Assembly: GCA_024278855.1 (NCBI GenBank)
Contig: JAJRSJ010000033.1
Span: forward strand, 1 to 64,000
Length of the DNA stretch: 64,000 nt
Direction of reading: 5' to 3'
Origin: Alphaproteobacteria bacterium
Lineage (GTDB): Bacteria; Pseudomonadota; Alphaproteobacteria; Caulobacterales; Maricaulaceae
Part shown: positions 1 through 64,000 of the stretch, piece after piece
Layout of the letters: every line of letters begins with the position of its first letter
Position numbering within the stretch: the first letter of the stretch is position 1
The notes under the pieces: generated by a model
What the model saw: only the letters and a program-made list of their open reading frames with translations
What the model was told of the DNA's origin: nothing
Database searches by the model: none
Position numbers and translations under genes: made by a program

Positions 1-675
1 CTCTAATGTCGTTACCCCCCACTCACTCGGATTTTCCCGCACATCATGGGTAAACAAGATCAGCCAACCCGGGCGTTTCTTCAGCCCCTCTATCAGTTTC
101 AAGGCGTGGTCAAGTTTGGTGCCGTGATAAAGAGGTGTGGACTTGAGACAGTTTAAATCCGCCCGGCCCCGGTTAACACCGGGCATGACCCCGCGCATGG
201 ATTTGAAATGCGCAGCCACAGCCGTTTTATTGGCGCTATTTGTAGTGCCGTAAGGCCAAGCGAAATGTTCAACGGGTTTTTTCACCCCCATTTCGTACAA
301 TGCGGATTTGTTTTGCTGTATTTCCGCCAACACCTGGTCTGCGGAGCTTTGACCGCAGTCCAGATGCGAATAAGTATGCCCGGCAATTTCGTGGTTTAAT
401 TTTTGCAGGCACGCCAAATCGGCTTTATGATAGCTTTGTCCGTGGTGGTTTGTAATCCCCGCCAAGCCCGCCGCCACGTAAAAACTAGCCCGCCACTTAT
501 GCTTGGCCAGCATATCGGCACCTTCATACAAAGCACTGCGCGGGAAATCGTCAAATGAGAAACTGACAATGGGGCGCTTAAGGGACACCCGAATATCTCG
601 TCTGGCCCGCAAGGGTAACAGCTTGCGCGAAATTTTGGCACTGAGAGACACTGAGGGTTGGTAGGGCGCATTCAT
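1..675 (-). CDS. Polysaccharide deacetylase (NodB homology), 3' end truncated by window edge
   Basis: Manual minus-strand translation MNAPYQPSVSLSAKISRKLLPL...VSFSFDDFPRSALYEGADMLAKHKWRASFYVAAGLAG...HEIAGHTYSHLDCG...FAWPYG...LILFTHDV; SFDD and H-x3-H motifs typical of NodB deacetylases. Confidence 0.85.
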   Translation of the reverse strand, partial: MNAPYQPSVSLSAKISRKLLPLRARRDIRVSLKRPIVSFSFDDFPRSALYEGADMLAKHKWRASFYVAAGLAGITNHHGQSYHKADLACLQKLNHEIAGHTYSHLDCGQSSADQVLAEIQQNKSALYEMGVKKPVEHFAWPYGTTNSANKTAVAAHFKSMRGVMPGVNRGRADLNCLKSTPLYHGTKLDHALKLIEGLKKRPGWLILFTHDVRENPSEWGVTTLE

Positions 676-1634
676 GACACAGCCTTCAATGATGCGGCTT
701 GCAATGACATGGCTTGGGAATACCAGGACGCACGCCATAATTTAAGGGCCAAGAGCCGAAGCTTGGTCGGCATAACCGATGAGCGTACCAAAGCTCTCAG
801 CAAAGGGCGTATCAATTTTTGGCCCGGCACATGTTTGAGGTTTTGGCTCAACCTGTACAGGGTCAGGGTTTTTGCCAAATCCGGGTGGGCATTGGTAAAG
901 CGTATGTAATTGGCCGCACTGTCCTTGAAGCGGGTCAGCAGAGTTTCCGTAGTCTCTACCCCCAGATGCAAGGCCGGGATATCAGCGTGTTTAAGCCTAT
1001 ATGTTTTCGCCGTCCTGGCGGCCCACTCGCTATCTTCCCAACCCCAACCGGTAAAACCGGTATCAAATGGCTCGGCCTCCAGAATATCGCCGCGCACACA
1101 TAAATTGGACGAACAGACATATTGTGCGCCGTTTTTGCTGCGGGCATCCGCATCCAGACAGTCCGAGGTCTTTGAGAAAGCCCGGTGCAGTTCTGTCTCG
1201 CTTGATTGTTTGCGCATCGGCACCGTAAAGCCGCCAAATATGCTATCAGCGTCCCCGGCTTTGATAGCGGCAAGATAATCAGCCAAAAATGTAACCTCTT
1301 GTGGGCGCATATCCGCATCGAGGAATAGAACCCAATTTGCTTTTGCCTGTGATTTTAAATAATTGCGGGCGGTTGAGCGGCCTTTATTGTTGGCGGCAAA
1401 AAACAAGCGCACAGCGGCGGTGGTTTTGTTGGCCGCGTGCCCAAGGCGTATATTGACATTGGCGTCATTGGTACCGTCGTCATAGAGCAATATTTCCACC
1501 CCCTCTACGCCCTCGGCTTGCCCGATTAAATCACTGAGCAATAAATTTGGATCGTCGTGATAATAAGGAACCAAGACGGACAGGCGGGCAGGCGGGCCTG
1601 ATGTTGCCGCCTGGTTTTGGTGTTGTGTAATCAC
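672..1634 (-). CDS. Glycosyltransferase family 2
   Basis: ORF 320 aa; LSVLVPYYHDDPNLLLSDLI...ILLYDDGT...NKGRSTARNYL...VLFLDADM; overlaps the deacetylase start by ATGA. Confidence 0.85.
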   Translation of the reverse strand: MITQHQNQAATSGPPARLSVLVPYYHDDPNLLLSDLIGQAEGVEGVEILLYDDGTNDANVNIRLGHAANKTTAAVRLFFAANNKGRSTARNYLKSQAKANWVLFLDADMRPQEVTFLADYLAAIKAGDADSIFGGFTVPMRKQSSETELHRAFSKTSDCLDADARSKNGAQYVCSSNLCVRGDILEAEPFDTGFTGWGWEDSEWAARTAKTYRLKHADIPALHLGVETTETLLTRFKDSAANYIRFTNAHPDLAKTLTLYRLSQNLKHVPGQKLIRPLLRALVRSSVMPTKLRLLALKLWRASWYSQAMSLQAASLKAVS

Positions 1635-3124
1635 GGCATTGGCTCCGGCGCAGGTTCCAGTTTGGAAGGTTTTATTCGGGTTTTAATTTTGTCTAGCACA
1701 TCTCTCGCCAAAGTCCGGCAATTGGCCGTATTAAGGGACATGACCACGCTTGCGTAAACCACCGCGCCAACACTGGCTTTGACCAACAATTCAAGCACAT
1801 CCGCCAATTGGTCTACCGCGTCCGGCAACACCAAACCCGCGCCCGCCATGACCACGCAGGCAAATGCGGATTGCACCAATGCTTTAACGGGGAGCGGCAG
1901 GGGGAATGACCGTCTGGCCACAACAAAGCTCAGAACCAGACCAACACCGTAAGCGGCCAATGTCGCCCACACCGCGCCGCTCAACCCGTAGAGCGGGATC
2001 AGCCAGATGTTTAAAATAACATTGACAATAACGGGCGGGATCATAGTCATGGCCAACAACCCGGTCTTGCGTGACAGCATAAATGCGCGCTGGGCATAAT
2101 AGGCAATAAAGCCGTTCATCACCCCGACAAACGCAATCCACGGCATGATTTTCACCGCCTCGGCGCGCACACTTTCGCCCAAAATAAATCCGGCAGGTTC
2201 CGCCACCAATGCAATACCTGTCGCGGCAGGCAATATGACGAGAAGCAAGATTTCCCCGTAGTTTTTCAATACTTTTTTCGTGGTCTCTAGCCCGTCTTGC
2301 TCCAAGCTCGTAATGGCGATAGGTGTGATGGCCATAGCAATCCAGATGAACAATACATCCAAAGACCGGTTGGCTAGATTATAGCCGGCATTATATTGCC
2401 CGACCGCCAGATCGTCCATGAAATATTTGATGAAAAACAAATCCCCTTGGGACAAAATATAGCTCATCATCAATGCGAAACATATTGGCATGCCGTAAGC
2501 AAAATATTGCTTTACGCGTACCTTATTGACTGCGCCGCCAGCCATGCGCTTAAGCATAAATGGCAAATCTACCAATACCGCTCACGCACTTGCGGCCAAT
2601 ATGCCAACAAATGGCGCGGCCTCGCGCAAGGGCGTTACTAAAATAAGCACGATCCCCAATCCAAACCCGAACAAGCTTTGCGATGAATGAATGGCACTAA
2701 AGCGGCCTATGCGGTGGGCAGCCTTGTGGGCCTCTATGCCGATATTATAAATCAGCGTCAAACAAGTGGATGCTAGTGCAAAGGCCAAAATGGTCTTCAT
2801 GGTGTTTTCGATGGGCAGGATATAGATAACCCCCATAAACAAAGGCAAGCCAAGCAGGGCCATAATGACGGCGGTCACATAACTGGTTTTAAGGTGGCTA
2901 GCCAATTGTCCGCGCCGCTCGGCCCGTGCATAGAACCTAGCCATTGCCGCTTCTATCCAGGTGAAAAATACCATATGAATAAAGTGAAGACTGGCAATCG
3001 CCAGTGCGTAGCGGCCAAATTCGGCGCCGTCAAACAAGCGCGTCAAAATGGCAATCGTGCCAAAGCTAATGACAATATTGGCCAGATTGACCGGAATATA
3101 TCCAAGCATTTGCCGCCAAATCAT
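1631..3124 (-). pseudogene. Polysaccharide flippase (Wzx/MATE-like, lipopolysaccharide biosynthesis protein) interrupted by in-frame TGA at 2582-2584
   Basis: ORFs 2582..3124 and 1631..2575 are in the same frame and read through as ...FVGILAASA*AVLVDLPFMLKRMAGG...; multiple TM segments; total ~497 codons. Confidence 0.8.
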
Positions 3125-3133
3125 AACATGCTC

Positions 3134-4771
3134 CTAGCGGTCGTTTTCACTGTCGCCGAGCAAGCAGGGCAGGGTTTTGACCATGACCATAAGGTCAAAG
3201 AAAAACCCAGAACGTTCAATATATTCAATATCCAACCGCACACGCCTTGCGACACTTTTGGCGTCATGCAAAGGCCCGCGTGAACCGTTGATTTGCGCCC
3301 ATCCGGTCAGGCCGGGCTTGACCTTAAGGCGGTGCGCATATTCGTCCACAAGCTTGTAGGTTTCCACATCTCCCGTGTGCATGCCAACGGCGTGGGGGCG
3401 CGGCCCGACCAGAGACATATCGCCTTTTAACACATTGAGAAGTTGCGGCAATTCGTCCAGACTGGTTTTGCGAATAAAGCGTCCGACACGGGTGACCCGG
3501 TTATCGCCCGCAACCACTTGGGATTTAGCATCTTTGTCCTCGTCTGCGACTTTAAGCGAGCGGAATTTAAACACGTCAAACACCCGGTTATTAAAACCCT
3601 GGCGTTTTTGCTTGAACAGAACCGGGCCGGGACTGTCGAGCTTAATGGCAAGGGCAATCAGCCCCAGTACAGGGGCGCCGAATAATAAGGCGCTCCCGCT
3701 AATGACAATATCGACCATGCGTTTGGTGAAAATTTGTCGGCCGGAAAATTGCTGTCCAGTGATTTCGCGCATGCCGATTTCAGCGATCTGGCTCAGGCGT
3801 TGTTGTACATGATCAAGGTGTTCAAATTCATCAACCACAAAGGCGATGCGGTTGGGTAATTTACGCACTTGGCGAACAAATGCATTTTTTCGATCGCTGG
3901 CAATGCTTGGCAAGGTGACAATAATCCTGTCCACATAAGGAAGCGCATCCCAACTTAGCATGTCCTCGATTTTCCCCACGACGGGGACGCCGTGAATGTT
4001 ATGGGGGGCGCGAGATAGACGCTCATCAAAAATAGCCAATATGTTCAGCTCGCGTGTGCGGGCGTTTTCTTCAATCAAACGTCTTGCCGCTTCGGTCGCG
4101 CCTAACATGACAATGGTTGGAATAAGCTGACCGCGTTTATGTTGGCGCTTGATGAAGACAAAATAGGCCGTGTGCAAGATCAGCAATGTAGCCGTGGCCA
4201 AAGCTCCAGAAAGAGCCAATGCGTCCGGGAAAAATGTAGCGGGTTTGAAGATCAAAGCTATGGACAGCCACACGCCCAACGCCGCCGCTGCCCCGAGAAA
4301 CACACGCTTCATGTGACCGCTATAGCTTTCAGCGGGAGAAAAATGGTGGGCTTTGACGAAATACATGGCTGCGAAAAAGCCTGCTGCCCCGGACAGACCA
4401 GCGGCCATTGGAGCCAACACGCCATTATTATTAGTGCCAATATATCCGCTCCAGACAGATATGAGAATCACCGCCGTGACAAATACTGCATCAATCAGCC
4501 GCAAGGAAAAACGAAGGGCCGCCATATTGCCGGTTTGGGCCGGGAAATGGATGTCTGAAAGCTTGACCCGTGGTTTTGGCTTGGGGTTTTGGGTTTTGGG
4601 GCTATGCGTTTTATGGCTATGAGTTTTGAGGCTATGGGCCGCCTGCCCCGTTCTTTGAGCAAAGGCGTCCAGGGTTTCAATTTGCCCATTTGGCACCGTA
4701 CCCGGCGACGGTTTTGTAAGAAATTTTTCTGGGCCTACACCCGGTTTTTTTAGTTGTGCCATTTTACCCAC
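3134..4771 (-). CDS. Exopolysaccharide biosynthesis polyprenyl glycosylphosphotransferase (undecaprenyl-phosphate sugar transferase)
   Basis: 545 aa; C-terminal KRMVDIVISGSALLFGAPVLGLIALAIKLDSPGPVLFKQKRQGFN...FRSLKV...TSLDELPQLLNVLKGDMSLVGPRPH motif. Confidence 0.93.
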   Translation of the reverse strand: MGKMAQLKKPGVGPEKFLTKPSPGTVPNGQIETLDAFAQRTGQAAHSLKTHSHKTHSPKTQNPKPKPRVKLSDIHFPAQTGNMAALRFSLRLIDAVFVTAVILISVWSGYIGTNNNGVLAPMAAGLSGAAGFFAAMYFVKAHHFSPAESYSGHMKRVFLGAAAALGVWLSIALIFKPATFFPDALALSGALATATLLILHTAYFVFIKRQHKRGQLIPTIVMLGATEAARRLIEENARTRELNILAIFDERLSRAPHNIHGVPVVGKIEDMLSWDALPYVDRIIVTLPSIASDRKNAFVRQVRKLPNRIAFVVDEFEHLDHVQQRLSQIAEIGMREITGQQFSGRQIFTKRMVDIVISGSALLFGAPVLGLIALAIKLDSPGPVLFKQKRQGFNNRVFDVFKFRSLKVADEDKDAKSQVVAGDNRVTRVGRFIRKTSLDELPQLLNVLKGDMSLVGPRPHAVGMHTGDVETYKLVDEYAHRLKVKPGLTGWAQINGSRGPLHDAKSVARRVRLDIEYIERSGFFFDLMVMVKTLPCLLGDSENDR

Positions 4772-5005
4772 CGCATTATTTTGTCATAACCTATGCCAAT
4801 AGGAAAAATAATCTGTAAACATCATGGTGTTTATGTGGGGAGAAATACGGGCCGTGTCGTGGTAATTTCCCAGACTTGTTCTGATACGGGTCACATGTTT
4901 GAGATCGTGGTTAATATCTGGCTAATATGGGCGTAAACGGGTTCTTTTTAAAAGAACATCATTTCAGTCTTGCAGGAGAGGCGCGCTTGCGCTAATTCCC
5001 CGCTC

Positions 5006-5096
5006 GGAGACGTGGCCGAGTGGTCGAAGGCGCTCCCCTGCTAAGGGAGTATGGGTCATAAGCCCATCGAGGGTTCGAATCCCTTCGTCTCCGCCA
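5006..5096 (+). tRNA. tRNA-Ser (GCT anticodon)
   Basis: GGAGACGTGGCCGAGTGGTCGAAGGC...CTCCCCTGCTAAGGGAG...long variable arm...GGTTCGAATCC...CGTCTCCGCCA. Confidence 0.95.
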
Positions 5097-5215
5097 TACC
5101 CTTTTTATTATCTAGTAATTCCAAGGGGTTCAATCGGTCCTGACAAGCTTTCAGGGTTTACCGAGTATCCTTTGCTGCCCATAACAAACCGGGATAATTC
5201 CAGCTCTCTTGCTTC

Positions 5216-7060
5216 TTATGGCCGCAATTCTTTCCAGGCCATTGCAGCCCACGGTGAGGCCTGAACCTCAGAGTAATAAAGGGGACGTAAATATTTAAGA
5301 GCTTCTCGCCTCGATACGGGTACATCGGCTATAGCCGCTTCTTCTCGCAAAAAAGGATAGAGCTCGCCCTCTGCCAGTAGTTGCTTTAAATAGTCAAGCA
5401 GATCTGCTTCATCGTCGACCCAACCCCGCCGCATGGCTGCGAGCATGGCCTCCGCATCCATAGAACGGTAAGATATATGGGCTTCGGCCTTGCCACCTTT
5501 AAATTTGGGCGTATTTGAGCTTACAAAAACTTTATTTGTCCAACCGTCTTGTAGCTCCCCTGCCGAATAATTCCAGCGTTTAGGTCGATTAGAAGAGAGT
5601 AGGCCCTCAGCCATCATGAATTCAGTTATCCACTTCTTGGCTTGCCGCTCTCTTTCAGGCACAACAATATCACTGGACGCGTATCCGCTTATGATGGCAC
5701 TGGCGAAATTCCATGGAACTTGAACGCCATCGAGCCAAAATGGATAATAATGCCGCAACCTCAGACTACCAATGTCGAGCGCCGGGTCGTAAGCCTCAAT
5801 GTGCCGCTCCTTTAGGCCGGGAAGATCGTTTGCCGCATCGCCTGCAAGGCTTGATATAGGTTGCCCCAAAGCGGTTGCTGCACGTGACATAGCCCGCCAT
5901 AGCCGATGCTCGTGCAAGGCAAAGAAGAGCGGTTCTCGGTCTAGCGAATAACGACGGCTGGACAGGCCCGGATATGGATTGTCCAATATAGGGCGCAACG
6001 CGGCAAGCTCTAGGCGTAAACGTGTTGCCGCCTCATCCGCCAAAGGACTGTCTTGGAGAACAAAAGTCGCTAGGCCGTTCATATAATACGGCAGTCCCCA
6101 CGCTAGGGGGCCTTCGGAGTTGTTTTTCCCCAAACTCCCCATGCCTGAAACCGATAGGTTGGACAGATCATGACGCAGTAAATCATAAGGGTTATCGCCA
6201 AAACGCAACAGCTTATATTCTGGTGTCGCATTCTTGACACTTAAGCCCCAAGGGATGACATCTTTTGGTATTGTTTTGCAACTATGAGGCTCTCCTGAGA
6301 GGTTAATCGAGCATAGAGAATAAGCGGAGCGAAACAATTTACCGACTTGGTCAGGCTGATGAACCAATGCAAATACGGCGCCGCTATCTTGCGCTAATTC
6401 CAACACAACCGCATTTTTATCTCCGATAGCCTCGAGGGCATTAACAACAATATCACCGTTGTTTTCCAAGAAGTTTAGGCATTTGTTATCCGAGCAAACA
6501 AGGGTTTGGTCCGTCGCATGCGCGATTGTGAGCTGTATACCTACTTTAAATATGGGATCTTCTTTGGTCTTTATAGGTATCAGTCCTTGCTCAGAAATAC
6601 GGTATAGCCAAGAACCTGATTTAGCAGCTCCAGGGCGACGTTCTTCCGGCAAATTGTACGAGGCATCAAAAGCGAGGATGTAGGGTATCTCGTTTATAGC
6701 GAAAAGTGATTGGAAGGTTAAACGACGTTTGTTTCCATCGCTAAGCGGAACATGCGTTACTTGGCCTGCTTTATCAAAAATCATGATTTCACGAAAAGAG
6801 TTTACAGGTGTCGCCCCTAACACAATCGTGCGACCATCGGATAAGGTAAGGTCAAATTGTGGTATTGTTTTACCAATTCCAAAATACCCAGTGCCATTCG
6901 GTAAGCAAAAGTGGAGGTCTGCATTCATTTTTGCGTTCGTGCCTGAGGGTCCGAATTTTGTGAACGGAATTGGAGTTGCCAGATCACAATCAGCCACTGC
7001 AATATTGGAATTACATCCGCACAATAGAAGGAATAAAATAGATGAAAGGAAAAGCCGCAT
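5216..7060 (-). CDS. Hypothetical lipoprotein, 614 aa
   Basis: Long ORF with signal peptide/lipobox MRLFLSSILFLLLCGCNS; family not recognised. Confidence 0.7.
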   Translation of the reverse strand: MRLFLSSILFLLLCGCNSNIAVADCDLATPIPFTKFGPSGTNAKMNADLHFCLPNGTGYFGIGKTIPQFDLTLSDGRTIVLGATPVNSFREIMIFDKAGQVTHVPLSDGNKRRLTFQSLFAINEIPYILAFDASYNLPEERRPGAAKSGSWLYRISEQGLIPIKTKEDPIFKVGIQLTIAHATDQTLVCSDNKCLNFLENNGDIVVNALEAIGDKNAVVLELAQDSGAVFALVHQPDQVGKLFRSAYSLCSINLSGEPHSCKTIPKDVIPWGLSVKNATPEYKLLRFGDNPYDLLRHDLSNLSVSGMGSLGKNNSEGPLAWGLPYYMNGLATFVLQDSPLADEAATRLRLELAALRPILDNPYPGLSSRRYSLDREPLFFALHEHRLWRAMSRAATALGQPISSLAGDAANDLPGLKERHIEAYDPALDIGSLRLRHYYPFWLDGVQVPWNFASAIISGYASSDIVVPERERQAKKWITEFMMAEGLLSSNRPKRWNYSAGELQDGWTNKVFVSSNTPKFKGGKAEAHISYRSMDAEAMLAAMRRGWVDDEADLLDYLKQLLAEGELYPFLREEAAIADVPVSRREALKYLRPLYYSEVQASPWAAMAWKELRP

Positions 7061-7330
7061 TGAATTAATGCCTCCTGAGTTGTCGCCTTCATATAACGTG
7101 AGGCAGATTTAAGTCTGGATCAAGCGAGAGTTTGCTTGCCTCTGTTGATTTATATTAGGCGACGGCATTGCCGTATTGCAAGCGGCGATTTTCGATAGTT
7201 TCCTGTCCTCCTTTCTCTTTTGTTTAAAGTTGATTGCGCTCACTAAAGTAAACGTCAGCAGGGGCGACGCTTTTCAGGTTTTCGTGGCAATGTCCATTAT
7301 TATACAGGAGGCAGGCTACTGACACAAAGC

Positions 7331-7456
7331 GTGCCGGCTTGGGAAGTGGCGGCGCAATTAGGGTATATACAATCGGGAATGAGCACCACAGAGATATACA
7401 CTTGCTATGACCCGACCTCTCTTTCGCAGCCCGTAAAGGTCGTTGACGTTTTTTGA
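7331..7456 (+). pseudogene. C-terminal remnant of tyrosine recombinase/phage integrase
   Basis: Plus-strand translation VPAWEVAAQLGYIQSGMSTTEIYTCYDPTSLSQPVKVVDVF* resembles the C-terminal end of integrases (AWEVAxxLGH...STTExYAxYDPxYL); no upstream catalytic domain. Confidence 0.6.
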
Positions 7457-7537
7457 CAGCTTGCGTGTGAAATGCGTGTGAGTTTGAGGCGGATGAAAAT
7501 TTGATGCGGCGTAAATCATTGTTTTTATTGAGAAAAA

Positions 7538-7612
7538 TGGTGGACGATACTGGGATTGAACCAGTGACCCCTACAATGTCAATGTAGTGCTCTACCGCTG
7601 AGCTAATCGTCC
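7538..7612 (-). tRNA. tRNA-Val (GAC anticodon)
   Basis: Reverse complement GGACGATTAGCTCAGCGGTAGAGCACTACATTGACATTGTAGGGGTCACTGGTTCAATCCCAGTATCGTCCACCA. Confidence 0.95.
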
Positions 7613-7746
7613 ATTTTCGATTATTGCGTTGCAAATGACCGCATCTTCAAATGCCAAATAACACCCAACTGTTTAGGCCTAGCTTTGGTTGGCGCTACAT
7701 AACACCAGGTTTAGCCCCTGTAAATCGCTATTTGCGGTAATCTGGC

Positions 7747-8178
7747 TTATCTTGCATCCGCGTATTGGATCAAGGCCGGGCGGATTTTTTCCAGATCTAA
7801 TCCGGCATTGGTAGCGGCAGCCATGACACCGTCAACGCCCATGTCCTTTACATTGGCGAAACACCAAAGCGTTGCCGAGCGCATGCCGCTCGCACAATGG
7901 GCCAGAACCGGTTTAGGCAGAGCGTCAAAAGCTTCGGTCATTGCATCGATTAAATCTAGGGACAATTGCCCCGGTTGCATGGGGATGTGGGCATAGGAAA
8001 TTCCAGCCGCTTGCGCTTTTTTTTCTATGTCGTCCGCAAAGGGTTGTCCCGGTTTTTCCATATCAGGGCGATTATTGATGATAGATTTGAAACCGGCACC
8101 GGCGATGAAATCAATTTGCTCAGGAAACACCTGCATACAAATGGAAACATCATCAGAGAGTTTTTGAAATTTTACCAT
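7747..8178 (-). CDS. TIGR01244-family sulfur transferase/phosphatase (DUF442-like)
   Basis: 143 aa; KSIINNRPDMEKPGQP...VLAHCASGMRSATLW (HCxSGxR active-site loop). Confidence 0.85.
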   Translation of the reverse strand: MVKFQKLSDDVSICMQVFPEQIDFIAGAGFKSIINNRPDMEKPGQPFADDIEKKAQAAGISYAHIPMQPGQLSLDLIDAMTEAFDALPKPVLAHCASGMRSATLWCFANVKDMGVDGVMAAATNAGLDLEKIRPALIQYADAR

Positions 8179-8243
8179 GAATATATTCCTTATATTAGAT
8201 ATTACTAATATAGAGTGCCGCGACCAATTTGCAAGTACTTATC

Positions 8244-10100
8244 CTATAACCCAAATGCTTGCGCCGCCCAAAAGACAATGCCCGATGCCACATAGGACAA
8301 TACAAACAAATAGACAAACATGATAATGGGCCATTTCCAGCTATTGGTTTCGCGCCTGGTGATAGCCAAGGTGGCAAGACAGGACGGTGCGAAAATAAAC
8401 CAAACCAAAAACGATAAACCCATTGGTATGCTCCACCCCGCCGCAACGGCCACCCCCAAAGCATCACTATCAGCCACATTATAAACAATAGCCAAGGTGG
8501 ATACGGCCACCTCGCGGGCTGCCATAGCCGGGATCAGCGCAATGGACATTTCTAAATTAAAGCCGATAGGGGCTAAAACTGGCTCGATCGCGCGACCAAT
8601 CATGCCGGCAAAGCTGCTGCGGACATTGCCGTCATTGTTAGGGTAGGTAGAGAGGAACCAGATGATGATGGAGGCCGGTAGAATAATGCGCCCGGCCCTA
8701 TTCAAGAAAATCACCGCGCGCTGCCACAAGCCGAGCAAATAAATTTTCAAGGACGGTAATTTATAACTGGGCAGTTCCATCAATAATGGCGGCGTCGCCC
8801 CTTTGGTTAACGTCCGCTTGAACACGAATGATGCCAAAAGCGCAAAGACGATGCCAGCCAGAACCAGCCATGACATGACCAAGCCTTGTAAGTTAAAAAT
8901 ACCGACGGAAGTTTTAGGAATAAACGCCCCGACCAACAGAAAATATATCGGCCAACGGGCCGAGCAGGTCATAAGTGGCGCGATCATAATTGTGGTCAGG
9001 CGGTCGCGCTCGTTCTCAATGGTTCGCGACGCCATAATGCCCGGTATGGCACAGGCAAAGCTAGACAGGAGCGGAATAAAAGCCCGGCCATTGAGCCCGA
9101 CCTTGGCCATTAGAGTATCAACCAAAAACGCGGCCCGCGCCAAATACCCCGAAGCCTCAAGCGCTAAAATAAAGGCAAATAAAATCAGAATTTGTGGCAA
9201 AAATACGATAACCGCCCCGACCCCGGCGATAATCCCATCAACTAAAAGTGCTTTGAGCCAGCCGTCAGCCAAAACGGATCCAACCAACGCGCCAAACTGC
9301 CCGACCCCGGCTTCAATCAGGCCCATAGCCGGCCCCGACCAAGCATAGACGGCCTGAAACATTACGAACATAATGGCGGCCAAAATGACCACACCCAAGA
9401 CCGGGTGCAAAAACAGATCATCAAACCGCTCAGATGTGTCGCGGGCATGAGGTGTGATTACTGTGCGGGTGGAAATAGCGCGGGCTGTGTGCTGTATAGA
9501 TTTCAAATCATCGCCAACAGGTTTGGGGATTTTCACATATTTAGCCGAAATGTCTTCGGCCCATTCGGTCAGAAAATTGGTAATAGCCTCGCGCCCCGCC
9601 GTGCGCACGGCCACACAGGCAATAACCGGTACACCAAGTTCTTGCTCAAGCTCGACCAGATCAATTTCAACCCCGTCGCGGGCCGCCATATCCATCATGT
9701 TCAAGACCACCACCATAGGCAGGCCGTAATTTTTGGCTTGTAAGACATTGTGCAAATGGGTGCGGATATGGGAGGCATCCATGACCACCATAATCCCGTC
9801 TGGGGCCGCTTCACCGTCCAAATTACCCCGCACAGCATCTATAGTCACCCGTTCATCGGCGCTGTGTCCGCAGTCTCCATAAACCCCCGGCAAGTCGAGA
9901 AGTTCTATTTTGCGGCCTTTAGCCGAAACCATGAACCCTTTAGCGTATTCTACGGTTACACCCGGATAATTGGCCACTTTGGCCCGCCCGCCGGTTAGAG
10001 CATTGAACAGGGAGGATTTGCCGCAATTTGGCGCACCTAGGAGCGCGATACGGACAGGTTTCGCGTCTTGCGGCACTTTACTCAACCCCAGTTGTTTCAA
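8244..10100 (-). CDS. feoB: Ferrous iron transport protein B
   Basis: 618 aa; N-terminal G domain IALLGAPNCGKSSLFNALTGGRAKVANYPGVTVE, membrane domain with Gate motifs; adjacent to feoA. Confidence 0.96.
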   Translation of the reverse strand: MKQLGLSKVPQDAKPVRIALLGAPNCGKSSLFNALTGGRAKVANYPGVTVEYAKGFMVSAKGRKIELLDLPGVYGDCGHSADERVTIDAVRGNLDGEAAPDGIMVVMDASHIRTHLHNVLQAKNYGLPMVVVLNMMDMAARDGVEIDLVELEQELGVPVIACVAVRTAGREAITNFLTEWAEDISAKYVKIPKPVGDDLKSIQHTARAISTRTVITPHARDTSERFDDLFLHPVLGVVILAAIMFVMFQAVYAWSGPAMGLIEAGVGQFGALVGSVLADGWLKALLVDGIIAGVGAVIVFLPQILILFAFILALEASGYLARAAFLVDTLMAKVGLNGRAFIPLLSSFACAIPGIMASRTIENERDRLTTIMIAPLMTCSARWPIYFLLVGAFIPKTSVGIFNLQGLVMSWLVLAGIVFALLASFVFKRTLTKGATPPLLMELPSYKLPSLKIYLLGLWQRAVIFLNRAGRIILPASIIIWFLSTYPNNDGNVRSSFAGMIGRAIEPVLAPIGFNLEMSIALIPAMAAREVAVSTLAIVYNVADSDALGVAVAAGWSIPMGLSFLVWFIFAPSCLATLAITRRETNSWKWPIIMFVYLFVLSYVASGIVFWAAQAFGL

Positions 10101-10320
10101 CCAATATCATGGCCGCTTCAGACGGTCGCATGGCGATTGAAGCGCAATCGTGCAGGCGAATGTTGAGAGGTGATTTACCAAATAAGCCAACATGTAAAAT
10201 CTCGACAACATCTCCTTCGGCGAACCCGATCTCGCGCAGGCGTGTTTCTATTGCGCTCGTTTTCGCGTTAAACCCGCTAATCCGGGCGCGGGTTTGTAAG
10301 GCTAGGTCGGCCAATGTCAT
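10078..10320 (-). CDS. feoA: Ferrous iron transport protein A
   Basis: 80 aa SH3-like; MTLADLALQTRARISGFNAKTSAIETRLREIGFAEGDVVEILHVG...; overlaps feoB. Confidence 0.9.
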   Translation of the reverse strand: MTLADLALQTRARISGFNAKTSAIETRLREIGFAEGDVVEILHVGLFGKSPLNIRLHDCASIAMRPSEAAMILVETTGVE

Positions 10321-10557
10321 ATTTTACTCATAGTCTTATGCATATTATCTCTCTGGTGACCCTGTTAATGCGAATTGTTCGCAATAGCAACTGGGAAATC
10401 GGGTAAAATTGTCGCAAGGGGTAAAAGCGGGTTTAGGGCATTGTTAGCGTCATCAAAAATTTCACACAGACAGCATTTTTCGCATAGACACTTGAGAACC
10501 CATCCCCTATAAACCCGCCTCGACGTAAGTCGCGACCTGTTCGCGAGCACGCAAGGC

Positions 10558-10633
10558 GGCCGCATAGCTCAGTTGGTAGAGCAACGGATTGAAAATCCGT
10601 GTGTCCCTAGTTCAAATCTAGGTGCGGCCACCA
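10558..10633 (+). tRNA. tRNA-Phe (GAA anticodon)
   Basis: GGCCGCATAGCTCAGTTGGTAGAGCAACGGATTGAAAATCCGTGTGTCCCTAGTTCAAATCTAGGTGCGGCCACCA. Confidence 0.95.
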
Positions 10634-10693
10634 GCCTTCGCCATTTAATTTGCAGGGGGTTTTCATTTGGGTATTTACTGCCTATAGACCCTT

Positions 10694-13009
10694 ATGAAAA
10701 ATTTATCTGCTGGCCGTTATTATCTTATTCTCCTGTCGGTTCTCATCCTGATCTTTATGGGTCTGTCGTCCATATCTCACGGGCCTAAACCCAAAAGCGC
10801 TGATATTGCGCCTGATCAATTCTCGGCTGAGCGGGCTTTGGTGCATTTGGCCCATATGATCGGGGACAACAAACCTCACCCCACCGCGTCAGATGCTAAC
10901 AGGCGGGTGTTGGCGGTTATACAAAACAAATTCGCCGCTCTGGGTTACGAGACACAAATCCAGAAAACCCTGGCTTGCACCACCCATTATCCCGGCTGCT
11001 CTCAGGTCGAAAATTTAATTGCTGTATCTGCAAGCAATAGCTCGAACGATGCAATAATGTTGACCACCCATTATGCCAGTGTGCCAGCCGCACCGGGCGC
11101 AGGCGACGCCGGGGCAGGGGTGGCGGCTTTGATCGAGGTGGCGCGCATATTAAAAGATGAACCTGCGGGTCTTAATGATGTGGGTTTCCTGATCACAGAC
11201 GGCGAAGAGGGCGGCTTGCGCGGGGCCTCTGCCTTTGCCAATGAGCACCCATTGATGGGGCGTGTTAAATTGGTGGTCAATCTGGAAGCTCGCGGCGCAT
11301 CTGGCCCCAGCACCATGTTTGAGACCCATCCAGGCAATCTGGCGCTCATTCAACACTTCGCCAAAACCAATCCATACCCAGTGGCCAATTCATTGTCTTA
11401 CGAAATCTATAAATTATTGCCCAATGATACGGATTATTCCATCTACCGAAACATGGGCGTTGCCGGCTTGAACTTTGCCTTTACCGGTGATGTCGCCCTA
11501 TATCACTCGGCCCGCGACGACATTGCCCATCTGGACAAAGCCAGCTTGCAACATCACGGCGAAAACGCTTTGGCCGCCGTGCGGGCGTTTCGTGATGTTG
11601 ATTTAAACATATTGGTGGGCGAAAGCGATGCGACGTATTTTGATCTGTTTGGCCGGGTCTTGCTGCACTGGCCGTCAAACCTGAACCTGCCTTTGGCCTT
11701 GTTGGCATTTATAGTTCTTGCTTTCGCCGTTAATAAAAGCCGCACACATTGGCGCTCAGATGTACTGGCGACCACAGCATTGCCCGGCGTGATTATTTTG
11801 GCGTTGGTGTTGAGTTGGCTGTTATCCTTTCCGCTTGGGCATTGGCCGCAATTGTTTTATCTTGACCACCCTTACCCGTGGCCGGGGCGCTTGGCCTTGC
11901 TGTTTACGGCCGCACTATCAGCCTGGATTATGGCCAATGTGTTTCGAGGCCGGGATATAAGTTATAATATGCTAGTTGGTCTGGTCGGGGTTTTTCTCGC
12001 CGTATTGTCAATCGTTTCCGCCATTGTGATGCCGGGTGCCAGTTATCAGTTTTTGGTTCCGGCCTTGGCTATGGCGATCGGGTTTATGGTTGATATGGTA
12101 CGGCGCAAACAAGCGCGCTTTGTCTGGGCTTTGCATTTTGGCCTAGTGAGCGCCGCTTATATGGCAGTTTATCATTTCATTGCTCTGGAAGTTATCGCGT
12201 CTTACAAGCAATCCTTTATTCGTATCATACCGCTAGTCCCGTTGGCTTTACTGTTGGTTCCGGTTTTACTGCACACCGGGCGCAAAGAGGGAAAATCAAA
12301 CCGCATGTTGGGCATGGGTTTTGGAAGCATGGCTATAGCCGCCACATTAATCAGCGCATTTCTCCCCGGCTTTAACGCCGCCCATCCACGGGTGCAAAAC
12401 CTGGTGCTTGAAGTTAACGCCAAAACAAAACAGAGCCATTGGATATCAGAAACCAAAGGCGGGGAGGACAAGGCTTTTCTGGCCAAGGCAGGGTTTTCCA
12501 GATATCAGCAATCCATTCTGCGCCTAGGCATCTACCCCCAAGTCCGCTTTACCAAGTTAGCCAATGCTAGCGACCTTCCCCCACCTAGTTTTAATCTTCT
12601 ATCTGACACGACCGAAGATGAACACCGCATTTTGAGCGTCGAAATCGCGGCAAATAATAATGGCTTTGGGCTTTATTTGCATTTCCCGGCGGATAACATG
12701 CCGATAACAGTGCATGTACAAGTACCCAAAGGGCATGCCAAGGCAGGATCCGAACTCGATGATATGCTAGCGGCACAATTTGGCCCGGGAACCAAATACT
12801 ATAATCTTTCGATCAGAGGCCCCGGAAGCACCACCTATACTGTAAAACTGGTTTATCCAAAGGGACAAAAAATACAGTGTTCATTAGAAGAAAGCATTTC
12901 CCTATCCCCGGCCCAAACGGACGGCATGTCAGATTTGCGACCCGTAAATTCCGCCCCCGGATTTTACGGCGACAGGATACAAATATTCAGCCATCACATA
13001 TTTGAATAA
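10694..13009 (+). CDS. M28 family metallopeptidase, multi-TM
   Basis: 771 aa; MLTTHYASVPAAPGAGDAGAGVAALIEVARIL...LITDGEEGGLRGASAF zinc peptidase motifs followed by TM segments. Confidence 0.9.
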   Translation: MKNLSAGRYYLILLSVLILIFMGLSSISHGPKPKSADIAPDQFSAERALVHLAHMIGDNKPHPTASDANRRVLAVIQNKFAALGYETQIQKTLACTTHYPGCSQVENLIAVSASNSSNDAIMLTTHYASVPAAPGAGDAGAGVAALIEVARILKDEPAGLNDVGFLITDGEEGGLRGASAFANEHPLMGRVKLVVNLEARGASGPSTMFETHPGNLALIQHFAKTNPYPVANSLSYEIYKLLPNDTDYSIYRNMGVAGLNFAFTGDVALYHSARDDIAHLDKASLQHHGENALAAVRAFRDVDLNILVGESDATYFDLFGRVLLHWPSNLNLPLALLAFIVLAFAVNKSRTHWRSDVLATTALPGVIILALVLSWLLSFPLGHWPQLFYLDHPYPWPGRLALLFTAALSAWIMANVFRGRDISYNMLVGLVGVFLAVLSIVSAIVMPGASYQFLVPALAMAIGFMVDMVRRKQARFVWALHFGLVSAAYMAVYHFIALEVIASYKQSFIRIIPLVPLALLLVPVLLHTGRKEGKSNRMLGMGFGSMAIAATLISAFLPGFNAAHPRVQNLVLEVNAKTKQSHWISETKGGEDKAFLAKAGFSRYQQSILRLGIYPQVRFTKLANASDLPPPSFNLLSDTTEDEHRILSVEIAANNNGFGLYLHFPADNMPITVHVQVPKGHAKAGSELDDMLAAQFGPGTKYYNLSIRGPGSTTYTVKLVYPKGQKIQCSLEESISLSPAQTDGMSDLRPVNSAPGFYGDRIQIFSHHIFE

Positions 13010-13070
13010 TAATCCACTCGCATTTTTCACATAGCGGGTTATAACGGGCCAAACCATATTGGAGAATCCT

Positions 13071-15260
13071 ATGCGTACCACATCCACTCTCAAACTCACC
13101 GCCGCCCATACTGCTATCCTGGCCGCCGTTTTGGCGTTTGGGCTAGCGTCTTGCGGGCCGAAACCCCCTGAGCAATCGGAAAGTCAAATACTCATACAAG
13201 AAGTTGAAACCGGTAATGTTTTACTCGATAAATGGAGCGGCCCTTACGGCGGCGTACCCCCTTGGGACCGGGTTGATGTGGCTAATTTCGGCACGACCCT
13301 AAGCGCCGCCTTTGAAATGGCCCGGGCAGAAACCGACAAGATAGCCAATAACCCAAACCCGGCCAATTTTGACAATACGATTATTGCCATGGAGAAATCC
13401 GGCGCAGCACTCACCCGCATAGCCCGTGTATTTTTCGTCCATGCCAGCAATCTCAACAAAGACCCAATGCCAGATTTACTCAAAGAGTTCTCGCCAAAAT
13501 TTTCTGCACTTAGCGATGAAGTCAATCAAAACCCGGCCCTATTTGCTCGCGTGAAGTCCGTATATGAAAATATGGATGATCTGAACACCGAGCAAAAACG
13601 CTTGGTTGATATTTATTATCAGGGTTTTGTGCGTCAAGGGGCCACCTTGAACGATGAAGACAAAGCCGAAATGAGCAAAATCAACGGACGGCTCGCGACA
13701 CTGACCAATCAATTTGGGCAAAATGTTTTGCACGACGAAGAAAGCTATATCACTTATATAAGCGATGAGGCTGGTCTGGCCGGCCTGCCGGACGGGTTGA
13801 AAACCTCGATGGCATCCGCTGCCAAAGCCAATGATAAAGACGCCGAGAAAGGCAGTTGGGCCGTGACCAATACTCGCTCTAGCATGGATCCATTTTTGAC
13901 CTATTCCGACAACCGGGCTTTGCGCGAAATCGTTTGGAACACCTATTATAACCGGGGCGATAATGGTGATGAATGGGACAATAATGCCATCATCACCGAA
14001 ATTTTGCAGCTGCGCGACCGCCGAGCTAAATTGCTTGGTTTTAAAACCCATGCCCACTGGAAGCTGGACAACCAAATGGCAAAAACTCCTGAAAACGCTA
14101 TTGCTCTTATGGAAAAAGTTTGGCCCCACGCTATCTCCCGAGCCCGCGAGGAAGTGGCCGAGATGCAAGCCATTGCCGACGCCGAACAAGCCTTTATCAA
14201 AATCGCGCCTTGGGATTACCGCTATTACGCCGAGAAAGTCCGCAAGGCCAAATATGATCTCGATTTCAATGAGGTTAAACCCTATCTGCAAATGGAAAAA
14301 TTGCGCGAAGGCATGATGTGGTCGGCGGGTGAGCTTTACGGTTTCACCTTCAGCCAGATCGACGATGCGCCGGTATTCCACGAAGACGTAAGGGTCTGGG
14401 AAGTCAAGAACGCCGAGGGCAGCCATGTAGGCCTGTGGTATTTCGACCCCTATGCCCGCAAAGGCAAACGCTCCGGAGCCTGGATGAATGCTTACCGCAC
14501 CCAGCAAAAACTGGACGGCAAGGCGACCACCGTGATCGTCTCCAATAATTCCAACTTTGTCAAAGGTGAGCCGGGCAAGCCTGTGCTAATTTCCTGGGAT
14601 GATGCCCGCACTCTGTTCCATGAGTTTGGCCATGCCATTCACGGGCTTAATTCCGATGTCACTTACCCGACATTATCTGGCACCTCCGTAGCGCGAGATT
14701 ATGTAGAGTTCCCGTCGCAATTATATGAGCGCTGGTTGACCACACCGGAAGTGCTGAATAAATACGCGGTGCATTACGAGACTGGAGAGCCTATCCCGCA
14801 GGCTTTACTTAACAAAATCGAGAAAGCCTCAACTTTCCGCCAGGGTTTTGATACCACCGAATATCTGGCCTCGGCCCTAATCGACATGAAATTGCATATG
14901 GCGGGCGGCGAGCCTATTGACGCCGATAAGTTTGAGCGCGAGACATTGGCGGCTTTGGGCATGCCGAGCGAAATCGTCATGCGCCACCGCACGCCGCATT
15001 TCAATCATATCTTTTCGGGCGGTTATCACGCCGGGTATTATTCCTATCTCTGGGCCGACACCCTGACGGCAGACGCGGCCGAGGCCTTTACCGAAGCCGG
15101 CGGGTTTTACGATAAAGACGTAGCCAAAAGTTTGCGCGACAACATTATGTCCGTGGGTAATACCATAGATCCGGCAGACGGATTTCGTGCCTTTCGGGGC
15201 CGTGATGTTGAAGTTGAGGCTCTAATGCGGGATAGAGGCTTTGCTGACAAAAAAGACTAA
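13071..15260 (+). CDS. dcp: M3 family metallopeptidase (peptidyl-dipeptidase Dcp-like lipoprotein)
   Basis: HEFGHAIHGL zinc motif, lipobox FGLASCG; ATG at 13071. Confidence 0.93.
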   Translation: MRTTSTLKLTAAHTAILAAVLAFGLASCGPKPPEQSESQILIQEVETGNVLLDKWSGPYGGVPPWDRVDVANFGTTLSAAFEMARAETDKIANNPNPANFDNTIIAMEKSGAALTRIARVFFVHASNLNKDPMPDLLKEFSPKFSALSDEVNQNPALFARVKSVYENMDDLNTEQKRLVDIYYQGFVRQGATLNDEDKAEMSKINGRLATLTNQFGQNVLHDEESYITYISDEAGLAGLPDGLKTSMASAAKANDKDAEKGSWAVTNTRSSMDPFLTYSDNRALREIVWNTYYNRGDNGDEWDNNAIITEILQLRDRRAKLLGFKTHAHWKLDNQMAKTPENAIALMEKVWPHAISRAREEVAEMQAIADAEQAFIKIAPWDYRYYAEKVRKAKYDLDFNEVKPYLQMEKLREGMMWSAGELYGFTFSQIDDAPVFHEDVRVWEVKNAEGSHVGLWYFDPYARKGKRSGAWMNAYRTQQKLDGKATTVIVSNNSNFVKGEPGKPVLISWDDARTLFHEFGHAIHGLNSDVTYPTLSGTSVARDYVEFPSQLYERWLTTPEVLNKYAVHYETGEPIPQALLNKIEKASTFRQGFDTTEYLASALIDMKLHMAGGEPIDADKFERETLAALGMPSEIVMRHRTPHFNHIFSGGYHAGYYSYLWADTLTADAAEAFTEAGGFYDKDVAKSLRDNIMSVGNTIDPADGFRAFRGRDVEVEALMRDRGFADKKD

Positions 15261-16080
15261 GCGCACCGTAAACGCCGGTGCGTTAATTTCGCACCGGTTT
15301 CGCGGTTTTTCCAAACATGAAAATACGCTAGAAGGCTTGCGCTCTGCCCTTGATTTCGGGGTGTGCAATCTTGAGTTTGACGTGCGCGTAGCCAAATGCG
15401 GCACGCCCATGGTTTACCACGACGAACACGCCTTGGACGGAAATGGCAAAAAACGATATTTATGCGCGTTTAAAGCCGCGCAATATGAGGATCTAGGCGG
15501 GGCATTTGCCAGAATGCCGAGTTTGGACGCATTGTTTAGCACCATTAAAGTCCATAAATCCCAAGACGCAAAACTGCTGATCGACATAAAAGACTTGGGC
15601 TTCGAGCACGAAATCCATGCCCTGGTCATGTATTACCGCCTGCAAAATCGGGCCATATATGTGTCCTGGCTGGCGGAAGTTCTTTACCGCATCCACGACC
15701 TGGCCCCAAAAATCCCTCTCTGTCTTAGCCATTGGAGTGCAGAGGTAGGCGCCTCCGATGCGGCACAGCATAAAGTCAATATCAGTAAAGGCGGAATTAT
15801 TCCGCGCATTGACGACGAATATATGACCGGGGTAAGCTATGGTTGGACTGTAAAAGACCCGTTGGCCGGGGATATGCTTGCCATACTCAAAACCTCCGGC
15901 GGCGGTATTTGTGTGCCGGAAGATTTGTTAACTCGCTCACTGAGCGATTTTTACCACCGCCAGAAAATGTTCGTCTCCACATATTCTTACACGGATTGGC
16001 AAGCTATAAACGCCCATAAATCGGCGTTAAATGTCGATATGTTTTTTATTGATAACAGGGAAGTTTTTGAGAGATTGTAG
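15241..16080 (+). CDS. Glycerophosphodiester phosphodiesterase family protein
   Basis: 279 aa; ISHRFRGFSKHENTLEGLRSALDFGVCNLEFDVRVAKCGTPMVYHDEHALDGNGK; likely TTG start overlapping the end of dcp. Confidence 0.85.
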   Translation: MLTKKTKRTVNAGALISHRFRGFSKHENTLEGLRSALDFGVCNLEFDVRVAKCGTPMVYHDEHALDGNGKKRYLCAFKAAQYEDLGGAFARMPSLDALFSTIKVHKSQDAKLLIDIKDLGFEHEIHALVMYYRLQNRAIYVSWLAEVLYRIHDLAPKIPLCLSHWSAEVGASDAAQHKVNISKGGIIPRIDDEYMTGVSYGWTVKDPLAGDMLAILKTSGGGICVPEDLLTRSLSDFYHRQKMFVSTYSYTDWQAINAHKSALNVDMFFIDNREVFERL

Positions 16081-16098
16081 ACTCTGCAGTCCTATAGC

Positions 16099-16285
16099 CC
16101 ATATCCCCTCACCTTGTTCCTCTCCCAAAGGAGAGGAGACGGTGTGGCACCTATCTTTGCTAAGTGTTGCACTAAAAAATTACGACGGCTCTATCAATGA
16201 AATCCCGTAATCACAAAAGGTTGTGGTAACGTCTCTTCTCCGCATTTTTGCTTTGGGGGAAGAGGAACAAGGTGAGGGAATATGG
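16099..16285. repeat. Inverted-repeat (MITE/REP-like) intergenic element
   Basis: Left arm CCATATCCCCTCACCTTGTTCCTCT and right arm reverse complement CCATATTCCCTCACCTTGTTCCTCT, in a convergent gene gap. Confidence 0.7.
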
Positions 16286-16306
16286 TGTTTAAAAGATTAC
16301 AGAATT

Positions 16307-16495
16307 TTATTCAAACTCCGGATCAGCGTCCGGGTCAATATCGTTGGCAGGGATTGTCGCTTCGCCGTCTCGGCCAGGAATTGCATAACCACCTTTGAGC
16401 CAACGGCCCAAATCGACATCGGCGCAGCGTTTAGAGCAAAATGGTGCGAAGTCCTCGCTTTGCGGTTTCTTGCAATTTTTGCAGACCTTGCTCAT
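16307..16495 (-). CDS. yacG: DNA gyrase inhibitor YacG (zinc-binding)
   Basis: 62 aa; CKNCKKP...FCSKRCADVDLGRWLKGGYAIPG. Confidence 0.93.
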   Translation of the reverse strand: MSKVCKNCKKPQSEDFAPFCSKRCADVDLGRWLKGGYAIPGRDGEATIPANDIDPDADPEFE

Positions 16496-17508
16496 TTCTC
16501 GTCCTTATATACATCTGTGGTTTTGCCCGCGACAATACGAAATCTTTGTCCTATGCGGGCAGCCAAATCCTGACGCCAATTTATCGGGTCGCTCTCTAGC
16601 CAGTTATATGCAGCCTCCGGCACTTGCAAAACCAACCGCGATCCGCCGTCAATTTCGGCTTCCGTGGCCAAACGTCTCAAACCTGCAAGCGCCTGTGTTT
16701 CAACCGTTGGCGCGCCGTCCGGGTTGAGTAATATTTGTGCAATCGTTGGCCCTCTGCGTGTCCGGGTCATTTCAATGGTGCCAAAGCGTGACCAGGGCGC
16801 GATTTTTAGCATGTCCGGGTCGTCGTTAAAGCCGTCCTTAAAGGTCTGCCAGACATCGGCTTTGATCTTGCGTTTGCGAAAGTTCGGGAAATCTATCAAG
16901 ATCAACCCACCAATGCCGCGCCTCCGGATTTGTCGCGCTATTTCGCGGGCCGCCGTCATGCCGACCTCCGACTTTTGGCCCGTACCCGTATCCACATCAA
17001 TCATGGTGCCCGCACGGGTATGCTCAATATAAATATAGCCGCCGCCTTGCAAAGCGACCTCTGTTTCCGCCACCGCCTCAATGCCGTTCACATGGCCGGC
17101 TTCGAATTTAATGCCGGGATAGCGCGCAGAGATTGCCTCGCGTAAGCTGGAGGATTTTTCTTTGACAGGGTTTTTAGCATCGCTCGGTTCCATAAATTTA
17201 AGGAGCGGCCCTTTGTCCGTTTCACCTTGGCGCAAGACTTGGGCGCGTATCATTGCCCCTTCAACCAACCTTGGTGCGCCGGGTGTCATAGCAAAACGTA
17301 GCAAGCCGCTCTCATCATTGCCCAAATCGACAAATGCGGCCATCAGGTCTTTGTCAATGCGTTTGACACGCCCGCTAAACACATCACCCTTGCGGGCAAT
17401 ATCCGCTTCGCTCTCGCGCCGGACATAATATTCAACATCACGTTTGTGCGCGATAACGGCGGCGCGTTCTTCACCAATTGCTTGTTCTATGCGGCACAAT
17501 TTAGCCAT
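16492..17508 (-). CDS. Ribonuclease E/G family protein
   Basis: 338 aa; GDVFSGRVKRIDKDLMAAFVDLG S1 domain; RRRGIGGLILIDFPNF catalytic region. Confidence 0.9.
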   Translation of the reverse strand: MAKLCRIEQAIGEERAAVIAHKRDVEYYVRRESEADIARKGDVFSGRVKRIDKDLMAAFVDLGNDESGLLRFAMTPGAPRLVEGAMIRAQVLRQGETDKGPLLKFMEPSDAKNPVKEKSSSLREAISARYPGIKFEAGHVNGIEAVAETEVALQGGGYIYIEHTRAGTMIDVDTGTGQKSEVGMTAAREIARQIRRRGIGGLILIDFPNFRKRKIKADVWQTFKDGFNDDPDMLKIAPWSRFGTIEMTRTRRGPTIAQILLNPDGAPTVETQALAGLRRLATEAEIDGGSRLVLQVPEAAYNWLESDPINWRQDLAARIGQRFRIVAGKTTDVYKDEK

Positions 17509-18106
17509 TTAAAAAACCCGATCCAATTAACATATTGCGGGTCTCGTAGACCGGCAGTCCGACCACATTACTATAGGAGCCGCTGATATGGGATATGAAA
17601 GCCCCGGCCAGTCCTTGTATACCGTAACCGCCCGCCTTGCCGTCCCATTCTGCGCTGTCCAAATACATATCTAGTTCGCCAGTTGATAACCGCTTCATCT
17701 TGAGGCGCGTCTCCACAACCCGCGACATTTGCTGCCCGTCTGGGGCCATTAAACAAACACCCGTAAATACCCGGTGCGCCCGTCCTGATAAAATTTCAAG
17801 GCAATATCTGGCGGTTGCCAAATCTTCGGTCTTGGGCAAAATACGCCGCCCGACCCCGACCACCGTATCAGCGGACAGAATAAATGCGCCTTTATTTTCC
17901 GGTGCAATAGCTTGTGCTTTTTCAATAGCCAGCCGCAGGGCATGGGGCTTGGGCAGTTCGTCCTTGTGCGGGGTTTCGTCAATATCCGCCGGGACAATGC
18001 CGTCAGGGCGCACACCAATTCGCGCCAACAGCTCAAATCTGCGCGGCGATGCGCTGGCCAATATCAGCTGGGGGGGGATTAAGGTGTGTGTGTTTGGGCC
18101 GCTCAT
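17501..18106 (-). CDS. maf: Maf family nucleoside triphosphate pyrophosphatase
   Basis: LILASASPRRFELLARIG...ILSADTVVGVG...SGRAHRVFTGVCL. Confidence 0.95.
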   Translation of the reverse strand: MSGPNTHTLIPPQLILASASPRRFELLARIGVRPDGIVPADIDETPHKDELPKPHALRLAIEKAQAIAPENKGAFILSADTVVGVGRRILPKTEDLATARYCLEILSGRAHRVFTGVCLMAPDGQQMSRVVETRLKMKRLSTGELDMYLDSAEWDGKAGGYGIQGLAGAFISHISGSYSNVVGLPVYETRNMLIGSGFLNG

Positions 18107-18120
18107 GACAGCGTAACCGC

Positions 18121-18342
18121 TTATTTAAAGCGGTAGGTAATCCGCCCTTTAGACAGATCATAAGGGGTCATTTCAACGGTGACTTTATCACCGGCCAAGA
18201 CCCGAATACGGTTTTTACGCATGCGGCCCGCCGTGTGCGCAATGATCTCGTGATCATTACCCTCAAGTTTGACGCGAAATGTCGCATTGGGCAGAAGTTC
18301 AATAACCTCGCCTTCAAATTCCAATAGTTCTTCTTTTGCCAA
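18121..18342 (-). CDS. infA: Translation initiation factor IF-1
   Basis: [73 protein letters not shown]. Confidence 0.98.
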
Positions 18343-18460
18343 TTGGGTTCCTTTTCATAGTTTATTATCGGTTGAAAATAAGCACAACCGATTTCGTGCA
18401 GTGCGTTTAACCACGTCTGCACCACAATATATAGGTATTTTTTTAAAAATTACACATTTA

Positions 18461-18916
18461 TTAGCTGAATTCCTTATCAATCCGCATTTCGATCACGTCG
18501 CGGACGGCACGAAAATTGTCCATCATGGCCCGAACATCCATCGCGCCCTGGGTTGGGTCAGGGGTTGGCCAGCATTTGATTTGTGTGTCGCTATCGTCAA
18601 ACACGGCCCGTACTGCCGCCTCTACGTCCGGGGTAAAAGCGATGACCACGTCAAAACTGGTGTCGGCGATTTCGGACAGGGTTTTGGCTTTATGGGCGGA
18701 CATATCTATATTTTTCTCGCCCATTACGGCCACCATTAAACTGCTCAGCTCTCCGGCCTCCAGACCGCAGGACTGCACATATATATCTGCGCCGTATTTT
18801 TGCTTCATGAGGCCCTCGGCCATAGGTGAGCGGATGGAATTGAGCGTACAAACGAATAATACGGAAGCTGGCAATTTGGTTTTAGCATCCATTATGGCCG
18901 CCTGTGCAAGGCGCAA
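18461..18916 (-). CDS. Low molecular weight phosphotyrosine phosphatase family protein
   Basis: [20 protein letters not shown]-loop (VCxxNxxRSPMAE). Confidence 0.88.
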
Positions 18917-19368
18917 ATCAAGGTGAACAACCGCCTTGATGTATTAAAATCAACTTCAACCGAATTGCGCAAACTGTCTTCAAACAAACGCGACCCTTCA
19001 TTATGAAGCCCGCGCCGCCCCATGTCTATGGCTTCGATTTGCGCCGTTGTAGCCGTGCGGATCGCATCATGATAGGCCTCGCAAATCATAAAATAATCTT
19101 TGATAATCCGGCGAAACGGTTTGAGAGAAAACGAAACTGTGCCGCGCGGCATGCCGTTAGTGCGCAATATTTCCATAATCAAGCGACCCTCGCGCAGTTA
19201 CATATTGACAATATAAGGCCCGCAGGCTGAACTCTTGGGCCGAAATTCATTTTCTTCCAACAAGTCAAAAATCGACACCCGCCGTTCATGTTCCATCTCC
19301 GGGCTGGTGACGGGCAAGCTATCGGCGTCAATATGTAGCTCGCTGATATAATGGTCGTTTTCACTCAT
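18892..19368 (-). pseudogene. UPF0262 family protein interrupted by in-frame TAA at 19198-19200
   Basis: Same-frame translation [125 protein letters not shown]... Confidence 0.82.
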
Positions 19369-19825
19369 TTACGGGGTGGAGCGGAATGCTTTTTGTGGTG
19401 CGCGCGGCCTGAATATCGATCAGCCTGACCTCCAGACACTCGGCCTGCACCCGTATTTCGCCGCCCCCCGCAAAAACCAGACGAATTTCGCCGCTCGGCG
19501 GGGTATCGGCGGGTATAAATTCAATTGACAGCAAAACCAAAAATGCGTCCGGGTCGGAACGCTCAATGTTTTTCATTTTGACGGACAAAATATTATGTAG
19601 TCCAAGTCCTGACTTTATCCGCCCCGGCGCTTGCGTCTCGTGGCTATAGCGGTTGGTGATAATCACCAGTGAGCGCCCGTCGCGGTCATAATAAATGTCG
19701 CCTACCCGGACAATCGCGTCCTGCAGGGCCGCTGATATAATGGTCAGGTCTTCGCCAGTTTCCGCTAATAATCTAAGTCGTTTACTCATAATTATTCTGA
19801 TACCCGTTTTATCCGCGCTCCGCAA
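19361..19825 (-). CDS. DUF2948 family protein
   Basis: LRLLAETGEDLTIISAALQDAIVRVGDIYYD; position beside murA and UPF0262 is typical for alphaproteobacteria. Confidence 0.85.
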   Translation of the reverse strand: MRSADKTGIRIIMSKRLRLLAETGEDLTIISAALQDAIVRVGDIYYDRDGRSLVIITNRYSHETQAPGRIKSGLGLHNILSVKMKNIERSDPDAFLVLLSIEFIPADTPPSGEIRLVFAGGGEIRVQAECLEVRLIDIQAARTTKSIPLHPVNE

Positions 19826-21051
19826 TTGCCAAGCTTAACTTCTATTTGCTCAAACCCACGGTCTAAATGATAGACCCGTCCGACCTCGGTTGTACCCTCT
19901 GCGGCCAACCCTGCGGCGATTAGGCTGGCCGAAGCGCGCAAATCCGTAGCCATGACCTGTGCGCCTTTAAGTTTCGGCACGCCTCTGATGATAGCTTCAC
20001 GGCCCGTGACTGTGATATTTGCCCCCATGCGCGATAATTCCGGGCAATGCATAAACCGGTTTTCAAAAATATTTTCGCGGATGATCGACACCCCGTCGGC
20101 CAAACACACCATAGCCATAAACTGCGCTTGTAAATCGGTCGGAAAACCGGGGTAAGCTTGGGTTTCCACGTCCACTGGTCGAATGGGAGTTCCGTGGCGC
20201 TCGACCAATACGGAATTTTCGTCCATTGTCACTTTTGCGCCTGCTTGGGCGATCAAAGGCCATAAGGAGCCCAAATGATCCGAGCGCACATTAACCAGGC
20301 GCACAGCTCCGCCAACTGTGGCCGCCGCCAACGCATATGTCCCGGCCTCTATACGGTCAGGCACAACGGCGAATTTTATCCCGCTAAGTTTTTTCACGCC
20401 CTCTATGGTGATTTCGGAGCGCCCGGCCCCGCTAATTTTTGCCCCCATGGCATTAAGGCAATTTGCCAAATCGACAATTTCCGGCTCCCTGGCCGCATTG
20501 TTCAACACGGTTTCGCCCTTGGCCAATACGGCCGCCAACATGGAATGTTCGGTCGCCCCGACGCTGATAAACGGAAAGGTGATCTCCGCACCTTTAAGGC
20601 CGCCCTTGGCCGTAGCGATAACATAGCCTTCGCTTAACTCAATCTGTGCGCCCATAGCCTTGAGCGCGTTTAAATGCAGATCAACAGGCCGCGCACCAAT
20701 GGCGCAGCCGCCGGGCAGGGATACTTTGGCTTTATGGGCTCGGGCCAAGACCGGGCCAAGCACATTAAAACTGGCGCGCATTTTCCGCACCAAATCATAG
20801 GGCGCGGTTGTGGAGGTCAAGGTTTTGGCATGGAGACTGATATTGCCAATTCCGTCCTTCACCGCAACGCCAAAATTAGCCAACAAATGCCCCAAAAATC
20901 GCGTATCGCGCAAATTTGGCATATTGGTGAGCGTCAAAACCTCGTCCGTCAACAAACAGGCGACCATGAGCTTAAGCGCAGAGTTTTTGGCCCCGCTAAT
21001 GGAGATTTCTCCCGACAAGGGTGTGCCGCCTTCTATAACAATTTTATCCAT
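19792..21051 (-). CDS. murA: UDP-N-acetylglucosamine 1-carboxyvinyltransferase
   Basis: 419 aa; MDKIVIEGGTPLSGEISISGAKNSALKLMVACLLTDE...PGGCAIGARPVDLHL. Confidence 0.98.
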   Translation of the reverse strand: MDKIVIEGGTPLSGEISISGAKNSALKLMVACLLTDEVLTLTNMPNLRDTRFLGHLLANFGVAVKDGIGNISLHAKTLTSTTAPYDLVRKMRASFNVLGPVLARAHKAKVSLPGGCAIGARPVDLHLNALKAMGAQIELSEGYVIATAKGGLKGAEITFPFISVGATEHSMLAAVLAKGETVLNNAAREPEIVDLANCLNAMGAKISGAGRSEITIEGVKKLSGIKFAVVPDRIEAGTYALAAATVGGAVRLVNVRSDHLGSLWPLIAQAGAKVTMDENSVLVERHGTPIRPVDVETQAYPGFPTDLQAQFMAMVCLADGVSIIRENIFENRFMHCPELSRMGANITVTGREAIIRGVPKLKGAQVMATDLRASASLIAAGLAAEGTTEVGRVYHLDRGFEQIEVKLGNCGARIKRVSE

Positions 21052-21162
21052 AAATCTTACTCATATATCATATCTCCAAACAACTAAACGGAATCAATTG
21101 TCGTCAAACTGTTAGGCGATAATAAGGCCGCTTGCTATAGAATTGTTTGTTGAATGCAGTTG

Positions 21163-21300
21163 TCACGTTGATTGTTTTTTGGGCGGCGCTTTTTTGCGGG
21201 CTGCTTGCTTGCGGCGGCGTAAATTATCGCGCAATGCTTTGGCAATTCGTGCTTCGCGGGCCGCGCTTTGTTTTTGCTTTTCTGATTTTTGTTCGCTCAT
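21163..21300 (-). CDS. Small basic conserved hypothetical protein (45 aa), below the ORF-track cutoff
   Basis: Manual translation MSEQKSEKQKQSAAREARIAKALRDNLRRRKQAARKKAPPKKQST*; resembles small murA-adjacent alphaproteobacterial proteins with ALRxNLRRRK. Confidence 0.65.
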   Translation of the reverse strand: MSEQKSEKQKQSAAREARIAKALRDNLRRRKQAARKKAPPKKQST

Positions 21301-21501
21301 TTATTTGTTTTACTGCTTGTAGGCCGTGAATGTCAATTCAGCGAATAATCTTCTTAAGTTTACGTTACACCTAATTTATCGGCATATTTTATCGGCATGG
21401 CCAAATTAGCACTATCTTTTTTGGCCGGTTTTTGGTTATTCTATGCGGGAATAGGCGATGCGTGCGCATAAAATTGCGCCCAGCCGGAAAGTTGAGTTAA
21501 A

Positions 21502-22662
21502 ATGTCGGAAGAATGTGCGTCCGACTCTGGGGGCCCGGACGATGTGTCTGTGCCCCAGAGTGATAGTTTGGTGAGTGATAATTTAGGCGGCGCTAAGGTA
21601 AAGCGACCCAACCGGCCACGGCGCAAACGGCGCAAGCCGCAAAATTTTGCCGCCATAGACTTGGGTACGAATAATTGCCGCCTGCTGATTGCGCGCTCAA
21701 TATCAGGCGGAACCACAGACGCACAACAAAACAATTTTAAAGTTGTCGATTCCTTCTCCCGGGTTGTCCGACTTGGCGCCGGTCTGGCTAGCACAGGCAG
21801 ATTGTCTGAAAAAAGCATGGACATGGCGGTTGAAGCTATCGCCATATGCGCAAACAAGATGAAAGCTAAATCCGTCAAGCGCTGGCGCTGCATAGCCACC
21901 CAGGCTTGTCGGGCAGCAGATAACGGCGACGAGTTTTTAGCCAAGGTCAAAAAAGAAACCGGACTAAAATTTGAAACTATATCGCCGCGTGTCGAATCGC
22001 GCCTTGCCGTCATGGGCGTGCTGAACATTATTGACACCAGCAAAGAAGTCGCATTGGTTATAGACATTGGCGGCGGCTCGACGGAATTATCATGGGTAGA
22101 CATACGCCGCTTGCGCTCAAGCAATAACCGCTTACACCGCCCGCCGATTTCTGCCTGGGTTTCCTTGCCCATTGGGGTGGTCAATTTATCCGAGATATAT
22201 CCAGAAGACCATCAAGACAGGCCGGGGTGGTACGCAGCCATGAAAGCCCATGTTTTGGCGGAAATTCAAAAACAAAACCGGGACAAGCAATTTACCAATA
22301 TGTTCAAAGACGGCGATGGTCATATTGTCGGCACATCCGGTACGGTAACAAGTCTTGCAGGCGTGATGATGAATTTGCCCAATTACCAGCGTGATAAAAT
22401 TGACGGCATTTGGGTGGACGGCCCGGCTTTGATTGATACGGCCCGCTCCCTAAGCGCCATGCCTTTATTGCAACGCCAAACTATGCCTTGTGTTGGTGAT
22501 GACCGCGCAACGATGATCGCTGCAGGATGCGCCATTTTGGATGTGGTTTACGGCTTGTGGCCATCTCAACAAATAAGAGTGGCCGATCGGGGTTTGCGCG
22601 AAGGCATGCTCATGGGCCTGATGCAAAAATCTAATAATGGTGGTACATATGGTCAACGATAA
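21502..22662 (+). CDS. Ppx/GppA family phosphatase
   Basis: AAIDLGTNNCRLLIAR...VALVIDIGGGSTELSWV. Confidence 0.95.
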   Translation: MSEECASDSGGPDDVSVPQSDSLVSDNLGGAKVKRPNRPRRKRRKPQNFAAIDLGTNNCRLLIARSISGGTTDAQQNNFKVVDSFSRVVRLGAGLASTGRLSEKSMDMAVEAIAICANKMKAKSVKRWRCIATQACRAADNGDEFLAKVKKETGLKFETISPRVESRLAVMGVLNIIDTSKEVALVIDIGGGSTELSWVDIRRLRSSNNRLHRPPISAWVSLPIGVVNLSEIYPEDHQDRPGWYAAMKAHVLAEIQKQNRDKQFTNMFKDGDGHIVGTSGTVTSLAGVMMNLPNYQRDKIDGIWVDGPALIDTARSLSAMPLLQRQTMPCVGDDRATMIAAGCAILDVVYGLWPSQQIRVADRGLREGMLMGLMQKSNNGGTYGQR

Positions 22663-23440
22663 AGACGGGGGAAATAGTAAACCCGGCAAGCGCAAAATGA
22701 GCGGCGGTAAGTCGACTGAACCGGCTAGAAGCTGGCGGCAAAAAGCTACCAAAGACAAAGCGGATAACACCCGCCTCATGGACGAGCGGGTTAAAACCGC
22801 CCGTGGCCGTAAAATATCCTCCACACTTTGGTTGCGCCGACAACTTAATGACCCCTATGTCAAAAAAGCCAAAGCAAAAGGTTACCGCAGCCGCGCCGCG
22901 TTTAAATTGATCGAGCTTGACGAAAAATTTAAACTGCTAAAACCTGGCGCGATTATTGTTGACTTAGGTGCGGCCCCCGGCAGCTGGACGCAAATCGCCC
23001 TTAAGTCCAAGCCGGGGCGGATTGTAGGCATTGATATATTACCAGTAGAGCCATTTCCGGGCGCGGAAATAATCGAGATGGATTTTATGGATAATGATGC
23101 GCCAAAGGTTTTAATGGACATGTTGAACGGCCCTGCAGATCTGGTGATGTCGGACTTGGCTGCCAACACTACGGGCCACCGCCAGACCGATCATTTACGC
23201 ACCGTAGCTTTGGTGGAAGCAGCGGCGGATTTCGCACTAAAAGTTTTGCGGCCAGGCGGGACATTTATCTCCAAGGTTTTTCAAGGCGGCGCTCAGCTCA
23301 ATTTGCTCAACATGCTCAACCATAATTTCCAAACCGTCCGTCACGCTAAACCCAAAGCTTCCAGAGACGGTAGCCCGGAAATGTACCTGGTTGCAAAAGG
23401 GTTTCACGGCGGTAAGAATTGCGGCAAGCTTAACAAATAA
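22637..23440 (+). CDS. rlmE: 23S rRNA (uridine(2552)-2'-O)-methyltransferase RlmE/FtsJ
   Basis: YRSRAAFKLIELDEKFKLLKPGAIIVDLGAAPGSWTQIA...DLVMSDLAANTTGHRQTDHLR. Confidence 0.95.
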   Translation: MVVHMVNDKDGGNSKPGKRKMSGGKSTEPARSWRQKATKDKADNTRLMDERVKTARGRKISSTLWLRRQLNDPYVKKAKAKGYRSRAAFKLIELDEKFKLLKPGAIIVDLGAAPGSWTQIALKSKPGRIVGIDILPVEPFPGAEIIEMDFMDNDAPKVLMDMLNGPADLVMSDLAANTTGHRQTDHLRTVALVEAAADFALKVLRPGGTFISKVFQGGAQLNLLNMLNHNFQTVRHAKPKASRDGSPEMYLVAKGFHGGKNCGKLNK

Positions 23441-23526
23441 AGAGGCATGACCGTAGCAATCAATTAAAGTCAAACCCAAGAACAATTAGGCTTTGCGCGG
23501 ACGGTGTATCAGGGTAGATTATTTTC

Positions 23527-24486
23527 ATGAAAAACCTACTTACCGACATTGTTGGCTTGAAAACAGGAAACGCCCATGACGCGGATGTCAAAACTGGTGT
23601 TACAGTTGTTTTGCCCGATGCGCCAGTTTTGTGCGCCGTTGACGTGCGCGGCGGCGGGCCGGGGACGCGCGAAACGGATGCGCTAGGCCCGGACGGGTCG
23701 GTGACCCATGTTCATGCCGTCGTGTTGGCAGGCGGTTCGGTTTACGGACTGGAGGCGGCGTCCAGTATCGCCAATATTTTAGGCGCGCGGCGAATTGGTT
23801 ATGAAATTGCGCCTGCGCCTGTTCCGGTTTCCCCCATCGTTCCGGCCGCAATCTTGTTTGATAATGCCAATGGCGGTAACAAGGATTGGGGCGAGGCGCC
23901 ACCGTTTGGGTCGCTCGGCAAACAAGCCTTGGGTAATGCCGCCACGAATTTTAGCCTCGGCAAAGCCGGCGCAGGTTACGGGGCTACTGCGGGGCTTTAT
24001 CCCGGCGGGCTAGGGTCGGCATCTGAAATGGTCAGCGACATCACTGTCAGTGCGCTGATTGCCGCCAATCCGGTCGGTTCGCCCTATATGCCGAATACGG
24101 ACTGTTTTTGGGCTTGGGACTGTGAAATAGACGGTGAATATGGTGGCCGCAAACCGCCCGCGAACTACGCGCCCATCCCGGCCAAGGACACCAAATTGGA
24201 GTTTCTGCGCACAGCAGGTGCCTCTACAGTGATCGGTGTCGTAGCTACGGACGCCGAACTGTCCCATTCCGAACTCCGCCGCCTGGCCGTCATGGCCCAG
24301 GACGGCATCGCCCAGGCCGTGCGCCCGTCCCACACGCCCATGGACGGGGATACCCTGTTCGCAATCAGCACGGAAAACAAGCCGCTCGCCGAACTGCGTA
24401 CTGTCATACTGTCTGAGCTTGGCGGCGCCGCCGCAAGATGCGTCGCCCGTGCTCTTAGTATTGGCATTTATGAGGCGGGCCGGTGA
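23527..24486 (+). CDS. P1 family peptidase (DmpA-like)
   Basis: LTDIVGLKTGNAHDADVKTGVTVVL...HAVVLAGGSVYGLEAASSI...GNAATNFSLGKAGAGYGAT. Confidence 0.92.
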   Translation: MKNLLTDIVGLKTGNAHDADVKTGVTVVLPDAPVLCAVDVRGGGPGTRETDALGPDGSVTHVHAVVLAGGSVYGLEAASSIANILGARRIGYEIAPAPVPVSPIVPAAILFDNANGGNKDWGEAPPFGSLGKQALGNAATNFSLGKAGAGYGATAGLYPGGLGSASEMVSDITVSALIAANPVGSPYMPNTDCFWAWDCEIDGEYGGRKPPANYAPIPAKDTKLEFLRTAGASTVIGVVATDAELSHSELRRLAVMAQDGIAQAVRPSHTPMDGDTLFAISTENKPLAELRTVILSELGGAAARCVARALSIGIYEAGR

Positions 24487-24959
24487 TAGGTGCCATCTCC
24501 GATACGCATTATGATCAGATATTACGGATCAACGAACGCTTCGTACATTGGCTCGCGCCACTGGATAGAGATGAACTAAAATATGTGTTGGGCATTGCCA
24601 ATTATGCGCGGCAAATTAACCAAGCGCAAGGAGTCCTAATTGGTTATGGGTGTGACGCCAAATATCCAGGTCATAAAAACATGCAATGGTTGTCGCGCAT
24701 GTTTGCCCGGTATTTTTATATCGACCGGATTATTATTGACGAAAGCGCGTTGGGGTGCGGCTATGGCAGGTTGTTGTATGAGGACATCAAAAATTTCGCC
24801 CGTGCATACGGCTATCCGCGTTTGACATGTGAGGTCAGTATTATTCCCGACAATCCCGGCTCGCACAGCTTTCATGAACGCATGGGCTTTCGTCCTTGCG
24901 GGGAGCAAATTTATAAGCCCGGGGTTAAAGCTGTGCGGTATTACGAAAAACCGCTTTAA
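24483..24959 (+). CDS. GNAT family N-acetyltransferase
   Basis: IDRIIIDESALGCGYGRLLYEDIKNFARAYGYPRLTCEVSIIPDNPGSHSFHERMGFRPCG. Confidence 0.85.
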   Translation: MIGAISDTHYDQILRINERFVHWLAPLDRDELKYVLGIANYARQINQAQGVLIGYGCDAKYPGHKNMQWLSRMFARYFYIDRIIIDESALGCGYGRLLYEDIKNFARAYGYPRLTCEVSIIPDNPGSHSFHERMGFRPCGEQIYKPGVKAVRYYEKPL

Positions 24960-25068
24960 AACATGCGCACACTTTATTTATCCCTGTGAAGAAATTCCTG
25001 ATAAACGCAAAAGAGGCTTGCTAAAGGTGCGTAAATAGGTTTTAACCCGTTTCTCGCTCTAGCGGTAC

Positions 25069-25145
25069 GCACTGGTAGCTCAGTTGGATAGAGTACTTGA
25101 CTACGAATCAAGGGGTCGGGGGTTCGAATCCTCCCCAGTGCGCCA
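25069..25145 (+). tRNA. tRNA-Arg (ACG anticodon)
   Basis: GCACTGGTAGCTCAGTTGGATAGAGTACTTGACTACGAATCAAGGGGTCGGGGGTTCGAATCCTCCCCAGTGCGCCA. Confidence 0.95.
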
Positions 25146-25514
25146 TTACCTTTTTCAGTGCTTATGCCTTTCTCCAACACCCCGCTAAGCCCTTGAATTG
25201 CCTTGCTTGGTTTTGCGGTTCTAAACCTATGCCCTTTTGTGTGTGTAGGTCGCTTGGCAAAGGTGTGTTTTAGCGCTATTTGGCGCTGTTCAGCCACCCC
25301 AAAAACCCAGAGATCGCTGGGGTGGCCTTTAGGCCGAGACAGGGCCGAGTTAATTCCGAGCTCTCCATGACCAAAAGCCAAACCACTCTACCGCCAATAC
25401 CAAGGCCTAGCATTGCGCCAAATACAGTGTTTAACTCGCTTTTTCCTTTGCGTTTTACGCGGCTAGCGTTCACCTCTCAACAAATGTCCATATTCATACC
25501 TGAAGCCCATATTC

Positions 25515-26936
25515 TTAGGCGGCGCATAGCCTTATCTCCGCTAGCAATTCCTCAATGGTCTCCACACTTGTCAGCGGGTTCATTACGGATAGGCGCAGAT
25601 AACGCACGCCGTTTATTTCTGCTGTGGTGATGTAGAAACTTCCTCGCTTCAGTATTTTCTCCCGTAGGGCCAATTGTGCCTCATTGTCGTCAACACCGTC
25701 ATATTTAAAGCACAATATGTTGGCTTCGGGCCTGTAGGGGCAGGTGAAATCTGGCTGGGCGTTTATCAGTTCGTAAAATTTTCTTGTGTTATCGTAGCTC
25801 TTTTCCACAAACCCCGCCAAGCCTTGTTCGCCTTCCATGGCTAGCACCCAGAACAGTTTTGCGCCTAGAGCCGATTTGGTACATTCCACGGCGTAAGGCC
25901 CAACATCAAAACCTATTTGGTCTTCACCGTAAAAGATATAGCTCGCGTCTTGGTGAAATGTGCCCACCATGGATTTCTGGTCTTTGAAAAGTATAGCCGC
26001 ACACAAAGCTGAGGTACGCAGCATTTTATGGGCGTCCCAAGTTACACTGTCGGCGCGGGCCATGCCTTTCATGAGGTGTCGTTCTTTTTGGGATAGCAAG
26101 GCGGACGCACCGTGGGCGCCGTCCACGTGTAGCCACAAATTATGGCGTTCGCAAAATTCCGCCACCTCGTCGATGGGGTCGTAAAGCCCGGTGGCCGTGG
26201 TGCAAGCATTGATTGATACCATAAACACTTTTTGGCCGGCGTCGCAGGCCTTACGAAATGTCTCCTCCAGTTTTTCGGGTCGCAATACATCCAGATCATT
26301 GACGGGCGCAGTGCGGATGGCGTTTTGGCCAAACCCGGCAATGGAGACGGCGCGAGCTAATGAATAGTGCGTTGCTGCGGGCGCGATAATAGCCAGGTCA
26401 TGGGGCGTTCCTTCAGTCCACGCATTTGGGGCAGCTTGGGCGCGAGCCGCAAGAACGGCGGTTAAGTTGGCCAGGGAGCCGCCGTGGGTTAGTACACCTG
26501 CGCCGTTATCTGGATTGGCATCAAACCCGTCAATTGCGCCTGTAAACCACCCGCATTTTTCCAACATCCAGTTAACCACAACCCGTTCAATCACACTGGC
26601 GGTCGGCCCCATTTCGTACACGGCCATTGGATTGTTGATAACCCCGTGGATCATATCAGCAATGCTTGCGCCTTCATGGGGTACGGCTACCTGATGGCCA
26701 ATAAAACCCGGATGGTGCATATGTTGGGAATGTTCAAGATAGGGGGTCAGAAACTCCCCATAATTATCTGCGCCCAGACCACCTTTGCGGATCCAGTTTG
26801 AGAGCTGCATTTCTCCCGCCAAAAATTCGGGGTTTTTCTGGCGCACTACATGGGTTTTTGCGGTGCGGCTTTCTTCGGTGTAGACTTCCAAAGCGGCCAG
26901 TACTTTTGCCGATAATGTGTTTGATGGTTTGGTCAT
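25515..26936 (-). CDS. Pyridoxal-dependent decarboxylase (group II)
   Basis: 473 aa; LWLHVDGAHGASALLSQKERHLMKGMARADSVTWDAHKMLRTSALCAAILF (PLP-lysine region). Confidence 0.9.
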   Translation of the reverse strand: MTKPSNTLSAKVLAALEVYTEESRTAKTHVVRQKNPEFLAGEMQLSNWIRKGGLGADNYGEFLTPYLEHSQHMHHPGFIGHQVAVPHEGASIADMIHGVINNPMAVYEMGPTASVIERVVVNWMLEKCGWFTGAIDGFDANPDNGAGVLTHGGSLANLTAVLAARAQAAPNAWTEGTPHDLAIIAPAATHYSLARAVSIAGFGQNAIRTAPVNDLDVLRPEKLEETFRKACDAGQKVFMVSINACTTATGLYDPIDEVAEFCERHNLWLHVDGAHGASALLSQKERHLMKGMARADSVTWDAHKMLRTSALCAAILFKDQKSMVGTFHQDASYIFYGEDQIGFDVGPYAVECTKSALGAKLFWVLAMEGEQGLAGFVEKSYDNTRKFYELINAQPDFTCPYRPEANILCFKYDGVDDNEAQLALREKILKRGSFYITTAEINGVRYLRLSVMNPLTSVETIEELLAEIRLCAA

Positions 26937-27017
26937 GGATTAGAACTTTACAATGTTTTCGCCAACGTCCTATAAGTTGCGTCCTATAGCTAGGCTTGAA
27001 CCTGTTGGAGATATGGC

Positions 27018-28790
27018 ATGAAGCGTAATTTGATTTTATCAGCCCTTTTGGCATTGGCAATAACCAGTTGCCAAAAAAACCAAATGCCAGAGACAGTAAT
27101 TTCCTCGCCAATGATTTCCTCAAAGGTCGGGCAAATGGCGACAGCCCTTAACCCCTACGCTAAAGGCATGGTGGCTGCCGCTAACCCCCATGCCGCCCGG
27201 GCCGGCATTGAAGCTTTACGCGCTGGCGGCTCCGCCGTTGATGCGGCCATTGCCGTTCAAGCGGTGCTTGGCCTGGTCGAGCCGCACAGCTCCGGTATTG
27301 CGGGTGGGGCTTTCATGGTGTGTTACGACGCAAGCACAGGCAAAGTCACCGCCTATAATGGCCGCGAGACGGCCCCTGCGGCTGTAAATGAAGGCCTGTT
27401 TTTGGGTGCGGACGGTAAGCCTCTACGTTATCTGGACGGCATAGTGTCTGGGCGTTCAACTGGTGTGCCGGGCGTTATCGCTATGCTGCATATGGCCCAC
27501 ACTGACCACGGTAAACGGGCATGGGCTGATAATTTTAACGCCGGCATTACGTTGGCCGAAGACGGGTTCGAAGTCAGCCCGCGCATGGCTATGTTGGTAA
27601 AAATTGCGGCAAATTACGCACTTAAAAACCAAGCCGCTGCCCGCGATTATTTTTTCCACAAAGACGGCTCACCCATCGAAGCCGGGTTTCGCCGGGATAA
27701 TCAGCCCTACGCTGCGTCTTTGCGGGCCATCGCCAATGATTACCGCGCTATGTATGAAGGCCCGCTCGCCGAGGCGATTATTGCTGCCGTGGGCGAAGAG
27801 CCGCGCCCCGGCCTGCTGACACTGGGCGACATGAAAACCTACAAGCCGCAAAAAACGGATGCTCTATGTTCGCCGTACCGGGATTATTTCTTGTGCGGGG
27901 CCGTGCCGCCTTCGTCCGGCGGCATTGCTGTACAAAGCATACTGGGTCAGCTTGCCAATTTTGATATGAAGGCCCTTTTTGACAAAGGTACAATGCGGCC
28001 AACACTGGGCGGTTGGCATGTGTTTGCCGAAGCAAGTGCGCTGGCCTATGCGGACCGGGATTTATATGGGGCAGATCCGGACTTTGTTGAAGTGCCGACC
28101 AGAGGGCTATTAGCGGTTGATTATTTGAAATCCCGTGCCGATCTTATCTCAATGGACGCAAGCCTGAAAGACGTGAAAGCGGGTAATCCAGCCGGCTTCA
28201 AGCCGGGTAAAGATGCGACGCCGGACGTGCCGGGTACGTCACATTTTTCCATTGTTGATAAATGGGGCAATGTTGTATCCATGACCACCACGGTTGAAAG
28301 CTTGTTCGGCTCTCAGCGCATGGCCGGCGGGTTTATGCTCAACAACCAGCTCACGGATTTTTCTTTTGCACCAAAAGATAAAGCCGGCAACCTCATTGCC
28401 AATCGCCCCGGCCCCGGCAAACGCCCGCGCTCGTCCATGGCGCCCCATATTGTGTTTGACCAAGACGGCGGGTTTGCCTTCGCCACCGGATCGCCCGGCG
28501 GTTCTTCTATTATTGCCTATACGGCTAAAACCATGGTTGCCATGGTTGACTGGGACATGTCACCACAACAAGCCGCAGATCTGGCCAATGTCATTTCGCG
28601 AAACGGCTCGGTTCGACTTGAAGAGGCGGGGCTTGCCCCTGAAATTATTTCAGGTCTGGAGGATTTGGGCCATAAGGTTGTACGCTCCAAGGGCGAGATT
28701 TCCGGCATACACATCATCCGCAAACCCCCGGACGGCAGTTATGAGGGCGGCGCAGATCCCCGACGCGAAGGCGTCGTTCTTGAGGAATAA
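27018..28790 (+). CDS. ggt: Gamma-glutamyltransferase (lipoprotein)
   Basis: MVAAANPHAARAGIEALRAGGSAVDAAIAVQAVLGLVEPHSSGIAGGAFM...PGTSHFSIVDKWGNVVSMTTTVES. Confidence 0.96.
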   Translation: MKRNLILSALLALAITSCQKNQMPETVISSPMISSKVGQMATALNPYAKGMVAAANPHAARAGIEALRAGGSAVDAAIAVQAVLGLVEPHSSGIAGGAFMVCYDASTGKVTAYNGRETAPAAVNEGLFLGADGKPLRYLDGIVSGRSTGVPGVIAMLHMAHTDHGKRAWADNFNAGITLAEDGFEVSPRMAMLVKIAANYALKNQAAARDYFFHKDGSPIEAGFRRDNQPYAASLRAIANDYRAMYEGPLAEAIIAAVGEEPRPGLLTLGDMKTYKPQKTDALCSPYRDYFLCGAVPPSSGGIAVQSILGQLANFDMKALFDKGTMRPTLGGWHVFAEASALAYADRDLYGADPDFVEVPTRGLLAVDYLKSRADLISMDASLKDVKAGNPAGFKPGKDATPDVPGTSHFSIVDKWGNVVSMTTTVESLFGSQRMAGGFMLNNQLTDFSFAPKDKAGNLIANRPGPGKRPRSSMAPHIVFDQDGGFAFATGSPGGSSIIAYTAKTMVAMVDWDMSPQQAADLANVISRNGSVRLEEAGLAPEIISGLEDLGHKVVRSKGEISGIHIIRKPPDGSYEGGADPRREGVVLEE

Positions 28791-28868
28791 AGGCGCGAAG
28801 GCGTCGTTGTTGCAGAATAAAGGCGCGAAAGCGTCGTTGTTGCAGAATAAAAGGCACGAAGGCGTAGC
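28762..28868 (+). repeat. 30-bp direct tandem repeat, ~3.5 copies, spanning the ggt stop codon
   Basis: gacgcgaaggcgtcgttcttgaggaataaa / ggcgcgaaggcgtcgttgttgcagaataaa / ggcgcgaaagcgtcgttgttgcagaataaa / partial aggcacgaaggcgt. Confidence 0.92.
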
Positions 28869-28887
28869 CAAATGCGAAATAGGGTTT

Positions 28888-29274
28888 TTAAAAACCGCGC
28901 CATGCATCTGCTACGTGCCGCACGCGCACACCTGCCACATAAACCGCATCGAACCTGATGTTCAAATCTGCCAAACCATTCTTGTGGGCCTGATAAAAAT
29001 AGGCCGCCTCTTGGATACGCGACACATCGGCCCGGTGTAGTGCCGCCTTGGCCTGTTCCAAGCTTGGCCGGTTTTTAACCTCGATAATGGCCAAAATATT
29101 GCCTTTGCGCGCGATCACGTCTATTTCTCCAAATGGCGTTTTATGGCGCATTTCCAAAATTTTATATCCTTTTAGACGCAACAGCCATGCCGCTATGCTT
29201 TCGGCCCGTCGCCCCCTAGTTTCAGCCTGTTTGCGAGAGCTTTTTCTGGATTGTTTTTTGGCTTTAATCTTCAT
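28888..29274 (-). CDS. YraN family protein (UPF0102)
   Basis: RGRRAESIAAWLLRLKGYKILEMRHKTPFGEIDVIARKGNILAIIEVKNR. Confidence 0.93.
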   Translation of the reverse strand: MKIKAKKQSRKSSRKQAETRGRRAESIAAWLLRLKGYKILEMRHKTPFGEIDVIARKGNILAIIEVKNRPSLEQAKAALHRADVSRIQEAAYFYQAHKNGLADLNIRFDAVYVAGVRVRHVADAWRGF

Positions 29275-30223
29275 TTTTTAGCTTGAGAGCTACGGCGTAA
29301 ACATCGCGTTTTTTATGACCGCTTAGGGCTGCAATTTGGGCGGCGGCCCGCTTGACGCCTTCGGTTTTAATGAGGGGGCGCAGTGCGGTGCGCAACCGGG
29401 TTTCGTCCCAAGGCTCAGGCGCATTGGGCGGCGCAATAACCAGTACAATTTCCCCGCGCAAAGGCGTTTCTTTAATTCTCGCAAGCAATTCTCTAGCGGT
29501 ACCGCGTAATATTTCTTCGTATTTTTTTGTCAGCTCGCGGGCAATGGCAATTTGTCTGTCCCCGAATACGGTCAAAATATCCTCAAGGCTAGCGGTGATA
29601 CGTTTAGCCGTTTCAAAATAAATCAGGCTTGCAGGCACGTTTTGTACGTCTTCTAACGCCCGTTTGCGGGCGGCGAATTTGGGCGGCAAAAATCCGGCAA
29701 ACATAAATTTGTCCGGCGGCATGCCGGAGCTAACCAAACCGGCGAGCACCGCACTTGCGCCCGGAACCGAAAATACGGGCAAGCCCGCATCAATACAAGC
29801 CCGCGCCAGTTTATAGCCCGGATCATTGATTAAAGGCGTTCCTGCATCGCTAATCAAGGCGGCGGATTTTCCCGACATTATGCTTTTTATCACACTGGGT
29901 AGTTTCTTTGCCACATTATGGTCATGATAGGCGGTTACGGACGCTTTGATTTTATAGGCATTTAGTAATATGCGCGCCCGGCGCGTGTCTTCTGCCAAGA
30001 CCAGATCGGCACTGGACAGTGTGTCAAGAGCGCGTAATGTGATATCGCGTAAATTGCCAATGGGTGTGGCGACAAGATACAGGCCTGCGTCTAGCTTTTC
30101 CGTCTTTACGTGGGCCTTTACGTGGGTCTGGGCAAGTTTGGCATGATGTTCGGCCGGGCGTGTGTTTTTGGATTGCGCGGGCGCGCTTGCGCTTATAAGG
30201 TCTGGTGAATTGATGTCGGGCAC
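29264..30223 (-). CDS. rsmI: 16S rRNA (cytidine(1402)-2'-O)-methyltransferase
   Basis: LYLVATPIGNLRDITLRALDTLSSADLVLAEDTRRARILLNAY...ALISDAGTPLINDPGYKL. Confidence 0.97.
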   Translation of the reverse strand: MPDINSPDLISASAPAQSKNTRPAEHHAKLAQTHVKAHVKTEKLDAGLYLVATPIGNLRDITLRALDTLSSADLVLAEDTRRARILLNAYKIKASVTAYHDHNVAKKLPSVIKSIMSGKSAALISDAGTPLINDPGYKLARACIDAGLPVFSVPGASAVLAGLVSSGMPPDKFMFAGFLPPKFAARKRALEDVQNVPASLIYFETAKRITASLEDILTVFGDRQIAIARELTKKYEEILRGTARELLARIKETPLRGEIVLVIAPPNAPEPWDETRLRTALRPLIKTEGVKRAAAQIAALSGHKKRDVYAVALKLKNED

Positions 30224-30281
30224 ATATATCCTTTGTGGTTTATCCCTTGGAGTGGTTTGTTATTTGGATTAGGGAATAAAT

Positions 30282-31748
30282 ATGACAACTTGCAATAAAG
30301 CTTACGAGACGCTAGCGCAAAAAGCGAGAGGCTTTGTCAAACAAACCGGGCTTTGGTCACGGAACACGCCCCGGTTTTGGAATATATCTAAGTCTTGGAA
30401 TATATCTGGGAATATATCTGGGCTTTGCAATAAACTGGTTGTCTTTCTGGTCGGGACACTGTTCGTCTTATTGCTCAGTGCCTGTGCAACCACGTCTCCC
30501 GGCCCCTATACGCCTGACCCAACCGGGCCAACCACAACCCGTATGCCCGCACCCATTGAGCCGGGCGGGCCTCAGGGCGTTACTGAAACTACGGGAAATA
30601 ACGGCGTAGCACCAACCACCCAACCAGAAAGTACACCTGAAATTCAAGGCCTTACGCCCGCATTTATGGCCGGAAAAGACATCAAGCGCGTTGCTTTGCT
30701 CCTGCCGTTTTCAGCCAAATCAAAATCTTTGCGCCAAGAAGCAAATTCAATGCTTCGGGCTGCCGAACTGGCCATATTCAACCTTAATGACGACAATGTC
30801 TTGTTAATGACCCTAGACAGCGCCGGCACAGTAAAAGGCGCAGAACAAGCCGCTAAAACGGCGTTGGAGCAAGGGGCAGATATTATCTTGGGGCCTGTGC
30901 TTGCCAAATCCGTTCGGGCGGCTGGCGACATTGCCTATAGTGCCAATATTCCGGTCATCGGGTTTTCCACCGACACCAGTGTCGCTGGCATGGGTGTGTA
31001 TTTGCTTAGCTTCCCGCCAGAGGCCGAAGTTAGGCGCATTACCCAATTTGCCGCTGAGGCCGGGGCATCAAAATTCGCCTTTCTTGGCCCAACATCCACC
31101 TATGGCAAGCGGGTTCTTAATGCCTACTCTGGCGAAGTAACCCGCTTAGGCGGGCTTATGGCCGGGGTGGAAACCTATAAGGGAAAAGACATTACGGTAA
31201 TGCAAGAGCCTGCGGCGAGACTGGCCAATATGTTTCCGTCTCCCGAAGAAACCGCCGAAAACCCTGAGTTTGACGACCCTTACCACGTAATTTTACTGCC
31301 CGAAGGCGGCACGGCTTTGCGGTCTTTGGCACCTTTGCTGACATTTTATAATGAAAACACCCGCCATGTGCAAATCATGGGAACGGGCCTGTGGAACCGA
31401 GATGAAGCGGCAAAAGAGCCGGCTTTGGCGGGCGGAATTTTTGCCGGCCCGGACATGGAAGGCAGGTTGGTTTTTAATGCCAATTATGATGCAAGCTACG
31501 CCGAAGACCCGTCAAGGCTCGCCTCTCTTGCTTTTGATGCGGTCAATATTGCCGCTTTTATCGCCGAAGCAGATATAGGCGAACGCCGCTTGCGCTTGAT
31601 TGACCCGGCGGGGTTTTTCGGGGTTGACGGCCTGATACGTTTCACACCCCAAGGCACGCCTGAGCGCGGGCTAGCAGTATACCAGATACAGCGCGGACGT
31701 TTTGTGGTCATCAGCGCCGCACCAAAATCAACAGTTGGGGCGTTTTAA
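30282..31748 (+). CDS. Penicillin-binding protein activator (LpoA-like) lipoprotein
   Basis: Lipobox LLLSACATT; RVALLLPFSAKSKSLRQEANSMLRAAELAIF...; next to yraN/rsmI as in other proteobacteria. Confidence 0.85.
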   Translation: MTTCNKAYETLAQKARGFVKQTGLWSRNTPRFWNISKSWNISGNISGLCNKLVVFLVGTLFVLLLSACATTSPGPYTPDPTGPTTTRMPAPIEPGGPQGVTETTGNNGVAPTTQPESTPEIQGLTPAFMAGKDIKRVALLLPFSAKSKSLRQEANSMLRAAELAIFNLNDDNVLLMTLDSAGTVKGAEQAAKTALEQGADIILGPVLAKSVRAAGDIAYSANIPVIGFSTDTSVAGMGVYLLSFPPEAEVRRITQFAAEAGASKFAFLGPTSTYGKRVLNAYSGEVTRLGGLMAGVETYKGKDITVMQEPAARLANMFPSPEETAENPEFDDPYHVILLPEGGTALRSLAPLLTFYNENTRHVQIMGTGLWNRDEAAKEPALAGGIFAGPDMEGRLVFNANYDASYAEDPSRLASLAFDAVNIAAFIAEADIGERRLRLIDPAGFFGVDGLIRFTPQGTPERGLAVYQIQRGRFVVISAAPKSTVGAF

Positions 31749-32905
31749 GCAAGCAATTCATTGCACAAACTATCAAGCAGCAGCCGACCTTGTGCGGTGG
31801 CTGACAATTGGTCTTTTGACCTTGTTAACAGTCCGGCATTTTCGAACTCCAATATTTTATCAACCGCGAGAGCCGTGCCAGAGATTTGTCGGTAGCGCGC
31901 AAGGCTGATACCGTCCGTAATGCGCAAGCCCATCAGCACATATTCCGCGCCCCAGGATTTTGGACTTAATATTTCGCGGTTGCCCTAAGCACTGTCTAGG
32001 GCATCGCCTAACGCATTTGTCTGCTCAATATAATCTTTGGGTTTGTGGGCGGCTATGGTTGCGCTGCGTACACCGTCTATTGTCAAGCGGCCGTGCGCGC
32101 CCGGCCCGACGCCAATATAGTCGCCGCCCTGCCAATAGACCAGATTGTGCCGCGAACGGGCGGTTTTATTTTTGGCAAAATTTGACACTTCATATTGCTC
32201 AAACCCTGCCTCGGATAATATTTGTGTTTTAAGCTCGAACATGTCCGCGCTCATATCCGGGTTTACGGCTTTATCAACACCGCGCGCTTGCGCTTTACCA
32301 AAGGCGGTCCCCGGCTCTATGGTCAATTGATAGGCGGAAATATGAGTGACGCCAACGCCCAATGCCAAGCACAAATCCGTTTCCAACATATCCAAACCTT
32401 GACCTGTCCACCCATAAATCAAATCTGCTGACACGCGCTGCATAACCGTTGCCGCCAACTCCAACACGGATTTAGCCGCCTGTCCGGTATGGTCACGGCC
32501 CAAAAATGCCAATGCCCGATCATCAAAACTTTGCACACCTACGGACAAGCGCTCTATGCCTGCGGCTAGCCAACCGGCTAAGCTTTTCGTGTCTATGTCT
32601 TTGGGGTTGGCCTCTAGCCCAATTTCCATATCCTTCGCCGCACGCCATAAATGCGCGGCCCGCTCAATAATCCGTCCTAAATTTTGCGCCGACAACAAGG
32701 ACGGTGTACCGCCGCCAAAATGAATGCTGACAAGCCTGCGCGCGCCGCTTTGCTGTCGCCAATAGTCCATGTCTACCAATATTGCGTCCACTAGAGCCTC
32801 TGCCATATCCGGCTTGTCCGGTTTGTTTTTATAGATGTTAAAATCGCAATAGGGGCAAATACGTGAACAATACGGCCAGTGGATATAAAGGGCGATATCG
32901 TCCAT
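31745..32905 (-). pseudogene. hemW: Radical SAM heme chaperone HemW-like gene interrupted by in-frame TAG at 31985-31987
   Basis: IHWPYCSRICPYCDFNIY (CxxxCxxC region); same-frame continuation ...NALGDALDSA*GNREILSPKSWGAEYVLMGLRITDGISLARYRQISG... Confidence 0.88.
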
Positions 32906-33540
32906 TAGTTTTGGGGGGAGGCTTTGGGAAACCAGGCTTTGATGAATTTGGCAAATGCGTCGGCGCGGTGGCTTTTAGCGTGTTTTTCGCCGGGGTCGAT
33001 TTGCGCGAAAGTTTGTCTGTCGCCGCTTGCCACAAAAACCGGATCATAGCCAAAACCTTTATCGCCCCGAGGCGGCCAGACAATGCGGCCCTCCACCTTG
33101 CCTTCATATGTGTAAATATCGCCGCTAGGTAACGCCAATGACAGCGCACAAATAAACCTTGCCGTGTCTGGCCCGCCTGCCGCTTGCATTTTGCTGTGCA
33201 GTTTTTCCATAGCCGCTGAAAAGTCCCGACACCCATCCGCCTGCTCTGCCCATCGCGCTGAATAAATACCGGGCGCACCATCCAATGCATCCACCGCCAA
33301 CCCGCTATCATCCGACAAAGCCGCCATACCTGTTGCTTGTGCCGCTAATTTAGCCTTAAGCTCGGCATTGGCTGCGAATGTTTTTCCGGTCTCGACCGGA
33401 TCGATTAGGCCCAGATCAGAAGCGTTAAATACGTCTACATCATAGGGCCTGAGCAAATCGCGGATTTCTCGCACCTTGCCTTGGTTGTGGGATGCGACGA
33501 CCAGTTTTTTGAGGGGAGAATTCACAGAATTTCCTTGCAT
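32905..33540 (-). CDS. rdgB: RdgB/HAM1 family non-canonical purine NTP pyrophosphatase
   Basis: KLVVASHNQGKVREIRDLL...ALSDDSGLAVDALDGAPGIYSARWA. Confidence 0.97.
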   Translation of the reverse strand: MQGNSVNSPLKKLVVASHNQGKVREIRDLLRPYDVDVFNASDLGLIDPVETGKTFAANAELKAKLAAQATGMAALSDDSGLAVDALDGAPGIYSARWAEQADGCRDFSAAMEKLHSKMQAAGGPDTARFICALSLALPSGDIYTYEGKVEGRIVWPPRGDKGFGYDPVFVASGDRQTFAQIDPGEKHAKSHRADAFAKFIKAWFPKASPQN

Positions 33541-33671
33541 TGTTTCCGGGTCTGCCTAACCTGATTTTTACCAATGGTAAAGCCTACACATATTCTATTG
33601 TGTTTTTGTCTTGCCTTGGGGGCGATTATTGAATAACGATATGACTTATAAACAAAAGTCAAGGATGTTTT

Positions 33672-34232
33672 ATGGGTGTAGAGCCACTTTATCCTGAAGA
33701 AAATGACGGTGGGGCAGTCCGCGTAAAAGCAGGCCCGCCCATTGCATTTTTAAATGTCTTACTCACAGTGATTTGGTGGGCTGGTTGGGTGTTTTTGGGG
33801 TTGTTTATCTTGGTGTTTTTGTATGCGGGCCTAACGTTTACAGGGATCGAATCCTTTAAAAAGTCTTTTGTAGAAACAACACCGTTTTTGGTGCTAATAT
33901 CGTCAGGAAGCGTCATCATAGTCGCCTTGGTATTTTTGGTCATCGTCAAACAATTGCGCAAAATAAGCCATACCTTGGTGACGGGTGATCCATTTGTACC
34001 TGAAAATGCCAAACGTCTACGCAAGATCTGGATTGCCGTCGCAGCCGGGGAGATTATTCGCCTTGTTTCAACATTTGCAATTTCGTGGTTTAGCAAAACC
34101 ACCAATACGGTTGATTTGCAGGCTCCGGATTTACGCATATATGTTTGGTTTATGGTATTGGCCGTAATCATTCTTGCCGAAGTGTTTCGCGAAGGTGCGC
34201 GCCTGCGCCAAGATGCAAAGTTGACGGTGTAA
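33672..34232 (+). CDS. DUF2975 domain-containing membrane protein
   Basis: 186 aa with TM helices; DPFVPENAKRLRKIWIAVAAGEIIR; paired with a small HTH regulator. Confidence 0.8.
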   Translation: MGVEPLYPEENDGGAVRVKAGPPIAFLNVLLTVIWWAGWVFLGLFILVFLYAGLTFTGIESFKKSFVETTPFLVLISSGSVIIVALVFLVIVKQLRKISHTLVTGDPFVPENAKRLRKIWIAVAAGEIIRLVSTFAISWFSKTTNTVDLQAPDLRIYVWFMVLAVIILAEVFREGARLRQDAKLTV

Positions 34233-34233
34233 G

Positions 34234-34467
34234 ATGGGTATTCGTGTTAATCTTGACCGGGTGCTTTTAGATCGGCGTATGTCCCTGACCGAGCTTTCTG
34301 ACCGCATAGGCATTACTTTGGCTAATTTATCTATCTTAAAAACCGGGAAAGCCCGCGCTGTTCGTTTCTCAACCTTAAGCGCTTTGTGCCGGGAATTGAA
34401 TTGTCAGCCGGCGGATTTATTGGTTTATGAACCGGGCGAACACGAAAACAGCAAAGCGGCGGAATAA
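34234..34467 (+). CDS. Helix-turn-helix transcriptional regulator (Cro/CI, YozG-like)
   Basis: MGIRVNLDRVLLDRRMSLTELSDRIGITLANLSILKTGKARAVRFSTLSALCRELNCQPADLLVYEP. Confidence 0.92.
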   Translation: MGIRVNLDRVLLDRRMSLTELSDRIGITLANLSILKTGKARAVRFSTLSALCRELNCQPADLLVYEPGEHENSKAAE

Positions 34468-34485
34468 ACACGCGGAATAAACATT

Positions 34486-35304
34486 ATGGACATTTTACGT
34501 GAATGGTATGCTATTGTAGCTAGCTCTAGCTATGCACCCCTCATACGCGACATCTTTGCCGCTCTGGGCGTATTTATCCTTGGCTGGATCGTGGCAAGAT
34601 GGGCCGATATGGTGGTGCGCAAACGGCTTGGCAACAACAAGGGGTTACAAGCCGATGATACCTACAGGCCTTTGATCGCCATCATCGTTCGTTATACCAT
34701 TGTTCTGGCTGCACTATATGCGGCATTGGATATTGCCGGAATTGGCGCAGCGTCCTTGCTAGCGGTATTTGGAGCGGCGGGTCTGGCCTTAGCTTTGGCC
34801 GTACAAGGCACACTGTCCAATGTGGCGGCGGGTTTGATGTTGATCTTTTTGCGCTCCATCAAGGTCGGGGAGTATATCCAGACCCCGGACGTCGAAGGCA
34901 CGGTGCTTGAAATCGGTTTGTTTACGACCGAGATAAAATCCCCGGACGGAGTGTTTATCTCGGTACCAAATGCGCAAATATGGGCCAAGCAGGTCAAAAA
35001 TTTTTCGCGGTTTAAATCCAGGCGTCTGGATATTGTTTTGGAAATAGCGCGTGATAATGATGTGGGGCTAGCACTAGAGGTTTTGCAAAAAGCGCTGAGT
35101 TCTCACCCTATAGTCTCGGCGGACGGCGCCCAAACCGTTATATCCGGCTTCACCCCAACATCGGTGCAGCTTCAGGCAAGGTGCTGGCTCAAGGCTGATA
35201 ATTTGCGTAACAGCGCCTCAGAGGTCCGCCTGTCCCTACACGAAGCCTTGCGCCGCGAAGGCATTAAAATTCCGCCAACACCCGCCGCCCCACCAACTGT
35301 ATAA
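34486..35304 (+). CDS. Small-conductance mechanosensitive ion channel (MscS family)
   Basis: GAASLLAVFGAAGLALALAVQGTLSNVAAGLMLIFLRSIKVGEYI. Confidence 0.95.
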   Translation: MDILREWYAIVASSSYAPLIRDIFAALGVFILGWIVARWADMVVRKRLGNNKGLQADDTYRPLIAIIVRYTIVLAALYAALDIAGIGAASLLAVFGAAGLALALAVQGTLSNVAAGLMLIFLRSIKVGEYIQTPDVEGTVLEIGLFTTEIKSPDGVFISVPNAQIWAKQVKNFSRFKSRRLDIVLEIARDNDVGLALEVLQKALSSHPIVSADGAQTVISGFTPTSVQLQARCWLKADNLRNSASEVRLSLHEALRREGIKIPPTPAAPPTV

Positions 35305-35414
35305 GAAATCCAACCTGTCAGCAATTTAACCTGCTCGACATAATTTCGCCATTTTGTTCTGGGTATATGGTATGTTGTAACATATTATAACACTCCATTC
35401 ATAAAGGGCACAAT

Positions 35415-36569
35415 ATGACTATCTCCCGCATTCTTCTTGCTTCCGTATTTTCGTTTTCTGCGCTCAGCGGTGCGGTTCTCCCCGCACAGGCTCAAATCAA
35501 CAGCGTGAGCGAGTCGTTTCACAAAGCTCGCTATCAACCCCGTATCCAGATCGCGCTTTTGCTTGATACCTCCAACTCTATGGACGGGCTAATTAACCAG
35601 ACCAAATCCCAGCTTTGGACATTGGTCAACGAATTGAGCGAGGGCAAAAAATATGGTCAAACCCCGATCATCGAGCTAGCCTTGTATGAATACGGCAATA
35701 GTAGTTTATCGGTGAGCAAAGGTTATATCCGCCAGGTCTTGTCTTTGACCACTGACCTTGATGATGTTTCGGAAAAACTGTTCTCACTGGATACCAATGG
35801 CGGACAGGAATATGCCGGGCAGGTGATTATGAAATCCCTGGACGATCTGGAGTGGTCTGGCCGCAAAGATGATATGAAGCTGATCATTATTGCTGGCAAT
35901 GAGCCTTTCACCCAAGGCCCGGTTAGTTGGCAAAGTGCCTGTGCGCGGGCCAAATCTAGCGGGATCATTATTGATACGATCCACTGCGGCGATGAACAAA
36001 CCGGTGTGCGCACCGGCTGGAAAGACGCGGCCCAGTGCGCGGGCGGTATATATATGACCATTAACCAGGACGAAGAATATGTGCATGTTTCCTCGCCTTG
36101 GGACAACGAATTGCTTAATCTCAACAAGCGGCTTAACGACACCTATGTCGGGTACGGAAGCCGGGGTATAGAATTTAAAACCAGACAATCCGTACAAGAC
36201 AGCAATGCCGCTTCCATGAATAAAGGGGCGCAGATCAACCGTCTTTACGCCAAATCCAAATCTGGTTATGCCAATGAAAGTTGGGATCTGGTCGATGCTT
36301 ATGAAAAAGACGAGGCCGGCGTTATGGCGATGGGCGAGGAAAATATGCCCGAAGAACTAAAAGGTAAAACACCTGAACAGCGCAAGGCTTTTATTGAGGC
36401 AAAACAGGTTGAGCGGGCCGAAATCCAAGCGCAAATAAGCAAGCTGGGCAAAAAACAAACCGCCTTTGTGGCTGAGAAGCGCGCTGCAATGGCCGCGACC
36501 AAAACCCTAGACAATGTTATGGTTACGGCCGTACGCAAACAGGCGGCAGAGCGCGGGTTTAAATATTAA
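35415..36569 (+). CDS. VWA domain-containing protein, secreted
   Basis: Signal peptide; [31 protein letters not shown] (MIDAS DxSxS-like). Confidence 0.88.
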
Positions 36570-37570
36570 ACCTCAACCTTATGGGCTCGGCTTAACAAGG
36601 CTTCAATAGCCGTATCCACATCGGCACTGCCGTCCAATATTGCAGCTACCGCTTCACAAATTGGCATTTCTACGCCGGCTTTGGCGGCCAGTCGTTTAAG
36701 GGCCGGGGCGGTGGCAACACCTTCAGTGACGGCACTGCGCCCGGCCATAATTTCGGCCAGACTTTGACCACGCCCTAACGCTAAGCCCGCCGACATATTA
36801 CGTGATTGTGCACTTGAGCAGGTCAAGACCAAATCCCCAAGCCCGCACATACCGGTCAGGGTTTCAGGCCTGGCCCCAAGCGCCGCGCCTAGCCTGGTCA
36901 TTTCGGCAAACCCCCGCGTGATCAAGGCGGCGTGGGCGGAACGGCCCAAACCTTTGCCCAGCACCATGCCGCAGGCTATGGCCAAGACATTTTTCACGGC
37001 CCCGCCTATTTCCGCCCCCAAAACATCCGTGCTGAGATAAGGCCTAAAAGTTGGTGCGGCAATCGCATTTGCCAAATTTTCACCTAACGCCCGACCCCCC
37101 ACCGCCAACGTCACGGCGGTCGGCAAACCTTTGGCCACATCGACGGCAAAACTTGGCCCGGAGAGAACGGCAGGTATGGCGTTCGGTAAAACATCGTCCA
37201 AAACCTCGGCCATGAACTTTAAACTGTTCAGCTCAATACCTTTTGAGCACAAAATCATAGGCAAGCCGTCTGCGGCATGGGGTGCAAATTTTTCCAGTGT
37301 GCCGCGCATATGTTGAGCCGGGGCCACGGCAAGCACCGCGTCCACACCCTCTAGAGAGGTAAAGTCGGAACTGGCCCGCAAGGCGGAATGTAATGTCGCG
37401 CCGGGTAAATACACCGTATTTTCATGGCGCGTGTTAATGGCGTCCGCGACCTCTTTTTCAAATGCCCACAGGGTTACATCTCGTCCACTAACCGCCAATG
37501 TTTGCGCCATTGCCGTCCCCCAAGCGCCGCCGCCAATAACGCCGAATTTTTGAAATTTTTGTTTGCTCAT
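36566..37570 (-). CDS. gpsA: NAD(P)H-dependent glycerol-3-phosphate dehydrogenase
   Basis: [38 protein letters not shown]...[14 protein letters not shown]. Confidence 0.97.
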
Positions 37571-38714
37571 GATTTCGGTCCTTTTTTACCAAAGCCGCTG
37601 GCCGGATTGTTGTCTGCACTGTCTTGGTCCAAGGGCCAACGCGGGCGGGCGCGGACATCCAATGTGTCCGTCATGCCAAGGGCAAGCCTTTCCGCCCCCG
37701 CAAGTGCAATCATGGCACCATGTCACCACAATATTTAAGGGGTGGAGCGATCAAGGTAAAGCCCTTGTCCGCGCACAGGTTTTCCAATCCGCTACGAATA
37801 CTGGCATTGGCCGCCACCCCGCCCGCGACGACAAACCGGTATGGGCCTTTATTGCTGCGCTTAAACATATCCATAGCGTATTTCGTGCGGTCACATAATA
37901 TATCGCAAACGGTTTTCTGGAAGCTAGCGGCTAGGTTTGCTTTGTCTTTGTTGCTTGTGGTACCAAGGCTTTCAAAAGCACGCATGGTTGCCGTCTTTAG
38001 GCCCGAAAAAGAAAAATCTGCATGGGGTTTGCCGAAAAACGGACGCGGCAGCTTTACGGCGTTTGGATCACCCTTGCGTGCCATTTTTTCCACAGCCGGG
38101 CCGCCGGGAAAGCCAAGCCCCATAATCTTGGCGGTTTTGTCAAATGTTTCCCCCGCCGCATCGTCCACTGTAGAGCCTAGGCGGGTGAATTCTCCAACAC
38201 CCTTGACGCTCAGTAATTGGGTATGACCACCCGAAACCAGTAACAATAAATAAGGAAATGGGCAATCGTCGGTCAAGCGCGGTGACAGCGCGTGGCCCTC
38301 CAGATGGTTAACCGCAATCAGCGGAATACTGAGCGATACCGACAGGCCCTTGGCCGCCATCAAACCGGTAATGACCCCGCCAATTAACCCCGGCCCTGAT
38401 GTTGCGGCAATTGCATGTAAATTCGTCCACTTAATACCGGATTGTTTGACCGCTTGGGCCATCATGCTTTCTATTTTTTGCATATGGGCCCGTGCAGCAA
38501 GCTCCGGTACTACACCGCCGTAGGGTGTGTGGATTTCGTCTTGTGAGGCGACAAGTGATGACAGCACGCTGACCTTTCCATCTTGCGTTCGCCGCACCAC
38601 CGAAGCAGCGGTTTCGTCGCAGGAGCTTTCCACCCCCAAGACCAGTACATAGTCTTTGGGTTTATTGTCTTGTGGTTTATTTTTATCTTCCGCTAACATA
38701 ACTTGCCCATACAT
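37567..38714 (-). pseudogene. tsaD: tRNA N6-adenosine threonylcarbamoyltransferase TsaD with apparent 1-nt frameshift near 37722
   Basis: VLGVESSCDETAASVV...; annotated ORF ends ...[11 protein letters not shown]; inserting one A restores [59 protein letters not shown], ending at the gpsA start. Confidence 0.88.
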
Positions 38715-38858
38715 GGCACAAACGGGTCTGGCAATCCTAACTGTGTCTCCTAGCCAGCCATGTGTCTTGACTAGTCATTTTCCTTGGTGATCGGTGCGCG
38801 CATTTGAACCTTGAAGCGTGAGGCTTTGCCGCCTAAACTGCATAAGGAGGAGTTTGGC

Positions 38859-39743
38859 ATGACCGACCATATATTACCAGATGAAGACGAGCCAATAAAC
38901 AGTGATGAAGATTATGACGAAGGCTATGACGAAGAACCCGTTTTGGGAACAATGCTTGTTGAGGATGATGATAGTGAAGTTGCGCGTAAAAGCGTAGGTC
39001 TCGGGTTTGTTGTCTCGGGCTTTGTTATTGCCAGCTTGCTTGGTGGGCTTATCGGTATTGTCATACCGAAAGTTTTTCAACATCCCGGCCGGACACAAGA
39101 ATTACGCAACGAGATGCAGGTTAAAATCGACACCTTGTCGCAAACCGGGAACGAGCTGAATAACAAACTTGCAACCCTTACGGCCCAACTGCAAAATCAG
39201 CAGGATCTTATTGCCAAACTCCAAACCAAGGACATTGAATTAACGAACGCATTACGGCAGCAACAAAAAAATATCTTGGCGCAATCAGCACGCTTAGATA
39301 CCCCGGAAAACAAAGATGTTGAAAAAAATGGTGTTGATAACCAACAAATTACAAATACAGGGATAGATAGGGAGGTCACATTGGACACAGGTGCCATAGC
39401 TAATTTACCCCAAAAAACCAGTAATCCTGATGGGGATAATCTAGCGCAAAAATCTTTGGTCATTCTCAAAGAGACATTCCCACGCCAAAAATTGCTGGCG
39501 GCAGCTCAAGCCCAAGAAGTGTTGGCACAGAAAAAACCCGGTTGGTTAAGACGCATCTTGCGTAAACATATTAAAGTTCGAGAACAAACGGTTCTTGACC
39601 CCTATAGCCTTATTGACACCGCCGAGGCGGCTTTGAGAGAAGGCCGGGTGCAAGACGCTATTGATGCCATTGCCAAACTTAACCCGGCCGTGGGCTCAAG
39701 CGCCGCTGATTGGGTGCAGGCGGCCAAAAAATCCCTTGAATAA
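38859..39743 (+). CDS. Mitofilin/COG4223-like membrane protein upstream of hemY
   Basis: N-terminal acidic region, one TM (VGLGFVVSGFVIASLLGGLIGIVIP), coiled-coil; aaggagg SD upstream of ATG 38859; adjacent to hemY. Confidence 0.6.
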   Translation: MTDHILPDEDEPINSDEDYDEGYDEEPVLGTMLVEDDDSEVARKSVGLGFVVSGFVIASLLGGLIGIVIPKVFQHPGRTQELRNEMQVKIDTLSQTGNELNNKLATLTAQLQNQQDLIAKLQTKDIELTNALRQQQKNILAQSARLDTPENKDVEKNGVDNQQITNTGIDREVTLDTGAIANLPQKTSNPDGDNLAQKSLVILKETFPRQKLLAAAQAQEVLAQKKPGWLRRILRKHIKVREQTVLDPYSLIDTAEAALREGRVQDAIDAIAKLNPAVGSSAADWVQAAKKSLE

Positions 39744-39802
39744 ACGCCCTAGAAAAGAAACCTTTAGAACAGAAATCACGAGAATAACAACAGGAAACCA
39801 AT

Positions 39803-41383
39803 ATGGCCCGCCGTCTCATTTTACCGCTTATTTTACTTTTAGCTTTAGCTGCCGTTTTGATTTATGTGGGCGGGGATCAGGTTGTTCGTTTTGAGGTCTT
39901 GCCAGAGCAACCAGAACAAGGTCGGTTCATATCTATGCAGGCGGTTATTATTTTTAGCGCTTTGGTTGTCATATCCATAGTTTTGCTGTGGTCAATACTC
40001 GTCTGGGTGTGGAAGCTGCCCCGGCGCATGAAGTCCCAAATAGGCCGCAAACGTGAAGACCGGGGACTTGAAGCCATCGAGCAAGTTTTGTTGGCAACCG
40101 AGGCGGGAGATGCGGCGGGGGCTAGAAAAAAAGCCAAGCAAGCAAAAGGCTTGCTAAATCGCCCGGCCTTGACCGCGCTAATATCTGCCAGGGCTGCAGA
40201 GCTTGGCCGTGAAGACGAAGCGGCGCAAACCCATTACAATACATTGCTAGAAAACCCAAAAACCGAACTTGCTGGTCTTCGCGGTCTGGCTCGGATTGCC
40301 GAAACCAGGGCCGATTACAAAACCGCTATTGATATGGCAAAAGCTGCGCTTCAAAAACACCCCGGTAAAAACACGGTTTGGGCTTTTAAAACTTTGTTCA
40401 ACGGGCAAACAACTTTATATGACTGGGCCGGGGCATTGGAGACCTTAGAATTAGCTGAAAAATCCAAATCCTTGGACAAGGACGAAATTCGCCGCCGGCG
40501 CTCAGTCTTATTGTCTGCCCGGGCGGCAAAATTGATGGGCGACGGCCAAGAGGTTGAGGCGCTTGATTTAGCGAAAAAAGCGGCGGGAATGGCTGCTGAT
40601 TTTGCACCCGCTACCGCTTTGGCCGCCCGGCTGCTTGCCCCGCAGGAACAAACAAAAACCGGGCAAATAAATAATGGACATGTTAAAAAAGCGGCACATT
40701 TGATCGAAAAAGCCTGGGTCAAAAACCCGCACCCGGCACTGGCTTTGGCCTATAAAGATTTATGGCAAGGCGAAGACGATAAAACCCTGTCTCGGAAAAT
40801 AAAAACCTTGATTAAAACCAATCCAAGCCACCGCGAAAGCTCTATTTTAACCGCTGAACTGGCTTTGGATAACGGCGATGGTGTGGCGGCTTTATCAGCC
40901 CTGGACGCCTTGCTCCAAGGCGAAGACCCGTCAGCACGAGTGTGTATGCTCAGCGCACAGGCCGAGACTTTACTGGATAACGAAATTGATGCCCGTATGT
41001 GGCAACACCGGGCCGCATGTGCGCCTGTGGAAGCAAATTGGTCTGATCTTGACCCGAACGGGCCGGCGTTTAATTACACAGCGGAAGATTGGCGGCAAAT
41101 GGTTTTTTCTTTTGGCAGCACAGGTGTTTTACTGCATCCGCGCCATGCGGCCTATAAAGGATCTCGGGCCGTTATTGTGCAAAATATGGCGGGCGAATTA
41201 GGGGGCGAGGGGTTGGAAAAGGCAGAGAATACACCAAAAAAGGCTCTAGAAGAAAACACCCCTAAAGAAAAACCACCACTCAAAGCGCCAAGTGCAGATG
41301 ATCCAGGAATTGACGATACAAATTCTTCGCAAAATTTAGCGGGCCGTTTGGAGAATTTGTTGGACGATAGTGGAAAACGGTAA
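39803..41383 (+). CDS. hemY: HemY N-terminal domain / TPR protein
   Basis: LLALAAVLIYVGGDQVVRFEV...; TPR-rich; LDPNGPAFNYTAEDWRQMVF. Confidence 0.8.
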   Translation: MARRLILPLILLLALAAVLIYVGGDQVVRFEVLPEQPEQGRFISMQAVIIFSALVVISIVLLWSILVWVWKLPRRMKSQIGRKREDRGLEAIEQVLLATEAGDAAGARKKAKQAKGLLNRPALTALISARAAELGREDEAAQTHYNTLLENPKTELAGLRGLARIAETRADYKTAIDMAKAALQKHPGKNTVWAFKTLFNGQTTLYDWAGALETLELAEKSKSLDKDEIRRRRSVLLSARAAKLMGDGQEVEALDLAKKAAGMAADFAPATALAARLLAPQEQTKTGQINNGHVKKAAHLIEKAWVKNPHPALALAYKDLWQGEDDKTLSRKIKTLIKTNPSHRESSILTAELALDNGDGVAALSALDALLQGEDPSARVCMLSAQAETLLDNEIDARMWQHRAACAPVEANWSDLDPNGPAFNYTAEDWRQMVFSFGSTGVLLHPRHAAYKGSRAVIVQNMAGELGGEGLEKAENTPKKALEENTPKEKPPLKAPSADDPGIDDTNSSQNLAGRLENLLDDSGKR

Positions 41384-41388
41384 TTTTT

Positions 41389-42084
41389 CTAATTTTGCCC
41401 GCGTTTCCAAATCGCCTTTTCGCCCAAGGCGCTGTCTATAAAGTTTTCGTGTGCGGCTTGTTCTATATCTGTCAAGAAAGACGGCAAGGGGGTTGGGCGA
41501 GACCCTACGGCACTTTCGGTGGTTTTTATCTGTACCTGTTCACTGTGCAAATCTAAAGACCGGACCCGCCCACCTTTAAGCTCAAGGTAAACCTTTGCCA
41601 ACAATTCCGCATCAATTAAAGCACCGTGGGTCACCCGCGAAGCCAAGGAAATATCAAAGCGCTTACACAATGCATCCAAGGTATTGCTAGCGCCGGGGAA
41701 TTTATGTCGGGCGAGAACCAAGGTATCTATAAAGCGTTTACGCGGATAGGGGTCAAGTTCAGCGCGCTCCATTTCCGCATTGATAAAGCCCCGGTCAAAA
41801 TCGGCATTATGGGCAATGAGCGGGCTATCGCCAACAAATTGGCGAAACCCGTCTGCGACGTCTTTAAACAAAGGTTTGTCTTTCAAAAACGCGGTGGTTA
41901 AGCCCGTAATTTCGGTGACACGGGCCGATATTTCGCGCTGGGGATTAACATGTACGTGCCAGGTTTTACCTGACGGCAAAAAATCAATCAGCTCGACACA
42001 GCCTATTTCAGTAATCCGGTCATCGCCGCGCGCATCAAAACCGGTGGTTTCAGTATCAAAGGCTATTTCGCGCACACTAGACAT
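41389..42084 (-). CDS. dnaQ: DNA polymerase III subunit epsilon
   Basis: REIAFDTETTGFDARGDDRITEIGCVEL...HNADFDRGFINAE...RVTHGALIDAELLAKVYLEL. Confidence 0.97.
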   Translation of the reverse strand: MSSVREIAFDTETTGFDARGDDRITEIGCVELIDFLPSGKTWHVHVNPQREISARVTEITGLTTAFLKDKPLFKDVADGFRQFVGDSPLIAHNADFDRGFINAEMERAELDPYPRKRFIDTLVLARHKFPGASNTLDALCKRFDISLASRVTHGALIDAELLAKVYLELKGGRVRSLDLHSEQVQIKTTESAVGSRPTPLPSFLTDIEQAAHENFIDSALGEKAIWKRGQN

Positions 42085-42090
42085 AGGCGT

Positions 42091-43404
42091 TTATGTGTTC
42101 ATGCTTTCAAAGAACTCCGCGTTACTTTTGGTGTCTTTCAATTTACCTAACAAAAATTCTATGGCGTCCATAGTCCCCATAGGGTTGAGGATCCGGCGCA
42201 GGACATAGGTTTTTTGCAGCTCAACCGGGCCCAGTAATAATTCTTCCTTACGTGTCCCGGATTTTGTTACATCTATAGCCGGGCAAACCCGCTTGTCCGC
42301 AACTTTACGGTCCAATACTATTTCTGAATTGCCAGTACCTTTAAATTCTTCGAAAATAACCTCGTCCATCCGCGATCCCGTTTCGATCAAAGCGGTTGCA
42401 ATGATTGTCAAAGATCCGCCTTCTTCGATATTACGCGCAGCCCCGAAAAACCGTTTTGGCCGCTGCAAAGCATTGGCGTCAACACCGCCGGTTAATACCT
42501 TACCGGAACTTGGTACAACCGTGTTATAGGCCCGTCCCAAACGGGTGATAGAATCCAGTAATATAATCACGTCTTTTCCGTGCTCGGTCAAACGTTTAGC
42601 TTTTTGGATGACCATTTCGGCCACTTGAACATGGCGAGTTGCCGGTTCGTCAAAGGTCGAACTTACCACCTCGCCTTTAACTGATCTTTGCATATCGGTC
42701 ACTTCTTCCGGTCGTTCGTCAATAAGCAATACAATCACATAGACTTCCGGGTGGTTGGCTTCGATGGAATGGGCGATATTTTGCAAGATTACGGTTTTAC
42801 CAGTGCGCGGCGGCGCTACGATCAAACAGCGCTGACCTTTACCAATTGGCGAAACGATATCAATCACCCGGCCCGAAATATCTTTTAATGTCGGGTCTTG
42901 TATTTCCATGGTTAAACGGTCGTCTGGATAAAGGGGGGTGAGGTTATCAAAATGTACTTTATTGCGCGCTTCTTCCGGCGTTTCAAAATTAACCGAATGA
43001 ACTTTAGTCAGAGCAAAATAACGTTCACCGTCGCGCGGGCTCCGGATTTCGCCAGATAATGTATCGCCGGTTCGCAGGCCCATTTTTCTGATCAGTTTAG
43101 GGCTGACATAAATATCGTCCGGCCCAGCCAAATAATTAGCTTCTGGAGAGCGCAGAAAACCAAACCCGTCTTGCAGCATTTCCAAAACGCCGGTGCCGGA
43201 TATTTCCACATCCTGGTCCGCTAATTCTTTAAGCACTGCAACAAATATTTCTTGCTTACGCATAGCGCCAGCATTTTCCAAACCTACGGCTTCAGCAAAT
43301 TGCACCAACTCGGCTGGTTTTTTCTTTTTAAGATCATCAAGACCTATTTTTGTGATCGATTCAATATCAACATAAGCCGGGTCTAGCTTTTTTTGTATAT
43401 TCAT
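42091..43404 (-). CDS. rho: Transcription termination factor Rho
   Basis: [54 protein letters not shown]. Confidence 0.98.
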
Positions 43405-44013
43405 AGCATTGCTTTATTATTTTACTGGTTTGAAAAAAATAGCGTAGAGTTACGCACTTTTGTATTTTGAAAATATAGAAAGGTATTTTGTTTATCAAAA
43501 TAGGATTTGTCATCTTGGGAAGATATATTTCTTATATGGCAAAGATGTTTTACCCGTCAAGATAAAACACATTAAAATATCATAATTTGGCCGTTAGCTC
43601 ATAGTTTTACACATTTGTTCTTCCTCTCTTTATTTGTATATATAAATAGAGATTGAAGTTGAGCCTGTGAAAATGTGTTTAAAATTAAGGTTTTGGTAAG
43701 ATATACTAATATTGTCTTAATATGCACACATCATGAATAATATAGAGACTGTTGATAAGTTTTTATCTTTTTTATTTTGCAAATAAAAACAAATGTTTAG
43801 ACTAATTTATCTGTGCATAATTTTTGGGTAAGTATTTTTCAACACAAACTCACATTTTTTCTGTTTGTTTTATTCACAGGGTTATAAACTGTTAAAAACT
43901 TGGTTATTTATCCCCGTAAACTACATAGTGGAGAAATAACACTTGAGCCTGGTGGATAAAGCTTTGATTATCCCCAAAACCGGGCTTGGCTCGCAATTAA
44001 GTGTCGAGGTAAT
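43405..44013. other. oriC: Putative chromosomal replication origin (oriC) region
   Basis: AT-rich 0.6-kb divergent gap between rho and ppsR; TTATNCACA matches at 43812-43820 (rc TTATGCACA) and 43870-43878 (TTATTCACA); 8/9 matches to TTATNCACA or TTATCCACA at 43720, 43750 (rc), 43951 (rc), 43968; flanking genes transcribed away. Confidence 0.75.
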
Positions 44014-44862
44014 ATGACGACCAAAGATGTACAACAAAACAGTATTCGCTCAATATATTTCCATGTCCATTTGGTATCGGATTCAACGGGCGAAACATTG
44101 GTTGGTATATCGCGGGCAAGCTGCGCTCAATACCAACACGGATTGGCTGTGGAACATCTCCACGCTTTGGTCCGATCTGAATTACAATTGGAAAAAGCAT
44201 TGGAGTCTATAAAAGGGTTTCCCGGCGTGGTGTTTTATACAATGGTCAACCAAAAGCGCCGCCGCCGTTTGGAGCAAAAATGTGCGGAGCTGAATATTGC
44301 GGCTGTCTCGGTTTTAGATCCATCCCTTGCAACACTTGGTCGTTATTTGGGGGCGCCCATGAGCTCTGAAATTGGCGCACAACGGACAATGGACGCGGAG
44401 TATTTTTCGAGAATGGGCGCTTTGGATTTTGCTATGAACCACGACGACGGTCAAAATATTGACGGCTTAAATCAGGCCGATATAATATTACTAGGTGTCA
44501 GCAGGACGTCTAAAACCCCCACATGTATATATTTAGCCAACCGGGGTTTCAAAGCGGGTAATATTCCTCTAGTTCCAGGCGCAGCCCTATCAAAACAAAT
44601 TACTAGCTATACAAAACCACTTATCGTTGGTTTGGTGTCCAGTCCTGATAGGATTGTCCAAATTCGGCGCCACCGCCTAACATCTTTGGGTGATAATCCG
44701 GATACGGATTATGTAGACAAACAGACGGTTCGCGCCGAAATGATGCAGGCCAAACGTTTGTTTGCCAAACACAAATGGCCTGTTGTAGATGTGACGCGGC
44801 GCTCTATTGAAGAAACATCAGCTCGAATTATCAATTTATATCAAGATAGATCATCACAGTGA
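44014..44862 (+). CDS. ppsR: Pyruvate, phosphate dikinase regulatory protein (kinase/pyrophosphorylase, DUF299)
   Basis: FHVHLVSDSTGETLVGISRA...DIILLGVSRTSKTPTCIYLANRGFKAGNIPLVPG. Confidence 0.95.
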   Translation: MTTKDVQQNSIRSIYFHVHLVSDSTGETLVGISRASCAQYQHGLAVEHLHALVRSELQLEKALESIKGFPGVVFYTMVNQKRRRRLEQKCAELNIAAVSVLDPSLATLGRYLGAPMSSEIGAQRTMDAEYFSRMGALDFAMNHDDGQNIDGLNQADIILLGVSRTSKTPTCIYLANRGFKAGNIPLVPGAALSKQITSYTKPLIVGLVSSPDRIVQIRRHRLTSLGDNPDTDYVDKQTVRAEMMQAKRLFAKHKWPVVDVTRRSIEETSARIINLYQDRSSQ

Positions 44863-45488
44863 GCAAAGTAATCACACCTGTTTCTAAGAAATCTCAACCC
44901 ACAGTGGTTTTGGCTTCGGCTAGTGCCATACGCCGAGAAATTTTACACAAAGCCGGTGTTGAATTTACGGTTTCGCCGAGCGGTGTTGATGAAGCTCGCA
45001 TCAAAGACCAATATGTTAAACTTGGCAAACCCGCCGCGCAGCTCGCCTTGCGGCTCGCACACGAAAAGGCAAAAACCACCCAAACCCTAAACTATAACCT
45101 TGTAATCGGTGCAGACCAAGTCCTTGAATTTAAAGGAAAAATATTTGATAAACCACAAAGCTTGGCTGAAACCAAAGCTCGGTTGTTAGAATTACGTGGT
45201 CAGGAACACAAACTGATTGGCGCTGTGTGTATTGTCCAAAACGGCGAACTTGTCTGGGAGCATATCAGTGTAAGTAAGCTGAAAATGCGGAATTTCAGCG
45301 ATCAGTTCTTAGACGATTATTTACAAAGAGAAGGCAAAGGGGTGCTTGCTTGTGTCGGCGGATATAAATATGAAGCACTTGGCGCGCAATTATTTGAGCG
45401 TGTGCAAGGTGACTTTTACGCGGTTTTGGGTTTACCACTTCTTCCTTTACTAAGTGAATTGCGGGCGCGCGGCGCACTCCTTAAATAA
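44859..45488 (+). CDS. maf: Maf family nucleotide pyrophosphatase
   Basis: VVLASASAIRREILHKAGVEFTVSPSGVDE...LVIGADQVLEF. Confidence 0.93.
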   Translation: MSKVITPVSKKSQPTVVLASASAIRREILHKAGVEFTVSPSGVDEARIKDQYVKLGKPAAQLALRLAHEKAKTTQTLNYNLVIGADQVLEFKGKIFDKPQSLAETKARLLELRGQEHKLIGAVCIVQNGELVWEHISVSKLKMRNFSDQFLDDYLQREGKGVLACVGGYKYEALGAQLFERVQGDFYAVLGLPLLPLLSELRARGALLK

Positions 45489-45508
45489 AGCCGTAGAAAG
45501 ATATAAAT

Positions 45509-46312
45509 ATGAGTGCGAGGCAAGGTCATAAGGGTTTACTTAAACTGGCAGGGGTTGCCGGTTGGCCTGTGCACCACTCTCTATCGCCGTTTTTGCATAA
45601 TTACTGGCTAAAGAAATCAAACTTAAACGGGGCCTACACGTTATTTGCCGTACATCCAGACGAGGCTAATTATGCGTTTCAAAGCCTAAAGCGGACAACT
45701 ATATCTGGTCTTAATATTACCATTCCTTTGAAGGGTCTGGCCTACGGGGCTGCTGACGAAGTTACATCTGATGCCCGTAAGCTTGGTGTGTGTAATGTGC
45801 TTTATAAAAAGCAGGGAAAGCTCATCGGCCATAATACGGATATGGAGGGGTTTGCTAGCCCTCTTTTACACCATATTGGACACAATTTTATTTTAAATAA
45901 TACGGTCACACTCATAGGGGCTGGCGGCGCGGCGCGGGCGGTTTTGGGTTCATTGCTAGCTTTGGGTGTGCCTGAAATTCGGCTACTTAACCGGACTGAT
46001 GAGCGGGCTAAACAATTGGCCACCAATATTAATATCCCGAGCCTATATGCTTGTGAATGGGTGAAGCGACAACAGGCGATTGCTGGAACCGGCTTATTGA
46101 TCAATGCCAGTTCGGCGGGTATGTCGGGGTATGACGCGCTGGATGTTGATTTATCCCTAATGCCGGATGATGCTTGGATATATGATCTTGTTTACACGCC
46201 CTTGTTAACACCTTTAATGCGCAAGGCTCAAAACCGGGGACTGCGTACGATTGGCGGGCTTGACATGTTGATTGCACAAGCGCGGCCTTCTTTTAAATTG
46301 TTTTATGGGTAG
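45509..46312 (+). CDS. aroE: Shikimate dehydrogenase
   Basis: KLAGVAGWPVHHSLSPFLHNYWL...SGLNITIPLKGLAYG...LIGAGGAARAVLGSL. Confidence 0.96.
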   Translation: MSARQGHKGLLKLAGVAGWPVHHSLSPFLHNYWLKKSNLNGAYTLFAVHPDEANYAFQSLKRTTISGLNITIPLKGLAYGAADEVTSDARKLGVCNVLYKKQGKLIGHNTDMEGFASPLLHHIGHNFILNNTVTLIGAGGAARAVLGSLLALGVPEIRLLNRTDERAKQLATNINIPSLYACEWVKRQQAIAGTGLLINASSAGMSGYDALDVDLSLMPDDAWIYDLVYTPLLTPLMRKAQNRGLRTIGGLDMLIAQARPSFKLFYG

Positions 46313-46371
46313 ATGCCGCCGAGCAGTGATGACATAAAGGCAGTTTTAAGTAATTATTTGAAAGCGAAACG

Positions 46372-46956
46372 ATGATTATTATAGGTTTGACAGGTTCGAT
46401 CGGTATGGGAAAAACCGTAACCGCCAAAATGTTCGAAGACGCCGGGGCATATATATTTGATGCAGATGCTGCCGTGCATTCATTATACGCTAAAAACGGA
46501 ACAGCAGTGCCTTTATTGCGGGCCGTTTTTCCTGATGTTATAGTGGAGGGGGCTGTTGAGCGAACAAAACTCATGCAGCACTTAAACAAAGACCCACTTA
46601 ATATCGGGGTGCTGGAAAGCTTTATCCATCCAATGGTGGTTGATTTACGCAAACAGGCTATAGATTTAGCTAAAGCAAACGGGAAACAAGTTTTTGTTGC
46701 TGATATTCCGCTATTGTTCGAAACTGGCGGGGACGCCTATGTGGATAAAATTATTGTGGTCAGCGCAAAACCAAGCGTGCAGAGAGATCGGGTTTTAGCG
46801 CGTCCCGGCATGACCCCAGAAAAATTTGCCCTGATAAAATCACGGCAACTGCCAGACGCGAAAAAAAGAGCCAGAGCCGATTATGTGATTGAAACGGACA
46901 AAGGCATGGCTTACGCCCGCAGGCAAGTACAAAATATTATGCAAGAGATATTGTAA
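46372..46956 (+). CDS. coaE: Dephospho-CoA kinase
   Basis: MIIIGLTGSIGMGKTVTAKMFEDAGAYIFDADAAVH. Confidence 0.97.
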   Translation: MIIIGLTGSIGMGKTVTAKMFEDAGAYIFDADAAVHSLYAKNGTAVPLLRAVFPDVIVEGAVERTKLMQHLNKDPLNIGVLESFIHPMVVDLRKQAIDLAKANGKQVFVADIPLLFETGGDAYVDKIIVVSAKPSVQRDRVLARPGMTPEKFALIKSRQLPDAKKRARADYVIETDKGMAYARRQVQNIMQEIL

Positions 46957-46993
46957 ATTAGAACTGGTGTAGCGGATTGCGCCGAAGTTTATT

Positions 46994-47009
46994 TGTGACA
47001 ATAGTCACA
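46994..47009. promoter_or_regulatory. CRP/FNR-like palindrome TGTGA-N6-TCACA
   Basis: TGTGACAATAGTCACA. Confidence 0.5.
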
Positions 47010-47069
47010 TATAGTGTGAGCCTTCACCTGACCTATTGGGATTATTCACACTTAAAACAGGCTAACCAC

Positions 47070-47336
47070 CTACACATTCTTATCAGTAGAATAACTCGTC
47101 TTAAAGATCAGGGCATATAGAGATATCAAAACCGCCAAAGCTGTTATTGCCCCGGCGAGTGGCTTTGATGGGTATGGGAATAGGTTTGTTAGTGCAAATA
47201 CGCCAATTAACAATAGCGATATTGAGGCTAGTGAAACGGCCAAACCAAATGTTCCTATAGGCACTATCCTCAACTCTAGCGCGCTTTTGGACGGAAGACG
47301 CCGGAGCCAATATTTTTTGCTTTTTTGCTTTGTCAT
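47070..47336 (-). CDS. Hypothetical small membrane protein (88 aa)
   Basis: Two TM segments; basic N-terminus MTKQKSKKYWLRRLPSKSALELRIVPIG. Confidence 0.6.
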   Translation of the reverse strand: MTKQKSKKYWLRRLPSKSALELRIVPIGTFGLAVSLASISLLLIGVFALTNLFPYPSKPLAGAITALAVLISLYALIFKTSYSTDKNV

Positions 47337-47405
47337 GATTTTATATGTCCCTATATATTGCGGTTTAACCTAGCGTTGATGTAACCCATAACAATAACAA
47401 CAAGT

Positions 47406-47421
47406 CGTGACAACAGTCACA
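47406..47421. promoter_or_regulatory. CRP/FNR-like palindrome CGTGA-N6-TCACA
   Basis: CGTGACAACAGTCACA, ~70 bp upstream of the 47336 start. Confidence 0.5.
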
Positions 47422-47424
47422 TGT

Positions 47425-48390
47425 TTACTGCGTTTCTTTTAGGCAGGCATCCATTTTTGATTTATCTTCATCACTCATTCTTAGTATTTCTTGGGCGTCT
47501 AAGGCAAAGTCACTGACAACCATATCGGCGTTAATGGCGTAATTTGTATAAGCGGCGAAGTTCCCGGAGGCTTGAAGTTCATCATCAAGGTCGAAAGACC
47601 CTACTAAAACCGGGATTTTTTTATCTCGCAAAGCTTTAGCGACATCCTCTGGAATTAATTTTTCTCCTGTCCAGGCAGTCATAATGCTGGCCGGTATACC
47701 GAGATCTTCCAATTTTTTTATATCGCCGGGGGTAGAAATACCAACTGACAATGCCATTTCCGGCGCTAATTTGTACAGACGCAAAGCTTGTTCTGTGTCA
47801 TGGGAAATTAACTTAACCTGATGCGCCATACCAGCGTCTCGAATAGTGTTTAAAACTTTAGCCTCATCCGCAGAGGGCTTGAAGTCTATTTCCAGATAAA
47901 TTTTATCTTTTGCAAAGCTAAGAATATCGGCAAATGAGTTTGGGTGAAATGATGTAATCTCGCCGTTGGTGTCCTTTAGAAATATTTTTTGGGGCTGTTC
48001 CCATGTCGTATTGGTGATTGGGCCCGTACCAGTTGATCTTTGATCCCAAACTTCATCGTAGAAAACAAACTGGGTGCCATCTTTAAGGCGGGCAACATCA
48101 ATTTCAGCAATTAGTACGCCTTCTTCATGTAATGCTTGTAAACCCTGTATTGTGTTTTCTGGATATTTTGAACTTTCATGGGTGCCGCGATGGGCAGCTA
48201 CAAGGGCTACACCATTTGGCTTGCAGGCAAACAGTTCCAAAACTGATGGATATGGCGAAATATCTTGCGTGTTTTCTTGTGTGCCTTCTGGGGTATTTGA
48301 GGCTTGGCACGATGAAAGTGCCGCTCCGAAAAGTAAGAATATGGATGAAGCTGTGATAATATTCCGTAACTTAAGTGTAGTTTTAGCCAT
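47425..48390 (-). CDS. Glycerophosphodiester phosphodiesterase family lipoprotein (copy 1)
   Basis: LSSCQASN lipobox; VALVAAHRGTHESSKYPENTIQGLQALHEEGVLIAEIDVARLKDGTQFVFYDEVWD. Confidence 0.85.
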   Translation of the reverse strand: MAKTTLKLRNIITASSIFLLFGAALSSCQASNTPEGTQENTQDISPYPSVLELFACKPNGVALVAAHRGTHESSKYPENTIQGLQALHEEGVLIAEIDVARLKDGTQFVFYDEVWDQRSTGTGPITNTTWEQPQKIFLKDTNGEITSFHPNSFADILSFAKDKIYLEIDFKPSADEAKVLNTIRDAGMAHQVKLISHDTEQALRLYKLAPEMALSVGISTPGDIKKLEDLGIPASIMTAWTGEKLIPEDVAKALRDKKIPVLVGSFDLDDELQASGNFAAYTNYAINADMVVSDFALDAQEILRMSDEDKSKMDACLKETQ

Positions 48391-48572
48391 TTTGTTCCCC
48401 TAATTATTTATTCTTGATGTTCTGTTTGTATATACTGGATTGTTGGCGGTGTATATGTTTATGGGTTATGATTTCTAAACCCCTATTTAAACTTCGGCCA
48501 TACTCGTTAATGATATAAATTATAACAAAAGTACAAGTGATATCAGGCACATACAGGCGTCTAGCTGTACAG

Positions 48573-49571
48573 CTAACGTCTTTCTTTTAAGCAATTTTGC
48601 ATGTTTGTTTTTGCATCCCCGGTAATTTCAAGAACTGGTTGGACATCAAAGGCATAATCCGTAACGATCAAATCTGGATGTACGGCATAATCAATATAAG
48701 GTGTGAAATTACCAGAGGTTTGCAGCTTATCGTCAAAACCAAAGAAAGACCCTGCTAAAATAGGTATTTTGCTGGTTCGCAAAACTTTAGCCAGCTTGTC
48801 TGTAATTGGGCCTGCGCCAGTCCATGCGGTTAAAACTTCTGCCGGTATGCCCAGTTGTTGATAGACTTTAAGATCAGATGGATTATTGACCCCCACGGAC
48901 AAGGCGGCCTTGGGGGCGAGCTTGTGTAAACGCAGGGCTTGTTCGGCGGTATAAGATATCAAGATCACTTGATCCAACATGTTGGCAATGCGGATACTGT
49001 CAATAACTTTGGCTTCATCCACAGATGGATTGAAATCAACTTCAAGATAAAGCTTGTCTTTAGCGAAGGCTAGCACATCTGCAAATGCACTAGGGCGGTA
49101 CGAGGTGATTTCTCCATTGGTGTCTTTTAGAAATAGTAACTGGGATGCGGGCCAATCAGTTGCGGTAATTGGCCCTGTTCCGGTGGAGCCACGGTCCCAT
49201 GTGTCATCATGAAATACAATCTGGGTTCCGTCTGTTAAGCGGGCGACATTGATGACGGCAAATGGAACAGAGTTATTATACAGAGCTTGCAAGCCTTCTA
49301 TAGCGTTTTCGGGAAATTTAGATCCTTTATGGGTGCTGCGATGGGCTGCAACAAAAGCTGCGTCACCAGGCTTGCAGGCAAACAATGTTAAAACTGATGG
49401 AATTGGCTTAATGTTAATGCTGTTTGACGCAATATTACGGGCTTTGTCGTTGACTTTAACTGTATTCGGAGGGGTGTTGGCCGCTTGGCACGACGAGAGA
49501 AGCCCTACAAAAACTGTGGATAGTGCCAATAAAGTTATAGTATCACCTAACATAGTTTTTTTTGAAGCCAA
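48573..49571 (-). CDS. Glycerophosphodiester phosphodiesterase family lipoprotein (copy 2)
   Basis: LSSCQAANT lipobox; AFVAAHRSTHKGSKFPENAIEGLQALYNNSVPFAVINVARLTDGTQIVFHDDTWDRGSTGTGPIT; paralogous to 47425..48390. Confidence 0.85.
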   Translation of the reverse strand: MASKKTMLGDTITLLALSTVFVGLLSSCQAANTPPNTVKVNDKARNIASNSINIKPIPSVLTLFACKPGDAAFVAAHRSTHKGSKFPENAIEGLQALYNNSVPFAVINVARLTDGTQIVFHDDTWDRGSTGTGPITATDWPASQLLFLKDTNGEITSYRPSAFADVLAFAKDKLYLEVDFNPSVDEAKVIDSIRIANMLDQVILISYTAEQALRLHKLAPKAALSVGVNNPSDLKVYQQLGIPAEVLTAWTGAGPITDKLAKVLRTSKIPILAGSFFGFDDKLQTSGNFTPYIDYAVHPDLIVTDYAFDVQPVLEITGDAKTNMQNCLKERR

Positions 49572-49676
49572 TTTATTTCCCCTAAATATTTATCCCGGAT
49601 TGCAATGCATGCTTTATACTGGTTTGCAAACGGCCTATAGAGCCTGTTTATAGATTGAGAAAGCTGTAAAATCAAA

Positions 49677-51020
49677 ATGAAAAAAGGAAATTCTACAAGC
49701 ACAATGATTTTTGCTTTGGCGAGCGCACAAGGTCGGGCCGGTATTTCTGTTATACGCATGAGCGGCTTAGGGGTTGGTGATGCGTTATCTTGTTTAACCG
49801 GGAGAGGTTTACCACCACCGCGTTCGGCGTGCTTGCGGGTTTTAAAAAACAAACAGGCAGAACGTCTCGATGAAGCCTTGGTGATCTGGTTTCCAGGCCC
49901 GGCCAGTTTCACAGGCGAGGACACAGTTGAGCTGTATGTTCACGGGAGTGTTGCTGTTGTCGAGGCCGTAAGTGAGGCGCTCTATGATCTGGGTTTGCGA
50001 CAAGCTGAAGCGGGTGAATTCACGCGCCGGGCCTTTGAAAACGGCAAGCTGGACTTGACCGAAGCTGAGGGTTTGGCAGACTTGATCGACGCGCAAAGTG
50101 AGGGTCAAAGACGCCAAGCGCTTCGACAAATGCGCGGCGGATTGCGAGATATTTATGAAAACTGGCGCACACAGATATTGGACGCATTTGCGCTGGTAGA
50201 GGGCGAAATAGATTTTCCCGATGAAGGCGATGTTCCTGAGGCTCTGGCAAAAAAAGCGGGGCCTAGCTTAGAAAACCTGGCTAAAGAGCTTCAGGTACAC
50301 ATAAATGATAGTGGGCGCGGGGAACGTATTCGTAGCGGGTTAGACATTGCGATAATCGGGCCGCCAAATGTGGGAAAATCTAGCATTTTGAATAGGCTTG
50401 CCCGCCGCGACGCCGCTATCGTCACGCCCGAAGCCGGCACGACCCGCGATATAGTCGAGGTTCACATGCACATTGCGGGGCTAACCGTGTGCATTTCCGA
50501 TACAGCCGGCCTACGCGAAACCGATAATTTAATTGAGGCCGGAGGGGTTAGGCGCGCCGAAATACGGGCAAAAGATGCAGATATTAGGCTAGGGGTAATT
50601 GATTTAACCAAGCCAGAAGACCAAGCAATATTGAATAAACTGACCAAAGGTGATTTTGTATTGTATAATAAAGCCGATATGGTCAGGTCTTCGGGGCGCA
50701 AAAATGTTTCACGTGAAACATTTCGCGTAAGTGCGGTCACAGGCCAAGGCTTTGATGAGCTAGAGGCCGCCTTGGAGCAGGCGATCAAAACTAGATTTAT
50801 GCAAACGGAACAAGCCGGGCTGACAAGAGTGCGACATGTAGAATGTGTTCGAACTGCATTGGAAGCTATTGAAAATGCACTGCAAAACCTAAAAATTGCC
50901 CCGGAATTAGCTGGAGCAGATTTGCGCCAAGCTTTGGAGGCAATCCGGGAGTTGGCAGGGGAATCGGATATAGAGGCAGTTTTAGACAGGGTTTTTTCAC
51001 AGTTTTGCATAGGAAAGTAA
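49677..51020 (+). CDS. mnmE: tRNA uridine-5-carboxymethylaminomethyl(34) synthesis GTPase
   Basis: TMIFALASAQGRAGISVIRMSG...IAIIGPPNVGKSSILNRLARRDAAIVTPEAGTTRDIVE; C-terminal FCIGK. Confidence 0.98.
   Translation: MKKGNSTSTMIFALASAQGRAGISVIRMSGLGVGDALSCLTGRGLPPPRSACLRVLKNKQAERLDEALVIWFPGPASFTGEDTVELYVHGSVAVVEAVSEALYDLGLRQAEAGEFTRRAFENGKLDLTEAEGLADLIDAQSEGQRRQALRQMRGGLRDIYENWRTQILDAFALVEGEIDFPDEGDVPEALAKKAGPSLENLAKELQVHINDSGRGERIRSGLDIAIIGPPNVGKSSILNRLARRDAAIVTPEAGTTRDIVEVHMHIAGLTVCISDTAGLRETDNLIEAGGVRRAEIRAKDADIRLGVIDLTKPEDQAILNKLTKGDFVLYNKADMVRSSGRKNVSRETFRVSAVTGQGFDELEAALEQAIKTRFMQTEQAGLTRVRHVECVRTALEAIENALQNLKIAPELAGADLRQALEAIRELAGESDIEAVLDRVFSQFCIGK
50705..50720. promoter_or_regulatory. 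parS: parS site (ParB binding), inside mnmE
   Basis: Perfect palindrome TGTTTCACGTGAAACA. Confidence 0.93.
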
Positions 51021-51101
51021 GAAACAACCAGATACAAACCCCGTATACAAATCTTTGATTTAAAGCTAGAAAAGCGCCAACCACAGTAAAACCACAGAAA
51101 T

Positions 51102-52988
51102 ATGCCGAAAACCCAAAAAAATACATATGACGTCATTGTCATTGGTGGTGGTCACGCCGGATGTGAAGCTGCAAGCGCGGCAGCGCGGGCCGGTGCGCAG
51201 ACCTTGTTGTTGACCCATAGGTTGGACACAATCGGCGAGATGTCTTGCAATCCGGCAATTGGTGGGCTTGGGAAGGGGCATTTGGTACGCGAAATAGACG
51301 CGCTCGGCGGCGAAATGGCCAGGGTTTCAGATGCGTCCGGTATCCAGTTTCGCATGCTTAACCGCTCCAAAGGCCCGGCGGTTCGTGGCCCGCGCACCCA
51401 ATCCGATCGTGCGTTGTATAAAAAAGCCATGCAAGCGGCTCTAATTTCACGTGAAAACCTCAGTATCGCGGCGGGCGCGGTGCGCGACATAATAGTTGAG
51501 GGTGACAGCCTCAAGGGTGCGGTATGTGAGGACGGACAAAAATGGTTTGCCCCAAAAATAGTTTTGACCACAGGCACATTTTTGAAGGGCATGATCCATA
51601 TCGGCGAAAAGACCATACCTGCCGGGCGGCGCGGTAAAGAGGGTATAGAGGCCCCCGCTATTGGTTTGTCGGAGCGGCTGTATGAAAGTGATCTGAAAAT
51701 GGGTCGGCTAAAAACCGGAACCCCGGCCCGTTTAGCTCATAATAGCATCAATTGGGATGTTTTGGAGATGCAGCCCCCAGATGCAGACCCGGTTCCGTTT
51801 TCGTTTATGACAAAGGAAATTACGGTGCCACAAATCGCTTGCGGTATCACACATACCAATGCTGCTACCCACAAAATCATCGCCGATAACCTACAGAAAT
51901 CCGCAATCCATGCCGGTAGTATTTCCGGACGCGGGCCGCGTTATTGCCCGTCTATAGAGGATAAAATCCAGCGCTTTGCGGACCGGGACAAACACCAGAT
52001 TTTTCTGGAACCAGAGGGCCTGCCCGGCACACAAGACGGCGCAGTAGTTTACCCCAACGGAATTTCCACATCTTTACCGCAAGACGTTCAGCTTGCGTTT
52101 TTGAAAACCATAAAGGGCTTGGAAAATGTGCAAGTTAAGCAGTTTGGTTATGCCATAGAATATGATTATGTTGACCCACGAGAATTACGGGCAACACTGG
52201 AAACCCGCCGCATGCCGGGACTATATCTAGCCGGGCAAATCAACGGCACTACAGGCTACGAGGAAGCGGCGGCACAAGGCTTGATGGCGGGCTTGAACGC
52301 GGCGTTGGCGGCGGGGGGAAAACGGCCATTTATCCTCGACCGTTCGCAAGCCTATATCGGTGTGATGATTGATGATCTCATCATCAAAGGCGTGTCTGAC
52401 CCTTACCGCATGTTCACTAGCCGGGCCGAGTACCGCTTGTCTCTGCGGGCGGACAATGCCGACCAACGCCTGACGCCCTTGGCAGATAAGCTTGGTATTC
52501 TCAGCAAAGACCGGACAAAGATTTTTGCCGACAAAATGCAAATGTTGGAGCAGGCTCGTAAACTAGCCGCAAGCCTGTCAAAAACCCCAAGCGAGCTTAA
52601 AAATTACGGAATAAAGGTCAATGCGGACGGTGTCCGTCGTAGTTTGCTAGACTTGTTGGCCTACCCAAATATCACAATAGACAGCTTGCTTTCGGTTTGG
52701 CCCGAGCTAGTTGATTTACCTGTGAATGTAAAAACCGCTCTTGAGGCTGATGCGCTTTACGCCGGATATATTGAGCGCCAAGCCCGCGATATTGCGGCGT
52801 TTAAGCGCGACGAAGGTTTGCGTTTGCCAGAACATCTTGATTATACAAAAATCGGCGGCATTTCGAACGAGGTTCGCGACAGGCTTACAGCGACCCGGCC
52901 GGCAACTTTAGGGCAGGCGGCTCGTATGGAGGGCGTGACACCGGGCGCACTGTCTGCGGTGTTGGCGTATATGAAGAGATCAGCATGA
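51102..52988 (+). CDS. mnmG: tRNA uridine-5-carboxymethylaminomethyl(34) synthesis enzyme
   Basis: [64 protein letters not shown]. Confidence 0.99.
51443..51458. promoter_or_regulatory. Degenerate parS-like site inside mnmG
   Basis: aaTTTCACGTGAAAac: 12-bp core identical to parS, outer positions mismatched. Confidence 0.4.
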
Positions 52989-53623
52989 CCCCGGAACAAT
53001 TTCAGCGCCATATATCAAAGGAGGAAAATGTTTCACGTGAAACATTTCTTCTGTTTGAGCAATGGTTAGGCCTGCTAACCCATTGGAATAAAAGGATAAA
53101 TTTAGTTTCGGCACCAACAATATACAATTTCTGGTCGCGTCATGCGTTGGACAGTTGGCAGTTGGTTGAATTGTTACCCAAGGGTACAAAAACTGTACTC
53201 GATATGGGCGCGGGCGCGGGCTTTCCCGGCCTAGCCATGGCGATTGCCTTAAAAGGTCGCCCAGATTGTCTAGGTGCACAAATAACATTGGTGGAATCCA
53301 ATGGTAAGAAATGCAATTTTCTGCGCACAGTGATCCGCGAATTGGCCCTGCCTGCCAAGGTCGTACAATGCCGCGCCGAAAACCTAGAGCCGAAAAATTA
53401 TGATATAATCACCGCCCGTGCTTTTGCGCCCTTGCCCGAATTGCTCGGCTACAGCCTGCCGTTTTTCTCACCTGATACATTGGCCATTTTCCCCAAAGGC
53501 GAAAACTGGCAAAGCGAAGTCACCGCCGCCCGCAAAACCCACACATTTGATTTGACCACAAAAGACAGCCAAACCAGTGAAGCTGCGAAAATCTTGTGCA
53601 TAACAAATCTACAGAGAACATAG
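52985..53623 (+). CDS. rsmG: 16S rRNA (guanine(527)-N7)-methyltransferase
   Basis: [20 protein letters not shown]...[13 protein letters not shown]...[17 protein letters not shown]. Confidence 0.97.
53029..53044. promoter_or_regulatory. parS: parS site (ParB binding), inside 5' end of rsmG
   Basis: Perfect palindrome TGTTTCACGTGAAACA. Confidence 0.93.
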
Positions 53624-53631
53624 GAGCAGGC

Positions 53632-53850
53632 ATGACCGAAATCCATATAACCCCCAACCTGATCAAGCGCACCCGAAACAAGCTCGGCATGTCGCGGCTT
53701 GAGTTCGCCCGCGCACTGGGTTTCAAAGGCAGCAAACGCACGGTGGACAAAGAAATCATCCAGCTAGAGCGCGGCAAAGCAGAACTATGGCCAGCAAAAC
53801 GCGAGTTGTTTATCGAGATGGTGACGGCGCTGAGGGCGGACAGGGAATGA
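53632..53850 (+). CDS. Small XRE-like helix-turn-helix protein (72 aa)
   Basis: MTEIHITPNLIKRTRNKLGMSRLEFARALGFKGSKRTVDKEIIQLERGKAELWPAKRELFIEMVTALRADRE. Confidence 0.65.
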   Translation: MTEIHITPNLIKRTRNKLGMSRLEFARALGFKGSKRTVDKEIIQLERGKAELWPAKRELFIEMVTALRADRE

Positions 53851-53949
53851 CCCGGACACAAAGCACATACACAATTACCAAATTATCTGTAGGGTGGGTT
53901 GGGGTTTTGCTCGTAACCCACCGCCGTGCAACAGTATCAGGGGAGCAGC

Positions 53950-56900
53950 ATGAGTGAACAACACATAGCCGACTATCTGGCCAAGGTGCAATCCGTCTAC
54001 GCGACCGGGGTTACTACCGAGCATTCGTTTCGTGCGGCGCTTGGGTTTTTGTTTGACGGTGTTGCTGATGATGTGCGGTGTATCAATGAGCCGAAAGCGG
54101 TGGTTGATGTTGGGCGTCCGGATTTTGTTTTCAAGCGCACTATAGGCCAAAACAAGGGTGGAAAACAACAAATCACCGTTGGGCATTGCGAGGCCAAGGA
54201 CATTGACAAAGACATCAATCCCAAGGCCATGAATGATTTCAATAAGGCGCAGTTTGACCGCTATGTCAAAGGCTTGCCCAATCTTGTTTATACCAATGGT
54301 CTGGATTTTCGGTTTTATGTGAACGGTGAGTTTATCCGCGAAATTAGCGTTGCTGATTTCCTCATGGGCATTGTCCCCAAGCCGGAGAATTACGGCGCAC
54401 TTTATGCGGCCCTCAAGGATTTCACGGCCCAACGCTTGCAAACAATAACGTCCGCCAAAGCATTAGCCCAGATGATGGCCGGAAAGGCGGTGTTGATCAA
54501 AACCGTATTGGCTAATACTTTACGTGCAGACGCAGATCTGGAATCTGAACTGGCCGGACAATATAAAGCCTTCAAAGACCAACTTATCCACGATTTGACC
54601 ATAGAGGGGTTTGCCGATATTTACGCCGAGACCATAGCCTACGGCCTGTTTGCAGCGCGGCTGCACGACGAAACGCCCCAGGATTTTTCGCGAGAGGAAG
54701 CTCTGGAGCTATTGCCCAAATCCAACCCGTTTTTGCGAAAATTATTTTCCTATGTGGCCGGGCCGAGCTTGGACGAACGTATCAGGCGCGACATTGACGA
54801 ATTGGCGGAAATATTTCAGGCGACAAACCTGCAAAAACTGTTCAAAAATTTTGGTAGTTTCACCAAGCGCAATGACCCGTTCATCCATTTTTACGAGACA
54901 TTTCTGGCCGAGTATAACCCGAAAAAACGCAAGGCCAGAGGCGTGTGGTACACGCCCGAACCGGTGGTTAATTTTATTGTCCGGGCCGTGGATGATGTGC
55001 TGAAATCCGAATTTGGATTGAGCGATGGTCTGGCCGATACCAGTAAAATACCGGTGAAAATTGATACGGGGCAAACGGACAAATCCGGCAAAGCCAAATA
55101 CGAGCTGCGCGAAATGCACCGGGTGCAAATTCTGGATCCGGCCACGGGCACCGGCACGTTTTTGGCCGAAGTCATCAAACAGATTGCCCCGAAAATACAA
55201 GACATCGCCCCGGCCCAATGGTCTAAATATGTCGAGGACGATTTAATCCCGCGCTTGCACGGGTTCGAGCTGCTCATGGCAAGCTATGCCATGTGCCATA
55301 TGAAGCTTGATATGATGCTGACCGATATGGGCTATAAACCAACTAAAGCCGAACCACCGCGCCTAAATGTATTTCTAACCAATTCACTGGAAGAGGGCGA
55401 ACGTGAAGTTAGAGATTTATTCATGGCCAGATGGCTGTCCGACGAAGCCAAAGGCGCCAACGAAGTCAAACGCGATAAGCCAATAATGTGTATTATAGGC
55501 AACCCGCCTTATTCGGTGAGCAGTTCAAATAAAAGCCCGTTCATCGAGGCCTTGGTTGCGGATTATAAAAAAGATTTGAACGAACGTAATATCCAGCCTT
55601 TGTCAGACGATTATATAAAATTCATTCGCCTGTCCCAACATTTGATCGACAAAAACGGTGAGGGGGTCTTGGCATTTATTACCAATAACTCCTATCTGGA
55701 CGGGCTTATCCACCGCCAAATGCGCAAATGTTTGTTAGAGGGTTTTGATAAAATCTATGTGGTTGATTTACATGGCAGCACCAAGAAAAAAGAACGCGCC
55801 CCAGACGGTAGTGCAGACAAAAATGTGTTCGATATTATGCAAGGTGTGAGTATTTTGGTGGCGGTGAAAACCAAGACGGACAAGAAAAAAGGAACGCTTG
55901 CAAGTGTACGGCATTTGGATTTATGGGGGGGGCGTAAAGACAAGAATGAAAAGCTCTTTGCTTTAAACATACGGAAAAAAATATTTCAAAAAATAGAAAC
56001 CCCAGAACCGAATTATTTTTTGGTGCCGAAAGATTTTGCTGCGCAAGAGGAATATGAAAAGGGGTTTAAGGTGTTTGATTTAATGTCCATAAACTCTTCA
56101 GGAATAAAAACGCATAAAGATAAATTTGCCATTAGTTTTGATAAAAAAACAATTATTTCAAGGGTAGAAGATACCTATTCATTGGAGCGTGAAGAGCTTC
56201 GTACAAAATATAAACTGGGCAAAGATGCGAGAGACTGGAAAGTGTCTTATATGCAGTTAGATGTTAGAGAAAATCTTTCCAATAAATTGTACATGCAATT
56301 AGACTATCGTCCTTTTGATAAACGTTGGACGTACTACACAGGGAAAACAAAGGGCTTCCATAGTTATCCCCGTGAAGCAATAATAAAGCACATGCTAGAG
56401 AAAGATAATTTTTCTATGTTATTTAAGCGCTCGAGAATTTTGGGTGAGCATCAGTCATTTAAACACGTATCAGTATCAAGAGGGCTCCTAGACTTAAACT
56501 ATTTTGGTGACCAAAGTTTCTTTCTCCCCCTCTACCTCTACCCCAACACCACCACCTCACAATCCGATGCGTTTGCGCCTACTGAGCGCACCGTCAATAT
56601 GGACGCGAAAATCCGGGCTAAAATCGAGAAATCCGCTAGCGGTAAAAAACACGGCACACCGGACGAGCTTGCGATATTTGATTATATTTATGGGGTGCTG
56701 CATTGCCCGGCTTACCGCGAAACCTATAAGGAATTTCTCAAGATAGATTTCCCGCGTGTGCCTTATCCGGCCTCGCCCGCCAGTTTTTGGGATATCAGCG
56801 CCAAGGGTACGCAATTGCGCAAGCTACATTTGATGGACGACGAAGCCATTGGCAAAACGCCTTACAAATTTGACGGCACCCCGAACGAAATGGGCGATAG

Positions 56901-57168
56901 TGTGGTGGACAAACCCAAATTCACGCCGGGCGCGGGTAAGGTCGGCACCGTCCACATCAATGAAACCCAATATTTTGAAGATGTGCCGCGCACTGCATGG
57001 GAGTTTTATATTGGCGGCTATCAGCCAGCCCAAAAATGGCTCAAAGACCGCAAGGGCAGGACGCTTAGTTTCGATGATATCCGCCACTACCAAAGAATAA
57101 TAAAAATCTTGAGCGAGACCGACCGGATTATGCAGACAATCGATATGGATTTGGGGGATAAGCCATGA
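53950..57168 (+). CDS. Type ISP/IIG-like restriction-modification enzyme (N6-adenine DNA methylase, apparently without helicase domain)
   Basis: N-terminal PDFVFKR...GHCEAKDI (PD-(D/E)xK-like); RKARGVWYTPEPVVNFIVRAVDDVL; ILDPATGTGTFLAEVI; IIGNPPYSVSSSN. Confidence 0.85.
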   Translation: MSEQHIADYLAKVQSVYATGVTTEHSFRAALGFLFDGVADDVRCINEPKAVVDVGRPDFVFKRTIGQNKGGKQQITVGHCEAKDIDKDINPKAMNDFNKAQFDRYVKGLPNLVYTNGLDFRFYVNGEFIREISVADFLMGIVPKPENYGALYAALKDFTAQRLQTITSAKALAQMMAGKAVLIKTVLANTLRADADLESELAGQYKAFKDQLIHDLTIEGFADIYAETIAYGLFAARLHDETPQDFSREEALELLPKSNPFLRKLFSYVAGPSLDERIRRDIDELAEIFQATNLQKLFKNFGSFTKRNDPFIHFYETFLAEYNPKKRKARGVWYTPEPVVNFIVRAVDDVLKSEFGLSDGLADTSKIPVKIDTGQTDKSGKAKYELREMHRVQILDPATGTGTFLAEVIKQIAPKIQDIAPAQWSKYVEDDLIPRLHGFELLMASYAMCHMKLDMMLTDMGYKPTKAEPPRLNVFLTNSLEEGEREVRDLFMARWLSDEAKGANEVKRDKPIMCIIGNPPYSVSSSNKSPFIEALVADYKKDLNERNIQPLSDDYIKFIRLSQHLIDKNGEGVLAFITNNSYLDGLIHRQMRKCLLEGFDKIYVVDLHGSTKKKERAPDGSADKNVFDIMQGVSILVAVKTKTDKKKGTLASVRHLDLWGGRKDKNEKLFALNIRKKIFQKIETPEPNYFLVPKDFAAQEEYEKGFKVFDLMSINSSGIKTHKDKFAISFDKKTIISRVEDTYSLEREELRTKYKLGKDARDWKVSYMQLDVRENLSNKLYMQLDYRPFDKRWTYYTGKTKGFHSYPREAIIKHMLEKDNFSMLFKRSRILGEHQSFKHVSVSRGLLDLNYFGDQSFFLPLYLYPNTTTSQSDAFAPTERTVNMDAKIRAKIEKSASGKKHGTPDELAIFDYIYGVLHCPAYRETYKEFLKIDFPRVPYPASPASFWDISAKGTQLRKLHLMDDEAIGKTPYKFDGTPNEMGDSVVDKPKFTPGAGKVGTVHINETQYFEDVPRTAWEFYIGGYQPAQKWLKDRKGRTLSFDDIRHYQRIIKILSETDRIMQTIDMDLGDKP

Positions 57169-57186
57169 CGGCGGTGCGGCACAATT

Positions 57187-57386
57187 TTTCCTTCCTCCGT
57201 TTACGGGGGAAGTACCCCTCGTTCTTCAGAGGGGGGATGGGGGCGGCGCTCTTGTGCCGATACGGTGTTGCGGTAAGTTGCTGGCTTATTGGGGTTACGG
57301 GTTTGTTATCAAGTTTCGTACCGGGCCAAGAAGCCCGGCCCCCATCCCCCCTTCGGGGTACTTCCCCCGTAAACGGAGGAAGGAAA
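57187..57386. repeat. ~200-bp intergenic inverted-repeat (MITE/RIME-like) element
   Basis: Left arm TTTCCTTCCTCCGTTTACGGGGGAAGTACCCC...GGGGGGATGGGGGC; reverse complement of right arm TTTCCTTCCTCCGTTTACGGGGGAAGTACCCCGAAGGGGGGATGGGGGC. Confidence 0.85.
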
Positions 57387-57424
57387 GAGCGTGCGTCCAT
57401 CAGAAATCATTTCAAGGTTAAACC

Positions 57425-58255
57425 ATGACACAAAAAACACGCACTATCGCTATCGTCAACCAAAAAGGCGGGGTTGGGAAAACCACTACGTCTATCAATT
57501 TGGCGGCGGCGTTGGCGGCGCAGGGGCAGTCCGTTTTGTTGATTGATTTGGACCCCCAAGGCAATGCCACCACCGGACTTGGCCAAAGAAAAGGGCGCAG
57601 GCACGGTGCGACGGACATTACACTTTATGATGTGATTGTGGACGAGGCGGGCTTGGCGGCGGCGGTGGTGGACACGGATGTGGCCGGGTTGACATTGGTC
57701 GCGTCCGATATGGATATGTCCGGGGCCGAACTGGCTATTGGTAATTCGCCGGGGCGCACGACGCGGCTCAAATCTGCGCTGTCGGACTATTTGGCATCAC
57801 TACAAGACCCACCGGATTATGTGTTGATCGATTGCCCACCGGCACTTGGGCTGTTGACGGTCAACGCTTTGTCTGCGGCGCGGTCGGTATTGGTGCCTTT
57901 GCAGTGCGAGTTTTATGCTTTGGAGGGATTGTCGCAACTCCTCAAAACCATCGAGGTTGCCAAGGCGTCGGTTAATCCGGATCTGGTCATCGACGGGGTG
58001 ATGCTGACCATGTATGACAGGCGCAACAGGTTGTCGGACCAAGTGGCAGCAGATGTACGCAAACATCTTGGCCGGGCCGTGTTAGAGACCATAATCCCGC
58101 GCAATGTCCGCATCGCCGAAGCCCCAAGTTTCGGCAAGCCAGTGACGCAGTATGATCCAAAATGCAAAGGCGCGTTGCCCTATATGGCATTGGCTAAAGA
58201 ATTATTATTGCGCCACGGTAAAAACCGCGCGCTTGAAGGAGACCAACATGTCTGA
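57425..58255 (+). CDS. parA: Chromosome partitioning ATPase ParA
   Basis: RTIAIVNQKGGVGKTTTSINLAAALAAQGQSVLLIDLDPQGNATTGLG. Confidence 0.98.
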   Translation: MTQKTRTIAIVNQKGGVGKTTTSINLAAALAAQGQSVLLIDLDPQGNATTGLGQRKGRRHGATDITLYDVIVDEAGLAAAVVDTDVAGLTLVASDMDMSGAELAIGNSPGRTTRLKSALSDYLASLQDPPDYVLIDCPPALGLLTVNALSAARSVLVPLQCEFYALEGLSQLLKTIEVAKASVNPDLVIDGVMLTMYDRRNRLSDQVAADVRKHLGRAVLETIIPRNVRIAEAPSFGKPVTQYDPKCKGALPYMALAKELLLRHGKNRALEGDQHV

Positions 58256-59258
58256 TAAAAAACCAGTTGCATTAAAACTCGGCCGAGGATTATCGGCTCT
58301 AATGACTGACATTGCCGCTCCGGAAAATGCAGAAATAGCTGAACAAGACACTAACCAAGACATTAAACAAGGCGTGCCACCGAGCCAAGGCGGCAAGCCG
58401 CCCGTGCGCGACGAAAAAAACAACCCTGACCGTGCGCAAGCTTTGGTTGGGCGCGGCATTCATGAAATCCCGATTGATAAACTTCAGCGAAACTCTGCCC
58501 AACCGCGCAAATATTTTGACAAAGTGAAACTAGCGGAGCTGGCCAACTCTATTAAACAAAAAGGTGTTCTACAGCCAATTTTGGTGCGGCCCCTGCTAAC
58601 GACGTCCGGCGTTGAGGCCAATAAAATATCCGGCTACCAAATCGTTGCCGGAGAACGCCGTTGGCACGCCGCTCAAGCGGCCGGGCTAGAAGTCATCCCG
58701 GCACTTATTAGGGAATTGTCCGAACAAGAGGTTTTGGAAATCGGCGTTATCGAAAATGTGCAAAGAACCGATTTAAACCCCATGGAAGAAGCCAAAGCCT
58801 ATGCGGCCTTGATGCGGCAATTTGGTCGCAAGCAAAGCGAAATTGCCGAGGCAACTGGCAAAAGCCGCTCCCATGTTGCCAATTGTTTGCGTTTGCTAAA
58901 CCTGCCGGAGTTGGCGCAGGAATATCTGGAAGGCGGCAAAATCACCGCAGGCCATGCCCGCGCCATATTATCGGCCCCCGACCCGCAAGCCTTGGCAGAG
59001 GCGATTGTCAAAGACGGGTTATCGGTACGGGCGGCAGAGAAATGGGCCAAAGCGGCCCATAAAACAATGGGGGGGCAGCGGCCCGCAAGCCCGCAAGCCC
59101 GTGATATCAATCTACAGGCGGTTGAGCGAGGATTGACGGAATTCATCGGTATGAATGTGACCATAACCCACAAAAACCCCGGCGGGATAATGAACATAAG
59201 ATACAAAAGTCTAGCACAATTTGACGAGTTGCTAAAACTGCTTAAAAAAGACAAATAA
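58248..59258 (+). CDS. parB: Chromosome partitioning protein ParB
   Basis: LGRGLSALM...IPIDKLQRNSAQPRKYFDKVKLAELANSIKQKGVLQPILVRP...YQIVAGERRWHAAQAAGL. Confidence 0.98.
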   Translation: MSDKKPVALKLGRGLSALMTDIAAPENAEIAEQDTNQDIKQGVPPSQGGKPPVRDEKNNPDRAQALVGRGIHEIPIDKLQRNSAQPRKYFDKVKLAELANSIKQKGVLQPILVRPLLTTSGVEANKISGYQIVAGERRWHAAQAAGLEVIPALIRELSEQEVLEIGVIENVQRTDLNPMEEAKAYAALMRQFGRKQSEIAEATGKSRSHVANCLRLLNLPELAQEYLEGGKITAGHARAILSAPDPQALAEAIVKDGLSVRAAEKWAKAAHKTMGGQRPASPQARDINLQAVERGLTEFIGMNVTITHKNPGGIMNIRYKSLAQFDELLKLLKKDK

Positions 59259-59292
59259 CTTGCCTTAAAGAGCCAAAAAACTGGAACTATAA

Positions 59293-60687
59293 ATGAAAAC
59301 CGATTTTGACATTTTGGTGGTTGGCGGCGGGCTCGTGGGCCTAACCGCCGCTCTGGCGTGTGCCCAAGCCGGGTTTCGCATTGGGGTGGTCGATATAGAA
59401 AAACCGTCCGCGCAATTGGCCGCACACCACGACGGGCGTGCGTCTGCGATTAGCGTCGCCAGTTTTCGCATGATGCGGGCTTTGGGGGTTGCGGATGCCC
59501 TAATAGAGAAAAAGGTGCGTGGTGATGACACTCACGCCGGGCCGATCAGGAAAATATTGGTCAGCGACGGGCAGGCCGGCGCCACCCCCTCGCCGCTAAC
59601 TTTGTTCTTTGACAGCGCACAAATCGCCGATGCCAATGACGGTGAACCGCTTGGTTATATGGTTGAGAACCGCCGCATGCGCCACGCATTGCACGCTGAG
59701 GCGAAAAAATGCGAAAACATCACATGGATCGCCCCGGCCCGGATTAAAGACATTATTGCGGACGACGCTAAAACCACAATCGTATTTGACGACGACAAAA
59801 CCCTAAGCGCTTCATTATTGGTTGCGGCGGACGGGCGCAATTCTTTCGTGCGCCGCAAGGCCGGTATTGGGGTAATGTCTTGGCCGTGCCACCAAAAAGC
59901 CATTGTCACCACGGTCGAGCATGAACTGCCCCACGGCGACATTGCCCATGAACTGTTCTTGCCTGCCGGGCCGTTCGCCATATTGCCCTTAACCGGTAAC
60001 CGGGCCAGTATTGTCTGGACGGAAACACCCCGCGCCGCCGATGCGGCTATGGCTTTGGACGACGAGAGTTTTGCGGCGGAATTGTCGCGGCGGTTCGGAG
60101 ATTTTCTGGGCTGGGTCAAGCCCATAGCACCGCGTTGGTGTTATCCATTATCTTTCCAACACGCCAAAACCTATGTCGGCGAGCGGTTGGTTTTGGTTGG
60201 GGACGCGGCCCATGCCATCCACCCTATTGCCGGGCAGGGGTTTAATATGGGGATGCGGGACGGGGCGGCGCTAGCAGAGATTTTGGTACAGGCCCGCGCA
60301 GAGGGTCGGGATTTGGGCGACGGGTTTGTTTTGGCGCAATTCGAGGCCTGGCGTAAATTTGATAACACTGCGCTGACTTTGGCCTGCGATATGTTCAACC
60401 GTCTATTCTCTAACAATATCGCGCCAGTAAAGCATGCAAGGCGTATTGGGCTAAGTGTCGTGGACAAGCTTCCGCCAGTACGACAATTTTTCATGAAGGA
60501 GGCGAGCGGACAAATTGGCGACCTCCCCCCGTTATTACGCGGGGAAGCTTACAAGAGGCGAGGAGGGAGCGGTAGCGAGCGACCGGGAAACATAAAGAGG
60601 CGAGGAGGGAGCGGTAGCGAGCGACCGGGAAACATAAAGAGGCGAGGCGGGAGCGGTAGCGACCGGCCGGGAGGGGTGGTGTTATGA
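59293..60687 (+). CDS. UbiH/UbiF/COQ6-family FAD-dependent hydroxylase with repetitive C-terminal extension
   Basis: FDILVVGGGLVGLTAALACAQAGFRIGVVD...RLVLVGDAAHAIHPIAGQGFNMGMRDGAAL. Confidence 0.93.
   Translation: MKTDFDILVVGGGLVGLTAALACAQAGFRIGVVDIEKPSAQLAAHHDGRASAISVASFRMMRALGVADALIEKKVRGDDTHAGPIRKILVSDGQAGATPSPLTLFFDSAQIADANDGEPLGYMVENRRMRHALHAEAKKCENITWIAPARIKDIIADDAKTTIVFDDDKTLSASLLVAADGRNSFVRRKAGIGVMSWPCHQKAIVTTVEHELPHGDIAHELFLPAGPFAILPLTGNRASIVWTETPRAADAAMALDDESFAAELSRRFGDFLGWVKPIAPRWCYPLSFQHAKTYVGERLVLVGDAAHAIHPIAGQGFNMGMRDGAALAEILVQARAEGRDLGDGFVLAQFEAWRKFDNTALTLACDMFNRLFSNNIAPVKHARRIGLSVVDKLPPVRQFFMKEASGQIGDLPPLLRGEAYKRRGGSGSERPGNIKRRGGSGSERPGNIKRRGGSGSDRPGGVVL
60555..60667 (+). repeat. 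42-bp in-frame tandem repeat, ~2.7 copies
   Basis: gaggcgaggagggagcggtagcgagcgaccgggaaacataaa repeated at 60555 and 60597, partial at 60639; encodes RRGGSGSERPGNIK. Confidence 0.92.
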
Positions 60688-61025
60688 ATTTCTACGGCCT
60701 TAAAGCCTGTGACACCTGTCGCAAAGCACAAAAAGAATTACGGGCGGCAGGGCGGGAGTTTGCAGTGATCGATGTACGCGCCGATGGAGTTAGCGCCAGC
60801 AAATTACAAAAATGGACAACAAAGGCCGATTGGAAAAAACTCCTGAACACAAGATCAACCAGTTGGCGCAATCTAGCGGCAGGTGACAAAGACAATATAG
60901 ACGAAACCAAAGCGGTCACGCTTATGGCCCAACACCCAACCTTGATAAAGCGCCCTGTTATTGAAGTGGACGGGAAGTTGTTGGTCGGGTGGAGCTCGCA
61001 AACAAAGGCGGCTTTGCTGTTATAA
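60684..61025 (+). CDS. ArsC/Spx/YffB-family protein
   Basis: MNFYGLKACDTCRKAQKELRAAGREFAVIDVRADGVSASKLQKW...LIKRPVIEVDGKLLVGW. Confidence 0.9.
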   Translation: MNFYGLKACDTCRKAQKELRAAGREFAVIDVRADGVSASKLQKWTTKADWKKLLNTRSTSWRNLAAGDKDNIDETKAVTLMAQHPTLIKRPVIEVDGKLLVGWSSQTKAALLL

Positions 61026-61174
61026 TACGGAATTAAAGTTTTGAATCCAGAATTGTGAAGCCGCCATAACCTTGCCACAATTGGAGGCTTAAAGCAGTAT
61101 TGTAGCCATTGAAGCCTATTGGAAATTGGTTACAATGGGTAAAACTTAACCCGCGTTTCAGTTTGGGAGATTTT

Positions 61175-61879
61175 ATGGCCAATATAGCTTTGGTAGACGA
61201 CGACGAGAATATTTTGACCTCCGTATCCATGTTTTTGGAAGACGCGGGGCACGCCGTGAAATGCTATCACGACGGGGCCAGCGCCTTGGAAGCTTTAAGC
61301 AAAAACCCGGTGGACATAGCCGTATTCGACATAAAAATGCCGCGTATGGACGGAATGGAGCTTCTGCGCCGCCTCCGCCAAACATCCAATATGCCCGTGA
61401 TTTTTCTCACCTCCAAGGACGACGAATTTGACGAGGCTTTGGGGTTAAATATGGGCGCGGACGATTATATAACCAAGCCGTTTTCCCAACGTTTGTTAGG
61501 GGAGCGTATCAAGGCGGTGTTACGCCGGGCCACATTGGGCGGCGCCGAAACACTTGCGCCGCAGGAGGGTGATGATGCGGTGATCCGCAGAGGACAGTTA
61601 TTGCTTGATCCCAACCGCCATGCCTGTTCGTGGAAGGGGGAGCCTGTGCGGTTGACTGTGACAGAGTTTTTAATCCTGCACGCCTTGGCCAAACGGCCGG
61701 GCTATGTGAAAAGCCGTGATAATCTTATGGACATTGCCTATGACGACCAAGTTTATGTGGATGACCGCACTATTGACAGTCACATTAAACGCTTGCGCAA
61801 GAAGTTTCGTAAATCCGACCAGGCTTTTGACGGCATAGAAACGCTGTACGGAATTGGCTATAAATACAAAGAAGCGTAA
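61175..61879 (+). CDS. chvI: Response regulator, ChvI-like (OmpR/PhoB family)
   Basis: [41 protein letters not shown]...[19 protein letters not shown]; followed by ChvG-like kinase. Confidence 0.92.
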
Positions 61880-61908
61880 ATACAAAGAAGCGCAAATATA
61901 AGGAAGCG
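61861..61908 (+). repeat. 16-bp tandem repeat x3 spanning the chvI stop codon
   Basis: taaatacaaagaagcg / taaatacaaagaagcg / caaatataaggaagcg. Confidence 0.85.
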
Positions 61909-61926
61909 TAAACATTATTCGCGTAT

Positions 61927-63687
61927 ATGGGCGCCAAAGAGGACGCGAGCCAAATGGCAATTGCCAATAAATTCAAATTAAAACTTCCTCGCCCCCGTAG
62001 ACATGTGCGCGGGGTGCGCCGCTTTATCATGTTCTCGACCTTGACCCGGATGATATTTTTGGCGAATTTGTTGGGCTTGATTATTTTAATTACGGGTGCA
62101 TTGACCTTAAACCAGTTTTCGCGCAGCTTAATCGATGCGAAAATCGATAATTTGCATTCGCAAACCCGAATGATTGCCAACCTTCTGGGCGGTCAAGCAA
62201 CCGGCGGCGGCGCTGCGGCAACACTAGACGAAGATGAGGCACGCCGTATTTTGGCCCGCATTGATGTACCCGATAAAGCCCGCATTCGTCTTTATGACCG
62301 AAATGCCGTTCTGGTTGCAGATAGCGACCAACTTGATGACAGGGTGGAGATTGGCACATTAGCTCCAATTACCACAAACACGCCTACGGTTGAACCAAAA
62401 ACCGCTTGGTGGATTAAACTACAAGACAGGAGCGATGAATGGGTCAATAACTGGCGGGTGTTTCGAAACTACCGGAAACAACAACAAAGGTTTTTGGAAC
62501 GGGACATCAAAAATGCTTTACTTGGGGAAACCGTATCCGGGGAGCAATATGAGGGCAGAAACCTGATCGTGTCTGTGGCAATGCCGGTTAAGCGGGTCGC
62601 AGATATTCAAGGGGCGGTGGTTTTTGAGACCCATGATGTGGATGCCATATTGGCGTCCCAGCGCCGGGGTCTGACCCCGATTATTCTTATCGCTATATTG
62701 GCGTCTATATTGTCGTCTTTGGCTTTGACTTTGTTTATCGCCTTACCGGTTCGCCGCTTGGCCCGGGCGGCTGAACAAGTTGTGCGCTCGTCAGACAAGC
62801 GCGATATAATACCGGATTTATCAGACCGCCGCGACGAGATAGGAGACCTCTCCGTTGTTATGCGCGAAATGACCAGCGGGCTGTATAACCGGATTGACGA
62901 TATTGCAAAATTTGCCGCTGATGTTGCCCACGAAATTAAAAACCCCCTAACGTCTTTGCGTTCGGCTAGCGAAACCCTGCGCGGCTCTAAAACCAAAGAG
63001 CGGCGCAACAAATTGATCGATATCATCCAAAAAGATGTTGCCCGCATGGACAGGTTAATCACGGATATTTCCAAAGCGTCGCGTATGGACGCGGCTTTGG
63101 CCAAGGAAAAGGCACAGCCTTTGGATGTGCATAAATTCTTGGGCGACATGGTAGACTTTTATACCCAAACCCGAGAGGAAGCCGCTGTGGATGTGGTATT
63201 GACCACGGCTAAAGACGCAGACAACCCGGTTATGATTCCGGCCCTAGAAAATTCTTTGGGTCAGGTTATGCGCAATTTAATCGACAACGCTTTGACGTTC
63301 TCTCCCGAAAACGATGCCCCAAGCAATAAAACCGCCAGCGTCAGAAGTGCCAGAAGTGTCAGACTTGCCTACCAAAAAGGTGCCGGAGACGCGGACGGGA
63401 CGGCGTTCATTACGATTGATGATGACGGCGTTGGTATTGAGAAAAATGATTTGGAAGCGATATTTAGACGCTTTTACACCCAACGCCCCAAGGGAACGGC
63501 CTTTGGCAATCATTCTGGCCTCGGTTTGGCTATATGTCGCCAAATTATGGATGCCCACGGCGGCACAATTACGGCTAGCAACCGTACAGACGCTGCGGGG
63601 AAAACCACCGGGGCTCGCTTTACATTGGCGCTTCCACTCCAAACAGTTGAAAAAGAAAACCCCAAGCATAAGAATATAAATAAATAA
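61927..63687 (+). CDS. chvG: Sensor histidine kinase, ChvG-like
   Basis: TM segments, HAMP, FAADVAHEIKNPLTSLRSASETL H-box, GLGLAICRQIMDAHGG ATPase motif. Confidence 0.92.
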   Translation: MGAKEDASQMAIANKFKLKLPRPRRHVRGVRRFIMFSTLTRMIFLANLLGLIILITGALTLNQFSRSLIDAKIDNLHSQTRMIANLLGGQATGGGAAATLDEDEARRILARIDVPDKARIRLYDRNAVLVADSDQLDDRVEIGTLAPITTNTPTVEPKTAWWIKLQDRSDEWVNNWRVFRNYRKQQQRFLERDIKNALLGETVSGEQYEGRNLIVSVAMPVKRVADIQGAVVFETHDVDAILASQRRGLTPIILIAILASILSSLALTLFIALPVRRLARAAEQVVRSSDKRDIIPDLSDRRDEIGDLSVVMREMTSGLYNRIDDIAKFAADVAHEIKNPLTSLRSASETLRGSKTKERRNKLIDIIQKDVARMDRLITDISKASRMDAALAKEKAQPLDVHKFLGDMVDFYTQTREEAAVDVVLTTAKDADNPVMIPALENSLGQVMRNLIDNALTFSPENDAPSNKTASVRSARSVRLAYQKGAGDADGTAFITIDDDGVGIEKNDLEAIFRRFYTQRPKGTAFGNHSGLGLAICRQIMDAHGGTITASNRTDAAGKTTGARFTLALPLQTVEKENPKHKNINK

Positions 63688-63766
63688 CGCACCACCAAGA
63701 GTAAATAACGCTTTTCATTCCCCCTTGAATTTGTTTAACTGCCAGTCTGTAGACGAGGGGTCGAAC

Positions 63767-64000
63767 TTGATCGGATTGGTATTGGTAACGCACGGACGTT
63801 TGGCTGAGGAGCTGAAACTGGCCACGGAACATGTGGTCGGGCCGCTCTTGCAATTTGGCACAGTCTGTATTGGCGCCGATGATGATTTGGAATTTGCCGC
63901 CAACGCGGTGCAAGCTGCCGTCACAAAGGCAGACACGGGCGACGGTGTCATGTTGCTCACTGATATGTTTGGCGGCACGCCGTCCAATTTGTCGATCTCG
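63767..64000 (+). CDS. PTS sugar transporter subunit IIA (EIIA-Man type), 3' truncated; probable TTG start
   Basis: Manual translation LIGLVLVTHGRLAEELKLATEHVVGPLLQFGTVCIGADDDLEFAANAVQAAVTKADTGDGVMLLTDMFGGTPSNLSIS. Confidence 0.85.
   Translation, partial: MIGLVLVTHGRLAEELKLATEHVVGPLLQFGTVCIGADDDLEFAANAVQAAVTKADTGDGVMLLTDMFGGTPSNLSIS

Follow-up and report, generated by a model that had tools for sequence, protein, structure and literature searches.

The gap between rho and ppsR as the putative chromosome replication origin of a marine alphaproteobacterium that lacks hemE

Chromosome replication in this marine alphaproteobacterium almost certainly starts in the 609-bp gap between rho and ppsR. 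An oriC at this position, as a sequence-only reading of the same DNA had proposed, is supported by the density of DnaA boxes, a place kept in 20 relatives, a CtrA/DnaA module, parS sites close by and, in two relatives, the position of the GC-skew minimum. We are also highly confident of the fuller account, in which the gap is the origin of a Robiginitomaculum-like alphaproteobacterium, belongs to the Caulobacter Cori type with its DnaA, CtrA and ParB scheme, and has lost its neighbor hemE. The origin is thus of an already known kind with one neighbor missing, and what is more unusual is the turnover of heme genes next to it. The window analyzed here (the whole stretch of 64,000 nucleotides) sits on contig C40, which is 104,837 bp long; the genome comprises 79 contigs totalling 2.72 Mb and has a completeness rating of 100%. 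The gap and its neighbors are as follows.

42091 to 43404, minus strand: rho, left neighbor (NCBIfam TIGR00767, 683 bits)
43405 to 44013, no strand: putative oriC, divergent intergenic gap of 609 bp (29% GC, box density, conservation, position)
43461 to 43860, no strand: AT-richest 400 bp in the window (25.5% GC, lowest among all 400-bp stretches)
44014 to 44862, plus strand: ppsR (DUF299/COG1806), right neighbor (NCBIfam NF003742, over cut-off)
44859 to 46956, plus strand: maf-aroE-coaE, conserved right flank (NCBIfam and comparison with relatives)

The AT-rich divergent gap of about 600 bp described earlier is borne out, and its GC content compares with ~50% across most of the window. Whether measured over 100 bp or over 400 bp, GC content in the window is lowest inside the gap or at its edge, and an unwinding region, a role that we infer, likely lies somewhere in 43461 to 43860. 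An Rfam scan of the window returned four tRNAs only and no match in the gap, which also holds no CcrM GANTC site. The flanking genes run away from the gap on both sides, NCBIfam confirms that they are rho and ppsR, and the ppsR-maf-aroE-coaE order is conserved among relatives, all as the sequence-only reading had it. By eye, a possible tiny leader frame (MCKTMS) with a ribosome-binding-like sequence lies upstream of rho (43560-43650, minus strand). The coaE/mnmE interval holds two similar adjacent ORFs (47425-49571, minus strand) that look by eye like secreted glycerophosphodiester phosphodiesterases in tandem duplication.

The position of the gap on the chromosome can be judged from gene order, parS sites and GC skew. 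The left neighbor varies among relatives (rho, hemE, others), with the boxes and the CtrA/DnaA module persisting, and mnmE-mnmG and dnaQ switch sides while the gap remains beside ppsR, a pattern that inversions about an origin would produce. Genome-wide there are just two perfect parS sites, both within 9.0 kb of the gap.

50705 to 50720, no strand: parS site TGTTTCACGTGAAACA, exact, within mnmE, 6.7 kb from the gap
53029 to 53044, no strand: parS site TGTTTCACGTGAAACA, exact, within the ORF after mnmG (probably rsmG), 9.0 kb from the gap

The 1080-aa ORF that follows the probable rsmG (53926-57168, plus strand) resembles, by eye, a single-chain restriction-modification enzyme. GC skew, which had been suggested earlier as a check, agrees with an origin at ppsR in the relatives and is indistinct on the contig itself. 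Twenty evenly spaced 20-kb samples were read from each of the single-contig genomes G014 and G036, and in both the cumulative skew minimum falls between the samples flanking ppsR, and the reverse turn comes after about half a chromosome; in G036 skew to the right of ppsR is close to 0 and the contrast is weak. On contig C40 mean skew is -0.015 left of the gap and +0.050 right of it. Cumulative skew there is lowest at ~21 kb (-360), slightly under its value at 40-44 kb (~-320), so that this contig alone does not pinpoint the gap. The gap might instead be a mere divergent promoter region under DnaA and CtrA, with replication starting elsewhere: both proteins act in this group as transcription factors too, with sites in promoters, the gap does separate two divergent genes, and the conserved blocks could include the rho promoter. 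We regard this as very improbable given that boxes and module stay in place when the left neighbor changes, that the skew minima of two single-contig relatives fall at ppsR and that parS sites lie nearby.

The motifs found within the gap are listed below.

43605 to 43613, plus strand: DnaA-box-like TTTTACACA, 1 mismatch
43674 to 43682, minus strand: DnaA-box-like TTAAACACA, 1 mismatch
43685 to 43699, plus strand: CtrA-type site a, TTAAGGTTTTGGTAA (TTAA-N7-TTAA, 7/8)
43706 to 43720, plus strand: CtrA-type site b, CTAATATTGTCTTAA (7/8), exactly 21 bp past site a
43720 to 43728, plus strand: DnaA box ATATGCACA, 1 mismatch, directly after CtrA site b, conserved
43750 to 43758, minus strand: DnaA box TTATCAACA, 1 mismatch
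43812 to 43820, minus strand: DnaA box TTATGCACA, exact
43870 to 43878, plus strand: DnaA box TTATTCACA, exact
43951 to 43959, minus strand: DnaA box TTATCCACC, 1 mismatch
43957 to 43969, minus strand: IHF-like site AATCAAAGCTTTA, single consensus match, weak
43968 to 43976, plus strand: DnaA box TTATCCCCA, 1 mismatch

Six of these boxes had been recognized before, all with the positions and strands given here; the first two in the list had been missed. In a scan for the TTATNCACA-like form, outside which the Caulobacter G-box form falls, the gap holds 8 matches with at most 1 mismatch against a mean of 1.27 in first-order Markov simulations, none of which reached 8 (0/1000), and 2 exact boxes against 0.05 expected (p 0.002). 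Such a comparison with composition-matched sequence had been called for at the outset, as had one of density with other stretches: elsewhere on the contig (103.9 kb read) no 609-bp stretch exceeds 4 boxes, and the gap is the densest. The aligned position of the box at 43720 reads ATATRCACA in 8 of 10 genus relatives, and in all 20 of the genus and family relatives the boxes upstream of ppsR outnumber the maximum of control stretches from the same locus. That AT-rich DNA produced the cluster by chance, the gap being the AT-richest part of the window, is less probable still than the promoter explanation; the simulations speak against it, and it is already contradicted by the relatives, which keep both position and spacing from genus to genus. 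Least probable of all is an origin at dnaA with the gap as a relic, for although dnaA often adjoins origins outside the alphaproteobacteria, here it lies on another contig (C34) in a 19-kb neighborhood with at most 3 boxes per 609 bp and no box cluster, and perfect parS sites occur near the gap and none near dnaA.

The case for CtrA at the origin rests on spacing and conservation because the raw number of sites is not above chance: the gap holds 3 CtrA-like sites (at most 1 mismatch) against 2.7 expected, no excess over composition-matched sequence, and both sites of the pair are imperfect. In an alignment of eleven genus sequences, the conserved block at ~43680-43730 consists of AAAATTAAGNNTTTGGTAAG, then CTAATATTNNNTTAAT, then ATATGCACACA, which reads as two CtrA-type sites with a DnaA box directly after; five genus relatives (L050-L054) carry a perfect TTAA-N7-TTAA aligned to site a. 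At a threshold of at least 14/16 bases per pair, and with related loci that are not independent of each other, a CtrA-type pair spaced by 21 bp was found in 23 of 54 loci from five families (the next commonest spacing in 5), compared with a mean of 0.29 and a maximum of 2 in 200 composition-matched simulations. The pair is present in families f1, f4 and f5, whereas at this threshold the 5 loci of f2 and the 6 of f3 yielded none. Across the 2.72-Mb genome, the copy in the gap is the sole perfect match to a relaxed tandem CtrA pattern, and the genome encodes both CtrA (86% identity) and DnaA. Among the relatives, only the closest (L033, L034) have an IHF-like match at a comparable position.

By analogy with work on Caulobacter and with ChIP-seq in Hyphomonas, the boxes at 43605-43976 would be where DnaA loads and oligomerises, and the oligomer would melt AT-rich DNA for helicase entry. 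CtrA, probably as a phosphorylated pair, would occupy both of its sites, whose 21-bp spacing amounts to two helical turns, and would there lie next to the conserved DnaA box at 43720; it could repress by exclusion and so keep cells that are not replicating from initiating. Segregation of the new origins would follow, with ParB bound at the two parS sites 7-9 kb away. The normal left neighbor, hemE, would have been lost together with the remaining heme synthesis.

This assignment can be set beside known origins. The Cori of Caulobacter crescentus lies between hemE and COG1806 with DnaA, CtrA and IHF sites (PMC1914354), and parS is within 8 kb of it (PMC4468827). It shares with the window COG1806 (ppsR) as right neighbor, an AT-rich gap, several weak DnaA boxes (PMC1914354), CtrA sites of the TTAA-N7-TTAA form, one IHF-like site (in the window a weak match) and parS at less than 10 kb (PMC1914354, PMC4468827). 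It differs in that the window has no hemE and rho abuts the gap, in having five CtrA sites against one evident tandem pair, and in its G-box form, the boxes scanned for here being TTATNCACA-like. Among the marks of a Caulobacter-type origin, the COG1806 side and the CtrA sites are present, the hemE side is absent and the IHF site is a weak candidate. Of those of bacterial origins in general, a DnaA-box cluster, an AT-rich region and nearby parS are found at the sequence level, and a cumulative GC-skew minimum at this place is seen by sampling in G014 and G036, that of contig C40 lying at 21 kb. In Hyphomonas neptunium CtrA binds beside the origin by ChIP-seq (PMC7200025), whereas in the window binding is predicted only. 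Origins of Wolbachia and other Rickettsiales were likewise predicted through the hemE/COG1806 neighborhood and DnaA, CtrA and IHF sites (PMC1914354), but the Wolbachia origin has parted from COG1806 and remained beside hemE, whereas in the window COG1806 is the neighbor that was kept and hemE is gone. Despite the absent hemE, common descent with the hemE/COG1806 origins is supported by the conserved CtrA/DnaA module.

The absence of hemE from the left flank, which the sequence-only reading had pointed out, extends to the whole genome: hemE, hemB, hemC and hemH have no match anywhere in it, and contig C40 holds no hemE remnant, only a 19-residue chance match. hemE adjoins ppsR in genus-mate G010 and in most of the remaining family. 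Since G010 has hemE at the same place, its absence here is put down to loss of the heme pathway across the genome rather than to a mistaken locus; the organism seems to have lost the whole of heme synthesis. The genome retains two heme-copper oxidase subunits (COX1-type), so that a need for external heme is predicted, and the organism is predicted to be a heme auxotroph with aerobic respiration.

Heme genes are unevenly distributed in related genomes. Sister G006 is without all three heme genes searched there, and G002 and G005 keep hemH, with hemB and hemE not found. The arrangement hemA-hemC(D)-hemB-hemL, with hemE-hemF in the same region, is found in G001, G007, G008 and G013. In G004 at least hemE-hemF is present, and G011 keeps only hemA-CD-B-L in the region read. 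The cluster is represented by the following locus.

L109, 1558 to 9317: C5-type heme gene cluster (hemA, hemCD, hemB, hemL, hemE, hemF), also in L108, L110 and L112 and partial in L111 and L127

Its hemA is a glutamyl-tRNA reductase, an enzyme of the C5 route; alphaproteobacteria usually take the C4 route. The HemE of the cluster is ~35% identical to the native HemE and falls in the tree outside all sampled members of the order, on a long, fully supported branch. This C5-type operon, which lies away from the origin in the genus-mates, is apparently foreign, and the simplest reading is that it was gained, that native genes were lost and that later losses followed in some lineages. Gene absences in metagenome-assembled genomes could in part be assembly gaps. 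A broader proposal, which we offer tentatively and think somewhat less probable than its converse, is that the 21-bp CtrA pair is ancient in the origins of the order and that, separately, the heme swap or loss in the genus unlinked hemE from an unchanged origin.

It is useful to have the origin of an uncultured lineage fixed in this way. hemE is an unreliable marker of alphaproteobacterial origins, and a box-rich gap beside ppsR was found in 20 of the 20 relatives examined. The predicted need for external heme could guide cultivation. In the marine relatives of Caulobacter, CtrA control of the origin has been viewed as independently evolved (PMC4468827); an ancient tandem CtrA pair, if true, would speak against this view. 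The fixed 21-bp spacing offers a specific mark, open to testing, by which cell-cycle control might be recognized at origins outside Caulobacter.
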